Origin: Granulosicoccus sp.
Lineage (GTDB): Bacteria; Pseudomonadota; Gammaproteobacteria; Granulosicoccales; Granulosicoccaceae
Assembly: GCA_023301795.1 (NCBI GenBank)
Contig: JALZVU010000103.1
Coordinates: 1 to 56,171 of the forward strand
Direction of reading: 5' to 3'
DNA: 56,171 bases
Part shown: positions 1-56,171 of the stretch, one piece after another
How the letters are laid out: each line of letters starts with the position of its first letter
How positions within the stretch are numbered: the first letter of the stretch is position 1
Translations under genes and position numbers: made by a program
The notes under the pieces: model-generated
What the model was told of the DNA's origin: nothing
What the model saw: only the letters and a program-made list of their open reading frames with translations
The model's database searches: none

Positions 1-217
1 AAATCTTCAGTTGCCGAATTCCCGAATGTTCGAATCATGGGTAAAGATTAACGCATACACGGCAAGCATGCAATCTATTTTATTATCTGGTCGAATTCTA
101 GAAATATGGACGAGCGATCCAGATGCATTCCTTTCCAACGGCCGGATTGGACGATTTAAGGACTGGCTTTCGCGGAACGGCTCAACATGATCCGGAACTC
201 AACATAATCCGAATCCT

Positions 218-718
218 CTATCGCCCCTTAATAGCCGCCCCAGACGCCCGAGCACTACGACTCTGCAACCACGCAAAAGCCAATCCACCGATAAACCCCG
301 CAATACACTGCCCGGCAATACCTGACAAATGACGTGCGGGAGCAACGAATGTCATGGGAGGCAGGAGCGCTATAGCAGCCATGATGGTGGCCATCGCCAG
401 TAAGCCACCCAGCGGGTAAACAATCCATCGCGAGGCACGGGTTACACGACGGATGCCTGCCATGACAGGCCATGCGATGATGAGGCCAATGGCAATCACT
501 AGCGCATAGGCGTAGAGGCCCATGAGATCGCCTACACTCATCCGCAGTTGATCAGCGAACGCAACATCCACCCCCATCTGTTCAATCTGACCCACAACAT
601 AATGGCTATGAGCGATACTTGCTAACGTATAAGTGATGATAATGCCCAACCCCACGTTAACCACTCGACGGCCGTGACCATGCCATCTATTTCGCGTAAC
701 AATTGTCTGACTACTCAT
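218..718 (-). CDS. hypothetical four-helix membrane protein
   Basis: I do not recognise a family. The 166-residue protein shows about four hydrophobic segments (roughly residues 20-38, 66-90, 98-122 and 130-152) and a basic, Ser/Arg-rich C-terminus, so an inner-membrane protein is likely. The first ATG at 718 makes its 5' end overlap the 5' end of the divergent sugar dehydrogenase gene by about 40 bases; either this gene or its neighbour may start a little later. The 217 bases to its left, up to the window edge, hold no gene that I can support. That it is a real gene is suggested by length and the regular membrane-segment pattern, not by homology. Confidence 0.6.
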   Translation of the reverse strand: MSSQTIVTRNRWHGHGRRVVNVGLGIIITYTLASIAHSHYVVGQIEQMGVDVAFADQLRMSVGDLMGLYAYALVIAIGLIIAWPVMAGIRRVTRASRWIVYPLGGLLAMATIMAAIALLPPMTFVAPARHLSGIAGQCIAGFIGGLAFAWLQSRSARASGAAIKGR

Positions 719-1912
719 CGCCGTCTCGTTAGGGTGCTGTTATGGGCTCTAGGAATAGGCTTACTGTGCAACAGCGTTGCCTGGGCTGCAAGTGCTGAGA
801 GTGCTGAGAGTGCTGAGAGTGCTGAGAGTGCTGAGAGTGCTGAGAGTGCTGAGAGTGCTGAGAGTGCTGAGAGTGCTGAGAGTGTGGGATACAACAGTGA
901 AGTTATTGCTGACGGGCTTAGTCATCCCTGGTCCATCGCGTTTTTGCCAGATGGGGCGTTGTTGATTACAGAGCGCGGGGGAAATCTTCGACAACTACGT
1001 GATGGCAAACTCTCTGAACCGCTGCAGGGGTTGCCACCTATTTATGCGGACAGCCAAGGGGGACTTTTTGATGTGGTCTTGCATCCGGATTATGCAGACA
1101 ATGGGTGGATTTATCTGAGCTTTGCGCACGGAAGTCCTGAACGTAATGCTGCTCGGATTGTGCGTGCCAGGCTCGAAGGTAACAGCTTGGTGGATACGGA
1201 AATTGTGTTCACGGCCAAGCCTTTTAAAGACACTCCGGTTCACTACGGTGCCCGGTTTACATTTTTGGAGGACAACACGCTGGTGATGGGCGTGGGCGAT
1301 GGGTTTGACTATCGCGAACAGGCGCAGGCTCTGGACAGTCATCTGGGAAAATTTATCCGTGTAAATGATGATGGATCTATTCCCGAAAATAATCCGTTTG
1401 TTGATACTAAAGGTGCGTTGCCTGAAATTTATAGTTACGGGCATCGCAATCAACAGGCGATTGTTTATGACCAAAAGCATCAGCGGCTCTGGGCGCATGA
1501 ACATGGACCCGCAGGTGGTGATGAAATTAACTTGCTGGTGCCCGGAGCAAATTTTGGTTGGCCTCTGGTGACCAACGGGCGAGATTATTCAGGTGCGGCT
1601 GTTACACCGTTCACTCAATTGGACGGCACAGCGGTACCTGCCTGGGACTGGACGCCCTCAATCGCGCCAGGTGGGATGACATTGGTAGGTGGCCAGCTAT
1701 TTAATCAATGGACAGGGAATCTATTGGTCGCCGCCTTAAAATCTCGATACGTGGTACGTCTAGTGGTTGAAGGAGAAAAAGTTACCGAGGTGGAGACATT
1801 GTTTATAGAATTCGGAGCAAGAATCAGAGACATTCGGGAAGGACCCGAAGGTGCCTTATATCTGCTGACTGATGATTCGACTAACGGACAGATTATTCGT
1901 ATAACGCCGTGA
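680..1912 (+). CDS. exported PQQ-dependent sugar dehydrogenase (YliI/Asd-like beta-propeller)
   Basis: The protein resembles soluble PQQ-type aldose sugar dehydrogenases: an N-terminal signal peptide (Arg-rich start, hydrophobic core, cleavage expected near an Ala-Trp-Ala stretch) and then a six-bladed propeller with the family signatures GLSHPWSIAFLPDG near residue 80, GGLFDVVLHPDY, YGHRNQQ and EHGPAGGDEINLL. It would oxidise aldoses in the periplasm and pass electrons to a respiratory acceptor. Between signal peptide and catalytic domain sit ten Ala-Glu-Ser triplets coded by a perfect 9-bp repeat. I chose the ATG at 680; a GTG at 674 is possible, and both overlap the divergent membrane gene. 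Known family, activity inferred; PQQ synthesis genes are not in the window. Confidence 0.85.
   Translation: MPSISRNNCLTTHRRLVRVLLWALGIGLLCNSVAWAASAESAESAESAESAESAESAESAESAESAESVGYNSEVIADGLSHPWSIAFLPDGALLITERGGNLRQLRDGKLSEPLQGLPPIYADSQGGLFDVVLHPDYADNGWIYLSFAHGSPERNAARIVRARLEGNSLVDTEIVFTAKPFKDTPVHYGARFTFLEDNTLVMGVGDGFDYREQAQALDSHLGKFIRVNDDGSIPENNPFVDTKGALPEIYSYGHRNQQAIVYDQKHQRLWAHEHGPAGGDEINLLVPGANFGWPLVTNGRDYSGAAVTPFTQLDGTAVPAWDWTPSIAPGGMTLVGGQLFNQWTGNLLVAALKSRYVVRLVVEGEKVTEVETLFIEFGARIRDIREGPEGALYLLTDDSTNGQIIRITP
794..883 (+). repeat. perfect 9-bp tandem repeat, 10 copies, in coding sequence
   Basis: The unit GCTGAGAGT is repeated ten times without a mismatch, coding (Ala-Glu-Ser)10 just after the predicted signal peptide of the sugar dehydrogenase. 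Because the unit is three codons long, gain or loss of copies keeps the frame. The perfect identity of synonymous positions indicates recent expansion or continuing slippage rather than selection on protein sequence alone. Confidence 0.97.
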
Positions 1913-1987
1913 TTGTGAGCATTGTGGCCAGACCCGTGCGTTACGCATCAAAGGTTCCGAATCGCACCGTCTGCATCACGGCCGATA

Positions 1988-3016
1988 TCACGACACAGGC
2001 CGGTCAGGATCAGCGTCCGGGTCCTGCTCGATGACAACATCTAGCTCGCTATCGGTAGAGTCCATACGCTCAGTGGTATAACGAGTTCCCTGTACGGTTG
2101 AATCGTTAATCAGTTCGTCCAGACGAACTATCGTTTCCGGCTTCAAGTGGATGTTGGCGGAGGCCGCGTTCTCTTTCATGTGATCGATGCTACGGGTGCC
2201 GGGGATCGGAATCATGCTGCCACCCTCGCCTGCCAGCAGCCATGCAAGAGACAACTGCGCCATCGTGCATTCGTACTCTTTGGCAATAGCGCTGAACTCA
2301 GTGAGCAACTTGGTATTGGCTGCAAAAGCTTCTGGTTCGAAGCGAGGGCGCGCGATGGTGCAGCGCAGGTCATCTTCTTCAAGATCGTCTACAGACAAAG
2401 CCGAGCCCGCTAGAAAGCCACGGCCCAGAGGTGAGAAAGGCACAAAGGTAATACCCAGGCTTTTACACAGCGCCAGCATGCCGTGTTCAGGTGTTCGGCT
2501 CCAGAGGGAATATTCAGATTGTACGGCCGCTACGGCGTGTTCGGTTTGTGCGCGCTTAAGGCTTGCACAGGATATTTCGGACAAACCGATCTCTTGTACT
2601 TTGCCTTCGCGCACTAGGTCGGAGAGAGTACCCACACTCTCTTCAATCGGCACTTGCGCGTCCATGCGATGCAGATAATACAGATCGATAACCTCAGTCT
2701 TTAAGCGTCTAAGGCTTGTTTCGCATTGTTTGCGGATGGTGGCCGGGCGACCGTCTATGCCATCGCGACTCATGCCGCATTTGCTGGCAAGGGTGAAACG
2801 TCTGCGATGCGGGGCGAGCGTCTTGCCGATAAAGGATTCATTGTGGCCCGAGCCATACACAAAAGCCGTATCGAAAAACGTAATGCCCGCGTCCAGAGCT
2901 TCCAGCAGCACTCTGGACGCGATGTCTTCCTCCACTGATCCATAACCAAACGACAGGTTCATACAGCCCAAGCCTGTTGGGGATACGCTAAGAGAGCCTA
3001 TGGTTCGATTATTCAC
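1988..3016 (-). CDS. aldo/keto reductase
   Basis: A 342-residue NAD(P)H-dependent oxidoreductase of the aldo/keto reductase superfamily. The start MNNRTIGSLSVSPTGLGCMN is the usual first strand. The catalytic tetrad can be placed: Asp49 and Tyr54 in FFDTAFVYGSG, Lys79 in FTLASKCG, and His in YYLHRMD. The C-terminal part has the cofactor-binding pattern IPIPGTRSIDHMKENAAS, typical of AKR13-type enzymes. Substrate cannot be read from the sequence. It lies 60 bases downstream of the dimethylglycine dehydrogenase-like gene on the same strand, so co-transcription is possible. The acidic Asp-rich last 15 residues are outside the fold and probably disordered. Confidence 0.88.
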   Translation of the reverse strand: MNNRTIGSLSVSPTGLGCMNLSFGYGSVEEDIASRVLLEALDAGITFFDTAFVYGSGHNESFIGKTLAPHRRRFTLASKCGMSRDGIDGRPATIRKQCETSLRRLKTEVIDLYYLHRMDAQVPIEESVGTLSDLVREGKVQEIGLSEISCASLKRAQTEHAVAAVQSEYSLWSRTPEHGMLALCKSLGITFVPFSPLGRGFLAGSALSVDDLEEDDLRCTIARPRFEPEAFAANTKLLTEFSAIAKEYECTMAQLSLAWLLAGEGGSMIPIPGTRSIDHMKENAASANIHLKPETIVRLDELINDSTVQGTRYTTERMDSTDSELDVVIEQDPDADPDRPVS

Positions 3017-3075
3017 TGTTGAATCCTGTTGATTGCTCTGGGCTATTGTAGATGAGCTGCGATGTACGATGCTCC

Positions 3076-5526
3076 TCAGTTGCGAAGTGCAACATTACCA
3101 GAATCATAAACGGATTCCGCCACGACTGTCGCTGGGCGCATGTTGCCCAGAATATTAATGAGTAGCGTTGAGCCTGTCACTGCCAGCTCAGGCTTCACAT
3201 AGCCAAGTGCAATGCTTTTTTCGGTGCGATGGCCGTAGCCGCCCGAAGTGGTATAGCCGACTACATCGCCATTGAGATGTATGGGACAGCCGTAGATGGC
3301 ATCTGTATTGGCAATGATGTCGTCCTGCGGCTGATCGTCGATGACCAAAGTGACAAACACGTCGATCAGTGGCTTGGATGCCTCTTCTATCAAAGCAGCC
3401 TTACCAATGAAATCAACGGGCTTTTCAAGGTCGACAAAACGCTCGAGGCCTGAACGCAAAGGTGAGTACTCATGGTCAAGGTCGACCTTCCACGCTCGGT
3501 AGCTTTTTTCAAGGCGCATGCTTTCCATGGCATACATGCCAAAATCTTTCATACCATATTGCGCACCCGCCTCCTGCAAAGCTTCATAGACACCCATGAG
3601 ATTGTCCATGGGGATATGCATTTCCCAGCCAAGCTCACCAACATAATTAACGCGTAAGGCACGTACTTCCACGCCAGCAACATCACAAGACTGGTAGGTG
3701 AGCCAGCGGAAGTTTTCATTGGCCAGATCTTTGTTCGTCAGCTTCTGCAGCACCTTGCGTGAGTTAGGGCCAGCAAGAACGAGGGTCCCATAGTCCATGG
3801 TGATGTCAGTGAGCTCGATGCTGTGCGGCGTTGCCGGCAAATGCTGTTCCAGCCACTGCATGTCGTGCCAGCGTGCGGCGGCTCCTGAGATCAGCATGAA
3901 GTGCTCTTCAGCGATGCGGGTGATGGTCAGCTCCGCCCAGACGCCACCATCAGCAAAGCAGCAGTAAGATAATGATAAGCGTCCAACGCGCGGCAGCTTG
4001 CCCGCAATAAGAGAATCGAGCCAAGCTGCACTGCCCTCGCCTTTGCATTCGTACTTGGTAAAACCGCACATATCCAGCAGGCCCACGTTGTCGCGTACAT
4101 TGCGGCATTCCTCACCCACAGCATCAAACCAGACGCCGCGTTGAAAGGTCGGCACATCTTCGGCGGTATCCTGCTCGCGTGGAAACCAGACGGCGCGTTC
4201 CCAACCGCCACGCGCACCAAACTTTGCACCTTTAGCCACCAAGTGATCGTAGGTTGGGGATACATGACGTGGACGGCCTGCCGGCTTTTCCTCGACCGGA
4301 AGATGTATCGCGTATTCATCCTGATAGACCTCAATTGCGCGATCCACGACATAAGGCTGATCGGCATAATCAGTATAGCGACGAGGGTCGAGTGACCACA
4401 GATCCATCGCTGGTTTGCCGTCGATAACCCATTCGGCAATGGCCTTGCCTGCTCCACCGCTTTGGCAGATGCCAAAACTGAAGCCATTCATGTGAAAAAA
4501 GTTTGGCATATTGTTGGCGGGGCCAACATACGGGAAGCCATCAGGAGTGTAAGGAATGGGCCCGTTGATAACGCGCTGCACACCCACAGTACCCAAAAGA
4601 GGCATGCGCTCGCAGGCCTTTTCTATGTACCACTCAAGCCGATCCAGATCATCAGCGTAGAGTTCGTAAGCAAATTTTTCAGGGATCTTGCCGTTCGTCC
4701 AGCGAGCTTTAGCGTCGGCTCGTTCGTACGGTCCGAGGATAAGGCCAGCTTTTTCCTGACGCAAATAATAGGAGTCGTCAGGGTCACGCACCATCGGCAT
4801 GAGCGTACCGGCTTCTTCAAGTTCCGGGATCGGTTCAGTGACAAGGTACTGATGCTCGAGGGTAACCATGGGAAGGAACTTGCCGCTCATCTCAGAAACT
4901 TCAGCGCCGCGGTAACCACCAGCGTTGATAACGTATTCGGCCAACACGTCACCTTTGTCGGTGGTGATTTTCCATTGGCCAGAGTGCGTGCGGCAGACGC
5001 TGGTTACTTTGGTAAAACGGTGAATAACGCCACCTTGTTTACGGGCGTGGTGAGCGAAGGCCTGAGTGAGCTGGCTGGGATCGATGTCGCCATCGTTCGG
5101 GTCCCAGAGACCGCCAAGAATGTCGTGAATTTCCAAGTGTGGAGCACGCTCTTTCACTTGCTCAGGCGTCAGCATTTCGTAGCCTAAGCCCAGCGTGTTG
5201 GCCATGGCGGTGACGTGATGGAATTCTTCCATGCGCTGTTGGGTGTGAGCCAGCCGGATAGCACCGGTCTGGTGATAATTAATAGGGTATTCAGGGTCTT
5301 TGCACAACTTCGCGTACAACTGGGTGCTGTAGTGCTGCAGCCGAATCATGTTGCGTGACCCGGAGAACGTGGGAATGTTGCCCGCGGCATGCCACGTGGA
5401 GCCAGATGTCAGCTCGTCCATTTCCAGCAGCATGCAGTCTGTCCAGCCGCGCTCGGTAAGGTGGTAAAGCGCACTACAGCCGGCGACACCGCCGCCTATG
5501 ATGACAACTTTGGCTTGTGATTCCAC
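3076..5526 (-). CDS. FAD-dependent dimethylglycine/sarcosine dehydrogenase-like protein (DAO + GcvT domains)
   Basis: Two-part flavoprotein of about 816 residues, the usual family length. The N-terminal D-amino-acid-oxidase fold opens with VVIIGGGVAGCSALYHL (FAD pyrophosphate) and has STWHAAGN, where the His (about residue 46) is the covalent FAD site in dimethylglycine dehydrogenase. The C-terminal half (about 430-810) is an aminomethyltransferase (GcvT-like) folate domain ending in a GYTTSGGYGH-type segment. The expected role is oxidative demethylation of an N-methylated glycine, passing formaldehyde to tetrahydrofolate. A GTG at 5526 gives the family N-terminus and has GGGAA upstream; upstream codons in frame look non-coding. 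The GlxA/AraC regulator just upstream resembles GbdR, a known activator of glycine betaine and dimethylglycine catabolism, supporting this assignment. Exact substrate is inferred. Confidence 0.85.
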   Translation of the reverse strand: MESQAKVVIIGGGVAGCSALYHLTERGWTDCMLLEMDELTSGSTWHAAGNIPTFSGSRNMIRLQHYSTQLYAKLCKDPEYPINYHQTGAIRLAHTQQRMEEFHHVTAMANTLGLGYEMLTPEQVKERAPHLEIHDILGGLWDPNDGDIDPSQLTQAFAHHARKQGGVIHRFTKVTSVCRTHSGQWKITTDKGDVLAEYVINAGGYRGAEVSEMSGKFLPMVTLEHQYLVTEPIPELEEAGTLMPMVRDPDDSYYLRQEKAGLILGPYERADAKARWTNGKIPEKFAYELYADDLDRLEWYIEKACERMPLLGTVGVQRVINGPIPYTPDGFPYVGPANNMPNFFHMNGFSFGICQSGGAGKAIAEWVIDGKPAMDLWSLDPRRYTDYADQPYVVDRAIEVYQDEYAIHLPVEEKPAGRPRHVSPTYDHLVAKGAKFGARGGWERAVWFPREQDTAEDVPTFQRGVWFDAVGEECRNVRDNVGLLDMCGFTKYECKGEGSAAWLDSLIAGKLPRVGRLSLSYCCFADGGVWAELTITRIAEEHFMLISGAAARWHDMQWLEQHLPATPHSIELTDITMDYGTLVLAGPNSRKVLQKLTNKDLANENFRWLTYQSCDVAGVEVRALRVNYVGELGWEMHIPMDNLMGVYEALQEAGAQYGMKDFGMYAMESMRLEKSYRAWKVDLDHEYSPLRSGLERFVDLEKPVDFIGKAALIEEASKPLIDVFVTLVIDDQPQDDIIANTDAIYGCPIHLNGDVVGYTTSGGYGHRTEKSIALGYVKPELAVTGSTLLINILGNMRPATVVAESVYDSGNVALRN

Positions 5527-5717
5527 AGTGGTTGATTCCCGAGTCAAATTGCTAGCGATATAGTGTTTGCGCACAATACGTGCGGCACGCTGGCAAGTAT
5601 CAACCGTGGCGGTCGCTCCGCTCCATACCGGTACGACATTCAGACAGAGCATAGCGACAGTAGCTCTGTTTAGCGGCAGCGTTACGTCTACGACATAACA
5701 TTTTTATTGCGTAGATT

Positions 5718-6731
5718 TTATGACGTAGAAATGCGCTTGCGGGCTTGCGTCGGAGAGATACCGAATTGCACTCTGAAACGTCTGGAGAAGTAGTCGGATG
5801 AGGAGAAACCCGAAGCTGATGCCACTTCCAGAACGCTCATTGTGGTTTGGCGCAGTAGCTCGTAGCCTGCCTTAAGGCGAAGTTGCTGATAGTACAGCGT
5901 GGGCGTGGTGTGCAAATACGTGCGGAACAGACGCTCCAGTTGGCGACTGGAGACGTCAATCATCTCAGCAAGTTCTGATGTTCCCAGAGGCTGCTCGACG
6001 TTTGTTTCCATCAGTTCGATACAGGTCACAAGACCGGGATGATAGATGCCAGAGCGTTCCACAATGCTGCGTCGCTGCGGGTCGGTAGCCAGCCGGTTGC
6101 CAGATGAGATAAACAGCTCTGCCAGTTGTAATGCCAGCAGTTTGCCGTGATCCTGTTTTATCAGCGCCAACATCATGTCCAGCGCAGCAGTACCACCAGC
6201 GCAAGTGAATAGATCGTCGTCAATTTCAAACAGCTCAGCGGTGACATTCACACCGGGAAACGCTTCACGCATCCCGGGCTGATTCTCCCAGTGAATGGTG
6301 CACCGTCGCTGCTTGATAAGGTCTGCATCGGCCAACAGGTGGCTGCCAGAATCCAGCGAGCCAATCTGGGTGCCTCGCTTGGCCCATTGGCGCAAAGCTC
6401 TGAGGGCTTTGGGATCATCAAATTGGTGAGGCTCGTGTGGGCCACAGACAATGAGACGGCTGAGCCTCCCTTGGGACATATCATTCAGGTTGCCATCCAG
6501 CTTGAAGGGCATGCCGTTGTTGGCGAACGCCTGGGCACTCCCTGTACCAAGCAGTTTCCAACTATAAAGAGGTTTGCCGCTTAGCCGGTTGGCAGCGCGC
6601 AAGGGCTCCAGAGCCGACACAAACGGCAGCATTGCAAAGGTGTCGGGCAAGTAGAACCCAATCTCACGTTCACCCGGCTGGGTCAACACGCCGTAACGGG
6701 CGAAGTCTATGTCACAGGTCTCAGCTACCAT
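5718..6731 (-). CDS. GlxA/GbdR-like AraC-family transcriptional regulator
   Basis: Architecture is an N-terminal class I glutamine amidotransferase-like (DJ-1/PfpI) domain, about residues 20-195, followed by an AraC double helix-turn-helix, about 225-330 (LGTSELAEMIDVSSRQLERLF and ASGFSSSDYFSRRFRVQFG). The N-terminal domain senses a ligand; the second binds DNA. GbdR and other members of this subgroup control quaternary-amine and methylglycine catabolism, which fits the dehydrogenase gene 190 bases downstream. However, the gene begins 9 bases after the acyl-AMP ligase stop on the same strand, so it is probably also transcribed with the P450 and ligase. Which pathway it controls cannot be settled from sequence. 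Confidence 0.87.
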   Translation of the reverse strand: MVAETCDIDFARYGVLTQPGEREIGFYLPDTFAMLPFVSALEPLRAANRLSGKPLYSWKLLGTGSAQAFANNGMPFKLDGNLNDMSQGRLSRLIVCGPHEPHQFDDPKALRALRQWAKRGTQIGSLDSGSHLLADADLIKQRRCTIHWENQPGMREAFPGVNVTAELFEIDDDLFTCAGGTAALDMMLALIKQDHGKLLALQLAELFISSGNRLATDPQRRSIVERSGIYHPGLVTCIELMETNVEQPLGTSELAEMIDVSSRQLERLFRTYLHTTPTLYYQQLRLKAGYELLRQTTMSVLEVASASGFSSSDYFSRRFRVQFGISPTQARKRISTS

Positions 6732-6740
6732 CAGTTGTGT

Positions 6741-8735
6741 TCATGACTTCTGATCCAGGAACTCGGCAAGTTCTGCCACCGTGGGATAATCGAACAGATC
6801 TGTGATGTCTACTTGCGATGGCCAAGTGTCCTCAATGGATGCATGAATTTCAGCCAGCGTTAACGAGCTTATTCCCAGTTCAAACAGGTTGTCACTCGCC
6901 ACTACGCTCATGCCTTCCACATGTGTGTTGCAGATGGCCAGCAATTGAGAGGCGGTTGTTTCTGCCTCTGCATCAGTTGCAGCAACCGAATCCGTAGCCA
7001 TCGGTGCTGCGGCATCGTCAACTTCTACGACAATGTGCGCTTGCGTGAGTGCTTTAAATTCGCCTTTTCCATAGTCACTCACCAACTGAAATCGCTGTAC
7101 TTTTCCGCTGGTGGTTTTGGGGATTCGGGGCACCGCGACTACTGCATCGACACGCACGCCTGCTTCAGTACCTAGCGTGCGAGTGATATCACGTGCCATG
7201 TCATCCAGCTCTGCAATGTCACCGCGGTGCAATACAAAAACGAGCAGTTTTTCTGTATCTGAACCAGGATCGGGATAGCTTGCCACAGCCAGCTTGCCCC
7301 GCTCGATCAACTGCCCTTGCACCAGAATTTCTTCCAGATCATGAGGGTAGATATTCTGGCCGTTAATAAAAATGATGTCTTTTGCGCGCCCGGTGATATA
7401 CAGCTGACCATCAAACAGAAAGCCCAGATCACCAGTATCAAGCCAACCCTCGCTGTCGATCAGCTGGGCATTAAGCTCAGGTTGTTTGTAGTATCCCGAT
7501 GTCACGTTTGCACCGCGAATACAGATTCGACCCGTTATCTGCTCAATGCAGGATGTGTTATCAGCGTTACGGATATCCAGCTCCACGTGTGAAAGAGGCT
7601 TACCAACAGCTACAAACTGGACGCCGTCTGAGCCGGTGCTGGCATCCGGAGACAACACTTGCACATGATCACCTATAGACAGGGAGGATCGCGATAGGGT
7701 CAGAGTTGTAAAACGTTTATCCAGCGAAGGAAAGGTGACACCCAGACTGGCCTCAGCCAGACCATAGACCGGCAACATGGCGTGACTATCCAGGCCGAAA
7801 GGTTGCAGTGTTTGCATGAACTCACTGCACAGCGATACTGAAATGGGTTCCGCTCCATTGAACAACAGCCGCACTGAAGAAAGATCAAGGCCTTCAAATT
7901 TCTCTGGCTTGAATGACTTCAATAGATGTTGATAACCGAAGTTGGGCGAGCACAGGAAAGTGGCGCGCATTCTGTGCGCTTCACTAAGCCAGATGCCGGG
8001 TCTGCGCACAAAGACATCTGTGGGAATTAGTGAGTGACTGGTATCGCACACTAACGGTGTGAGGTGAAAACCGATAAGACCCATGTCGTGCGTTAGCGGC
8101 ATCCAGCTGAGCAAATGATCGCTCGAACTCATCAGGGACCCGTCAATGATAGAACCGGTATTGGTGAGCAGATTGCGGTGGCTAAGCACAATGCCTTTTG
8201 GCGTGCTGGTGGAACCGGATGAAAATTGTATGAAGGCGGTGTCGTCGGGCGTAGGTGTGGCGACGACAGCGCTTTGGGTTGATGACTGATTATCGGTCAG
8301 ACAGCATCGAGCGGCTAATAACCTATATTCACTGGATAGATCATTTTCACGGGCAAAGCTCTCAATGCGTTGCAGGTTTTTTTCATCCGTAAATAGCGCG
8401 GCATTATCGAGTGTTTGTGCAATACGGAACAACTTCTGACGATGCTCCGCACTGCTACCGCCTGCCACAGGCACCGCTACAATTGCGCCGAGCAGACACG
8501 CCCAGAAACCTTCCAGAAAGGCCTGATTGTCGGCACTCTGGAGAATCATATGATGCCCAGGCGCAACGCCTGCCGCCTGAAATGCGGCAAGACGCTGATG
8601 CGCGTTCGCAAGCATCTGGGCAAAACTGACCTGTCGGTAGTTATCCAGACCCTCAATGAACGTGATGCTCTGCTCACTGTGCTGACGATCCTGCAGGACA
8701 TCCAGCAGGGTGTTGTATTGGCGATGGTCAGTCAT
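6741..8735 (-). CDS. fatty acyl-AMP ligase fused to an acyl carrier domain
   Basis: 664 residues. The adenylation domain has the ATP-loop motif FSSGSTSTPKGIVLSH (about 170-185), the LLSWMPLTHDMGLIG segment characteristic of fatty acyl-AMP ligases, and the hinge WLDTGDLGFL, with RIPKTTSGKVQRF containing the late catalytic Lys. A carrier-protein domain occupies about 590-664, with Ser624 in LFELGISSLT as the expected phosphopantetheine site. The enzyme should activate a fatty acid as acyl-AMP and load it on its own carrier domain rather than on CoA. Its start overlaps the stop of the P450 gene by 4 bases (ATGA), so the P450 may act on the carrier-bound acyl chain. No condensing or peptide-bond domain follows, which is unusual for such loading modules. 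Confidence 0.88.
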   Translation of the reverse strand: MTDHRQYNTLLDVLQDRQHSEQSITFIEGLDNYRQVSFAQMLANAHQRLAAFQAAGVAPGHHMILQSADNQAFLEGFWACLLGAIVAVPVAGGSSAEHRQKLFRIAQTLDNAALFTDEKNLQRIESFARENDLSSEYRLLAARCCLTDNQSSTQSAVVATPTPDDTAFIQFSSGSTSTPKGIVLSHRNLLTNTGSIIDGSLMSSSDHLLSWMPLTHDMGLIGFHLTPLVCDTSHSLIPTDVFVRRPGIWLSEAHRMRATFLCSPNFGYQHLLKSFKPEKFEGLDLSSVRLLFNGAEPISVSLCSEFMQTLQPFGLDSHAMLPVYGLAEASLGVTFPSLDKRFTTLTLSRSSLSIGDHVQVLSPDASTGSDGVQFVAVGKPLSHVELDIRNADNTSCIEQITGRICIRGANVTSGYYKQPELNAQLIDSEGWLDTGDLGFLFDGQLYITGRAKDIIFINGQNIYPHDLEEILVQGQLIERGKLAVASYPDPGSDTEKLLVFVLHRGDIAELDDMARDITRTLGTEAGVRVDAVVAVPRIPKTTSGKVQRFQLVSDYGKGEFKALTQAHIVVEVDDAAAPMATDSVAATDAEAETTASQLLAICNTHVEGMSVVASDNLFELGISSLTLAEIHASIEDTWPSQVDITDLFDYPTVAELAEFLDQKS

Positions 8736-10075
8736 GGTGTTCTGTTATGCGGCCTCATCATGATGCTGTGGCGCGAACGAAGGTTAATCAAAGGTTCAAT
8801 CTCTACAGGCTCTGTAGCAACATGCTCTAGCCGGATATAGCGGGTAAGCAACCCAAGGTGCAGCTGCATATCCACTAGCGAGAAGAACTCACCGATACAT
8901 CTGCGTGAACCGAGTGAGAACGGAAAGTACACATGTCGATTTCGTTCGCGAATGTTAGCGTCGTTGAATCTGTCAGGATCAAATGTGTCGGGGTTGGGCC
9001 AGTGCTGTGCGTTGCGGTGCAGAAAATAGGGACTGAGAAAAATGTCTGTTCCGGCAGGTACGTCTACATCGCTACCCTTTGAGCGTTTGAAAACATCGCT
9101 CTCAATCGCCTTACGAGAAAAGAGCCAGACAGGTGGGTAGAGACGCAGAGTTTCATCGATAACACGGTGAGTATGGCTCAGTGCACCAAGATCATCGAAT
9201 CCCGGATCAGCAGGCAATGCGTCAACCTCAACGTGCAGAGTCTGTTCGATCTGAGGATGCTGCGATAATAGGTACCACGCCCAGTTCAGTGTGCCAGCCG
9301 TGGTTTCATGACCTGCCACGATAATGGTCATCACCTCGTCAATGAGCGCTTTATCGGACATGGGCTGCAAGGTGTCTTTGTCACGGGTCTCCATCATCAG
9401 GGAGAGGAAATCGAGCTCTATCCGGTTTTGCTCACGGCGTTGTTGCATGATGCTGGCGACATGCTTTGTGAGAGCGCGAAAACGCATCGCAAGCTTCAGA
9501 TCACGTGTGACATCGTCTACCAGCATGGTGAAAGGGTTCTCGCCCTGCTCTGCAATCAACCGGTCAAGATCCTCACTGAATAAAGCCCTCAGGATGACCT
9601 CTAGCGCTAAGGCACTCATTTCCTGAGTGAGATCGATGACGGTACCGTCGGTTGCTTTTTGCTGCCATTGTTCGAGTTTTTGCTCGTTGCAGCGCTGCAT
9701 CATGAGCGCAAGCTGGGCAATGATTTTTTTGTGGAACACCGGCTGAATCATGCGTCGCTGAGAACGCCAGAAATCACCATCACTAACGATGATGCCGTTG
9801 CCCAACAACATGGCAACCCGCTCGAAACCCACACCTTTAGCGTAGTTTTTGTGATTACTGACCAGCACCTGCTTTACATGCTCGGGATGGTTCAACAGCA
9901 GCGCAGGCTTTCGGCGTTTATGGGGCGTAATAGCGATGATATCGCCATACGCTTGCAGCCAAGGTCCAAGCTTGCCGAATGTTGTGTCATCGACATTGAT
10001 GTCGAAAGGCTCATCGGGCCCGGGTGCATTGATGCGGGCAAGCTCTGGCGAGGGTGAAGCTGAAGGTCCGGACAT
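8732..10075 (-). CDS. cytochrome P450
   Basis: 447 residues from the ATG at 10075. Diagnostic features are the I-helix oxygen-activation motif AGHETT (254-259), an ExxR motif in DETLRLYPP (about 310), and the haem loop FPFSLGSRRCIGEFF with ligand Cys393. There is no membrane anchor and no fused reductase, so separate redox partners are needed; none lie nearby. The sequence is of the class that includes fatty-acid hydroxylases and self-standing relatives of CYP102 haem domains, but I cannot name the substrate. It overlaps the acyl-AMP ligase start by 4 bases, implying translational coupling and a shared pathway. A start upstream of 10075 would add residues without family character and invade the divergent acyltransferase leader. 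Confidence 0.93.
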   Translation of the reverse strand: MSGPSASPSPELARINAPGPDEPFDINVDDTTFGKLGPWLQAYGDIIAITPHKRRKPALLLNHPEHVKQVLVSNHKNYAKGVGFERVAMLLGNGIIVSDGDFWRSQRRMIQPVFHKKIIAQLALMMQRCNEQKLEQWQQKATDGTVIDLTQEMSALALEVILRALFSEDLDRLIAEQGENPFTMLVDDVTRDLKLAMRFRALTKHVASIMQQRREQNRIELDFLSLMMETRDKDTLQPMSDKALIDEVMTIIVAGHETTAGTLNWAWYLLSQHPQIEQTLHVEVDALPADPGFDDLGALSHTHRVIDETLRLYPPVWLFSRKAIESDVFKRSKGSDVDVPAGTDIFLSPYFLHRNAQHWPNPDTFDPDRFNDANIRERNRHVYFPFSLGSRRCIGEFFSLVDMQLHLGLLTRYIRLEHVATEPVEIEPLINLRSRHSIMMRPHNRTP

Positions 10076-10187
10076 TGTTAGCGTAGCAATCCAGCAGTTA
10101 AGGCTGCGTTTTGGTGCGTTTGAGCACCAGCCGCACGACACTCAGTATATCATTGCGCTCAACGTTGAACCTCTCGGTACCCACAAC

Positions 10188-10883
10188 TTGACTTTCAAAC
10201 AACGGCGACGCCAGATCGCAAGCAAACTATTGCCTCCACTGGTGTGGGGGTTGATCCAGCTGATCTGGAAAACGTGCAAAGTGCAGCATGTCATTGGTGA
10301 GGAGCACCTGCAAAGCCTGCTCGAATCAAGGGAGCCGTTTATTCCGTGTTACTGGCATCAGCAACAGATTTTTGGCGTTCGTTATTTGCTCGAAACCGCT
10401 GCACGCCATCCTGAACTGAACCTGGGCTACCTGATCAGTCCATCCGCTGACGGCGATATTGCCTCCAAGATGCTGTCCAGAGACAGTGTCCATATTATCC
10501 GCGGATCGGCCACTCGAGGTGGTGCTCAAGCGCTCCGTGAAATATACACGGCAATTCGAAAAGAGAAAATCTCACCGATCGTGACCCCTGACGGACCTAC
10601 TGGCCCCATCTATCAATGCAAGCCAGGTGTGCCCATGCTCGCCCAATTAAGCCGAGCGCCCCTCCTGCCGCTGTCCTATGCCAGTACCCGTGTCTGGAAA
10701 TTACGCTCCTGGGATGCATTCATGATACCTGTCCCGTTTTCACGTATTGTTATTGGCATTGGTGAGCCGCTAGTGGTGGACAAAGCCATGGCAGAGGACA
10801 ATTTTTCAGACGCTTGCGGGCAGATGAATGACAGGCTTAATGGGCTGTCGTCGCTGTGCGAGCAAGCGGCCAAAGGTGTCTAG
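10188..10883 (+). CDS. lysophospholipid acyltransferase-like protein (DUF374 family)
   Basis: The reading frame matches the DUF374 branch of the LPLAT acyltransferases: a basic N-terminus and a hydrophobic segment (LLPPLVWGLIQLIWK), then FIPCYWHQQQIFGVRYL with the catalytic-type His, the loop RGSATRGGAQALREI, and VTPDGPTGPIYQCKPGV. Family members often lie in lipid A or membrane-lipid modification loci. The start is uncertain: no ATG lies in the right place, and the TTG at 10188 gives about 231 residues, the usual length, but has no strong ribosome site; initiation at a rare codon as far up as 10074 cannot be excluded. It is divergent from the P450/acyl-AMP ligase unit, suggesting a joint role in lipid modification (inference). 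Confidence 0.75.
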   Translation: MTFKQRRRQIASKLLPPLVWGLIQLIWKTCKVQHVIGEEHLQSLLESREPFIPCYWHQQQIFGVRYLLETAARHPELNLGYLISPSADGDIASKMLSRDSVHIIRGSATRGGAQALREIYTAIRKEKISPIVTPDGPTGPIYQCKPGVPMLAQLSRAPLLPLSYASTRVWKLRSWDAFMIPVPFSRIVIGIGEPLVVDKAMAEDNFSDACGQMNDRLNGLSSLCEQAAKGV

Positions 10884-11078
10884 ACAAATCGCAGTAAACA
10901 TGTAACGTCGAGGGTTACGCGCAGCTCTTTTGTCAGCTACTCTCATTTAGACAACATTAATGTGGATTGAATCGCAGTTATTGCATGACAATGCGCTGAA
11001 ATAACCCACGTGTCTTCGTTTGAAACGTGTCTACTCCATAATTCTTGAATTCAGCACTAAGAGCATCGTTGACTCACT

Positions 11079-12134
11079 ATGGTAAATAGAATCCTATCCG
11101 TCATTGCGCTGACGTTGCTCACTACATCAGCGATCGCAGACACGGTACAAATCCGATTTATCAACGACTGGAAATGGGAGGGTCAAGCGGCGCCCCTGCT
11201 CCTGTCTCTGGACAAGGGCTACTTTAACGAAGAAGCATTAGACGTCTCATTAGACATTGGAACCGGCTCAGTCAATTCCATTCCAAAAGTCGCATCTGGT
11301 GAGTACCAACTGGGCTCTGCAGATATCAATTCGCTAATTACCTGGCGTGCTGCTAATCCCGGTGTGGCGATGAAAGCTATCTACATGATTTATAACGCCC
11401 CACCCTTTGCGGTGCTTGGCAGACCTTCTCTGGGAGTCACCGGGCCGCTCGATCTTGAGGGACACGTGTTGGGCGCGCCTGCATTTGATGGAGCTTATGC
11501 CCAGTGGCCAGCGTTTGTGTTGGCCAACGGCATTCTGGAGGATCGGGTAGACATCCAGGATGTCGGATTTCCAGTACGTGAAAAAATGCTGGCGGAAGGT
11601 GAAGTTGATGCCATTACAGGATTTTCTTTCACTTCCTACATTACGCTGCGCGAAAACGGTGTGCCAGATGATGACATATCGTTGATGCTCATGAGCGATT
11701 TCGGTCTCGACTTGTACGGCAACGCCATTATCGTCAATCCAGAATTTGCAAGCAATAACCCGGGGGCTGTGAGAGCATTTTTGCGTGCTGCAGTGCGTGG
11801 CTATCAAGAGACGATTGCCAATCCGACTGCAGCGGTAGAGCATGTATTGTCTCGTGTAGAGGATGCCAATGCCGAGGTGGAGCTACAACGATTGATTATG
11901 GCTATTGGCCACCATATCGTCACTGACGAAGTCCGCGCACTTGGCTTGGGTGGTGTGATTGATTCTAGACTTGAGAAATCAATTGCTCAACTTGATGGCA
12001 TCCATGCCTTTGAACAGACGCCAAGCGCTACTGATATTTTCGACAGTGCGTATCTACCGGCATCAGCTACGCGGCAGATAAAAGGGGTAGCGTCGATTCT
12101 GCCCACTGAGAGTGGGGCTCAGGACACAAAGTGA
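11079..12134 (+). CDS. ABC-transporter substrate-binding protein, NMT1/THI5-like (orphan)
   Basis: 351 residues starting with a signal peptide (MVNRILSVIALTLLTTSAIA, cleavage near Ala20). The mature start IRFINDWKWEGQAAPLLLSLDKGYFNEEGL-like pattern is typical of periplasmic binding proteins for thiamine precursors, nitrate/taurine or related compounds (NMT1/SsuA fold). The ligand is not predictable from sequence here. No permease or ATPase gene adjoins it, so it either works with a transporter coded elsewhere or serves as a sensor ligand-binding protein. A response-regulator gene follows after 194 bases on the same strand. The 195 bases before this gene show no recognised site. Confidence 0.82.
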   Translation: MVNRILSVIALTLLTTSAIADTVQIRFINDWKWEGQAAPLLLSLDKGYFNEEALDVSLDIGTGSVNSIPKVASGEYQLGSADINSLITWRAANPGVAMKAIYMIYNAPPFAVLGRPSLGVTGPLDLEGHVLGAPAFDGAYAQWPAFVLANGILEDRVDIQDVGFPVREKMLAEGEVDAITGFSFTSYITLRENGVPDDDISLMLMSDFGLDLYGNAIIVNPEFASNNPGAVRAFLRAAVRGYQETIANPTAAVEHVLSRVEDANAEVELQRLIMAIGHHIVTDEVRALGLGGVIDSRLEKSIAQLDGIHAFEQTPSATDIFDSAYLPASATRQIKGVASILPTESGAQDTK

Positions 12135-12328
12135 TTGATGGTGTGTCAGTTTGGCTTTTAGTCGACTGTTGACTTCACATCCGTCTATTTTTTGACACCT
12201 GAACACCCCTGACTATCCATTCAGGTAATTGACTCCAGAAGCTGCGTGCGTGAAAGTATGGCAACCTTGCCGAATGCACATCAAACGATGTTCGAAGGCG
12301 ATCTTTGCTTGTACCCTCGGAGCTGTAA

Positions 12329-13015
12329 ATGAATATTCTCATGGTTGAAGACCACCGTCTTGTCGCTGATGCCATGAAGGTCATGCTGGCGGAAATCGAC
12401 CCTGCGATAAACATAACGGCATGCTATTCGACACAACATGCCTTATCGATCGTCGATGCCGGTAAGCGCTTTGAGCTGGTGTTAACCGATCTGTTCATGC
12501 CGGGAATCGATGGCATTGGTTTATTGGTGGGACTGCGCAATCGCGGAAAACGACTACCAGTCGTGGTTATCAGTGGCTCAGACGATGACAAGTTTATTCG
12601 CACCGCCATGGAGCATGGGGCCTCGGGTTTTATTCCCAAGACATTGCCAGGTGCCGAAATGATATCGGGACTGAAACATGTGCTGGCAGGTGGCAGATTT
12701 TTTCCAGAGCGCTTTACAGCGTTTGATCTACAGCTTCGCAACGGTGAACGTAAACCTGCCTTGGGTCAGAATGCCAATGGACTCAGACCTGGACAAAAAC
12801 AGCTTCAGGTATTGCAACTGATGGCTGATGGAAATTCCAACAAGCAAATATCGCAGATAGTCGGGATATCTGAAGCGACCGTGAAATACCACACATCGCA
12901 ATTATTCAAACTGCTGAATGTGAAGAACCGGACCTCTTGTGTGCGAGAGGCCCAGCAACGCGGACTCATTCATTCCTTCGAAGGCGAAGCACCTAGTGTT
13001 GCGCCTGCAATGTAG
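12329..13015 (+). CDS. NarL/LuxR-type response regulator
   Basis: 228 residues: a receiver domain (about 1-120) with acidic pair Glu7-Asp8, phosphoacceptor Asp54 in LVLTDLFMPG, and Lys in GFIPKTL, followed by a LuxR-type helix-turn-helix (about 150-215) with GNSNKQISQIVGISEATVKYH and LLNVKNRTSCVREA. It should be a DNA-binding output of a two-component system. GGAG lies seven bases before the ATG. No sensor kinase gene is adjacent; the only kinase in the window is the hybrid at about 49 kb. Its 3' end overlaps the convergent transporter gene by 23 bases. Confidence 0.9.
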   Translation: MNILMVEDHRLVADAMKVMLAEIDPAINITACYSTQHALSIVDAGKRFELVLTDLFMPGIDGIGLLVGLRNRGKRLPVVVISGSDDDKFIRTAMEHGASGFIPKTLPGAEMISGLKHVLAGGRFFPERFTAFDLQLRNGERKPALGQNANGLRPGQKQLQVLQLMADGNSNKQISQIVGISEATVKYHTSQLFKLLNVKNRTSCVREAQQRGLIHSFEGEAPSVAPAM

Positions 13016-13526
13016 CAGCACGGCGGGCAATGAGTCCGTAGACGATGATGGACAGAACTGCCATTGCCCATTTGACGCCTAAATCGCCGATAGCCAATTG
13101 CACCCATGGAACTTGGGTACCGGCAAAGGCAATACCGAAAAACAGGAAAGTGTCCACAATGGTGCTGATAGCGGATGAGATACTCGGCGCTATCCACCAG
13201 CTTGACTGACGAAACTTGTCGAAAATGGAGACGTCTAATAATTGTGCAATGAGGAAAGCCGTACCGGATGCAATGGAGATGCGCGTATCGATGGTTTCGA
13301 CTGACAAAGACAAGGCAACACCCACAGCGAAACCGACATAAACCACTTTTCTGGCCATGCTGGCACCGTAAAAGCGATTAACCAGATCGTTGATCAAAAA
13401 AGCAAGTGGATAGGTGAGAGCGCCCCACGTAAGCCAATCGTTTATCGGTATCTGTACAAGATAATTGGACGCGCCGACGATAATCGCCATTGCCGCCACT
13501 GCCCACCAGGGAAATTTTATATTCAT
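12993..13526 (-). CDS. YhhQ/VUT-family membrane transporter (probable queuosine-precursor importer)
   Basis: 177 residues, strongly hydrophobic with about five to six membrane segments. The segment WLTWGALTYPLAFLINDLVNRFYG and the later WWIAPSISSAISTIVDTFLFF match the vitamin-uptake-like YhhQ family, shown in E. coli to import the queuosine precursor preQ0. It is 44 bases downstream of the branched-chain aminotransferase on the same strand and converges with the response regulator, with 23 bases of 3' overlap. Substrate is inferred from family only. Confidence 0.82.
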   Translation of the reverse strand: MNIKFPWWAVAAMAIIVGASNYLVQIPINDWLTWGALTYPLAFLINDLVNRFYGASMARKVVYVGFAVGVALSLSVETIDTRISIASGTAFLIAQLLDVSIFDKFRQSSWWIAPSISSAISTIVDTFLFFGIAFAGTQVPWVQLAIGDLGVKWAMAVLSIIVYGLIARRAATLQAQH

Positions 13527-13570
13527 CGCGCAAGTTTACACGAGCAGATTTGAGAGCGTCTGGAACAGGG

Positions 13571-14566
13571 TTAAACGCGGGTAAGCCAACCATGGCGATC
13601 CTCAGCCTGGCCCCACTGAATAGCATTCAGTTCATCACGCATCTGACGTATTCTGGGACCTGCTTTACCCGTGCCCACTGTATATTCTCGTCCGCCGTGA
13701 ATCAGAGTGCCGACCGCTGCCAACACCGCGGCAGTGCCTGACAAGCCCGCCTCGCACTCGGGTTTGGCCGCTCGCTCGATAAGCTCGGCCACGCTCAGCT
13801 CTCTTTCCTGAACATTCATACCCTTTTCACGCGCCAGTGTGAGGAGCGATTCGCGAGTGACTCCATGCAGGAATGATTCATCCAGCGACTTGGTGATGAT
13901 TTCATCGCCGTCCACCAGAATGAAATTGGCAGCGCCGGTTTCCTGCACGTCACCGCCAGGGCAAAAAAGCACTTGATTGGCGTTGTAATCCTTGGCCGCA
14001 CGTTGAATATGCTTGAGTGCACTTGCGTAGTTGCCGCCACCTTTCACCATGCCGTGGTCCGGACCGCAACGCACGCCCTCTTCGTCCAGAAGCAGTCGCA
14101 GGCTGGCCTCTCCACCTTCAAAATAATCACCTACGGGTGACAAGAGAATGTATTGAGAAGCTGTAAGTGAAGGTGCTGCCGCTTTACCAATGGCGGCTTC
14201 GGTACCGATATGCGTTGGCCGAATGTATAGCGATGCTGGCTGTCCGGGTACCTCATCACGGTACAGAGCAACACTGCTGGTAATCATCCTACCGGTTTGC
14301 TCAGTATCGATCTCAGGCAGAAACAGCAACGCACTGCTTTGAGCAAATCGCGCAATGTTCTTGTCCATACGAAAGATGGCCACGCCACCGTCTTGCTGCC
14401 GGAAGGCCTTCAAACCCTCAAAACAGGTACTCGCATAGTGAAGCACGTGTGCCCCCGGATGCAGCGTCAGCGCATCACTGGGTACCATAGTCTCCTTGCT
14501 CCAGCCGCCATCGTAATGAGTGATTGCCATCTGCGGCAAAAATCGAGTGCCAAAGTCGCCGGCCAT
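13571..14566 (-). CDS. ilvE: branched-chain amino acid aminotransferase
   Basis: 331 residues of the fold-type IV PLP aminotransferases. LHYASTCFEGLKAFR is the family N-terminal motif, Lys175 in MVKGGGNYASALK is the expected PLP-binding lysine, and VQETGAANFILV and HGVTRESLL are the substrate and phosphate-binding segments. It transfers amino groups between glutamate and the keto acids of leucine, isoleucine and valine. The ATG at 14566 gives the standard length; no adjoining ilv gene is present, so it is a stand-alone copy. A D-amino-acid or aminodeoxychorismate lyase role is less likely given the CFEGLKA motif. Confidence 0.9.
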   Translation of the reverse strand: MAGDFGTRFLPQMAITHYDGGWSKETMVPSDALTLHPGAHVLHYASTCFEGLKAFRQQDGGVAIFRMDKNIARFAQSSALLFLPEIDTEQTGRMITSSVALYRDEVPGQPASLYIRPTHIGTEAAIGKAAAPSLTASQYILLSPVGDYFEGGEASLRLLLDEEGVRCGPDHGMVKGGGNYASALKHIQRAAKDYNANQVLFCPGGDVQETGAANFILVDGDEIITKSLDESFLHGVTRESLLTLAREKGMNVQERELSVAELIERAAKPECEAGLSGTAAVLAAVGTLIHGGREYTVGTGKAGPRIRQMRDELNAIQWGQAEDRHGWLTRV

Positions 14567-14626
14567 GTTGTGTTTCCCAAAGTAAATAGTGCGTAGAAGG
14601 GTGGATATTGCCTTATGCAGCCGCCG

Positions 14627-15388
14627 TTAGACAAGCAATTCCCCGTTTATCCAACGCTGCGTGAGCGGATGCGACGGATTATTGAAAAATGTCTGCCGAT
14701 TAGTGTGTTCCAGAATACGGCCCTGGTGCATCAACAGCACACGATCGGCCATGCGCTTGACCTGCCCCTGATCATGACTGATCAACACAACGTTAAGCCC
14801 AGCCGTTACGGCTGTTCGTAGTTGCTGCTCAATAACAAGCGTTGAAGCGGCGTCGACGTTGGCAGTGGGTTCGTCGAGAAACAGGATGTCAGGGTTTAGC
14901 AGGAGTGCGCGCGCCAGGACGAGTCGCTGTTGCTCACCGCCGGATAAGCGATGGGCCTGTACACGCGCAATCTGAGTAAGCCCTGCTTGTTCAAGGGCGA
15001 TTAAGCTGATACGTCTACTCTCGCGCCGAGTGTGTCCGCACTGGCGCAAGGCATATGTCAGGTTAGCCTGAGCGCTGCGACGCAGCAGCACCGGTTTTTG
15101 CAACATCAGGCCAACACGGTGGCGACGCGTTTTATCGGGTCGCTGTCCCGCCCACTCAACACAGCCGTTGTCAGGCTTGAGCAAATTGCACAGCGTGCGA
15201 ACCAGTACCGATTTGCCAGCGCCATTCGGGCCTACGATCACGGTGCAACAGGCGGGCATATCGGGCAGGCCTAATTGCAGCTCCTTAACAGACAACAGCT
15301 CTCGCCCCGCTCGGCTCAGATGCAGATCGTGCACGCTGACAGGACAAACCTGCGATGGCGAGTTGTTTTTTGTAGAGGAAGTATTCAC
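14627..15388 (-). CDS. ABC-transporter ATPase, TupC/WtpC-like (tungstate)
   Basis: 253 residues. Walker A GPNGAGKS (about 53-60), Q-loop GLMLQKPVLLRRS, signature LSGGEQQR, Walker B DILFLDEPTA, and the switch His in VVLISHDQGQVKRMAD are all present, so the ATPase looks functional. It follows the TupB-like permease by 22 bases on the same strand and starts with GTG. Oxyanion (tungstate) specificity is inferred from the partner permease; sulfate or molybdate are alternatives. Its C-terminus lacks the Mop/TOBE extension seen in the ModC of this window. Confidence 0.82.
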   Translation of the reverse strand: MNTSSTKNNSPSQVCPVSVHDLHLSRAGRELLSVKELQLGLPDMPACCTVIVGPNGAGKSVLVRTLCNLLKPDNGCVEWAGQRPDKTRRHRVGLMLQKPVLLRRSAQANLTYALRQCGHTRRESRRISLIALEQAGLTQIARVQAHRLSGGEQQRLVLARALLLNPDILFLDEPTANVDAASTLVIEQQLRTAVTAGLNVVLISHDQGQVKRMADRVLLMHQGRILEHTNRQTFFNNPSHPLTQRWINGELLV

Positions 15389-15410
15389 GAAGGTTGGTTA
15401 CAGCCTGAAC

Positions 15411-16130
15411 TCAGCTCATAGACGAGGCGGTTGATCGAGCACGAACCGAGGCACCCAAGGTGAGTACCAGTGTGTTTACGATCAGCGCTATGCCGACCAG
15501 CACAATGCCTAAACCCAGCGCCAGCGCCAGATTGCCTTTTGAGGTCTCCAGCGCGATTGCTGTGGTCATCACGCGCGTTACGTGATTGATGTTTCCACCG
15601 ACGATGATAACAGCCCCAACTTCGGCAATTGCGCGACCAAAGCCTGCCAGAAAGGCGGTTAACAAACCGTGGCGGCCCTCCCAGAGCAATGTTGTCAGCC
15701 GTCCAGCAGTACCGACACCTAACAAACTGAGCTGATCCTCGTACTCATCATTCAAACCCGTCAACGTCTCACGCGTGAGCGCAATGAGTATGGGGGTGAC
15801 CAGAATGCTTTGGGCAATGATCATGGCTGTGGGGGTATACAGCAGCTGAAGTGGACCCAAGGCGCCTGCGTTTGACAATAGCAAGTACACCACCAGCCCG
15901 ACAACCACCGGTGGCAATCCCATCAAGGTGCTGGTGAGCGCGATTAGCACACCGCGCATTCTGGACTTTGTCACCGCCAACCAAGCGCCTAAAGGCATGC
16001 CAATCAAGGCACCAATGAGCACAGCCGATAAGCTCACTTGCAACGACAACACAATGATTTCGCGTAGCGCACCGTCGAATTCCAGCACCAGAGTCAATGC
16101 TTCGCGTAGTGAGTCGCTGAAACTTTGCAT
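15411..16130 (-). CDS. tupB: tungstate-type ABC permease, TupB-like
   Basis: 239 residues with about five membrane helices and the permease EAA loop VGTAGRLTTLLWEGRHGLLTAFLAGFGRAIAEVGA. The segment GLPPVVVGLVVYLLLS and the ending AVIIVGGNINHVTRVMTTAIALETSKGNLALALGLG match the TupB/WtpB permeases for tungstate. It begins four bases after the dgkA stop and is followed by the ATPase, so dgkA-tupB-tupC look co-transcribed. The cognate binding protein TupA is not next to it, which is unusual; a divergent ModA lies 380 bases away. Confidence 0.82.
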   Translation of the reverse strand: MQSFSDSLREALTLVLEFDGALREIIVLSLQVSLSAVLIGALIGMPLGAWLAVTKSRMRGVLIALTSTLMGLPPVVVGLVVYLLLSNAGALGPLQLLYTPTAMIIAQSILVTPILIALTRETLTGLNDEYEDQLSLLGVGTAGRLTTLLWEGRHGLLTAFLAGFGRAIAEVGAVIIVGGNINHVTRVMTTAIALETSKGNLALALGLGIVLVGIALIVNTLVLTLGASVRARSTASSMS

Positions 16131-16134
16131 GAAG

Positions 16135-16506
16135 CTACTTCAGCCAGAGTCCAAACACTACGATGTCAGCCCAGACGTATACCCATAGCAGCAGAGCGAT
16201 GAGCACCGCACCAGCCCCGATGTCCTTGGCTCGTCCGGACAACTCGTGAAATTCTGGACCGATACGATCTACAACGGCTTCAACGGCACTGTTAAGGAGC
16301 TCAACCAACAGGACCAATACCGTTACCAGCACTAATACGACACGCTCAACGCGTTCCAGATCCAATGTGAACGCGACGGGTATGAAGATTACGGCCATAA
16401 GCAGCTCCTGCCGGAAAGCTGCCTCAAACTTTGCTGCAGCAACAAGGCCCTTTACCGCGTAAACTCCTGACAACCGCAGCCGTTTCAGACCAGTGTTTTT
16501 TTGCAT
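16135..16506 (-). CDS. dgkA: diacylglycerol kinase
   Basis: 123 residues, the length of the trimeric prokaryotic DgkA, with three membrane helices. The active-site signature is visible in AAKFEAAFRQELL (surface helix Glu/Arg residues) and ELLNSAVEAVVDRIG (Asn, Glu, Asp catalytic and metal-binding positions). It phosphorylates diacylglycerol to phosphatidate in the inner membrane. The ATG at 16506 is only three bases from the divergent modA start, so the two promoters must overlap the coding regions. A link to the transporter genes that follow is positional only. Confidence 0.9.
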   Translation of the reverse strand: MQKNTGLKRLRLSGVYAVKGLVAAAKFEAAFRQELLMAVIFIPVAFTLDLERVERVVLVLVTVLVLLVELLNSAVEAVVDRIGPEFHELSGRAKDIGAGAVLIALLLWVYVWADIVVFGLWLK

Positions 16507-16509
16507 GTG

Positions 16510-17325
16510 ATGAGAGTCAAGGTAGGAATACAAAAGCGCCCCCAACAGCATGTTTTGAGGCGTGTGGCAGGTGTCATTATATTAGTAATGCTGCTCTGTG
16601 TAAGCCTACAGGCACGCAGCGATTCCGGACCTCTGGTAGCAGCCGCCTCTAGTTTGCGTAGTATCTGGCCACAGCTCATGGAGCAATACACGGCTGGCAC
16701 AGGCAATCCCACTCCTCGCGTCAGTTTCGCCTCCTCTGGGCTTCTCAGCACACAGATTATGAACGGCGCGCCGTTCGAGCTGTTTTTGTCCGCTGATCGT
16801 CAGAGTATTGAGCGATTACCAGAGGCATTGTTAACGTCGAATGCACAAGTGTACGCTACCGGGGAACTACAATTGGTTGTGCCCATTGGTAGCTCACTGA
16901 GCGAACATCTGTCTTTAGAGAGCGTGGCAACTGCCTTACAAAATTCAGAATCAGCGCTGCGTATCGCCATTCCCAATCCGGTACATGCCCCCTACGGACG
17001 CGCAGCCAGGGAAGTGCTGGTATCGGCTGGAATATGGCCCGTTCCTGAAAGCCAACTGTTAGCTGCTGAAAATGCTGCCCAGACGCTGCAGTTTGTGCAA
17101 AGCGGTGCGGTTGATGTAGCGCTCGTGCCGCAGTCCCTCGTTTATGCTTACCGTGAGGGTATCGAGTCCGTGGTGTTGCCCGCTAACAGCTACACATTGG
17201 TGGAGCACACTATTGTTAGCCTTAGAACGGCTGATGCCGATGCGCAGGCACTGCTCGAGTGGATGCTCAGTGACGCGGCGCAAGCACTGCTGAGAGCCTC
17301 AGGGCTCGGTATTCCAGGTCGATAA
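16510..17325 (+). CDS. modA: molybdate-binding periplasmic protein
   Basis: About 271 residues from the ATG at 16510: signal peptide (VIILVMLLCVSLQARS) followed by the ModA start PLVAAASSLRSIWPQLMEQY. The oxyanion-binding segments are seen as AAASSL, FASSGLLSTQI and PVHAPYGRAAREVL. ModA delivers molybdate (or tungstate) to the ModBC transporter, whose genes follow directly with a two-base gap. The start codon is uncertain: it lies three bases from the divergent dgkA ATG and has no clear ribosome site; a GTG at 16564 is an alternative. ModA here might also serve the TupBC-like pair on the other strand (inference). Confidence 0.9.
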   Translation: MRVKVGIQKRPQQHVLRRVAGVIILVMLLCVSLQARSDSGPLVAAASSLRSIWPQLMEQYTAGTGNPTPRVSFASSGLLSTQIMNGAPFELFLSADRQSIERLPEALLTSNAQVYATGELQLVVPIGSSLSEHLSLESVATALQNSESALRIAIPNPVHAPYGRAAREVLVSAGIWPVPESQLLAAENAAQTLQFVQSGAVDVALVPQSLVYAYREGIESVVLPANSYTLVEHTIVSLRTADADAQALLEWMLSDAAQALLRASGLGIPGR

Positions 17326-17327
17326 CG

Positions 17328-18005
17328 ATGAGTGCCCTTTTCGTATCCTTCAAACTAGCCTTGTGGACCACGCTGATACTACTTCCCGTAGGGTTGATTG
17401 TAGGCCGTTGGTTGGCATTCACAACGGTGCGCGGCAAGGTCTGGATCGAATCTCTTGTGATGCTCCCGTTGGTGCTTCCACCCACCGTTGTGGGTTACTA
17501 CTTGCTGTTGATCTTCAGCCCGCAAACTGTCAGTGGCAGTATCATCACACAGCTCTTGGGTCATTCACTGGTGTTCACGTTCCCCGGACTCGTTATTGCC
17601 TCGGTTGTGGTTAACTTGCCGTTTGCTATCCAGCCCATTCAACTGGCCTTCAGCAATTTGCCCAACGAGCTGCGTGAAGCGGCCTGGGTGAGTGGCTTGT
17701 CACCGCTTAAAACATGGTGGCACATCGAACTACCACTGACCTGGCAAGGAATACTCGCCAGCGCCACCCTCGTATTTGCACATACGCTAGGTGAGTTTGG
17801 TGTGGTGTTGATGGTGGGCGGCAACATTCAGGGCAGCACTCGCACACTGTCCATCGCTATCTATGACAGCGTGCAGAGCTTTGATATGAAGACTGCAGGT
17901 TTATACAGTCTTTCACTGTTGGTGTTCTCATTCATAGCACTGGCTGTGGTTCGCTCCAATCCGGGAAACAGACGTGCTGATCCCATGAAGGCGATTGAGC
18001 GATGA
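17328..18005 (+). CDS. modB: molybdate ABC permease
   Basis: 225 residues, about five membrane helices. VMLPLVLPPTVVGYYLLLIF near residue 45, the EAA loop ELREAAWVSGLSPLKTWWHIELPL, and FAHTLGEFGVVLMVGGNI are the standard ModB segments. It forms the membrane channel for oxyanion uptake. It starts two bases after modA and its stop overlaps the modC start by four bases (ATGA), giving a tight modABC operon. Confidence 0.94.
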   Translation: MSALFVSFKLALWTTLILLPVGLIVGRWLAFTTVRGKVWIESLVMLPLVLPPTVVGYYLLLIFSPQTVSGSIITQLLGHSLVFTFPGLVIASVVVNLPFAIQPIQLAFSNLPNELREAAWVSGLSPLKTWWHIELPLTWQGILASATLVFAHTLGEFGVVLMVGGNIQGSTRTLSIAIYDSVQSFDMKTAGLYSLSLLVFSFIALAVVRSNPGNRRADPMKAIER

Positions 18006-19141
18006 GCACTCTATTGCCCAGCTTGGCGCAGAACTCTGGCGACTTACAGGTACAAATCTCCCAGCAAAAACCTGTGCGCATTAGCGCAACACTTCAGTGC
18101 GGCAAAGGCGAACTACTAGCACTGGTTGGACCTTCCGGCAGTGGCAAAAGCACGGTATTGCGTTGTATCGCAGGATTGCATCGTGCCGATCAGGCCAGTA
18201 TCCAGTGTGCCGGTGAAACATGGGATGACGCGGCATCCGGGCACCGTGTACAGACACAACAACGCAAGGTAGGACTGGTTTTTCAGGAATATGCCTTGTT
18301 CCCTCACAAGAGTGCGCTGGACAACGTGGTTCTGGCAACCCCCGGTACCTCGCGCAAAGAACGTGTAAAGAAGGCCATGGTGCTACTTGAGCGCACGAAC
18401 ATGACAGGCCTGGAACATCGTATGCCACACGCCCTGTCTGGTGGCCAAAAACAGCGCGTCGCACTGGCACGAGCTCTGGCCCGTGAGCCACGGGTGCTAT
18501 TACTGGACGAACCTTTTTCAGCGGTTGATCAGCAGACACGCCGCAAACTCTATTCCGAACTGGCAGCATTAAGACACACGCTGGAGCTGCCCATTATTCT
18601 GGTGACACATGATCTGACGGAAGTACAACTGCTTGCCGATACATTGTGTCTGATGCACAAGGGCATCAGTCTTCACCAGGGAGCGGTGGCCGATGTCATC
18701 AACCGTCCGTTAACGCGCGAAATTGCGCGACTGGTGGGCCATCAGAATCTGTTCAATATCGTGGTCACAGCCCAAGAGCACGAACATACCCTCTATAAAC
18801 TGGGCGATCTGGATTCATTCGCAGGTCCCAAACTGACTGACGCCCGTGTTGGTGATCAGGCCAGTTTGCTGATTTCGTCGTCGGCTATTCAGGTCGTTGT
18901 ATCAGAACCATCAACAGCGACTGCATACAATAATTCTGCCGGCTTGTTTACTCTGAATGGCACAGTGCAAGAATCGGTGCTGTTGGGCGATGAAGTGTTT
19001 ATTCGCCTGCATCTGGAAAAGGTGCCTAAATCTCTTCGTTTCAAGTTGCCTATGCACATTGCACAGGCGGAAGGCATCGTGCAAGGGAGCGCGTTGAAGA
19101 TCAACGTTCATTATCACGGGATTCACGTGATGGCCAGTTGA
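18002..19141 (+). CDS. modC: molybdate ABC-transporter ATPase
   Basis: 379 residues. The nucleotide-binding domain (about 20-240) has Walker A GPSGSGKS, the signature ALSGGQKQRVALARALA, Walker B VLLLDEPFSAVD and the switch His in ILVTHDLTEVQ. A C-terminal Mop/TOBE-like domain (about 295-375) would bind molybdate and inhibit transport when the metal is plentiful, a known ModC feature. Closing gene of the modABC operon; a hairpin follows 11 bases past the stop. Confidence 0.93.
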   Translation: MSTLLPSLAQNSGDLQVQISQQKPVRISATLQCGKGELLALVGPSGSGKSTVLRCIAGLHRADQASIQCAGETWDDAASGHRVQTQQRKVGLVFQEYALFPHKSALDNVVLATPGTSRKERVKKAMVLLERTNMTGLEHRMPHALSGGQKQRVALARALAREPRVLLLDEPFSAVDQQTRRKLYSELAALRHTLELPIILVTHDLTEVQLLADTLCLMHKGISLHQGAVADVINRPLTREIARLVGHQNLFNIVVTAQEHEHTLYKLGDLDSFAGPKLTDARVGDQASLLISSSAIQVVVSEPSTATAYNNSAGLFTLNGTVQESVLLGDEVFIRLHLEKVPKSLRFKLPMHIAQAEGIVQGSALKINVHYHGIHVMAS

Positions 19142-19151
19142 GTCAACTGCC

Positions 19152-19175
19152 CGGACCTCGTTTTCACGAGGCCCG
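19152..19175. terminator. hairpin between convergent modC and pntB
   Basis: CCTCG and CGAGG flank a six-base TTTTCA loop, with a further CGG/CCG pairing across an A-C mismatch. It sits midway between two converging stops (19141 and 19215), as a bidirectional terminator would, but no clear run of T follows on either strand. Confidence 0.4.
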
Positions 19176-19214
19176 AACTGGTTGAAGTGCCTCTGTCAAA
19201 GCAGGCAATAGAAC

Positions 19215-20642
19215 TTACAGATTAGCCAGTATGCCGTTCACGCTTTCTTTCGCATCACCAAACAGCATGCGCGTGTTTTCGCGGAAGAACAGTGGATTTT
19301 CTACACCGGCGTAGCCTGTAGCCATTGAGCGCTTTGACACGATGACCTGCTTTGCGTTCCAGACTTCCAATACCGGCATTCCGGCAATCGGACTGTTTGG
19401 ATTTTCCAGAGCCGCAGGGTTTACGATATCGTTAGCGCCGATGACGATGACGACATCAGTGCTGGACAAATCTTCATTGATTTCGTCCATCTCCAGGACC
19501 AGATCATACGGCACGTTGGCTTCTGCCAGCAGTACGTTCATGTGTCCTGGCATCCGTCCGGCAACCGGGTGGATAGCAAAGCGTACATTGATACCAGCAG
19601 CTTTCAGCTTTTGGGTGAGTTCAGACACCGGATGCTGTGCGTGCGCTACCGCCATGCCGTAACCCGGCACGATAACAACAGATTCAGCGTCCTTACATAG
19701 CTGAGCTACCTCATCAGCATTGATGGCAACAGCCTCACCCTGCTCTTCCTCGCCCTCAACCGCTGGACCTTTAGGTGCATCACCCCAGCCGCCCATGATG
19801 ACGCTGAAGAACTTGCGGTTCATAGCCCGACACATGATGTAGCTGAGGATGGCACCACTGGAGCCAACCAAGGCACCGACTATAATCAGCAGGTCGTTGG
19901 ACAGCATGAAGCCTGTGGCCGCAGCCGCCCAGCCTGAGTAGCTGTTGAGCATCGAGATAACCACTGGCATATCAGCGCCACCGATAGCCATGACCATGTG
20001 AACACCAAATGCGAAAGCAAGCAACGTCATGAGAATGAGGATGAAGGTTCCCGCGCCTTTGCCAATACTGGCATCAGCTGCTGCAGCGCCTTCTGGTGCA
20101 GTGCCCAGGAACAGCACTAGCAGGATGGCGCACGCAACACCAATACCGATGTTCAGCATATGGCGTCCAGGCAAAATCAAAGCCTTACTGGTCACCTTGC
20201 CACTGAGTTTGCCGAAAGCGATAACAGAGCCTGTGAAGGTCAGTGCACCGATTAGGACGCCCAGATAGATTTCTACATCGTGGATTGTCCTTTCAGTGCC
20301 CACATAATTGGATTCTGGATCAAGGTAGGTTGCAAAACCAACCAAGACAGCAGCCAGACCAACGAAGCTGTGAAGGATTGCCACTAGCTCAGGCATTTGG
20401 GTCATCTCTACCCGTCGCGCCAGGTAGGCGCCTATTCCACCACCGACACCGATAGTCACCAGCAACACGCCGTAGGCGTTAACGTCGCTGTTCATTATGG
20501 TGGCAAGAACGGCGATAGCCATACCTGCGATACCAAACTGGTTCCCTCGCCCTGCGGTTTCCTGCTTCGATAATCCCGACAAGCTCAGGATAAAAAGAAT
20601 AGCGGCGATGATGTACGCCGATGTAATCATTCCTTCATTCAT
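19215..20642 (-). CDS. pntB: NAD(P) transhydrogenase subunit beta
   Basis: 475 residues with about nine membrane helices (dII) followed by the soluble NADP(H)-binding dIII domain (about 300-475), with [18 protein letters not shown] as the NADP fold start and [10 protein letters not shown] as the second signature. With PntA it uses the proton gradient to make NADPH from NADH. It begins five bases after the pntA stop. NADPH supply is relevant to the reductive steps of bacteriochlorophyll synthesis nearby, but that link is inference. Confidence 0.95.
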
Positions 20643-20647
20643 TATTC

Positions 20648-22204
20648 TTATTTCCTGAACATCTTCAGCATACGCTGAGTCACTAGAAAACCACCGGCAA
20701 TGTTAATGCTGGCAATGAGTGTGGCAAAGGCTGCAAGAAACACTACAAGCCCCGACCCGGAAGACACCTGCAGCAATGCGCCTACCACGATGATGCCACT
20801 GATAGCGTTGGTGACACTCATCAACGGCGTGTGCAGCGCCGGTGTGACGCTCCAGACCACTTGATAGCCTACAAAACACGCCAGCACAAACACCGTAAAG
20901 TGACTCATGAAATCTGCCGGGGCAACGCTACCGACAGCAAGAATGGCAACCACGCCAACAATAGCGGCTATTGCTGTACCGCCAAGTCCGCCGGTTTTCA
21001 CAGGCTCAACCGGTGCAGCAGCTACAGGCTTGGGTGCCGCTTTTGGAGCAGCAGATAGCTTGGGTGCTGGTGGTGGCCAGGTGATTTCACCGGCGTTGAC
21101 AACAGTGGCGCCACGAATGACTTCGTCGTCCATATTAACGTTAACCTTACCGTCTTTTTCAGGCGTCAAATCAGCCAGCAAGTGCCGCAAGTTAGTACCG
21201 TAGAGTTGGCTGGACTGCGCCGCCATACGACTGGGCAAATCGGTATAGCCGATGAGCGTGACTTCGCCGTGCTTGGTCACCTCATTAGGAACAGTAAGCT
21301 TGCAGTTTCCACCACGCTCTGCTGCCAGATCGACGATAACACTACCGGGCTTCATCGACTCAACCATGTCGGTGGTGATTAGCTCGGGAGCATCACGGCC
21401 CGGAATCAGGGCCGTGGTAATAATGATATCGACCTCTTTTGCCTGCTCTCTGAACAAGGCCATTTCAGCGTCAATGAATTCCTTACTCATGACTTTGGCG
21501 TAACCGCCCTCTCCAGCACCGTCTTCGTCCTCTTTGAAATCAAGCATCAGAAAGTCAGCACCCATACTTTCTACCTGCTCGGCAGCTTCCGGGCGAGTAT
21601 CAAAAGCGCGAACCATTGCACCCATACCACGCGCTGCGCCAATAGCCGCAAGACCAGCAACACCTGCACCAATAACCAGCACTTTGGCAGGCGGCACTTT
21701 TCCGGCTGCTGTGATTTGTCCTGTGAAGAAGCGACCGAACTGATTAGCAGCCTCTACCACAGCTCGATAGCCACCAATGTTGGCCATGGAGCTCAAGGCA
21801 TCCAGTTTCTGGGCACGCGAGATACGCGGAACAGAATCCATTGCCATGGCGGTTACTTTTTGACCACTGAGCGCTTTCATCAGATCTTCGTTCTGGGCTG
21901 GCCAGATAAAGCTGATAAGAATGGTGCCTGCCTTGAGCATGGCAACTTCGTCACCGACGGAAGACGACGGGTCCGGCGCACGAACCTTCAGGATAATGTC
22001 GGCTTTCTGGTACACAGCTACCGCTGTGTCCAGTACTTCGACACCGGCATCACGATAGAGATCGTCAGCAATATTGGATGCACGGCCGGCACCGGCCTGG
22101 ACACACAGCGTGTGACCCATTTTCTGGATATGCGTTGCGGTTTCCGGTGTCATGGCGACACGCTTCTCCCCCGCAAACGTTTCTGTTGGGACTCCGATTA
22201 GCAC
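20648..22204 (-). CDS. pntA: NAD(P) transhydrogenase subunit alpha (single-chain type)
   Basis: 518 residues: NAD(H)-binding dI (about 1-380), with [22 protein letters not shown] as the nucleotide fold and [15 protein letters not shown], an Ala/Pro linker near 385-405, and four membrane helices at the C-terminus. This undivided form is typical of E. coli and other gammaproteobacteria; alphaproteobacteria commonly carry two genes (pntAA and pntAB). The GTG start at 22204 has GAGGAG ten bases upstream. The 156 bases before it hold no site I can name. Confidence 0.95.
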
Positions 22205-22360
22205 AAAAAGCTCCTCTGTGTGGTTGACTTAAAGAGTGTATCGCTGTCAAAACATACATGCCTTGCCAGCATTATTCTGGTTATTCTCATTATAGGGCGA
22301 TGGTAAAGTCGAGATAAAACGGCGCAACGCAGAAGCATTGACGCCAGATACTGCAGGTAA

Positions 22361-22834
22361 TTACGCTGTCGCAGCATCCGGATTGAGGCGCACGATGGTC
22401 AGATTCAGGAACATCGCAACGCTGACCCACACCAGATAAGGTGATAGCAGCCAAACATACAAAGAGTCCACCGCGCCAAGCCCAATCATCATGGCGATGA
22501 TTGACAGCCACAAAAAGAACACCTCAATCAGCGCGAATACCAGCTTGCGCATGCTGAAGAAAATAATGCTCCACAGAAGATTCAGTACCAGGTTGATACC
22601 CACCAACCAGACAATGAACCCTCGAGCACCCGGCTCAGCGGCGTTCCAGGCACCACCGACCGCTGCGATGATAAACAGATATATGGTGGTCCAGACGACC
22701 GGGAATGCCCAATCGGGTGGGTTCCAGGAAGGTTTGACAAGATTCCGGTACCAAGGACCAATATCAGTCGCTTTGCCACCAATACCCCCCACTACCAGCA
22801 GCGCCACCGAAATGACTGCGTAAGAAATCCACAT
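22361..22834 (-). CDS. tspO: TspO/MBR family tryptophan-rich sensory protein
   Basis: 157 residues and five membrane helices, the usual TspO size. The core signature PSWNPPDWAFPVVWTTIYLF and the later NLVLNLLWSIIFF and VWLLSPYLVWVSVA are clear. The ATG at 22834 is preceded by GGGGA at good spacing; a longer frame upstream looks non-coding. TspO binds porphyrins and, in Rhodobacter sphaeroides, restrains photosynthesis gene expression under oxygen, apparently by affecting tetrapyrrole traffic. Its place next to bchP, at the edge of the photosynthesis cluster, supports a similar role here. Confidence 0.92.
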   Translation of the reverse strand: MWISYAVISVALLVVGGIGGKATDIGPWYRNLVKPSWNPPDWAFPVVWTTIYLFIIAAVGGAWNAAEPGARGFIVWLVGINLVLNLLWSIIFFSMRKLVFALIEVFFLWLSIIAMMIGLGAVDSLYVWLLSPYLVWVSVAMFLNLTIVRLNPDAATA

Positions 22835-23027
22835 GACTGTCCCCATACATTGGTCGTATCGGACGCCTGGGCAAACACTGCCAGTGTGTCCGCGATACGC
22901 GAAAGCCCGATAGTGAAGCATACAGAGCGGCTTAACGCCAGCCCTGTATTAATACTGTCAGATTTTCACACAATGCACCGCAGCAAGCGCAAAAGCTGCC
23001 TGGCAAGCTAGCCGCAGTATAAGGATT

Positions 23028-24290
23028 CTACGGTTGTGTCGGCTTAGTGGTTGTCTTGCCGCTTTCAGATGTAATGCCCAACAGATGCCCCACGTCTTTG
23101 ACGAAGATGCGCAAGTGTGCCATCGGATCGCGTCTGACCAGCTTCTTGTTCAAATAGGATTCCCAGGTGAGTCGCTGCACATCGGCGTCAGCACACATGG
23201 TGACAAAACGCTCGCGGCGCTTGTCGCTGTGGTACCAGAAGCGTTGCATGATGCCTAGCACCCAAAATACCTTGCCGTGTTTTTTCAAAAACGTCTTGCG
23301 TGCAAGCTTCAGGCAGGCCGGATTATTTGTTTCAATCGCCTTTGCAACAGTATCCGCCACCATATCGCCACAGGTCATGGCGTAGAAGATCCCTTCGCCA
23401 GAGGATGGGGCCACAACACCTGCGGCATCGCCCGCCAACACAACATGCTTGCCGTCATCCCAGATTTTCAGAGGTTTCATAGGAATGGGCGCACCTTCGG
23501 TTCTGATGGTACGAGCCTTGTCCAGACCGCTTTGCTTGCGCAATTGGGTAACCGCTTCACGAATGCCAAAACCTTGTACCGCGGTGCCGGTGCCTACGCT
23601 GATGGTTTTGCCGTGCGGGAAAATCCAGCTGTAGAAATCGGGGGATAATTTGCCGTTGTAAACCACATCGCAGCGTAGCGGGTCAGCCTCAAGGGCAGGG
23701 TTGAAGTCTTCTGAATAATTTATGGGAGCTGATGCATTTGGCGCTTCGATAATCTCGTGATACGCAAAAACACTTTGCAACTTTTCAGCACCTTTTATGG
23801 CTGCACGCCCGATTTTTGACTTGGCGCCGTCTGCCCCGATGATGTAGCGGGCTTTCACAGTAACAGGTTCGACCGTCTGGCCTTTCTTGCCCGGATTAAA
23901 CGTGACTTCACGAGTGTCACCGTCTGACAGACCCAACGAGACGAACGTGCCGTCCTGACGCACTGCACCGGATTTTTCGGCACGTGCTCTCAGCCACTCA
24001 TCGAAGGTACCGCGATCGACCATACCGACGTAACCAATCTCGATAGGCATATCCACCGCATTGTTTTTGGGCGAAACCATACGGGCAGAAGTGACTTCAG
24101 CTTCCAGCACGTCTCTAGGCACTTCAAAGTCTCTGAGCATCTGCGGCGGCACCGCGCCACCGCAAGGCTTGATACGACCTGCCCTGTCCAGCAACATGAC
24201 GCTAAGTCCCCGTTCAGCAAGGTTCTTCGCCGCAGTAGCGCCAGCGGGACCACCGCCAACGACTACACAATCATACATTTTGTGGTTCAT
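23028..24290 (-). CDS. bchP: geranylgeranyl (bacterio)chlorophyll reductase
   Basis: 420-residue flavoprotein with FAD motif VVGGGPAGATAAKNLAERG at about residue 11, the motif GGAVPPQML typical of this family, and the second FAD segment VVLAGDAAGVVAPSSGEGI near 290. It reduces the geranylgeranyl tail of bacteriochlorophyll to phytyl using NADPH, at the membrane. It overlaps the preceding transporter gene by four bases (ATGA), so bchG, the transporter and bchP form one operon read from the bchG promoter. Confidence 0.95.
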   Translation of the reverse strand: MNHKMYDCVVVGGGPAGATAAKNLAERGLSVMLLDRAGRIKPCGGAVPPQMLRDFEVPRDVLEAEVTSARMVSPKNNAVDMPIEIGYVGMVDRGTFDEWLRARAEKSGAVRQDGTFVSLGLSDGDTREVTFNPGKKGQTVEPVTVKARYIIGADGAKSKIGRAAIKGAEKLQSVFAYHEIIEAPNASAPINYSEDFNPALEADPLRCDVVYNGKLSPDFYSWIFPHGKTISVGTGTAVQGFGIREAVTQLRKQSGLDKARTIRTEGAPIPMKPLKIWDDGKHVVLAGDAAGVVAPSSGEGIFYAMTCGDMVADTVAKAIETNNPACLKLARKTFLKKHGKVFWVLGIMQRFWYHSDKRRERFVTMCADADVQRLTWESYLNKKLVRRDPMAHLRIFVKDVGHLLGITSESGKTTTKPTQP

Positions 24291-25666
24291 TGTTCCATCT
24301 CCAACGCGATACGGCCAGGAGAAAACTGACCCGTAGTTTCTGCCTGCACCGGCTGGTAAACACCCGCGGCAAGCCTGGCAGCCCAGAAAAACAACAGGGC
24401 CTGCGATACAAATACAAAAGCGTACGCTGAGGATGCACTCCCGAACGCAGCACGACTGACATCAACGGCAAAGGTGGCGCCGATTCCGCCCAGTCCGAAC
24501 GCAATGGCCTGAGCAGCGCCCCACAGACCCATACGCACACCCTCACGCTGGCCTGCCCCACGATTCATCAGATCCATCATCGAACCGATGGCAGCAACCG
24601 CAAAGGCGCCATTCGCCAGACCCAAAGCAAAAACGACGATCTGGAGCGGAAATCCAAGACCCATCTGAGCACCAACCGCCAAGGCGATAAGCGCGAAAGC
24701 TGAGGCAGTACAACCAACGATGGTCCAGCGACGCAGGGATCCAAAAAACCGCCCGCCGATAACACTGGTACAGAAGGCAACCAGCAACATGCCAGCGAGA
24801 ACGCCACCGTGCTGGGTACCGGATAGTTGGGTGGATTCACCCGGGGTCATGCCGAACACCGTGCCGGCAAAAGGTTCGAGAATCAGATCCTGAGCACTGT
24901 AGGCCAGCATGGATACAAACACGAACACACTGAATCGTCGGGAATCGGGCTCTGACCAGACAGCTTTTACCGATGCCATGAATCCCGCATCAGCCACGGC
25001 AGCTTCACGCGCTTTTTGTTCCTTGTTTGAGGCCGTAGTCTGAGCATCCTTTGTGAGCGCAGCGGATGAACGAGGCTCCATACCCGCAACGGCTATGCAT
25101 GTGACCACAAAAGCGATAACGGAAACGCTGCCAGTCACCATTAACAGTCGCTCGAATGTAAAAGGGTCAAGTTGCTTACCAGCGACCACGGCTGTGACAA
25201 TAAAACCCAGAATCATCATTACCCAGACGGTACTGGCGGCAGCACCGCGATAGCGTGGTGCCACGGATTTGGCCAACAACACCAGTAAGGATGTGCCTGC
25301 CGCACCAACCCCAAGACCGACCAGCAAAAAGGCAAAGACTGCCAAGGCTATGCCCGCAATCGGCGTAGCTGTGATCATGGATGTAGACAGCGCTGCCAGA
25401 AAGCCACCGAGACCTAGTACCAACATGCCGCCCACGATCCAGGGTGTGCGCCTGCCACCCGTGTCTGAACCGTAGCCCATGCGCGGACGCGTAATCTGAA
25501 TGGCGTAATGTAGGCCCACCAGCAATCCTGGAAGCAGTGCGGGCAACGCAAGCTCCACCACCATGATGCGGTTGATCGTAGAGGTAGTCAGAACCACGAT
25601 GGCACCCAGCGAGGTCTGCACCAGGCCAAGACGAAAAATACCGAACCAACCAATGTAGCTGTTCAT
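24287..25666 (-). CDS. PucC/BCH2-family major facilitator protein (pigment-complex assembly)
   Basis: 459 residues and about twelve membrane helices. The motifs TSTINRIMVVELALPALLPG, RPRMGYGSDTGGRRTPWIVG and LLEP-type DLILEPFAGTVFGM are shared with PucC and LhaA. In purple bacteria a member of this family lies between bchG and bchP and is thought to help deliver bacteriochlorophyll to antenna proteins. The start at 25666 has GAGGT just upstream. A second family member, LhaA, is coded at 38 kb; no pucBA genes are in the window, so naming this one PucC would overstate its target. Confidence 0.9.
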   Translation of the reverse strand: MNSYIGWFGIFRLGLVQTSLGAIVVLTTSTINRIMVVELALPALLPGLLVGLHYAIQITRPRMGYGSDTGGRRTPWIVGGMLVLGLGGFLAALSTSMITATPIAGIALAVFAFLLVGLGVGAAGTSLLVLLAKSVAPRYRGAAASTVWVMMILGFIVTAVVAGKQLDPFTFERLLMVTGSVSVIAFVVTCIAVAGMEPRSSAALTKDAQTTASNKEQKAREAAVADAGFMASVKAVWSEPDSRRFSVFVFVSMLAYSAQDLILEPFAGTVFGMTPGESTQLSGTQHGGVLAGMLLVAFCTSVIGGRFFGSLRRWTIVGCTASAFALIALAVGAQMGLGFPLQIVVFALGLANGAFAVAAIGSMMDLMNRGAGQREGVRMGLWGAAQAIAFGLGGIGATFAVDVSRAAFGSASSAYAFVFVSQALLFFWAARLAAGVYQPVQAETTGQFSPGRIALEMEQ

Positions 25667-25694
25667 TGCTGTACCTCGTTACTGGGATTCATGC

Positions 25695-26603
25695 TCAAAC
25701 CGCCACACTTCGCAAAGCCACAGCAGTAGCCATCATGCCCAGCACGTAGAGCGTGACACCGGTGGCGTTATACCAAGGCGCATACTTCAAAGGGTCAGTG
25801 ATAAACCGGCGCATGCAGACCAGCTGCAAAACAATCACGATGGTGACCACAGCGGCAGCGATGGGCTGTTGCCAAAAAACAAGGCAGCCCAGGACGACGA
25901 GTTGTGGCAATGCCATTACCAGACAGGCAAAGCGCGCAGCCTTGTCGCTGCCCATCATGACTGGCAAGGATTTAAGCCCTAGCGCTGTATCACCCTCCAC
26001 GGCCTTGAAATCGTTGAGCGTCATGATGCCGTGAGCACCTACGCTATACAGAAAGGCGATGAGAAAAATTCTGGCGTCCGGAACCGAGCCTGCCAACATG
26101 ACAGCGGCCCCGGTAATCCAGGGAAGCCCCTCGTAACACGCACCGCAAGCGGCCGAGCCGTACCATGCGTTCTGCTTGAGTCTGAACGGCGGTGCGCTAT
26201 AAGCCCACGCTAGCGCCAACCCAACAATGGCTGCAAGCAACACCGTTGAGCCTAAAATACTGGCGACAATTAGCGAGACTATTGACCAGATAATGCCAAT
26301 GTACAGGCCCCATCTACCCGGCACACGGCCGCTGGGGATAGGTCGGTTGGGCTCGTTGATAGCATCAACATGACGATCAAACCAGTCGTTCACAGCCTGA
26401 CTCGTGGCGCAAACCAGAGGCCCGGTTAACAGCACACCCAGAAGCAGTGTCACCCAATGTTCTGACACGGACATGCCTGATGACACAACGCCACAGGCAA
26501 AAGCCCACATGGGCGGAAACCAGGTGATCGGCTTGAATAGTTCCAAGACCGCTGAAGGTGACGGGAAAGTCACCTTGGGTAGTTGAGAGTCACTAACATC
26601 CAT
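25695..26603 (-). CDS. bchG: bacteriochlorophyll synthase (geranylgeranyl/phytyl transferase)
   Basis: 302 residues of the UbiA prenyltransferase family, about eight helices. LFKPITWFPPMWAFACG is the BchG-specific start, NDWFDRHVDAINEPNRPIPSG carries the Asp-rich prenyl diphosphate/Mg site, and LNDFKAVEGDTALGLKSLPV is the second. It esterifies bacteriochlorophyllide a with geranylgeranyl or phytyl diphosphate. The start is nearly forced: an in-frame stop lies nine bases upstream and the next ATG would cut the conserved segment. No ribosome site precedes the ATG, and a promoter-like pair ends at it, so the transcript may be leaderless. Its operon goes on with the transporter gene and bchP. Confidence 0.95.
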   Translation of the reverse strand: MDVSDSQLPKVTFPSPSAVLELFKPITWFPPMWAFACGVVSSGMSVSEHWVTLLLGVLLTGPLVCATSQAVNDWFDRHVDAINEPNRPIPSGRVPGRWGLYIGIIWSIVSLIVASILGSTVLLAAIVGLALAWAYSAPPFRLKQNAWYGSAACGACYEGLPWITGAAVMLAGSVPDARIFLIAFLYSVGAHGIMTLNDFKAVEGDTALGLKSLPVMMGSDKAARFACLVMALPQLVVLGCLVFWQQPIAAAVVTIVIVLQLVCMRRFITDPLKYAPWYNATGVTLYVLGMMATAVALRSVAV

Positions 26604-26604
26604 A

Positions 26605-26626
26605 TGTGTAAATTAAACTTGACACA
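26605..26626. promoter_or_regulatory. probable PpsR/CrtJ operator at the bchG start
   Basis: TGTGT-N12-ACACA, an extended perfect match to the PpsR consensus TGT-N12-ACA (core 26607-26624). It ends one base before the bchG start codon. PpsR is coded by the next gene upstream. PpsR represses bch and crt genes under oxygen in related phototrophs. Confidence 0.8.
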
Positions 26627-26638
26627 TGTGTGTGTCAA
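26610..26638 (-). promoter_or_regulatory. candidate bchG promoter (TTGACA, 17 bases, TAATTT)
   Basis: On the minus strand a perfect -35 TTGACA (26633-26638) is followed after 17 bases by a weak -10 TAATTT (26610-26615), placing transcription start close to the A of the bchG ATG. The region also carries a 22-base palindrome with arms CTTGACAC and GTGTCAAG (26618-26639) that overlaps the PpsR half-site, so repressor and polymerase would compete. Confidence 0.5.
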
Positions 26639-26733
26639 GTAAAATATGACCGTATCGTTGTTTAACTGACAATCTATTGATGAATATGACTTTTATGAAA
26701 CACAACTAACGCGCGTGTCCCGATTGTGGGCAC

Positions 26734-26773
26734 AAAAAAGGCCGGAGAGGTGTTACCACTCTCCAGCCTTTTC
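26734..26773 (-). terminator. intrinsic terminator downstream of ppsR
   Basis: On the minus strand GGCTGGAGAG pairs with CTCTCCGGCC across a single mismatch, around a short loop, followed by TTTTTT. The mirror side also ends in a T run, so it may work in both directions. It separates the aerR-ppsR operon from bchG. Confidence 0.88.
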
Positions 26774-26818
26774 TACAGCACTGCCCGGTAGCAGGACAGT
26801 TTATTTTCGCAAAGCTGC

Positions 26819-28297
26819 CTATTCGCTGGACCCGTTTTCGTCATCCAGAGCGTAGCGTCGCAGTTTTACGTACAGAGATTGGCGACTGAGACCCAACATT
26901 TCGGCAGCAGATGCCCGGTTGTTGTTCGTCAGCTTGAGTGCTGACTGGATGCAGAGCTGCTCAATGAGCTCTGTTGATTCACGTACCAGATCTTTTAGTG
27001 GTACACGTCCCACCAACTGGGTTAGCTGATCGATGGATTTAGGCGCAAGCGCCGAACTCTCATCGTTTGCAGCAATACGTCGGCTGGTGTTGCGAATAGA
27101 GAAGCCGATGCAATCCAGACTACCGTCACTGACCGATGCTGCAGAAACTTCGACATCACAGATAGATCCAAACTCCCCTCTCATTTGAGTGTTATAGAGT
27201 CTGATGGAGCCATGCTCACGCAAACTGGACATGATGATCTGAAAATCGATGCCACCCTGGCCTAACCAACTGGATAAATCCTGGCCTTGAGCAAGCTCAG
27301 CGCCTGCAAGCTGAGACAGGTCGAGGAATTCGGTGTTCACAGTAAGCACTTTACCGCGAGCATCGGTTACCACTAGTGCATCGGGCGCATTTTCGACCAG
27401 TGCGAGCAGCCTTGCTGTTTGCTCAGATTGTGACATGGCCTCGGTATCGTTGGCTTTTTTCTCCAACCGAACAAGTACATGGGTCTGACTATTGGTTTTG
27501 AACAGAGCAAGATTGACCAAAAGCGCGTCATCCATCCCCTCAAGTTCAAGTGTCAAACTGACATTGCGGCCATTCATTCGAACAGACGCCAGGGCATCTT
27601 CAACGTTTTGTTTGGCTTTCTTGTCAAACCAGCGAAGCAGGTTGCTACCAACAATTTTTCGCTCAGGCGAACCCAGCAACGTACAGGCCGTGGGGTTGGC
27701 TTCCATGACCTTGAAGGTGTCAGCCTCGGTAATAATGATGGCGTCCCCTGCGGTTCTGAATAGCAAACGGTAGCGGGTTTCAAACTGGCGTAGCTGTGAG
27801 TAATCACGCTCCATCGATTGCTGCACATTGATCAGTCGCTGCTGCATGCGCGTCAGCGAGCTGAGGTCTTTGCCGATGGCAACACGGTTACCTTTATCAT
27901 CCAGACTTACCGTGCTGTAGAGCACCAGTAAATTTTCACCTTCTTCGGTGCGCTGATTGATCTGGCGTTGTCGGGACGCGCCCTCGCCTTCAATGGAGAG
28001 TAGATCTGCCACTTTTTGCTGGCTGTCAATACTGACGGTATCAGCCCACTTTTTGCCGATCCATCGCTGCGTGTTCTTGCTAGCGAGCTCGTCACTGCTG
28101 ACAGATATGTCGCGAATAACGCCGCGCTTATCAATCACCAAGGCGATATCGGCTGCAGCCCCTAGTAGGGATGCGGCTGTCTGGCCGTTAATCGTGCCAA
28201 GATTCTCAGGTGCTTGGAAGCTATTCACATTCACTGGCACGTAAGCCCCAGTCGATGTACTCGACTGTGAGGAGGTCGTACGTTGATTGGATTGCAT
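26819..28297 (-). CDS. ppsR: photosynthesis repressor PpsR/CrtJ
   Basis: About 492 residues from the ATG at 28297: an N-terminal PAS-like domain (about 35-150), two further PAS domains (about 165-270 and 295-410), and a C-terminal Fis-type helix-turn-helix (about 440-485) with NNRASAAEMLGLSRQSLYVK, nearly invariant in the family. A Cys lies in LIEQLCIQSAL just before the helix-turn-helix, the position of the redox-sensitive Cys420 of CrtJ; further Cys residues occur in the PAS region. It represses bch, crt and antenna genes under oxygen by binding TGT-N12-ACA, and such sites occur at bchF and bchG here. It starts 29 bases after aerR and should be co-transcribed with it. Confidence 0.96.
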   Translation of the reverse strand: MQSNQRTTSSQSSTSTGAYVPVNVNSFQAPENLGTINGQTAASLLGAAADIALVIDKRGVIRDISVSSDELASKNTQRWIGKKWADTVSIDSQQKVADLLSIEGEGASRQRQINQRTEEGENLLVLYSTVSLDDKGNRVAIGKDLSSLTRMQQRLINVQQSMERDYSQLRQFETRYRLLFRTAGDAIIITEADTFKVMEANPTACTLLGSPERKIVGSNLLRWFDKKAKQNVEDALASVRMNGRNVSLTLELEGMDDALLVNLALFKTNSQTHVLVRLEKKANDTEAMSQSEQTARLLALVENAPDALVVTDARGKVLTVNTEFLDLSQLAGAELAQGQDLSSWLGQGGIDFQIIMSSLREHGSIRLYNTQMRGEFGSICDVEVSAASVSDGSLDCIGFSIRNTSRRIAANDESSALAPKSIDQLTQLVGRVPLKDLVRESTELIEQLCIQSALKLTNNNRASAAEMLGLSRQSLYVKLRRYALDDENGSSE

Positions 28298-28325
28298 TTG
28301 GGCACATCGCGATGACAGAGAAACT

Positions 28326-29246
28326 TCATAATACAGGCCTGCCCCTTTTTTTACTTGCCTCTGATGCCTTAAGTACTGCTTGTCGACCATCAGTTGCAAA
28401 AATATCAGCACCAACAACTTCAACTTTGCTGGGATTGCGAATGAAGAAATCGCCTCCCACCATGATTACCAAGTCTTTATTGATTGATTCATCTTTAACT
28501 TGCTTGATAAGATCAGACAGAGCCTGATAGTTGTATTCGTTGTGCAGGGAAAAGCCCACAGCGGAGTAGTGGGTAGAAGCGAGCCGTGCAATAAGAAAAT
28601 CTGTATCCAGGCCACACAAATTACTGACCTGCCAGCCGTAACGCCGAAAAAAATCAGCGACCATAGTGACACCAAAGGTGTGATTTTCACCCGGTGCGCA
28701 CGTCAGGAGGATAGACTCTCCGGGAAGAGACACATTCTCCGATCGATAGCCGATGGCCTCACACTCGCAGATAAGCTGATGCAACCTGCATAACCCGAGA
28801 TGAACATCGACAAAACTTAACTCATCATCCGTCCAGCGGTCGCCTAGATGCCTTGCAACAGGCGCCAGTAGGTACAGAAAGATGGATTCCAGCGACACAC
28901 CCTGTGCCAGTAAATCAGTAACGTGTTGGTCCAACGTGGAGGGATCGTTGGCGATGCACATGGCTGCGAATTCAGCTACGCGCTCATCATTACTCCACTC
29001 GCCCGGCTCGGGGACTGTGGAACGGTGTTCAACCAGTGGGGATGTGGCTGGCACATCCATCATGTGGTTTACAAACAAACGCGGAATGAGCTCGGATTCA
29101 ACCGTTTTGAGTAAAAGCTCTATCTGAGTGGGAGGGACAATCGCATCATTAGTGCGCCCCTTCTCATTCAGAATAACTTCAGCTTGATGCTCAGCTCCCA
29201 CCTTTGGGTCTCCTGGGTGTGTTGCCATGCCTGAGCTCTGTCTCAT
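28326..29246 (-). CDS. aerR: B12-binding antirepressor AerR/PpaA
   Basis: 306 residues. A helical domain (about 85-175) contains RWTDDELSFVDVHLGLCRLH, and a cobalamin-binding Rossmann domain follows (about 180-290) with APGENHTFGVTMVADFFRR, whose His is the likely lower cobalt ligand, and VGFSLHNEYNYQAL. In Rhodobacter, AerR binds a light-altered cobalamin and changes CrtJ/PpsR activity, linking light to pigment gene control. It is placed directly upstream of ppsR and divergent from bchF. An alternative start is the Met at 29228. The N-terminal 80 residues are poorly conserved and probably flexible. Confidence 0.93.
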   Translation of the reverse strand: MRQSSGMATHPGDPKVGAEHQAEVILNEKGRTNDAIVPPTQIELLLKTVESELIPRLFVNHMMDVPATSPLVEHRSTVPEPGEWSNDERVAEFAAMCIANDPSTLDQHVTDLLAQGVSLESIFLYLLAPVARHLGDRWTDDELSFVDVHLGLCRLHQLICECEAIGYRSENVSLPGESILLTCAPGENHTFGVTMVADFFRRYGWQVSNLCGLDTDFLIARLASTHYSAVGFSLHNEYNYQALSDLIKQVKDESINKDLVIMVGGDFFIRNPSKVEVVGADIFATDGRQAVLKASEASKKRGRPVL

Positions 29247-29340
29247 AAACCTTTCGGACGAAGTTTACGCACAGTGCCGGGATTTGTACACAGCTGTAAA
29301 CCAGCCGTTACGAGTGACTATACGCCTAAAGTAGCAAACA

Positions 29341-29358
29341 TGTCCGCTTTAATTGACA
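29341..29358. promoter_or_regulatory. PpsR/CrtJ operator 1, aerR-bchF gap
   Basis: TGTCCGCTTTAATTGACA is an exact TGT-N12-ACA site. It is the aerR-proximal member of a pair; on the aerR side a weak promoter candidate (cGGACA, 18 bases, TATAGT at 29317-29322) abuts it. Confidence 0.85.
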
Positions 29359-29367
29359 GTACAAAAG

Positions 29368-29385
29368 TGTCCATTCAGGTTGACA
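29368..29385. promoter_or_regulatory. PpsR/CrtJ operator 2, aerR-bchF gap
   Basis: TGTCCATTCAGGTTGACA is a second exact TGT-N12-ACA site, extended by AAG/CTT to a 24-base palindrome (29365-29388). It lies nine bases after operator 1, a paired arrangement that favours cooperative repressor binding, and covers the bchF -35 box. Confidence 0.88.
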
Positions 29386-29408
29386 CTTTGTGTTGGTGGT
29401 TTTAGACT
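29380..29408 (+). promoter_or_regulatory. candidate sigma70 promoter of the bchF superoperon
   Basis: TTGACA (29380-29385), a 17-base spacer, and TAGACT (29403-29408), 48 bases before the bchF ATG. The -35 box overlaps the second PpsR operator, the standard geometry for repression. Confidence 0.6.
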
Positions 29409-29455
29409 CGGTGCTACGAGATGCAAACCACACACAACAGACGGTCCGATAAAGC

Positions 29456-31199
<1,744 letters not shown>

Positions 31200-31202
31200 G
31201 AC

Positions 31203-32868
31203 ATGGAACTGAGTCTCTGGACATACGAAGGCCCCCCACACGTTGGTGCGATGCGCGTGGCCACCTCCATGAAAGACGTCCACTACGTGCTGCACGCTCC
31301 GCAGGGTGATACCTATGCGGATCTGTTGTTTACGATGATTGAGCGTAACAACCGCCGTCCGCCTGTTACCTACACGACGTTTCAAGCGCGTGACCTGGGC
31401 GGTGATACTGCTGGTTTGCTCAAAGACAGCATTCGCGATGCCTACGAGCGCTTCAAGCCTCAAGCACTGATGGTTGGTGAGTCTTGTACTGCAGAGCTTA
31501 TTCAGGACCAGCCAGGCTCTTTAGCCAATGGCATGGGAATCCCTGTTCCGGTTGTCCCTTTAGAGCTGCCATCTTATTCAAAGAAGGAAAACTGGGGCGC
31601 TAGCGAATCCTTCTATTATCTGGTTCGGCACGTACTTGCGCACGAGTCCACACAGCTTGCACAGAAAGACGAGACTACCTCTGATGCTTCAGGTACGCGC
31701 CGCCCTTCAGCGAACTTGCTTGGTCCCACCAGCCTGGGCTTTCGCTGCCGCGACGATATCGTTGAGATAAGCAAACTGCTTAACAGCATCGGCGTTGATG
31801 TCAATGTTGTGGCCCCGTTGGATGCCACCACAAATGATCTTCGTCGTATCCCGGAAGCTGATTTCAATATCAGTCTTTATCCTGAAACATCGCGCACCTT
31901 GTGCACATGGCTTGAGCGAACATTCAAGCAGCCCACCATCAAGACAGTGCCTATCGGGGTTAACGCCACACTCGCTTTCATCAGTGAGATCGAAGCGCTG
32001 ACAGGTATTGATGCCGGTGATATCAAGGACAAGGAACAGAGTCGCCTACCCTGGTATTCCCGTTCAGTTGATTCAAATTATCTGACCGGTAAACGCGTTT
32101 TTGTTTTTGGTGACGGCACACATGCCATCACTGCCGCGCGCATCGCCCGCGACGAGCTTGGCTTCAACGTTGTTGGTCTTGGCACCTTCAGTCGTGAGAT
32201 GGCCAAGGATGTACGCGCTGTTGCCAAGGAATTTGGTCTGGACGCTTTGATCAGCGATGACTATCTCGAAGTGGAAAAACACATCGAAGAGCTGCATCCG
32301 GAACTGGTTCTGGGTACTCAGATGGAACGCCATATTGCCAAACGTCTTGGCCTTCCCTGCGCTGTAATATCCACGCCAATTCATGTGCAGGATGTCCCTG
32401 CCCGCTATTCGCCGCAGATGGGCTTTGAAGGCGCAAATGTCATTTTTGATACTTGGGTACATCCTCTGCTGATGGGTCTGGAAGAACATTTATTACACAT
32501 GTTCCGCGATGACTTTGAATTCAATGATGATGCTACGCCATCGCACCTGCAAGGTAGTGAAGGTGGCTCGACCTCAAAACCTACGGCTCCCGAAGTGACT
32601 GAACAGCCAGTGATGGCAGACGCTGTCGCTGAGCACGAGAGTGCGGGTTTAAGCGCGGGTGCAATTGTTCAACACGACGCAATGCCGGCAACTGGTGCTG
32701 CAGTAGCTGCAGATGGTGAGTCCCACTGGGATCCTGACGCTCAGAAAGAACTAAAGAAAATACCATTTTTTGTACGAGGCAAGGCCAAACGAAATACCGA
32801 GAATTTTGCACGATTGCGTGGTGATGCACTCATCACCATTGACACTCTCTATGACGCAAAAGCACACT

Positions 32869-32879
<11 letters not shown>
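31203..32879 (+). CDS. bchB: dark-operative protochlorophyllide reductase subunit B
   Basis: 558 residues, NifK-like. Asp36 in [10 protein letters not shown] is the unusual Asp ligand of the 4Fe-4S cluster; [18 protein letters not shown] and [22 protein letters not shown]-type segments are conserved. The C-terminal domain (about 507-558; [20 protein letters not shown]) contacts substrate. Between catalytic body and this domain is an Ala/Glu-rich linker of about 60 residues (446-506), longer than in Rhodobacter BchB (about 525 residues in total), probably disordered. The 3' end overlaps the bchH start. Confidence 0.96.
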
Positions 32880-37535
<4,656 letters not shown>

Positions 37536-37550
37536 TATAAGGCTCTATTT

Positions 37551-38276
37551 GTGACTAAAGCATCTAGCGATATGCAAGCGACCACCTATCTCGACAGGCG
37601 TCAGCAGCTGAAAACCTACTTTGACCGCACAGCGGCCAAAGCCTGGGAGCAGCTGACGTCTGATGCGCCGGTGTCTCGCATACGTCAAACAGTACGCGCC
37701 GGTCGCGCTGAAATGTTCGATTGCATACTCTCGTGGTTACCCGAAGATTTAAGTGGTAAGCGCGTGTTGGATGCGGGCTGCGGTACGGGTGTATTCTCAC
37801 TTGCGTGCGCACAACGCGGTGCTGATGTAGTGGGAATTGATTTGTCGCCCAACCTGGTAAAACTTGCTCAAGAACGTGCACCGGATGATCTACCCGGTAC
37901 CGTTGAGTATCGGGCGGGGGACATGTTGGGCGCTGAGAAAGGCCACTATGACTATGTGGTTGCCATTGATTCGGTGATTCACTACGAGCCTGACGACATG
38001 GTCCAGGCAATTTCACAGTTGCAGGCTAACTCACGTGGTAACGATTCGCGCGTGCTGTTTACTTTTGCCCCACGTTCGCCTGCACTAATGATGATGAAAA
38101 CCGCTGGAAAGTTGTTTCCTCGCGCTGATCGATCACCTGCAATCGAACCCATCAAAGAGTCAACATTGCGTGAGTTGATTGGCGAACGGCTACCAGCAGG
38201 TTCCGACGTGTTACAAACACAGCGTGTAGACACAAAATTCTATAAATCTCAGGCAATGGAACTTCGCTGCCCATGA
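37551..38276 (+). CDS. bchM: Mg-protoporphyrin IX O-methyltransferase
   Basis: 241 residues. The SAM-binding motif VLDAGCGTGVFSLACAQRGA (about 65-84) and VVAIDSVIHYEPDDM are diagnostic; the early YFDRTAAKAWEQLTSDAPVSRIRQTVRAGR is BchM-specific. It methylates the 13-propionate of Mg-protoporphyrin IX. GTG at 37551 has AAGG eight bases before it; an ATG at 37572 is possible. The next step, cyclase (acsF or bchE), is not coded in the window. It overlaps lhaA by four bases. Confidence 0.96.
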   Translation: MTKASSDMQATTYLDRRQQLKTYFDRTAAKAWEQLTSDAPVSRIRQTVRAGRAEMFDCILSWLPEDLSGKRVLDAGCGTGVFSLACAQRGADVVGIDLSPNLVKLAQERAPDDLPGTVEYRAGDMLGAEKGHYDYVVAIDSVIHYEPDDMVQAISQLQANSRGNDSRVLFTFAPRSPALMMMKTAGKLFPRADRSPAIEPIKESTLRELIGERLPAGSDVLQTQRVDTKFYKSQAMELRCP

Positions 38277-39769
38277 GTCAAACGCCCACCATTAGCGCCA
38301 CAGCGTCAGCAAAGAAAAATGCTGCAGACGATCGACGTGCGGCGGCGAAAAATGAAGCGGCAATTAGAAAAGCGCGTTTTAAAGACGTGATCTATCGTGC
38401 GATGCCTTTCGCCGATACAGCCAGTGATTCATTGCCGTGGAGCCGAATCGTTCGGCTGTCAATGTTCCAGATTTCCTGTGGCATGGCGCTGGTTCTGCTG
38501 AACGGTACGCTTAACCGCGTCATGATCATCGAACTGGATGTACCCGCATGGCTAGTGGCTACGATGGTGGCATTGCCCATGTTGTTTGCCCCCTTCAGAG
38601 CCCTGATAGGATTTCGTTCGGATCATCATAAGTCGGCTATCGGCTGGCGTCGTGTACCGTATTTGTGGATGGGTAGCTTGTTGCAATTTGGTGGTCTGGC
38701 CATCATGCCGTTTGCACTGCTTTTATTGTCTGGTGATGGCAATGCACCTGAGTGGGTTGCCATGACAGCTGCTGCGCTCGCCTTTTTGCTGGTGGGGCTG
38801 GGCTTGCATACCAGCCAGACGGCAGGTCTTGCACTGGCAACGGATGTAGCGCCAGAAGACAAGCGACCGCAAGTGGTTGCCCTGCTCTATGTTGTGTTGT
38901 TATTGGGCATGTTTTTTAGCTCGCTGGTGTTCGGAGCGCTACTCAATGACTTCACTCAAATCAAACTTATCCAAGTGATACAAGGTGCTGCCATTCTTAC
39001 GATGGTGTTTAACTGTATTGCCTTGTGGAAACAGGAATCACGTCGACCTGATCGCAACCAGCAGCAGCGCCCGCCTTTTCGTGTTGCCTGGCAGAATTAT
39101 GTCAAGGCTGCAAAGGGCACACGCTTTCTGGTAGCGGTGGTACTGGGCACTGCAGGTTTTAGTATGCAGGATATTTTGCTGGAACCATATGGCGCGCAAA
39201 TCCTTAATTTAAGCGTTAGTGCAACAACAATGTTGACGGCAATTCTGGCAGGTGGTTCCTTGGCGGCTTTCATGGTCGCAGCTTGGCGTTTGAAAAACGG
39301 CGCTAACCCGATCCGCATGGCAGCCATGGGCATTCTTGTCGGTATCGTTGCGTTTTCAATGGTGATTTTTGCAGAACCTTTGGGTTCAGCCACCTTGTTC
39401 CGTTTTGGAACTCTACTCATAGGGTTTGGTGCAGGCCTGTTTGGCATCAGCACATTGATCATGGCAATGACCATGGTGGATGAAGAACATACAGGCCTGT
39501 CGTTAGGCGCCTGGGGTGCTGCTCAGGCAAGCGCTGCCGGCGTTGGCATCGCGTTGGGCGGGTTTCTAAGAGACGTTACCAGTAGTATGGCTGTCAATGG
39601 TGTGTTGGGTGACGCACTCAGTAGTCCGGCAACCGGTTATAGCGTGGTGTATCACCTGGAAATTGCCCTACTGTTTATTGCCCTTGTGGCGCTGGGACCG
39701 CTGACGTCAGTGGTCACTCACACTTACTCAAGTACTCGGCAATTTGCTCTCGCCGAATTTCCCAACTGA
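38273..39769 (+). CDS. lhaA: LH1 assembly protein LhaA (PucC/BCH2 family)
   Basis: 498 residues and about twelve membrane helices after a charged N-terminal 45-residue tail. GTLNRVMIIELDVPAWLVA, RALIGFRSDHHKSAIGWRRVP and QDILLEPYGAQILNLS are the LhaA/PucC signatures. It lies between bchM and puhA, the usual place of lhaA, and helps insert bacteriochlorophyll into the LH1 complex. It is a paralogue of the protein coded at 24.3-25.7 kb; the two share the motif order but differ much in sequence. Confidence 0.94.
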   Translation: MSQTPTISATASAKKNAADDRRAAAKNEAAIRKARFKDVIYRAMPFADTASDSLPWSRIVRLSMFQISCGMALVLLNGTLNRVMIIELDVPAWLVATMVALPMLFAPFRALIGFRSDHHKSAIGWRRVPYLWMGSLLQFGGLAIMPFALLLLSGDGNAPEWVAMTAAALAFLLVGLGLHTSQTAGLALATDVAPEDKRPQVVALLYVVLLLGMFFSSLVFGALLNDFTQIKLIQVIQGAAILTMVFNCIALWKQESRRPDRNQQQRPPFRVAWQNYVKAAKGTRFLVAVVLGTAGFSMQDILLEPYGAQILNLSVSATTMLTAILAGGSLAAFMVAAWRLKNGANPIRMAAMGILVGIVAFSMVIFAEPLGSATLFRFGTLLIGFGAGLFGISTLIMAMTMVDEEHTGLSLGAWGAAQASAAGVGIALGGFLRDVTSSMAVNGVLGDALSSPATGYSVVYHLEIALLFIALVALGPLTSVVTHTYSSTRQFALAEFPN

Positions 39770-39784
39770 TCAGGAGACGGGATA

Positions 39785-40612
39785 ATGGAAGTTGGTTATA
39801 TCACGCAGTACATCGACGTTGCACAGTTGGTCTTATATCTGTTCTGGCTGTTTTTTGTACTGCTTGTGCTGTATCTGAACAAAGAAAGTCGTCGCGAGGG
39901 TTTCCCACTGCGCTTTCATGAAAATGATCGTGGTGCACCGAGTACTGAATACAAAACTCCTGCGCCAAAAGCGTATGAGCTGCTCAATGGTGAAACCGTA
40001 CTACTGCCTAGTGGCAAAACCGATGACCATCGTGAACTCAACGCTACTCCACTGGCTCCATGGCCCGGTGCACCACTTGTGCCCAACGGCGATCCAATGA
40101 TTGACGGTCTGGGTGCTGCTGCCTGGGCGGAGCGATCTGATCACCCGGATATGACCACCGAAGGTGAGCCACGAATTGTCCCGCTGTCGACGCTACCTGC
40201 AGATGAATTCTTCATTGCCAAGATGTCTCGTGATCCTCACGGCATGGATGTACGCGCTGTTGATGGTGTGGTGGTTGGCCAGGTCACTGACCTGATGGTT
40301 GATCGCATGGAGATGCTGGCGCGCTACTATCAAGTGACGCTCAATTCTGGCAAAAAAATCTTGTTGCCAATGATGTACTTTACGATTCGACGCGCAGCGG
40401 TTGCTCCTACTGAAGGAATCCTGTCTCAGCGTCTGGTCGACTCGCGTCCCAAAGAATTTCGTGTGGTATCACTCAATAGCGAACAATTTGAACACGTTCC
40501 ACTGTGTGCCAACGATTCGGTAGTCACACTTCTGGAAGAAGACAAAATACAAGCCTACTTCGGTGGTGCCCATGTTTATGGTTCGCCACAGCGAACAGAG
40601 TCGTTTATCTAG
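39785..40612 (+). CDS. puhA: reaction centre subunit H
   Basis: 275 residues. One membrane helix near the N-terminus (YIDVAQ-type start, LVLYLFWLFFVLLVLYL, about residues 13-30) followed by NKESRREGFPL and a cytoplasmic PRC-barrel domain with VDGVVVGQVTDLMVDRMEMLARYYQVTL. It caps the L/M subunits and guides proton entry to the quinone site. GGAG precedes the ATG. The bases between 40613 and the puhB start hold no gene. Confidence 0.97.
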   Translation: MEVGYITQYIDVAQLVLYLFWLFFVLLVLYLNKESRREGFPLRFHENDRGAPSTEYKTPAPKAYELLNGETVLLPSGKTDDHRELNATPLAPWPGAPLVPNGDPMIDGLGAAAWAERSDHPDMTTEGEPRIVPLSTLPADEFFIAKMSRDPHGMDVRAVDGVVVGQVTDLMVDRMEMLARYYQVTLNSGKKILLPMMYFTIRRAAVAPTEGILSQRLVDSRPKEFRVVSLNSEQFEHVPLCANDSVVTLLEEDKIQAYFGGAHVYGSPQRTESFI

Positions 40613-40748
40613 TAAAACCACAGGGCATTAACAGTCCGCAAGGCTCTACAAGGATGTAGAGCGCACCGCCTTCCACTTGCCGTTTTTACACGTGAGCTGG
40701 AAGGTAAAAACAAACACCGATCTTATTCAGATCAACGGAGAACTCACA

Positions 40749-41432
40749 GTGCAAGATCACGACGATTTCGAATTTGAAGATAGCCCTGGCATACCAGCGC
40801 CGTTGCCAAAGGGTGAGTATGTTGTCTGGCAAGGCAGCCCTGAGCTGTGGGAAATTGCAAAGAACGCATTTCACCTGCGCAAGATCGCTATCTACTTTGC
40901 ACTTATTATAGGTATCCAGTTGATCTCTACGGTTCTTGGCCAGACCAATGCAGCGGGTGCCAGTTTGCCACTCACACTATTGCTGAGTGTGGTGGGACTT
41001 GCCATTCTGGGACTGCTTGCCTATCTCACCTCACGTGTCACTATCTACACGGTGACCAACAAGCGCATCTTGATCCGCTTTGGCATCGCGTTGCAGATGA
41101 CCATTAATCTGCCGTTCTCACAAATCAGTGCTGCTGATATGCGCGTAGGCAAAAATGGCATTGGCGATATTCCGTTAACGCTCAAAGACACCAAGCGCGT
41201 TAACTACATCGTGCTGTGGCCGCATGTACGTCCCTGGAACTTCTCAAAACCCCAGCCCATGCTGCGCAGTATCGCCAACGTTGAAGAGGTTGCGCGCATT
41301 ATTGGTGAGGTCGCCGCAGCGGAAGCCGCTGTCGCTACTCGGATTGTGGCGCAAAGCGAGAGCAAGAGTACGCCACGACGCGTGTCCGGTGCCCCCGCTG
41401 ATGCAGTGCTTATGAAACAGGAGAGCACCTGA
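40749..41432 (+). CDS. puhB: photosynthetic complex assembly protein PuhB
   Basis: About 227 residues. The GTG at 40749 is preceded by GGAG at eight bases and gives the typical start with DDFEFEDSPGIPAPLPKGE; codons further up look like leader. Two to three membrane helices (about 40-85) and a bacterial PH-like domain with VTNKRILIRFGIALQMTINLPFSQI follow. PuhB is needed for reaction-centre assembly in Rhodobacter. The stop overlaps the puhC start (TGATG). Confidence 0.92.
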   Translation: MQDHDDFEFEDSPGIPAPLPKGEYVVWQGSPELWEIAKNAFHLRKIAIYFALIIGIQLISTVLGQTNAAGASLPLTLLLSVVGLAILGLLAYLTSRVTIYTVTNKRILIRFGIALQMTINLPFSQISAADMRVGKNGIGDIPLTLKDTKRVNYIVLWPHVRPWNFSKPQPMLRSIANVEEVARIIGEVAAAEAAVATRIVAQSESKSTPRRVSGAPADAVLMKQEST

Positions 41433-41947
41433 TGCGTATGAAGCCGGGTGAGAAAGCCATCCTGCCAGTCTGGTTCAGAACCGGACTAGTGTTAGCGCTG
41501 GTGACCACGCTGACGTACGCCTACACTCACAGGATCACCAATGAAACAACGACGGTATCCAAGGTTGCTCAGCTTGAAGCCGGCGCGTTGGTAGCATCGC
41601 AAAATTTGCATTTTGTGGATCTTGAAAACGGTGGTATTAGCGTAGTCAATGCCGACACCGGCTCTGAAATCGAGCGTTTTGAAACAGGCGAAGGTGGTTT
41701 CATGCGCAGTGTGATGCGCGGTTTTGTGCGTGAGCGTCGTGCGCAGGGCCTAGGCCCTGAAGTACCGTTCGAGCTTGCCATGTTTGATGATGGTCTGGTC
41801 TCCATGATTGATCCTGCCACCACTCGCCGTGTTGAGTTGTCAGCTTTTGGTCTTGATAACGTGAAGGCTTTCACGCGGTTGTTACCGGGCTACAGCGATT
41901 CGGATGACATCCAATCACAAGACGCCGCTGCACTCACTGCATCCTAG
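41432..41947 (+). CDS. puhC: photosynthetic complex assembly protein PuhC
   Basis: 171 residues: short cytoplasmic tail, one membrane helix (about 17-32) and a periplasmic domain. The segment GGISVVNADTGSEIERFETGEGGFMRSVMRGFVRERR is typical of PuhC, which assists assembly of the LH1-reaction-centre core. The start overlaps puhB and 35 bases separate it from puhE. Confidence 0.9.
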   Translation: MRMKPGEKAILPVWFRTGLVLALVTTLTYAYTHRITNETTTVSKVAQLEAGALVASQNLHFVDLENGGISVVNADTGSEIERFETGEGGFMRSVMRGFVRERRAQGLGPEVPFELAMFDDGLVSMIDPATTRRVELSAFGLDNVKAFTRLLPGYSDSDDIQSQDAAALTAS

Positions 41948-41982
41948 CCTTTGATTCCATTGCTGTTCACTAAACACACTCC

Positions 41983-42912
41983 ATGTCGTTACTGACACCC
42001 ATCCTCATCGTGATCGCCGTCTGGTGGTTCGGAACAGGCATTGTTCTGTACCTGCAGCAGCGTATCGCTGTGGTTCGTACACCATTGATTGCCACACTGA
42101 GCGTGCTATCTATCGCAGCACTCGTGGGCTTGTATGTGGGCTCCAACGGCACACAGCACTGGCAGTCCTACGTCGGGTTTGTTTCTGCCATCGTTTTGTG
42201 GGGGTGTATTGAACTCAGCTACTACACAGGGCTTGTAAGCGGAGTTCATCAACGCACATGTCCCGATGGCATCGACACAATCAAACGTTTCAAACTAGCG
42301 TTGGGCGCAAGCATCTGGCACGAAGTCAGTGTGCTGTTTGCAGGTGGCGTTGTGCTTACTTTACTGCTTGGCTCTGACAACCCAGCTGGCCTCTATTCGT
42401 TTCTTGTCTTGTGGCTGATGCGCTGGAGCTCCAAGCTCAACTTGTTCTTTGGTGTGCCAAACTTCAATACGGACTGGTTTCCACAGCGACTGGCCTACGC
42501 GCACAGCTATATCCGGCGTGCCCCGGTGACCCTCTTCTTTCCTGTTTCGGTATCGATAGCTGGGCTTATTGCGATGCAGCTTATCACCAGCTCGCTGGCC
42601 AAGCCGCCTGCAGAGGCGCTTGCCACCCTGCTTCCTGCTGTGCTGTTGTTGCTTGCCATTCTGGAACACGTGTTCATGGCATTGCCCATTGCAGATTCGG
42701 AATTATGGAATCGCATTTTTGCACGTGACGACATTGATCCGGACGGTGCAGAACATCATGAGCTGCCCTCAGCCCAACGTGTGCAAGCACAATCTAACTC
42801 CCAATCAAAATCCAAGGGAAGGCTGCATAAGGCAATTGTTTCGACAAATCGTCCTGTGTCAGTCACAATCGGGGATGTAGATAACACCGCAACCCAAACT
42901 GTCAGTCGATAA
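41983..42912 (+). CDS. puhE: PuhE (DUF3623) membrane protein
   Basis: 309 residues with about seven to eight membrane helices. FVSAIVLWGCIELSYYTGLVSG, LKLNLFFGVPNFNTDWFP-type and YIRRAPVTLFFPVS motifs match PuhE, found with puhABC in many purple bacteria and affecting bacteriochlorophyll amount and core assembly by an unknown route. The C-terminal 60 residues are polar and not conserved. The stop shares a base with the bchI ATG (TAATG). Confidence 0.88.
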   Translation: MSLLTPILIVIAVWWFGTGIVLYLQQRIAVVRTPLIATLSVLSIAALVGLYVGSNGTQHWQSYVGFVSAIVLWGCIELSYYTGLVSGVHQRTCPDGIDTIKRFKLALGASIWHEVSVLFAGGVVLTLLLGSDNPAGLYSFLVLWLMRWSSKLNLFFGVPNFNTDWFPQRLAYAHSYIRRAPVTLFFPVSVSIAGLIAMQLITSSLAKPPAEALATLLPAVLLLLAILEHVFMALPIADSELWNRIFARDDIDPDGAEHHELPSAQRVQAQSNSQSKSKGRLHKAIVSTNRPVSVTIGDVDNTATQTVSR

Positions 42913-43943
42913 TGAGTACAGTATTTCCGTTCTCGGCCATTGTTGGTCAAGAAGACATGAAGCTCTCCCTGCAAATGGCCGCCATCGATGCAAGTATAGG
43001 CGGCGTGCTAGTGCTTGGTGATAGAGGCACGGGCAAGACCACGGCCATGCGTGCGCTGGCGGCTCTGCTCCCCCCTATATCGGTGGTTGAAGGTTGCCGT
43101 TTTGCCTGCAATCCTGCTGATGAGGCTAATTTATGCGAAGAGTGCCAGGCCCGTGCACCTTCGGAAACGTTGAATTCTGTCAGCCGCGGAACACCGGTGG
43201 TGGACTTACCGCTGGGTGCCAGTGAAGATCGCGTGGTCGGAGCGCTTGATCTGGAAAAAGCACTCACCGCAGGCATCAAAGAGTTTGAGCCTGGTCTGCT
43301 AGCTGCGGCAAATCGTGGTTTTCTATACATCGATGAAGTCAATCTGCTGGAAGATCATCTCGTTGATTTGCTTCTGGACGTGGCTGTGTCAGGCACAAAC
43401 GTAGTAGAACGTGACGGGCTGAGTATTCGCCACGCCGCTAAATTTCTTCTGGTGGGCAGTGGTAACCCTGAAGAGGGGGAGCTACGGCCACAACTGCTTG
43501 ACCGATTTGGCCTGTCGGTGGAAGTCACCACGCCGCAGGATATTGATCAGCGCATGAAAATTGTCAGACTGCGGGATGAGTTTGAGCAAGACAAAGACGC
43601 ATTTGTAGCAAAGTTCAAGTCACACGATGCAAAGATCAGTCAACAGATCAGCGATGCCAAGGCCATATTAGCCGACGTTGAAGTCACTGATGATGCACTT
43701 CGTACCATCTCTGAGCTATGTGTGGCGCTGGGCACCGATGGTCTGCGCGGCGAACTCACCCTGCTTCGATCCTGCCGTGCCTATGCTGCTTTGCAAGGTG
43801 ACAAAAAAGTCAACACATCGCATATCCATCGGGTAGCGGCTATGTCGCTGCGCCACAGACTTCGCCGTGATCCACTCGACGACAGTGGCTCCACAGTGCG
43901 TGTAGAACGCGCTATCGAATCGGTGGGCCTAGCGGCTGCATGA
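42912..43943 (+). CDS. bchI: magnesium chelatase subunit I
   Basis: 343 residues, AAA+ ATPase. It opens with FPFSAIVGQEDMKLSLQMAA; Walker A is GDRGTGKTT (about 37-45), Walker B FLYIDEVNLLEDH, and sensor 1 FLLVGSGNPEEGELRPQLLDRFG. It forms rings with BchD that drive Mg insertion by BchH. It overlaps both puhE and bchD, indicating coupled translation. Confidence 0.98.
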   Translation: MSTVFPFSAIVGQEDMKLSLQMAAIDASIGGVLVLGDRGTGKTTAMRALAALLPPISVVEGCRFACNPADEANLCEECQARAPSETLNSVSRGTPVVDLPLGASEDRVVGALDLEKALTAGIKEFEPGLLAAANRGFLYIDEVNLLEDHLVDLLLDVAVSGTNVVERDGLSIRHAAKFLLVGSGNPEEGELRPQLLDRFGLSVEVTTPQDIDQRMKIVRLRDEFEQDKDAFVAKFKSHDAKISQQISDAKAILADVEVTDDALRTISELCVALGTDGLRGELTLLRSCRAYAALQGDKKVNTSHIHRVAAMSLRHRLRRDPLDDSGSTVRVERAIESVGLAAA

Positions 43944-45679
43944 GCGAAGGCGCACAACGTTGGGCGCTTGCCACCACGGCCCTAAGCCTGCTCAAAGCTG
44001 ATCCGACGCTCAAAGGTCTGCTTGTGGGCACCGCTCACGGGCCAGTGCATCAGGCATTTGCGGCGCAAATCAGCGAGCAGTTCCCCATTACGCACATCCC
44101 TGTTAGCGTCTCCATTGAGAGGCTGAATGGCGGACTTGATATCAGCCAGACCTTGGCGGCAGGCAAACCGGTTTATCAAAAAGGCTTACTTGATACACCC
44201 GAAGGTGTGCTGCTGGTTAACGGTGCCGAGCGTCTGGATACCGCAACATCATCCGCGCTGAGTGCACATCTGGACAATCCGGATACTCCCGACACCCGAC
44301 TGGTAGTGATGGATGAAAGCACTGAAGATGAAATCGGACTCTCAGAGAGCGCGCTAGCAGATCGTCTCGCCATGATGATAGAACTGCCCACTCTGCCGTT
44401 GGCACAACTTCAGGCGTTGGTTAATGAACAGGCTATCGACGGTGGTACAACGAGCGTTGACGCCATTGCCATGGTGGAATTGTCAGACTCACTACTTCAG
44501 GAAATTGCACTACTGGCAAATCGCCTGGGTGTCGATTCTCTGCGCTCATTACTCTATGCGGTGCGCGTTGCACGTGCCCATGCAGCGCTAAACGGGCGTA
44601 ATGAAGTCGCTGTTGAAGATGCCGCTATTGCTGCACAGCTGGTGCTCGCGCCGCGGGCAACGATGGTTGATCAATCGCAGAACCCAGACGAAGAAGAACC
44701 CGAAGATCAGCCCAACGACACTGACACCCCAGAAGAAGAACCGCCGCCTGATCAGGCACCTGAAGATCAGCAGCAACAGCCTGAGCAAGCTGATAACAAC
44801 GATCAGGAAGATAGCACCCAGGATATTGGCGAGCAACTGCTGGAGGCTGCCAACGCCACATTGCCGCAGAACGTTATAGCCGACCTAGTACGTGGACAAA
44901 AAAACAATCGTACCGCTGGCCGCGATGCCAGCGCCACAGGCAAAGGTCAAAGCGGCCGCCCCACCGGTGTTCGACGCCCACGAGGCTCACATCGAAACCA
45001 ACGCTTGAACATTGTTGAGACATTAAAAGCCGCAGCTCCCAAACAACGGCTGCGCGACAATCCGTTCAATGGCCACCAGCGTTTGAAAATTCGCCTCGAA
45101 GATTTTCGCGTTACGCGCTACAAACAACCCACACGAACCACCACAGTGTTTGTCGTTGACGCTTCAGGCTCAGCAGCGTTGCACCGCCTCGCTGAAGCCA
45201 AAGGTGCCGTCGAATTGTTGTTGGCTGAGTGCTATGTGCGTCGCGATCGTGTCGCCATGATCAGCTTTAAAGGCACGGAAGCAAATCTGGAACTACCCCC
45301 GACTCGCTCACTGGTTCGAGCAAAGCGAGGGTTGGCAGGTTTGCCCGGAGGCGGTGGTACTCCGTTAGCTGCCGGACTGGATTTAGCCAATCAAGTGGTT
45401 CAACAACTCAAACAAGCTGGAGAGACACCGGTGGTCGTCATCATGACTGACGGCAAAGCGAACATTGCTCGTGATGGTCAAGGCTCACGCGTACAGGCAA
45501 TGGAAGATGCTCATGATTCTGCTAAACGATTAGCAGCCACAGGTGTTAAATGCCTGTTCATCGATACAGCACCACGAGCCCGCCCTCAGGCGCGTGAACT
45601 AGCCCAGTCACTACAGGCCAGATATCTACCGCTGCCCTCTATGGATTCCCAGAACTTGCCCGATCTTATCCGTGCATGA
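43940..45679 (+). CDS. bchD: magnesium chelatase subunit D
   Basis: 579 residues: a degenerate AAA+ domain (about 1-235), a Pro/Glu/Asp/Gln-rich linker (about 240-300), and a C-terminal integrin-I (von Willebrand A) domain (about 390-579) whose MIDAS motif is VDASGSAAL. The ATPase domain lacks a good Walker A, as expected for BchD. It is the platform on which BchI assembles. Overlaps bchI and bchO by four bases each. Confidence 0.97.
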   Translation: MSEGAQRWALATTALSLLKADPTLKGLLVGTAHGPVHQAFAAQISEQFPITHIPVSVSIERLNGGLDISQTLAAGKPVYQKGLLDTPEGVLLVNGAERLDTATSSALSAHLDNPDTPDTRLVVMDESTEDEIGLSESALADRLAMMIELPTLPLAQLQALVNEQAIDGGTTSVDAIAMVELSDSLLQEIALLANRLGVDSLRSLLYAVRVARAHAALNGRNEVAVEDAAIAAQLVLAPRATMVDQSQNPDEEEPEDQPNDTDTPEEEPPPDQAPEDQQQQPEQADNNDQEDSTQDIGEQLLEAANATLPQNVIADLVRGQKNNRTAGRDASATGKGQSGRPTGVRRPRGSHRNQRLNIVETLKAAAPKQRLRDNPFNGHQRLKIRLEDFRVTRYKQPTRTTTVFVVDASGSAALHRLAEAKGAVELLLAECYVRRDRVAMISFKGTEANLELPPTRSLVRAKRGLAGLPGGGGTPLAAGLDLANQVVQQLKQAGETPVVVIMTDGKANIARDGQGSRVQAMEDAHDSAKRLAATGVKCLFIDTAPRARPQARELAQSLQARYLPLPSMDSQNLPDLIRA

Positions 45680-46521
45680 CAAACTCAGACGCCGTGTCGC
45701 GACAAGTGCATTGCGGCGCACTACACTGGCAAGTTCGAACTCTGGGTGCCGGCCCGGTGTGCTTGATGATTCATGGCACCGGTGCATCGATGCATACCTG
45801 GGATAATCTTGCGCCTTTGCTCGCGCCTCACTACTCATTGGTGATGATCGATTTACCCGGGCACGCTGACACCCTGACCACAGCATCTGCCGACCTGACA
45901 CTCACAGGTATGGTGGCATCCTTACATCAGCTCATAGAGCAACTGGCACTTAAGCCTGAACTGATTGTTAGCCATTCAGCAGGCGCTGCCATCATGCTGG
46001 AGCTGTGTTTGCAGTACCCTGATTGCGCCAAACGCCTTGTGAGTATCAATGGCGCAGTTCTGCCCTTGGCGGGTGTGGCAGGCTATCTGTTTTCGCCATT
46101 GGCACGCTTAAGCGCAGCGGGTGATTTCATGCCACGGTTTTTTGCCTATCGCGCTCGCAACGATCGCAACATCAAAAAACTGTTGGACAGCACTGGCTCC
46201 GTGGTGGATGCCAACAGCTTCAGAACCTACGCGAAGCTGTTCAGCAACCCGGCTCATGTGTCTGGTGTACTGCGCATGATGGCGAACTGGCACTTGGAAA
46301 AACTCAGCCCCAGGCTGTCTCAGGTGCAACAAGCGGTGCAGCTCATAGCCGCCAGCGACGATAAAACCATTCCGCTGCGTGACACCTACAAGCTGCAGCA
46401 ACTACTGCCGCCTGATAAAGTAAGTGTCATGGTGGTCAATGGATGCGGCCACCTGTTGCATGAGGAAAACCCGCAGGCTACTGCATCACTGATTCTTGAT
46501 TCGGCACATAATGAATACTGA
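45676..46521 (+). CDS. bchO: BchO, alpha/beta hydrolase-fold protein
   Basis: 281 residues. LMIHGTGASMHTWDNLAPLLA is the oxyanion region, SHSAGAA the nucleophile elbow, and GCGHLLHEENP the catalytic His. bchO follows bchID in many purple bacteria and is tied to the Mg chelatase step, but its reaction is not established. The 3' end overlaps crtB by 11 bases. Confidence 0.93.
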   Translation: MTNSDAVSRQVHCGALHWQVRTLGAGPVCLMIHGTGASMHTWDNLAPLLAPHYSLVMIDLPGHADTLTTASADLTLTGMVASLHQLIEQLALKPELIVSHSAGAAIMLELCLQYPDCAKRLVSINGAVLPLAGVAGYLFSPLARLSAAGDFMPRFFAYRARNDRNIKKLLDSTGSVVDANSFRTYAKLFSNPAHVSGVLRMMANWHLEKLSPRLSQVQQAVQLIAASDDKTIPLRDTYKLQQLLPPDKVSVMVVNGCGHLLHEENPQATASLILDSAHNEY

Positions 46522-47569
46522 GAAACAAGACCTATCGGCCTGCCGCGAGCTCATCAAACACGGCTCGCATTCGTTCTTTATGGCATCGCTCGTGTTACCT
46601 AAAGAGACGGCAATACCCGCTACAGCACTCTATGCATTCTGCCGTATAGCGGATGACCTTATCGATGCCGAAAATGCTGGGGAAGCTGCCATTCAAGCCT
46701 TGGGCTCGCGCCTTGATTCCATTTATGCAGGCAAGCCGCAAGACTACCCTGAGGATCGTGCGCTGGCAGAAGTCGTCAATAACTATGGCATCCCAAGAGC
46801 TATGCCGGATGCACTGATTGAAGGACTTGCCTGGGATACCACTGACCGCACCTACGAAACTTTGTCAGAGCTCTACGATTACGGCGCACGCGTTGCCGGA
46901 TGTGTGGGCGCGATGATGACCCTGATTATGCGTACCAGCGATAAACGCGCAGTAGCACGCGCTTGCGATCTGGGTGTTGCCATGCAGCTCACCAATATTT
47001 CACGCGATATCGGTGAGGATGCGCGTATGGGCCGACTGTATCTGCCGCGGCGCTGGTTTGCGCAAGCTGGCCTAGATGCTGAACAATGGCTGGCAAATCC
47101 TGTGCAGAACGAACACATCACTGCCATGTGTAAACGACTGTTGAGTTACGCCGATGTTTTGTATAAACGTTCAGATTCAGGCGTTGCTCTGCTGCCATTG
47201 TCATGCCGTGCAGGCATCAGAGCTGCCCGCGTTATCTACTCCGACATCGGCCGACAGATTGCTAAACAGGGCTACAACACAGTCGATCAGCGCGCCATTG
47301 TCCCCAAGCCTCGCAAGACCTATCTGCTAGCCAAGTCATTGGCCACCATCCCGCTGGTGCGATCAGAACAACGCGTGGATGCACTGGAATGGCCACCATT
47401 AATAGAGACGCAATATTTGCTGGAAGATATTGATTCCGTGCCTTCTGTGCCCAGAACAGAGTGGCTGGTATCTCTGTTCCATACGCTGGATGAGCGCGAG
47501 AAAAATTCTCAAGATGAACGATCAGCGCGTAACACCAGGCGCACCGAAGACAGTACATCAGAGAGTTAA
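46511..47569 (+). CDS. crtB: phytoene synthase
   Basis: 352 residues. The two Asp-rich motifs of squalene/phytoene synthases are seen: RIADDLID (Asp48-Asp52) and QLTNISRDIGEDARMGRLYLP. It condenses two geranylgeranyl diphosphates to phytoene, the first carotenoid step. I chose the ATG at 46511, 11 bases inside bchO. Being last in a bacteriochlorophyll operon, apart from other crt genes, ties carotenoid entry to pigment synthesis. The last 35 residues are charged and unconserved. Confidence 0.93.
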   Translation: MNTEKQDLSACRELIKHGSHSFFMASLVLPKETAIPATALYAFCRIADDLIDAENAGEAAIQALGSRLDSIYAGKPQDYPEDRALAEVVNNYGIPRAMPDALIEGLAWDTTDRTYETLSELYDYGARVAGCVGAMMTLIMRTSDKRAVARACDLGVAMQLTNISRDIGEDARMGRLYLPRRWFAQAGLDAEQWLANPVQNEHITAMCKRLLSYADVLYKRSDSGVALLPLSCRAGIRAARVIYSDIGRQIAKQGYNTVDQRAIVPKPRKTYLLAKSLATIPLVRSEQRVDALEWPPLIETQYLLEDIDSVPSVPRTEWLVSLFHTLDEREKNSQDERSARNTRRTEDSTSES

Positions 47570-47623
47570 TGATAACGGCGTTCAAGAGATTTTCGCTAAA
47601 TTTGATAGCGAGTCAGGTACCGC

Positions 47624-47658
47624 TGTGACTACCTAGTTCTGCCCGGCTGGGAGTCACA
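47624..47658 (+). terminator. inverted repeat downstream of crtB (possible terminator)
   Basis: TGTGACT and AGTCACA are separated by 21 bases between crtB and the convergent dehydrogenase gene. No T run follows, so this may only be a weak terminator or mRNA 3'-end hairpin. Confidence 0.3.
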
Positions 47659-47687
47659 AATTTACGTTGCGGAGCTCTCAAAGTCCG

Positions 47688-48386
47688 CTACTTTTTAACA
47701 ATATGCTTACACTTTTCAATCAAATTTATTTCTGACGGAATACAATCCTCTGAGGTGTTCAGAATGAACTGAACAGACCGAACGACCTCTGCAAGTGGAA
47801 TTGGTGCGTTTGATGACTTATCGTCAAGCTTCTGATCCTCCAGAACCTCAGGAGTAGCGACATCGCCAAGGTTGATTATTGAGACGCTGATATCCAACGG
47901 CTGCAAGGCAATTTCAAGTGACTGCCTCACACCCCTTAGTCCAAATTTCGAAGCGGTATAAGCGACCTCACACGAAGCATAATTATCAAGCCCAGAGGTA
48001 GACCCCATGAGTAAAACTATCGGGTTGCTTGCCTGTGAAAGATTCATTGCAAGTGCATGAGCCAGGATGATCGGCGCTACGAGATTCACATCTATGATTT
48101 TACGAATTTCATCGCGTCCACTTGCGAGAAAATCATAGTTTTCTGTAAAGGCATTTTCCTCCCATACACCAGCGATGATCAAAAGTGCGTCAAGTGGCGT
48201 ATCGCCCAATTGATTCTTGATATGATCCACACCAGCATCTGTAGTCACATCCGCTTGTACCCAAGTACCATGTTTACTTTCACTACGGGATACGGATAGA
48301 ACCTTGTCGCCGTTCGCAACCAGTTGCTGAGCTACCGCCTGTCCAATACCACGACTACCACCGATGAGCACATAGGTACGATCCAT
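47688..48386 (-). CDS. short-chain dehydrogenase/reductase
   Basis: 232 residues of the classical SDR fold: cofactor motif GGSRGIGQ (9-16), Asp of ADVT after beta 3, catalytic Ser in LMGSTSG and Tyr/Lys in AYTASKFG. An alcohol/ketone oxidoreductase whose substrate is unknown. It starts about 150 bases downstream of the kinase gene on the same strand. The DNA here is more AT-rich than the neighbouring bch genes, which hints at a different origin, but this is a visual impression only. Confidence 0.88.
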   Translation of the reverse strand: MDRTYVLIGGSRGIGQAVAQQLVANGDKVLSVSRSESKHGTWVQADVTTDAGVDHIKNQLGDTPLDALLIIAGVWEENAFTENYDFLASGRDEIRKIIDVNLVAPIILAHALAMNLSQASNPIVLLMGSTSGLDNYASCEVAYTASKFGLRGVRQSLEIALQPLDISVSIINLGDVATPEVLEDQKLDDKSSNAPIPLAEVVRSVQFILNTSEDCIPSEINLIEKCKHIVKK

Positions 48387-48535
48387 CTAGACACCTGCAA
48401 TTGTGATGACAGAATTATTTTCAAATTCATGTTCTCACAATCTGGGTTTGACTTTGGGTATGGATTGCGAGTCTCTGTCGGCACTCGCTAACAATCACAC
48501 GACTAAAACATCACCAACGATAATTTTCAGCCAAC

Positions 48536-49777
48536 TTACGCAGCAATCGTCCTAACAGCTTCGGCGGCACTATTCAGTGTGAACGAAAATTCGCTGCCCT
48601 CCCCAGACTTGCTTTTCACTTCGATTCTGCTGCCATGGAGCTCGACAATTTGAGAAGCAATACTCAGGCCCAGACCCATACCAGATTTTGAATCATGGTT
48701 GATATTGGGGTTCACCTGATAGAGACGGTCGAAAATGTGCTTGATATCTTTCACAGGAATACCGCACCCGTTATCTTTGACTGACACGCGTAGTTTGTCA
48801 CCCGAAGCTGTCAAACCAACGCGTACAGTCACTTCACCATTCTCTGGCGTAAATTTAATAGCGTTACCAATGAAATTCGATACGACCTGAATAATGCGGT
48901 CACTCTGCATAGAGACCATAGGTAAATCCGGCTCATCAACGATAAGCAAACTAATATTTTTAGCAACCGCCGCAGGCGTAGCGGGAACCACACAATGATC
49001 TAGCACTTCGTAAATACTTGCAGGCTGCAGATTCACTTGCATCTTGCCTGTCTCAAATCGTGATAGTTCCAGTAGCTCATCAAACTGTGATTTGATCTGA
49101 TCACAGCTTTGCAGCGCATAGTTCAAAATCGTTTTTTGTTCCTCACTGACCTCACCTGCCAGACCGTCAAACACAATAGACACAAATTCCTGAATAGCCG
49201 TTAGAGGCGTTTTTACCTCATGTGACACGGTATGATAGAAGCGTTGAATTTCATCATTGCGTCTGCGCAGCAAACTGTTGGCAACTTCGAGGTCTTTAAG
49301 CCGGCTCAAGTGTAAATTGCGTAAATGATTTTTTTCTATTGCATTGTTAACAGCCCGGCATAGACCAGCCTTGGTCAAATTTCCTTTCGTAAGAAAATCA
49401 TTCGCACCTGAGCGAACAGCATCGATGGCCGCCTGCTCGCCAGACTGCCCAGTCAAGACGATCGTACAAGGCATCTTACCCGCAGCAGTCTTGGTTAAAC
49501 GATCGATAGCCTCGGCGCCATTTCCATCAGGAAGGCAATAGTCAACAATGACGCAATCAAACGTGTCGAATTGAAAGGCAAGCAAGGCTTCGCCAATAGT
49601 GTTGGCTGACACAATAATGTGATTTGCTGTGGGGTCAGAACGAAGATAACGCTTACACAAATGTAAGAAAACTTCATCGTCATCCACGAGCAAGATACGT
49701 GAGTGAGCACAAGGTGCTTCAACGACCTCATCAATCGGCAAATCGGGCTTTTCAATGTTCTGCGAGGGCTGATCCAT
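48536..49777 (-). CDS. receiver-histidine kinase hybrid (N-terminal REC)
   Basis: 413 residues. A receiver domain comes first (about 26-145) with phosphoacceptor Asp79 in CVIVDYCLPDGNG and Lys131; then a coiled helix (about 148-178) and a HisKA domain with His186 in YHTVSHEVKTPL, and an HATPase domain (N box NFIGNAIKFTPENGEV, G boxes KDNGCGIPV and GMGLGLSI). No membrane segment or sensor domain is seen, so it is soluble and takes its input through the receiver from another kinase. Such proteins often act inside phosphorelays. It is 77 bases downstream of hemC; a role in photosynthesis control is speculative. Confidence 0.92.
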   Translation of the reverse strand: MDQPSQNIEKPDLPIDEVVEAPCAHSRILLVDDDEVFLHLCKRYLRSDPTANHIIVSANTIGEALLAFQFDTFDCVIVDYCLPDGNGAEAIDRLTKTAAGKMPCTIVLTGQSGEQAAIDAVRSGANDFLTKGNLTKAGLCRAVNNAIEKNHLRNLHLSRLKDLEVANSLLRRRNDEIQRFYHTVSHEVKTPLTAIQEFVSIVFDGLAGEVSEEQKTILNYALQSCDQIKSQFDELLELSRFETGKMQVNLQPASIYEVLDHCVVPATPAAVAKNISLLIVDEPDLPMVSMQSDRIIQVVSNFIGNAIKFTPENGEVTVRVGLTASGDKLRVSVKDNGCGIPVKDIKHIFDRLYQVNPNINHDSKSGMGLGLSIASQIVELHGSRIEVKSKSGEGSEFSFTLNSAAEAVRTIAA

Positions 49778-49854
49778 GCCCTTGTAGTGGCTGAAACACT
49801 GATTACTTTACTGCTATATTACCCATGCAAAGAGCAGCAAGCAGACGCCTCAAA

Positions 49855-50847
49855 TCAAGAGCTGGTCGGCTGATCACGCCTTACGTACTTTGCAGCACTG
49901 GCAGCAACCTCATCCAGAGGCGCGGGTGTCAGACCCAGACTCTTGAGGATGTCTGCCGCCCCACGATAAAGCAGCATTTCAGCAACCTTTACACCCAGAT
50001 CCACAGCCTCGTTCAAATGAGCGCTGGCATCTGCCGTAACCACCTTCTTCCCATCAGGACTTGCCACCAGCCCTCTCAGCCAGATCTTGTTTCCCTGTCG
50101 TTCTGAATAGGCTGCAATAGGCACTTGGCAACCACCATCCAGACGAGCGCTCAGAGCGCGTTCGGCCATCACTCGGTAGCTGGTATCCTGATGATGTAAC
50201 TGGTCGATGATGGCTGATGTCTCTTCATCATCAATGCGTGTTTCTATACCCACAATGCCTTGGCCAGCCGCTGGCAGACTGTCTTCGACACTGAGCTCGC
50301 AGGCAATTCGTTCTGGCATATCCAATCTGATTAAGCCGGCGGCTGCCAGAATAATCGCATCGTATTCACCCGCATCAAGCTTAGCCAGGCGCGAGTTAAC
50401 ATTGCCGCGCAGGTTATGCACGTTGAGATGCGGAAACCTGGACAACAGCAGAGCTTGTCGGCGCAGACTGCACGTTCCCACAACAGCACCTTCGGGCAAA
50501 CTCTCGGGTTTGTCATACAGATTGGAGACAAAGGCATCATGCGGGTTTTCCCGATCCATGATGTGTACGACCTGCAGGCCCTCGGGCAACACAGCGGGTA
50601 CGTCCTTTATAGAGTGTACGGCGATATCAGCCAAACCATCCAGCATCGCTGTTTCCAGCTCTTTAACGAACAGGCCCTTGCCACCAATTTTAGCCAGTGG
50701 ACTGTCCAGAAGCTGATCACCTTTGGTGGTCATCTTGATCAACTCAACGGTTACGCCCAGATCAAGCGCCTCCACCCTGGCCTTCACATCCTCTGCCTGC
50801 CAGAGAGCAAGTGGACTTTTGCGCGTAGCGATTCGAAGAGTTTTCAT
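49855..50847 (-). CDS. hemC: hydroxymethylbilane synthase (porphobilinogen deaminase)
   Basis: 330 residues from the ATG at 50847 (MKTLRIATRKSPLALWQAED). The dipyrromethane cofactor attaches to Cys in ALSARLDGGCQVPIAAYS (about residue 250); SLRRQALLLSRFPHL and NVHNLRGNVNSRLAKLD carry substrate-binding arginines. It makes the linear tetrapyrrole for haem and bacteriochlorophyll. hemC is usually found with hemD outside photosynthesis clusters; here it follows pufC on the same strand but behind a strong terminator, so it probably has its own promoter in the 50848-50902 gap. Confidence 0.96.
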   Translation of the reverse strand: MKTLRIATRKSPLALWQAEDVKARVEALDLGVTVELIKMTTKGDQLLDSPLAKIGGKGLFVKELETAMLDGLADIAVHSIKDVPAVLPEGLQVVHIMDRENPHDAFVSNLYDKPESLPEGAVVGTCSLRRQALLLSRFPHLNVHNLRGNVNSRLAKLDAGEYDAIILAAAGLIRLDMPERIACELSVEDSLPAAGQGIVGIETRIDDEETSAIIDQLHHQDTSYRVMAERALSARLDGGCQVPIAAYSERQGNKIWLRGLVASPDGKKVVTADASAHLNEAVDLGVKVAEMLLYRGAADILKSLGLTPAPLDEVAASAAKYVRRDQPTSS

Positions 50848-50902
50848 GGGCTTCCGTGGTGAATTGATGAACATAGAGCATGGCTGAAAGCTTGCCATAA
50901 GC

Positions 50903-50944
50903 AAAAAAAAGCAGCGAACACTCACTTTAACCGAGTGTCGCTGC
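50903..50944 (-). terminator. intrinsic terminator of the puf operon
   Basis: On the minus strand GCAGCGACACTC pairs with GAGTGTTCGCTGC (one bulge) around a nine-base loop, followed directly by TTTTTTTT. It begins about 41 bases after the pufC stop. Confidence 0.92.
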
Positions 50945-50985
50945 CTGATCAAACCGGGCAATGATTTACATGCCCAAAAACAATC

Positions 50986-52167
50986 TTACTGGACGACGTT
51001 CGCCTCTACTTCAGTAGCGCTGCTTGACGCCACTTTGGTATCTTCAGGCTCAACTAACACAGCACTTGGCTCTGGATTATTGGGATCCAGATACTCCGGT
51101 GCATCAGAATAGTCCGGCACGACAACGGCCCCCTCGTCGTTCAGTGGTGCACGCCACACCGGGTAGTCGTCGAGCATGCTGACACCGTACATTGGCTTGT
51201 TCACGCCCTGGTGACAGGTATTGCACGCAGCCTTTGGTGCATCATCCAGTTGTCCCAGACGATGATCGGGATAAACAGGCTGAAGTGGAACCATGTAATC
51301 GTTGTTGATTGCTGGAACCATCTGCAAGCCATGCCATGCCGTGACACGCGCTGGCGGGCTTTGCTCCCAAGACGCAAAGTTTCGCGTGTTGTGACAATAC
51401 GTGCAGTTAACACCCAATGAATCAGACATGTGCATCATCAAAGACCAGGTCTGCTCCAACGCCTGCATCGACTCATTGTTGTTTTGCCCTTTCAGAGGCA
51501 ACGCATTTTCATGAGCAATACGGATTTTTTGTGGCTCACCAACAAGATACGGCGTCAAGGGATCACTTAGCATGGATGTGTAGCCAGCTTTTGGCGCCAC
51601 ATTATTCTGCTTGTAATTATTAGCCGCCATGCCTTTCGCATGCCTGGGCCCCTTGTCTTCAAACCAGATGTACTCAGGCACATTCTTGCCACGATGGCAG
51701 GTGTAACACGTCACACCTGTCTCTTTCACGTGATCACTGTACGTACTGTTAATGGTTTGCGTCATCTGCATCATGCGCCTGGACACCACTTTCGTGTACA
51801 GATCATCCGCTGCAAAATTAGCGCCCTGATGACAGTAAGCACAACCTTGCTCAGGTGACACCCATTGTGTAATAGACGCCATGGTGCGAGCAAATTCACC
51901 AACACTCAGCTCACCCAGCACCTGAACGTTCTGATAGACATCTTTGGCCAATGGTGCGCCCGGTGAGTCCGGTGTTGCAGGCAATGCTACAGGCACCTGG
52001 TTCAGGGCTACCAGAGGATCAGTGTTATCCGGGTTTGTGGTTTGCCACATGGCAACACCGCGAAACCCGACCTGCTCTGATTCCATCGGTGGTGCTTCCC
52101 AGCACCCCTGGAGTACAGAAGCCGACATAAGCAGAAGGGCAAGTGCTGACGCTTTAGACAAGTTCAT
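50986..52167 (-). CDS. pufC: reaction centre tetrahaem cytochrome c subunit
   Basis: 393 residues. The signal peptide ends in lipobox LQGC (Cys22), so it is a lipoprotein held on the periplasmic side. Four CXXCH haem sites are present: CAYCH (109), CYTCH (154), CTYCH (255) and CNTCH (315). Several Met residues upstream of each can serve as axial ligands. It re-reduces the photo-oxidised special pair, taking electrons from soluble carriers. It shares one base with the pufM stop. An acidic Val/Ser-rich tail of about 35 residues ends the protein. Confidence 0.97.
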   Translation of the reverse strand: MNLSKASALALLLMSASVLQGCWEAPPMESEQVGFRGVAMWQTTNPDNTDPLVALNQVPVALPATPDSPGAPLAKDVYQNVQVLGELSVGEFARTMASITQWVSPEQGCAYCHQGANFAADDLYTKVVSRRMMQMTQTINSTYSDHVKETGVTCYTCHRGKNVPEYIWFEDKGPRHAKGMAANNYKQNNVAPKAGYTSMLSDPLTPYLVGEPQKIRIAHENALPLKGQNNNESMQALEQTWSLMMHMSDSLGVNCTYCHNTRNFASWEQSPPARVTAWHGLQMVPAINNDYMVPLQPVYPDHRLGQLDDAPKAACNTCHQGVNKPMYGVSMLDDYPVWRAPLNDEGAVVVPDYSDAPEYLDPNNPEPSAVLVEPEDTKVASSSATEVEANVVQ

Positions 52168-53138
52168 TAGTTGGCTCCTCCTAAGGTTGGATCAATGCTC
52201 GGTACATACACTTCAGGGTACGACGGTGCGATACCGTGCTTGACGCCCCACATGTACCAGTTATCAACGACTGTTCCTGTTAACAGAATGCCGATACCAC
52301 CAGTAATTGGCGTAAGAATAGCGAACCACCAGGCCCAGCGATGTATGGATTCCATGGTTGCATTAAAGCCCATGGTCCAGCGCCAGAACAATGAAGCACG
52401 CTCGGTTGCAGTACCACGATCGGTGATCTGCTCGATTTCACGCTCACCGCCGTAACGACCTACCGCAAGAATGGTGGCAGCATGCATACCGAACAATACA
52501 GCTGAGCCATACAAGAACACGATAGACAACATGTGGAAGGGGTTGTAGAACAGATTGCCGTAGCGCATAGAGAATGCCGCGGTCCAGTCAAGGTGCGGAA
52601 AAATACCGAACGGTACCGCCTCGCCCCAGTCGCCCATCAGTAGTGGCCGAATGAAACCCAGTACCAGGTACAACCAGATGGCAGCGCCGAAAGCCCAGGG
52701 AATGTGGTACCCCATGTTCAAGGCTTTTGCCCGCAGGTAGGTCCTTAACCACCACAACAAGATGGACATGGTAAGAAAGAAGCCCGCTAACAGCCACCAA
52801 CCACCTTGGGCCATTGGAGGGATGCTGAGGCCAGAACCAGGCGGTGGTGGCTCAAGTGCCAGCCAGAACAATTGCCGCACAAATTGCACAGGGTCCCAGT
52901 TCACTGAAGCCAGCATGTTCAAACCAATGATCTCAAAAGCAATAAAGCCGAAAATCACGGAAAATGTGCCAGTGGCACCCAGATAAATAGGTCCTAGCTG
53001 AGCGTTTCCCAGTAGTCCCAACAACCATGAAAATACAGGCTTGCCAGCCCGGTTTCTGGTCTGGTTACCAATGGGGATCCCCATCTCACCATGGCCATGA
53101 ACCTGCACCTGGGTAAATATATTTTGATATTCAGGCAT
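52167..53138 (-). CDS. pufM: reaction centre subunit M
   Basis: 323 residues, five membrane helices. [26 protein letters not shown] contains the special-pair and accessory bacteriochlorophyll ligands; [23 protein letters not shown] is the helix E region with the iron-binding His. GGAG precedes the start, and pufL ends 11 bases upstream. With PufL it carries the pigments and quinones of charge separation. Confidence 0.98.
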
Positions 53139-53149
53139 GATCTAATCTC

Positions 53150-53974
53150 CTAAGCCCAGACGGGAAGTTCGAGCCACCAGTTCCACCATTCTGGCCAGCC
53201 ACGCGTCCAGAATGGTCCACTGATGATGATGCATACCGCACTCCAGAAGGCTGCATTGATGGCCAAAAAGAAGCCCAGGCGATGGATGCCCAAGGTGCCA
53301 ATCGAGTAACCGATGATGTCGCGGAAGTAGGTATCTTCGTACTCAGGTGTTTTGACTTTTCCACCGTCTGGCACGTTGGTCGCTGACAATACAAGACCGC
53401 CATGCAACGCCAATGCAAGACATGTAGTGAAGAAGAACGTTACAGCCAGCATGTGAGCCGGATTGTAATGAAAATGCAGAAACTGATAACCGATGTTCGA
53501 AACCCAATCCAGATGGCTCAAAATGCCGTAAGGAAAACCATGGCCCCAAGCACCCAACAACAGCGGACGAAAAATAACCAGCGTGACATACGCCAAGATG
53601 GCGAAACTGAAAACAATAGGCACGTGATAGCCCATACCCAGTTTTCTCGCTATTTCAGCTTGTCGGATTGCCCAAGAAACAAAAGCGCCCGTTGCACAGA
53701 CCGTAATAAGTTGCCAAAGCCCACCTTCTTTCAGGGGCGCAAAGCTCAAGCCGTAAGACAGATCAGGTGGCGCGATATTGATGCGCCAAACGTTCCATGT
53801 ATCGCCAATAGCTGCTCCATAAACAATAAGCAGGGTCCCTACAGTAGCGAAAAATATAGTTGTTACACCGAAAAAGCCGACGTAGAAAGGCCCGACCCAG
53901 AAGTCAAACAAGTCTCCTCCGACAAACGTGCCCCCCCGAACACGGTACTTCTTTTCAAAGTTAAGCATCGCCAT
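53150..53974 (-). CDS. pufL: reaction centre subunit L
   Basis: 274 residues, five membrane helices. The start [20 protein letters not shown] and [18 protein letters not shown] are characteristic. [21 protein letters not shown] and [13 protein letters not shown] give the bacteriochlorophyll and iron ligands. GGGGAAA precedes the ATG. It is separated from pufA by a hairpin-bearing gap of about 140 bases. Confidence 0.98.
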
Positions 53975-54025
53975 GATAGATTTCCCCGACTATAAAGGCC
54001 TGTTTTTATGTTGCTTGACCAAGCC

Positions 54026-54092
54026 CAGCCGACGGGCAGCGTGACGGATGCACTGCAATGCTTCCGTAAATATGCCACGCCCCTGTCGGCTG
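54026..54092 (-). promoter_or_regulatory. compound hairpin between pufA and pufL (mRNA stability element)
   Basis: On the transcript, CAGCCGAC pairs with GTCGGCTG, continued by GGG/CCC and GCGTG/CACGC over small bulges. Inside, ACGGA and TCCGT (54044-54067) make a second stem with GCA/TGC around the loop. In Rhodobacter a hairpin at this place slows 3'-5' decay and leaves pufBA mRNA in excess of pufLM, giving the high LH1 to reaction-centre ratio. The same role is inferred here. Confidence 0.85.
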
Positions 54093-54112
54093 TTCTGTCA
54101 TACAGCTGTCAA

Positions 54113-54307
54113 TCAACCCAGAAGAGTTGTATCAACACGAGTCTCGACCACATCCTGCACGCTGACTGCAGTTGAAGGACCTTCGATCCAGTTAAATCGA
54201 TCAGTACTCAACACGATGAAGTGAATCACTATCGCAAGAGTGAACAGAAAACCAGCCATGCCTACTAGTGCACGACGCGGATCAAACAATAACCATATAC
54301 GCCACAT
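54113..54307 (-). CDS. pufA: light-harvesting 1 alpha subunit
   Basis: 64 residues, one membrane helix. MWRIWLLFDPRRALVGMAGF is the alpha-subunit start, His in AIVIHFIVL binds bacteriochlorophyll, and STDRFNWIEG is the LH1-type end of the helix. GGAG precedes the ATG. It forms the LH1 ring with PufB. Confidence 0.97.
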   Translation of the reverse strand: MWRIWLLFDPRRALVGMAGFLFTLAIVIHFIVLSTDRFNWIEGPSTAVSVQDVVETRVDTTLLG

Positions 54308-54319
54308 AGTGGAATCTCC

Positions 54320-54544
54320 TTAAGCGATGTAAGACATTAGGGAAACAACTTTTTCAGTCGTATCACCCAACATGGCATACCCATCAACACCTGGGAACCA
54401 AGGACGCCACAGCCACACTAAGAAATGTGCAACTACTGCGATTCCAGTGAAGAAAAGGAAGCTTGTAACGAAGATGGCGTGAAACTCACGCGCTTCGTTC
54501 TGTTTTAGTCCAGACAGCGAGCCGCCCGAATTAACGTCAGCCAT
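54320..54544 (-). CDS. pufB: light-harvesting 1 beta subunit
   Basis: 74 residues, longer than many beta chains (about 50) because of extra N-terminal Ser/Gly residues and an added C-terminal tail past WRPWFPG. The [10 protein letters not shown] start and [16 protein letters not shown] with its bacteriochlorophyll-binding His are diagnostic. GAGG lies about eight bases before the ATG; pufA follows after 12 bases. Confidence 0.97.
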
Positions 54545-54594
54545 AACAATAGCCTCAAGTTGTATGACCTTTGTTTAACCGCAGGCCAAGAAAA

Positions 54595-54670
54595 GACGCG
54601 CAAGCGTCGTAGAACACCGCACTAAGCGGTAGTGATTTTTGTGACATTCCAATAGATGCGTCTGTCACAA
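54595..54670 (-). promoter_or_regulatory. cluster of inverted repeats between pufQ and pufB
   Basis: The 263-base pufQ-pufB gap has no gene but three inverted repeats: GACGC/GCGTC with a four-base loop followed by TCTTTTC on the minus strand (54595-54608), ACCGC/GCGGT with a five-base loop (54616-54630), and TTGTGACA/TGTCACAA with a 16-base spacer (54639-54670). They could be an attenuator or processing site and a regulator-binding palindrome. No TGT-N12-ACA site is present in the gap. Confidence 0.5.
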
Positions 54671-54807
54671 ACTTGTAAAACTCTTGCTTCGACCTTTACC
54701 GATTCAATTGCAGAAAAACTAACATTAAATGGCTTTTATGCAGAACCTTATCCAACAACTCATCGTACAAAGAGACAAGTAAGCGCCAACTCACTGTTCA
54801 AGTAAGA

Positions 54808-55080
54808 CTATTGCTGGAAAACGTAAGGGACAGTACTATCTGCAGCATCTCTAGCTTCAGACCACAATGAGGCAGAGCCGTCAGCACTAGAACAAATCCA
54901 CGGATGTCTGTTGCGTGGTAACAAGCGGCACAATCCTGTAATAGCCAGACAAACCATGAATATCAGCGCGTATGTCACGCGGTATTCAATGGATTTAACG
55001 GGCGTGGCCGAATGCACGTGAGCATGGGGCTCATGTACGCTGGACGTTGCATGCTTCATCATCGATGGATTAGCACTCAT
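54808..55080 (-). CDS. pufQ: PufQ-like bacteriochlorophyll-regulation protein
   Basis: 90 residues with one membrane helix (YRVTYALIFMVCLAITGLCRLL) and the ending SLWSEARDAADSTVPYVFQQ, which parallels the WREA..ITPEIFRP end of Rhodobacter PufQ. Position between bchZ and pufB is the standard one. PufQ stimulates bacteriochlorophyll synthesis by an ill-defined route, possibly as a pigment-intermediate carrier. A His-rich N-terminus (HAHVHSATP) is unusual. GGAG precedes the start; the gene lies 20 bases after bchZ. Confidence 0.78.
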   Translation of the reverse strand: MSANPSMMKHATSSVHEPHAHVHSATPVKSIEYRVTYALIFMVCLAITGLCRLLPRNRHPWICSSADGSASLWSEARDAADSTVPYVFQQ

Positions 55081-55100
55081 ACGACAATCTCCTAGTGGTC

Positions 55101-56171
55101 CTAATAGACCGGTTCACCGGACGGTAACTTTGCCGTCACGTGTTCTGTTGTAACGCGCAAACTATTGGCGCGTCGCGCGTTCGCTTCGCTAACATCACGT
55201 AAAGTCTTTGCAGCGGAAATCTGGGCGATAACAGGTTGCTCTGCAACCAGCTTTTCTAATAATGTATGCGCATCCTGGTCCCACGTAATCTGTGGCTGAA
55301 TACGACTGGGTGTGGATTCCTGTTTTTCATCCAGCACAGTGCCCAAAGGCAAAATGTTGAATAGCGCGTCAAACAGGCAGTTACACACTTCCTGAATCAG
55401 ATATGTTGCACCGCTGTATCCCATGAAAGGCGTTCCGGTATGCCGACGAATGGCAGTACCCGGGAATGAGGCTGGAATATACGAAGCTTTACTACCAATC
55501 TCAGCCAGATACATTCGCTCGTTATAGCTACCGAACACCATCAATGGCGTTTTGGTTTGAACCAGTTCGCGAACGTTGTCGTTGTCAGTTTTCTTGCCGG
55601 AATTTCGCTGAATGGCGAACTCGCAAGGCAGTCCCATCTCCTCTTCCAGAAAATGCCGGATGCCACGACTGTATGTCTCGTGAGCGACAACACCAAAGCT
55701 TGCTGTTCCGAAAAAATCCTGTGTCACCGAGCGCCACAAGTCCCATACGGGCTTGATAGTGGTGTGCTTTTCTTTCTCGATAAACGGCTCAGGATCCAGG
55801 CCTGTCATCTCACCCAATGTGCGCAAAAACGCTGTAGTACTGTGCAGACCAATAGGCGCTTGCAGATATGGACGATCCAAGTTCTCACACAACAAACGTC
55901 CAAATTCTCTGTACATGCAAACATTAACTTCTGCATTAGCCAGATTATTGATATCAGCCAGATGCGAACCCAGTGGAAAGCTCATGTTCACTTCCGCACC
56001 GATACCTTCAACAAGGCGTGTGATTTCAGCGACGTCGCTTGGCATGTTGAACTGACCGTACATCGGTCCAATCAAATTAACGCGTGGCTTGTCTTCTTCT
56101 TTCCTACGCAACTTAGGTACTTTCTTAGGACCAAATTCTGTCCATAACCAGTACATGGCACGATCAGCACT
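55101..56171 (-). CDS. bchZ: chlorophyllide reductase subunit Z (3' part)
   Basis: At least 356 codons of the nitrogenase-like subunit; the 5' end is beyond the right edge (family length about 480). [45 protein letters not shown] and [25 protein letters not shown] are BchZ-specific. With BchY and the iron protein BchX it reduces the chlorin ring B, making the bacteriochlorin. bchX and bchY presumably lie outside to the right. It is followed by pufQ and the puf operon, so puf transcription may start upstream in the bch genes. Confidence 0.95.

Follow-up and report, generated by a model that had tools for sequence, protein, structure and literature searches.

Late acylation governs outer-membrane permeability and the immune recognition of bacteria, and in the routes known to us it draws plain acyl-ACP from the housekeeping carrier, with any hydroxylation coming later (LpxO). 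FAAL-carrier proteins are common starters of lipopeptide or polyketide pathways, and the P450 BioI acts on a carrier-bound fatty acid, which it cleaves for biotin synthesis; BioI is not known to have a FAAL or lipid acyltransferase partner. In Rickettsia, Helicobacter, and Campylobacter, a late acylation of lipid A is performed by the DUF374 enzyme LpxJ, and the DUF374 enzymes characterized in that study act on lipid A (PMC6148475); its main text contains none of the terms “P450,” “acyl carrier,” or “ACP,” so LpxJ as such needs no such partners. Sphingolipid clusters, in turn, comprise a serine palmitoyltransferase (SPT), a carrier, and an acyl-ACP synthetase (PMC9386255). Among the titles and abstract openings listed by searches of open-licence papers, none linked a P450, a FAAL, and lipid A or DUF374.

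Here, the window (the whole stretch of Granulosicoccus DNA that was analyzed, 56,171 nucleotides) carries a P450 gene followed by a fused FAAL-carrier gene, with a DUF374 gene on the opposite strand. The features are as follows.

8732 to 10075, minus strand: cytochrome P450 (PF00067, 242.8 bits; start set from homologues).
6741 to 8735, minus strand: FAAL-ACP, a predicted fatty acyl-AMP ligase with an acyl carrier domain at its C-terminus (PF00501, PF00550; alignment).
10188 to 10883, plus strand: DUF374 (predicted LpxJ-family) acyltransferase (PF04028), divergent from the P450.
10076 to 10187, no strand: intergenic region from which P450-FAAL and DUF374 diverge (direct sequence reading).
5718 to 6731, minus strand: GlxA/GbdR-like AraC regulator, adjacent, judged outside the module (PF12833, PF01965; GbdR model).
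3076 to 5652, minus strand: dimethylglycine/sarcosine-dehydrogenase-like FAD oxidoreductase, outside the module (PF01266 plus PF01571).

The first-pass annotation had joined the P450, ligase-carrier, GlxA-type regulator, and DUF374 genes into a four-gene unit. All four identities are matched by Pfam profiles, and the P450 stop and ligase start do overlap by four bases (ATGA, 8732 to 8735), with nine bases separating the ligase from the regulator. The starts in the open reading frame list (P450 10141, DUF374 9936) overlap each other; those supported by homologues lie at about 10075 and about 10188 (TTG), respectively, so the two genes diverge across 112 bases. The linkage of P450, FAAL-ACP, and DUF374 is conserved, but that of the regulator is not, as none was found near the module in any of 68 loci from beyond Granulosicoccaceae (11 of these loci are shorter than 8 kb). 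Within the genus, 8 of 13 relatives have a GlxA match close to the FAAL (about 100 bases or less away in five, about 840 to 1010 in three); the oxidoreductase accompanies it in seven of these eight, the eighth stopping at a contig edge, and relative L034 has the oxidoreductase without the regulator. Against the NCBIfam GbdR equivalog, the regulator scored 302.7 bits, missing the cut-off of 480. We rejected it as a fourth member on account of its absence from the 68 outside loci and its tendency to go with the oxidoreductase in the genus; from these neighborhoods, the dimethylglycine-dehydrogenase-like enzyme appears to be its likelier partner. The core unit, as read from the sequence, is a DUF374 gene diverging from a P450 gene that is followed by FAAL-ACP, with the regulator excluded.

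The P450 retains intact motifs, namely EXXR (E308, R311), AGHETT in helix I, and FSLGSRRCIG with the heme cysteine C393; C393, E308, R311, E257, and T258 are invariant across 10 aligned P450 sequences. Its nearest solved structures are plant carotenoid hydroxylases and then CYP4B1, none of them close, and fatty-acid oxidation is what we infer for an enzyme whose substrate cannot be read from sequence. In the ligase, the PF00501 domain (172.5 bits) is followed by a C-terminal PF00550 carrier (42.1 bits), whose attachment serine, at about S624, is present in 11 of 11 aligned sequences and aligns with the McyG carrier serine. The best solved relatives are FAALs, the McyG ligase-carrier protein, and an adenylation-domain protein. 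FAAL-type structures head the structure list at 108 to 270 bits, some of which we take to be FAALs and others of which bear FAAL in their names, and the first CoA ligase scores 104.8 bits. The NCBIfam fatty acyl-AMP ligase model was the top match at 354 bits, under its curated cut-off of 600. By the structure scores, the nearest kin of the ligase are FAALs, ahead of any acyl-CoA ligase. With regard to a FAAL-specific insertion, the McyG alignment breaks at residues 337 to 373; the alignment with 6ulw is continuous there.

The DUF374 protein, which matches PF04028 at 62.3 bits (cut-off 26.8), can apparently be named more precisely as a member of the LpxJ family. The residues reported as essential in Rickettsia LpxJ are W60, H61, D86, D132, W172, and D173 (PMC6148475); by motif and spacing, with no Rickettsia sequence aligned, their counterparts are W56, H57, D88, D135, W175, and D176. 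In a 42-sequence alignment, five of the six are invariant and D88 is at least 90% conserved. The HX4D motif is absent, with the sequence reading H57-QQQI-F at that point. An AlphaFold2 model (pLDDT 92.5) aligned with PlsC (Z 14.1, rmsd 3.9, 187 aligned), PatA (Z 13.8, rmsd 4.0, 178 aligned), and LpxM (Z 12.2, rmsd 3.4, 170 aligned), and the predicted fold is of the LPLAT type, as expected for LpxJ. Transfer of a secondary chain to lipid A is the predicted activity.

Across Granulosicoccus, the trio is all-or-none. P450, FAAL, and DUF374 occur together in 14 of 27 genomes, and the other 13 lack every one of them, at E-value thresholds of up to 1e-60, 1e-60, and 1e-10, respectively, and with several genomes incomplete; this co-occurrence is beyond chance. 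The rpoB gene was recovered in only 15 of the 27. None of the three was found in nine searched genomes of other Granulosicoccaceae genera. In the trio-less genome G017, the orthologue of a transporter-like neighbor (NMT1) lies among other genes, and the comparison showed no empty site. LpxM-clade genes follow the opposite pattern, occurring in 11 of the 13 trio-less genomes and in none of the 14 trio genomes (the G011 copy, a fragment, was assigned by identity and left out of the tree). Because a single clade of trio genomes was not rejected (AU p 0.372) and the genus offers only one or two independent pairs, this mutual exclusion may represent one replacement event; a sign test would require six or more such pairs to reach 0.05.

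Outside the genus, the LpxM comparison does not discriminate. Granulosicoccaceae aside, there were 35 DUF374 loci, of which 31 were used (L065, L090, L104, and L122 were left out); 24 of the 31 genomes had a placeable canonical copy and none fell in the LpxM clade. The canonical copies of G072, G074, G075, G079, G080, G081, and G083 were remote, partial, or absent, and the wider LpxL/LpxM tree was built without four rows that were remote or had long branches (G070_2, G086_2, G089_B, and G090_B). Nor did any placed copy belonging to the LpxL or SPT contexts described below fall in the LpxM clade, and we therefore rejected LpxM loss outside the genus as independent evidence.

The pair of P450 and FAAL extends well beyond the genus, with changing partners. 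In a survey of the best 80 of 371 P450 relatives from named genomes, whose counts thus lean toward near relatives, 73 loci have the FAAL immediately downstream of the P450, with a carrier domain presumed for the individual FAALs (one of the seven other loci is cut by a contig end). DUF374 is nearby (limits, 3.5 kb before and 5.5 kb after) in 47 of the 73 and divergent in 43 of those 47, and a phosphopantetheinyl transferase, the enzyme that activates carriers, is near 18 of the 47. In 13 loci, an LpxL-family gene (PF03279) instead follows the FAAL, with no DUF374 match near any of them, and a family check gave the LpxL type in four of four examples. Seven loci carry an SPT cluster, six detected and one (L100) assigned by hand since its contig ends ahead of the SPT gene; one example checked scored 582 bits against a cut-off of 500. 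These SPT-context loci also contain a second FAAL plus carrier, and the pair is found in sphingolipid clusters of Burkholderiales. The remainder comprise two cut loci and four without DUF374, LpxL, or SPT, the four including L114 and L115, where the sequence stops soon after the FAAL and an LpxL gene could be missed. On the P450 tree, the LpxL label requires at least four changes on well-supported branches, implying that the acyltransferase partner has switched repeatedly. The first-pass annotation held that scattered occurrence in relatives would argue against a unit; gene order is instead conserved beyond the genus. These arrangements suggest that P450-FAAL is a portable donor cassette, with each lineage connecting it to a lipid enzyme of its own.

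The reading that we favor, at a probability of roughly one half, is that the module makes an oxidized acyl donor from which an LpxJ-type enzyme transfers the chain, most likely to lipid A. Specifically, the FAAL, judging by its family and domain order, would convert a free fatty acid to acyl-AMP and load its own C-terminal carrier. The P450 would act on the chain either once it is carrier-bound or immediately ahead of that step, oxidizing it, and the LpxJ-family enzyme would then pass the oxidized chain from the carrier to a lipid. Lipid A would be the likeliest acceptor, at the late-acylation step done elsewhere by LpxM, because the trio-bearing genomes of the genus lack LpxM and because an LpxL-family enzyme substitutes for DUF374 in other lineages. 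The core of the earlier proposal, a P450 beside a self-loading fatty-acyl carrier and a lipid acyltransferase, is strengthened by the conserved gene order and the LpxJ-family assignment; only the membership of the regulator falls away.

Of the alternatives, the one that survives best keeps the same donor cassette and alters its destination, with the chain passing to some membrane lipid other than lipid A, whether aminolipid, glycolipid, or phospholipid, and DUF374 acting as a general lysolipid acyltransferase. The breadth of the LPLAT fold, common to PlsC, GPAT, and PatA, would accommodate this, and the Burkholderiales sphingolipid clusters indicate a donor not bound to lipid A. We nonetheless consider it unlikely, given that the DUF374 enzymes characterized in PMC6148475 act on lipid A, that the substitute in other lineages belongs to a lipid A acyltransferase family, and that LpxM is missing from the trio-bearing genomes. 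Less probable again is that the product of the P450 and FAAL is a small diffusible signal, an oxidized fatty acid or acyl conjugate, with DUF374 a neighbor by inheritance. Such a product would suit the kinship of the ligase with McyG and an adenylation-domain protein, but fits poorly with the all-or-none trio within the genus and with the presence of DUF374 near 47 of the 73 pairs and of a lipid acyltransferase or SPT in 20 of the 26 others.

A separate observation concerns aryl-polyene (APE) clusters. Two trio genomes out of 14, G003 and G018, have an APE-type cluster directly adjoining the trio. DUF374 there either neighbors an aryl-polyene dehydratase or is joined to it in one frame (G018 has a single reading frame spanning DUF374 and an ApeI-like domain), which hints at an acceptor other than lipid A. 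The earlier claim that no polyketide or peptide synthase is present holds for the nine neighboring proteins scanned, but the genome of the window has an APE-type cluster on another contig; that cluster, unlinked and without DUF374 (the window copy being the sole match to the family genome-wide), was rejected as a partner. That the trio serves an APE pigment lipid, with FAAL-P450 preparing or tailoring the chain and DUF374 attaching it, is very improbable despite these juxtapositions and the cluster elsewhere in the genome, since ApeI-like matches occur in just 4 of 14 trio genomes (G000, G003, G018, and G024) and the window genome's own cluster lacks DUF374.

Returning to transfer onto lipid A, its broader form, which we put forward only tentatively, is that a cassette oxidizing chains before outer-membrane lipid assembly was separately wired to sphingolipid synthesis and to acyltransferases of the LpxJ and LpxL types, and that in Granulosicoccus LpxJ displaced LpxM. 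If so, oxidized chains would be made first, on a dedicated carrier with its own P450, and then installed by a specialized enzyme, so that modification of the acyl chains of lipopolysaccharide would have a route based on a P450. LpxJ would then be more than a stand-in for LpxM, having a donor pathway dedicated to it. This also gives a testable assignment for a gene set of many uncultured Gamma- and Betaproteobacteria.

Relative to known systems, the locus shares with LpxJ (PMC6148475) the Pfam family, counterparts of the six essential residues, the absence of HX4D, and a genome without the LpxM clade, and differs in its linkage to a dedicated FAAL-carrier and P450, for which that paper's main text has no terms. 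In 13 loci, the acyltransferase beside P450-FAAL is of the LpxL/LpxM family (PF03279), a protein family other than DUF374. As in the sphingolipid clusters (PMC9386255), a dedicated ligase and carrier would feed a membrane-lipid enzyme, but the term P450 is absent from the main text of that paper, and no SPT occurs among the nine proteins of the window that were scanned in the neighborhood of the trio. The likeness to P450 BioI lies in P450 action on a carrier-bound fatty acid, here proposed only. McyG-type FAAL-carrier loading units have the identical ligase-carrier domain order and are the closest solved structures, but in the trio locus no polyketide or peptide synthase follows, and the partners are instead a P450 and a putative lipid acyltransferase.

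The P450, ligase-carrier, regulator and DUF374 genes named by the first-pass annotation are all present in the window, with the catalytic motifs of the P450 intact and the serine of the carrier domain in place. The genes concerned are:

3076..5652, reverse strand, dimethylglycine/sarcosine-dehydrogenase-like (DMGDH-like) FAD oxidoreductase
5718..6731, reverse strand, GlxA/GbdR-like AraC regulator
6741..8735, reverse strand, fatty acyl-AMP ligase fused to an acyl carrier domain (FAAL-ACP)
8732..10075, reverse strand, P450
10188..10883, forward strand, DUF374 acyltransferase

The four-base overlap of P450 and ligase was confirmed (the end of one and the start of the other share ATGA, 8732-8735), as was the nine-base gap between ligase and regulator. 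Homologue comparison moved the P450 and DUF374 starts to about 10075 and about 10188, so their listed overlap vanishes and the genes diverge over 112 bases. The proposal that the regulator forms one unit with P450 and ligase was not supported: it lies near the FAAL in 8 of the 13 other genomes carrying P450, FAAL-ACP and DUF374 (the trio), about 840-1010 bases off in 3 of them, and beyond Granulosicoccaceae none of 68 loci, of which 11 are shorter than 8 kb, gave a match to it. It resembles GbdR, scoring below the cut-off of the GbdR model; 7 of the 8 relatives that have it also have the DMGDH-like gene alongside, and in the eighth it is at a contig edge. This company, together with the lack of a match in the 68 outside loci, makes methylamine-type catabolism its more likely target than the trio. 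Elsewhere in the window, a glucose/sorbosone dehydrogenase-like protein (674-1912) carries a repeated 'SAE' run directly past its signal-like N-terminus.

All three trio genes occur in 14 of 27 Granulosicoccus genomes and all three are missing from the other 13 (thresholds, E up to 1e-60 for P450 and FAAL-ACP and 1e-10 for DUF374); none was found in 9 genomes from other genera of the family. DUF374 divergent from P450, with FAAL following, is retained in all 13 other trio genomes. In a P450-alignment scan of named bacterial genomes, FAAL directly follows P450 in 73 of the best 80 of 371 relatives; 1 of the remaining 7 ends at a contig end.

Context of the 73 P450-FAAL loci
DUF374 nearby: 47 (12 Granulosicoccaceae, 35 others; divergent in 43 of 47)
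LpxL-family gene after FAAL, without DUF374: 13
Serine palmitoyltransferase (SPT) cluster: 7 (one assigned by hand)
None of these three: 4
Cut loci: 2

An LpxL-family gene also follows FAAL in 3 of the 47 DUF374 loci. A phosphopantetheinyl transferase lies near 18 of the 47, all outside Granulosicoccaceae, which fits a carrier needing activation. Family checks covered four LpxL-type genes (L068, L075, L101, L120), two phosphopantetheinyl transferases and one SPT. In the P450 tree the SPT context forms a single clade, and the LpxL label requires at least 4 changes on well-supported branches. In a genome of another family, a GT2-like reading frame and a PMT_2 glycosyltransferase take the place of DUF374 beside P450-FAAL (L037:12585-15464); in the named record of that contig (L106), FAAL is followed by an LpxL-type gene. 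What looks like a sphingolipid cluster sits on the conjugative IncP plasmid pDCB2 of Diaphorobacter sp. JS3051 (L038). It comprises SPT, two FAALs, P450, phosphopantetheinyl transferase and CDP-alcohol phosphatidyltransferases and lies near a Tn3 transposase; counterparts 87-98% identical are found on a contig of Variovorax (L079).

The name LpxJ has been given to DUF374, and the Rickettsia protein, which lacks the HX4D motif, is described as complementing E. coli lpxM mutants, adding C14-C16 secondary chains to lipid A and requiring W60, H61, D86, D132, W172 and D173 (PMC6148475). By motif and spacing, without an aligned Rickettsia sequence, the window counterparts are W56, H57, D88, D135, W175 and D176; across 42 aligned sequences five of these never vary, and D88 is kept in at least 90%. 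The AlphaFold2 model (pLDDT 92.5) has 14 fold matches at Z of at least 11.3 before the next falls to 7.5.

Selected fold matches of the DUF374 model
PlsC: Z 14.1, rmsd 3.9, 187 aligned
PatA: Z 13.8, rmsd 4.0, 178 aligned
Acinetobacter LpxM: Z 12.2, rmsd 3.4, 170 aligned

The LpxL-family genes of the genus split into clades, one of which contains E. coli LpxM (support 99/97). Its genus members come solely from non-trio genomes (11 of 13, including a G011 fragment assigned by identity; the two without are 87% and 81% complete), and none of the 14 trio genomes has one. The pattern is as expected, since LpxJ is presented as a non-orthologous stand-in for LpxM (PMC6148475). A search for rpoB recovered it from 15 genomes, and the tree built from these did not reject a single trio clade (AU p 0.372); with only one or two independent trio/non-trio pairs in the genus, one replacement could explain the exclusion. 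Outside the genus, the analysis covered 31 DUF374-context genomes (of 35 loci), and a canonical copy could be placed for 24; the LpxM clade holds none of these 24 and likewise no copy placed from other contexts, so the comparison does not discriminate.

Families, motifs, gene linkage and partner exchange can be read from sequence. The P450-FAAL cassette, whose partner switches among unrelated lipid-building enzymes, most plausibly serves as an acyl donor for lipids, and we put the probability that the module supplies an oxidised acyl donor for membrane lipids at about 0.8. FAAL would load a free fatty acid onto its own carrier, P450 would oxidise the chain and the LpxJ-type DUF374 would move it to lipid A. 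Lipid A as the acceptor makes this fuller version an even bet. Another lipid acceptor is a less likely rival, a diffusible product is unlikely, and a link to aryl-polyene, found beside the trio in 2 of the 14 genomes that carry it, is the least probable. DUF374 and an ApeI-like dehydratase domain share one 420-aa reading frame at L036:12427-13689, adjoining P450-FAAL and an aryl-polyene-type cluster; in the window's genome such a cluster (ketosynthase, ApeI-like, GT2, LpxL-like, MMPL-like) lies on a different contig (L042; C274, 30001-43579).

The separate parts of the module are already known. Among the papers listed by searches of an open-licence library, none showed P450, FAAL-carrier and lipid acyltransferase combined, and the term P450 does not occur in the main texts of the reports on carriers for SPT (PMC9386255) and on LpxJ (PMC6148475). 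The module may be viewed as late lipid acylation in which the donor is both dedicated and oxidising.
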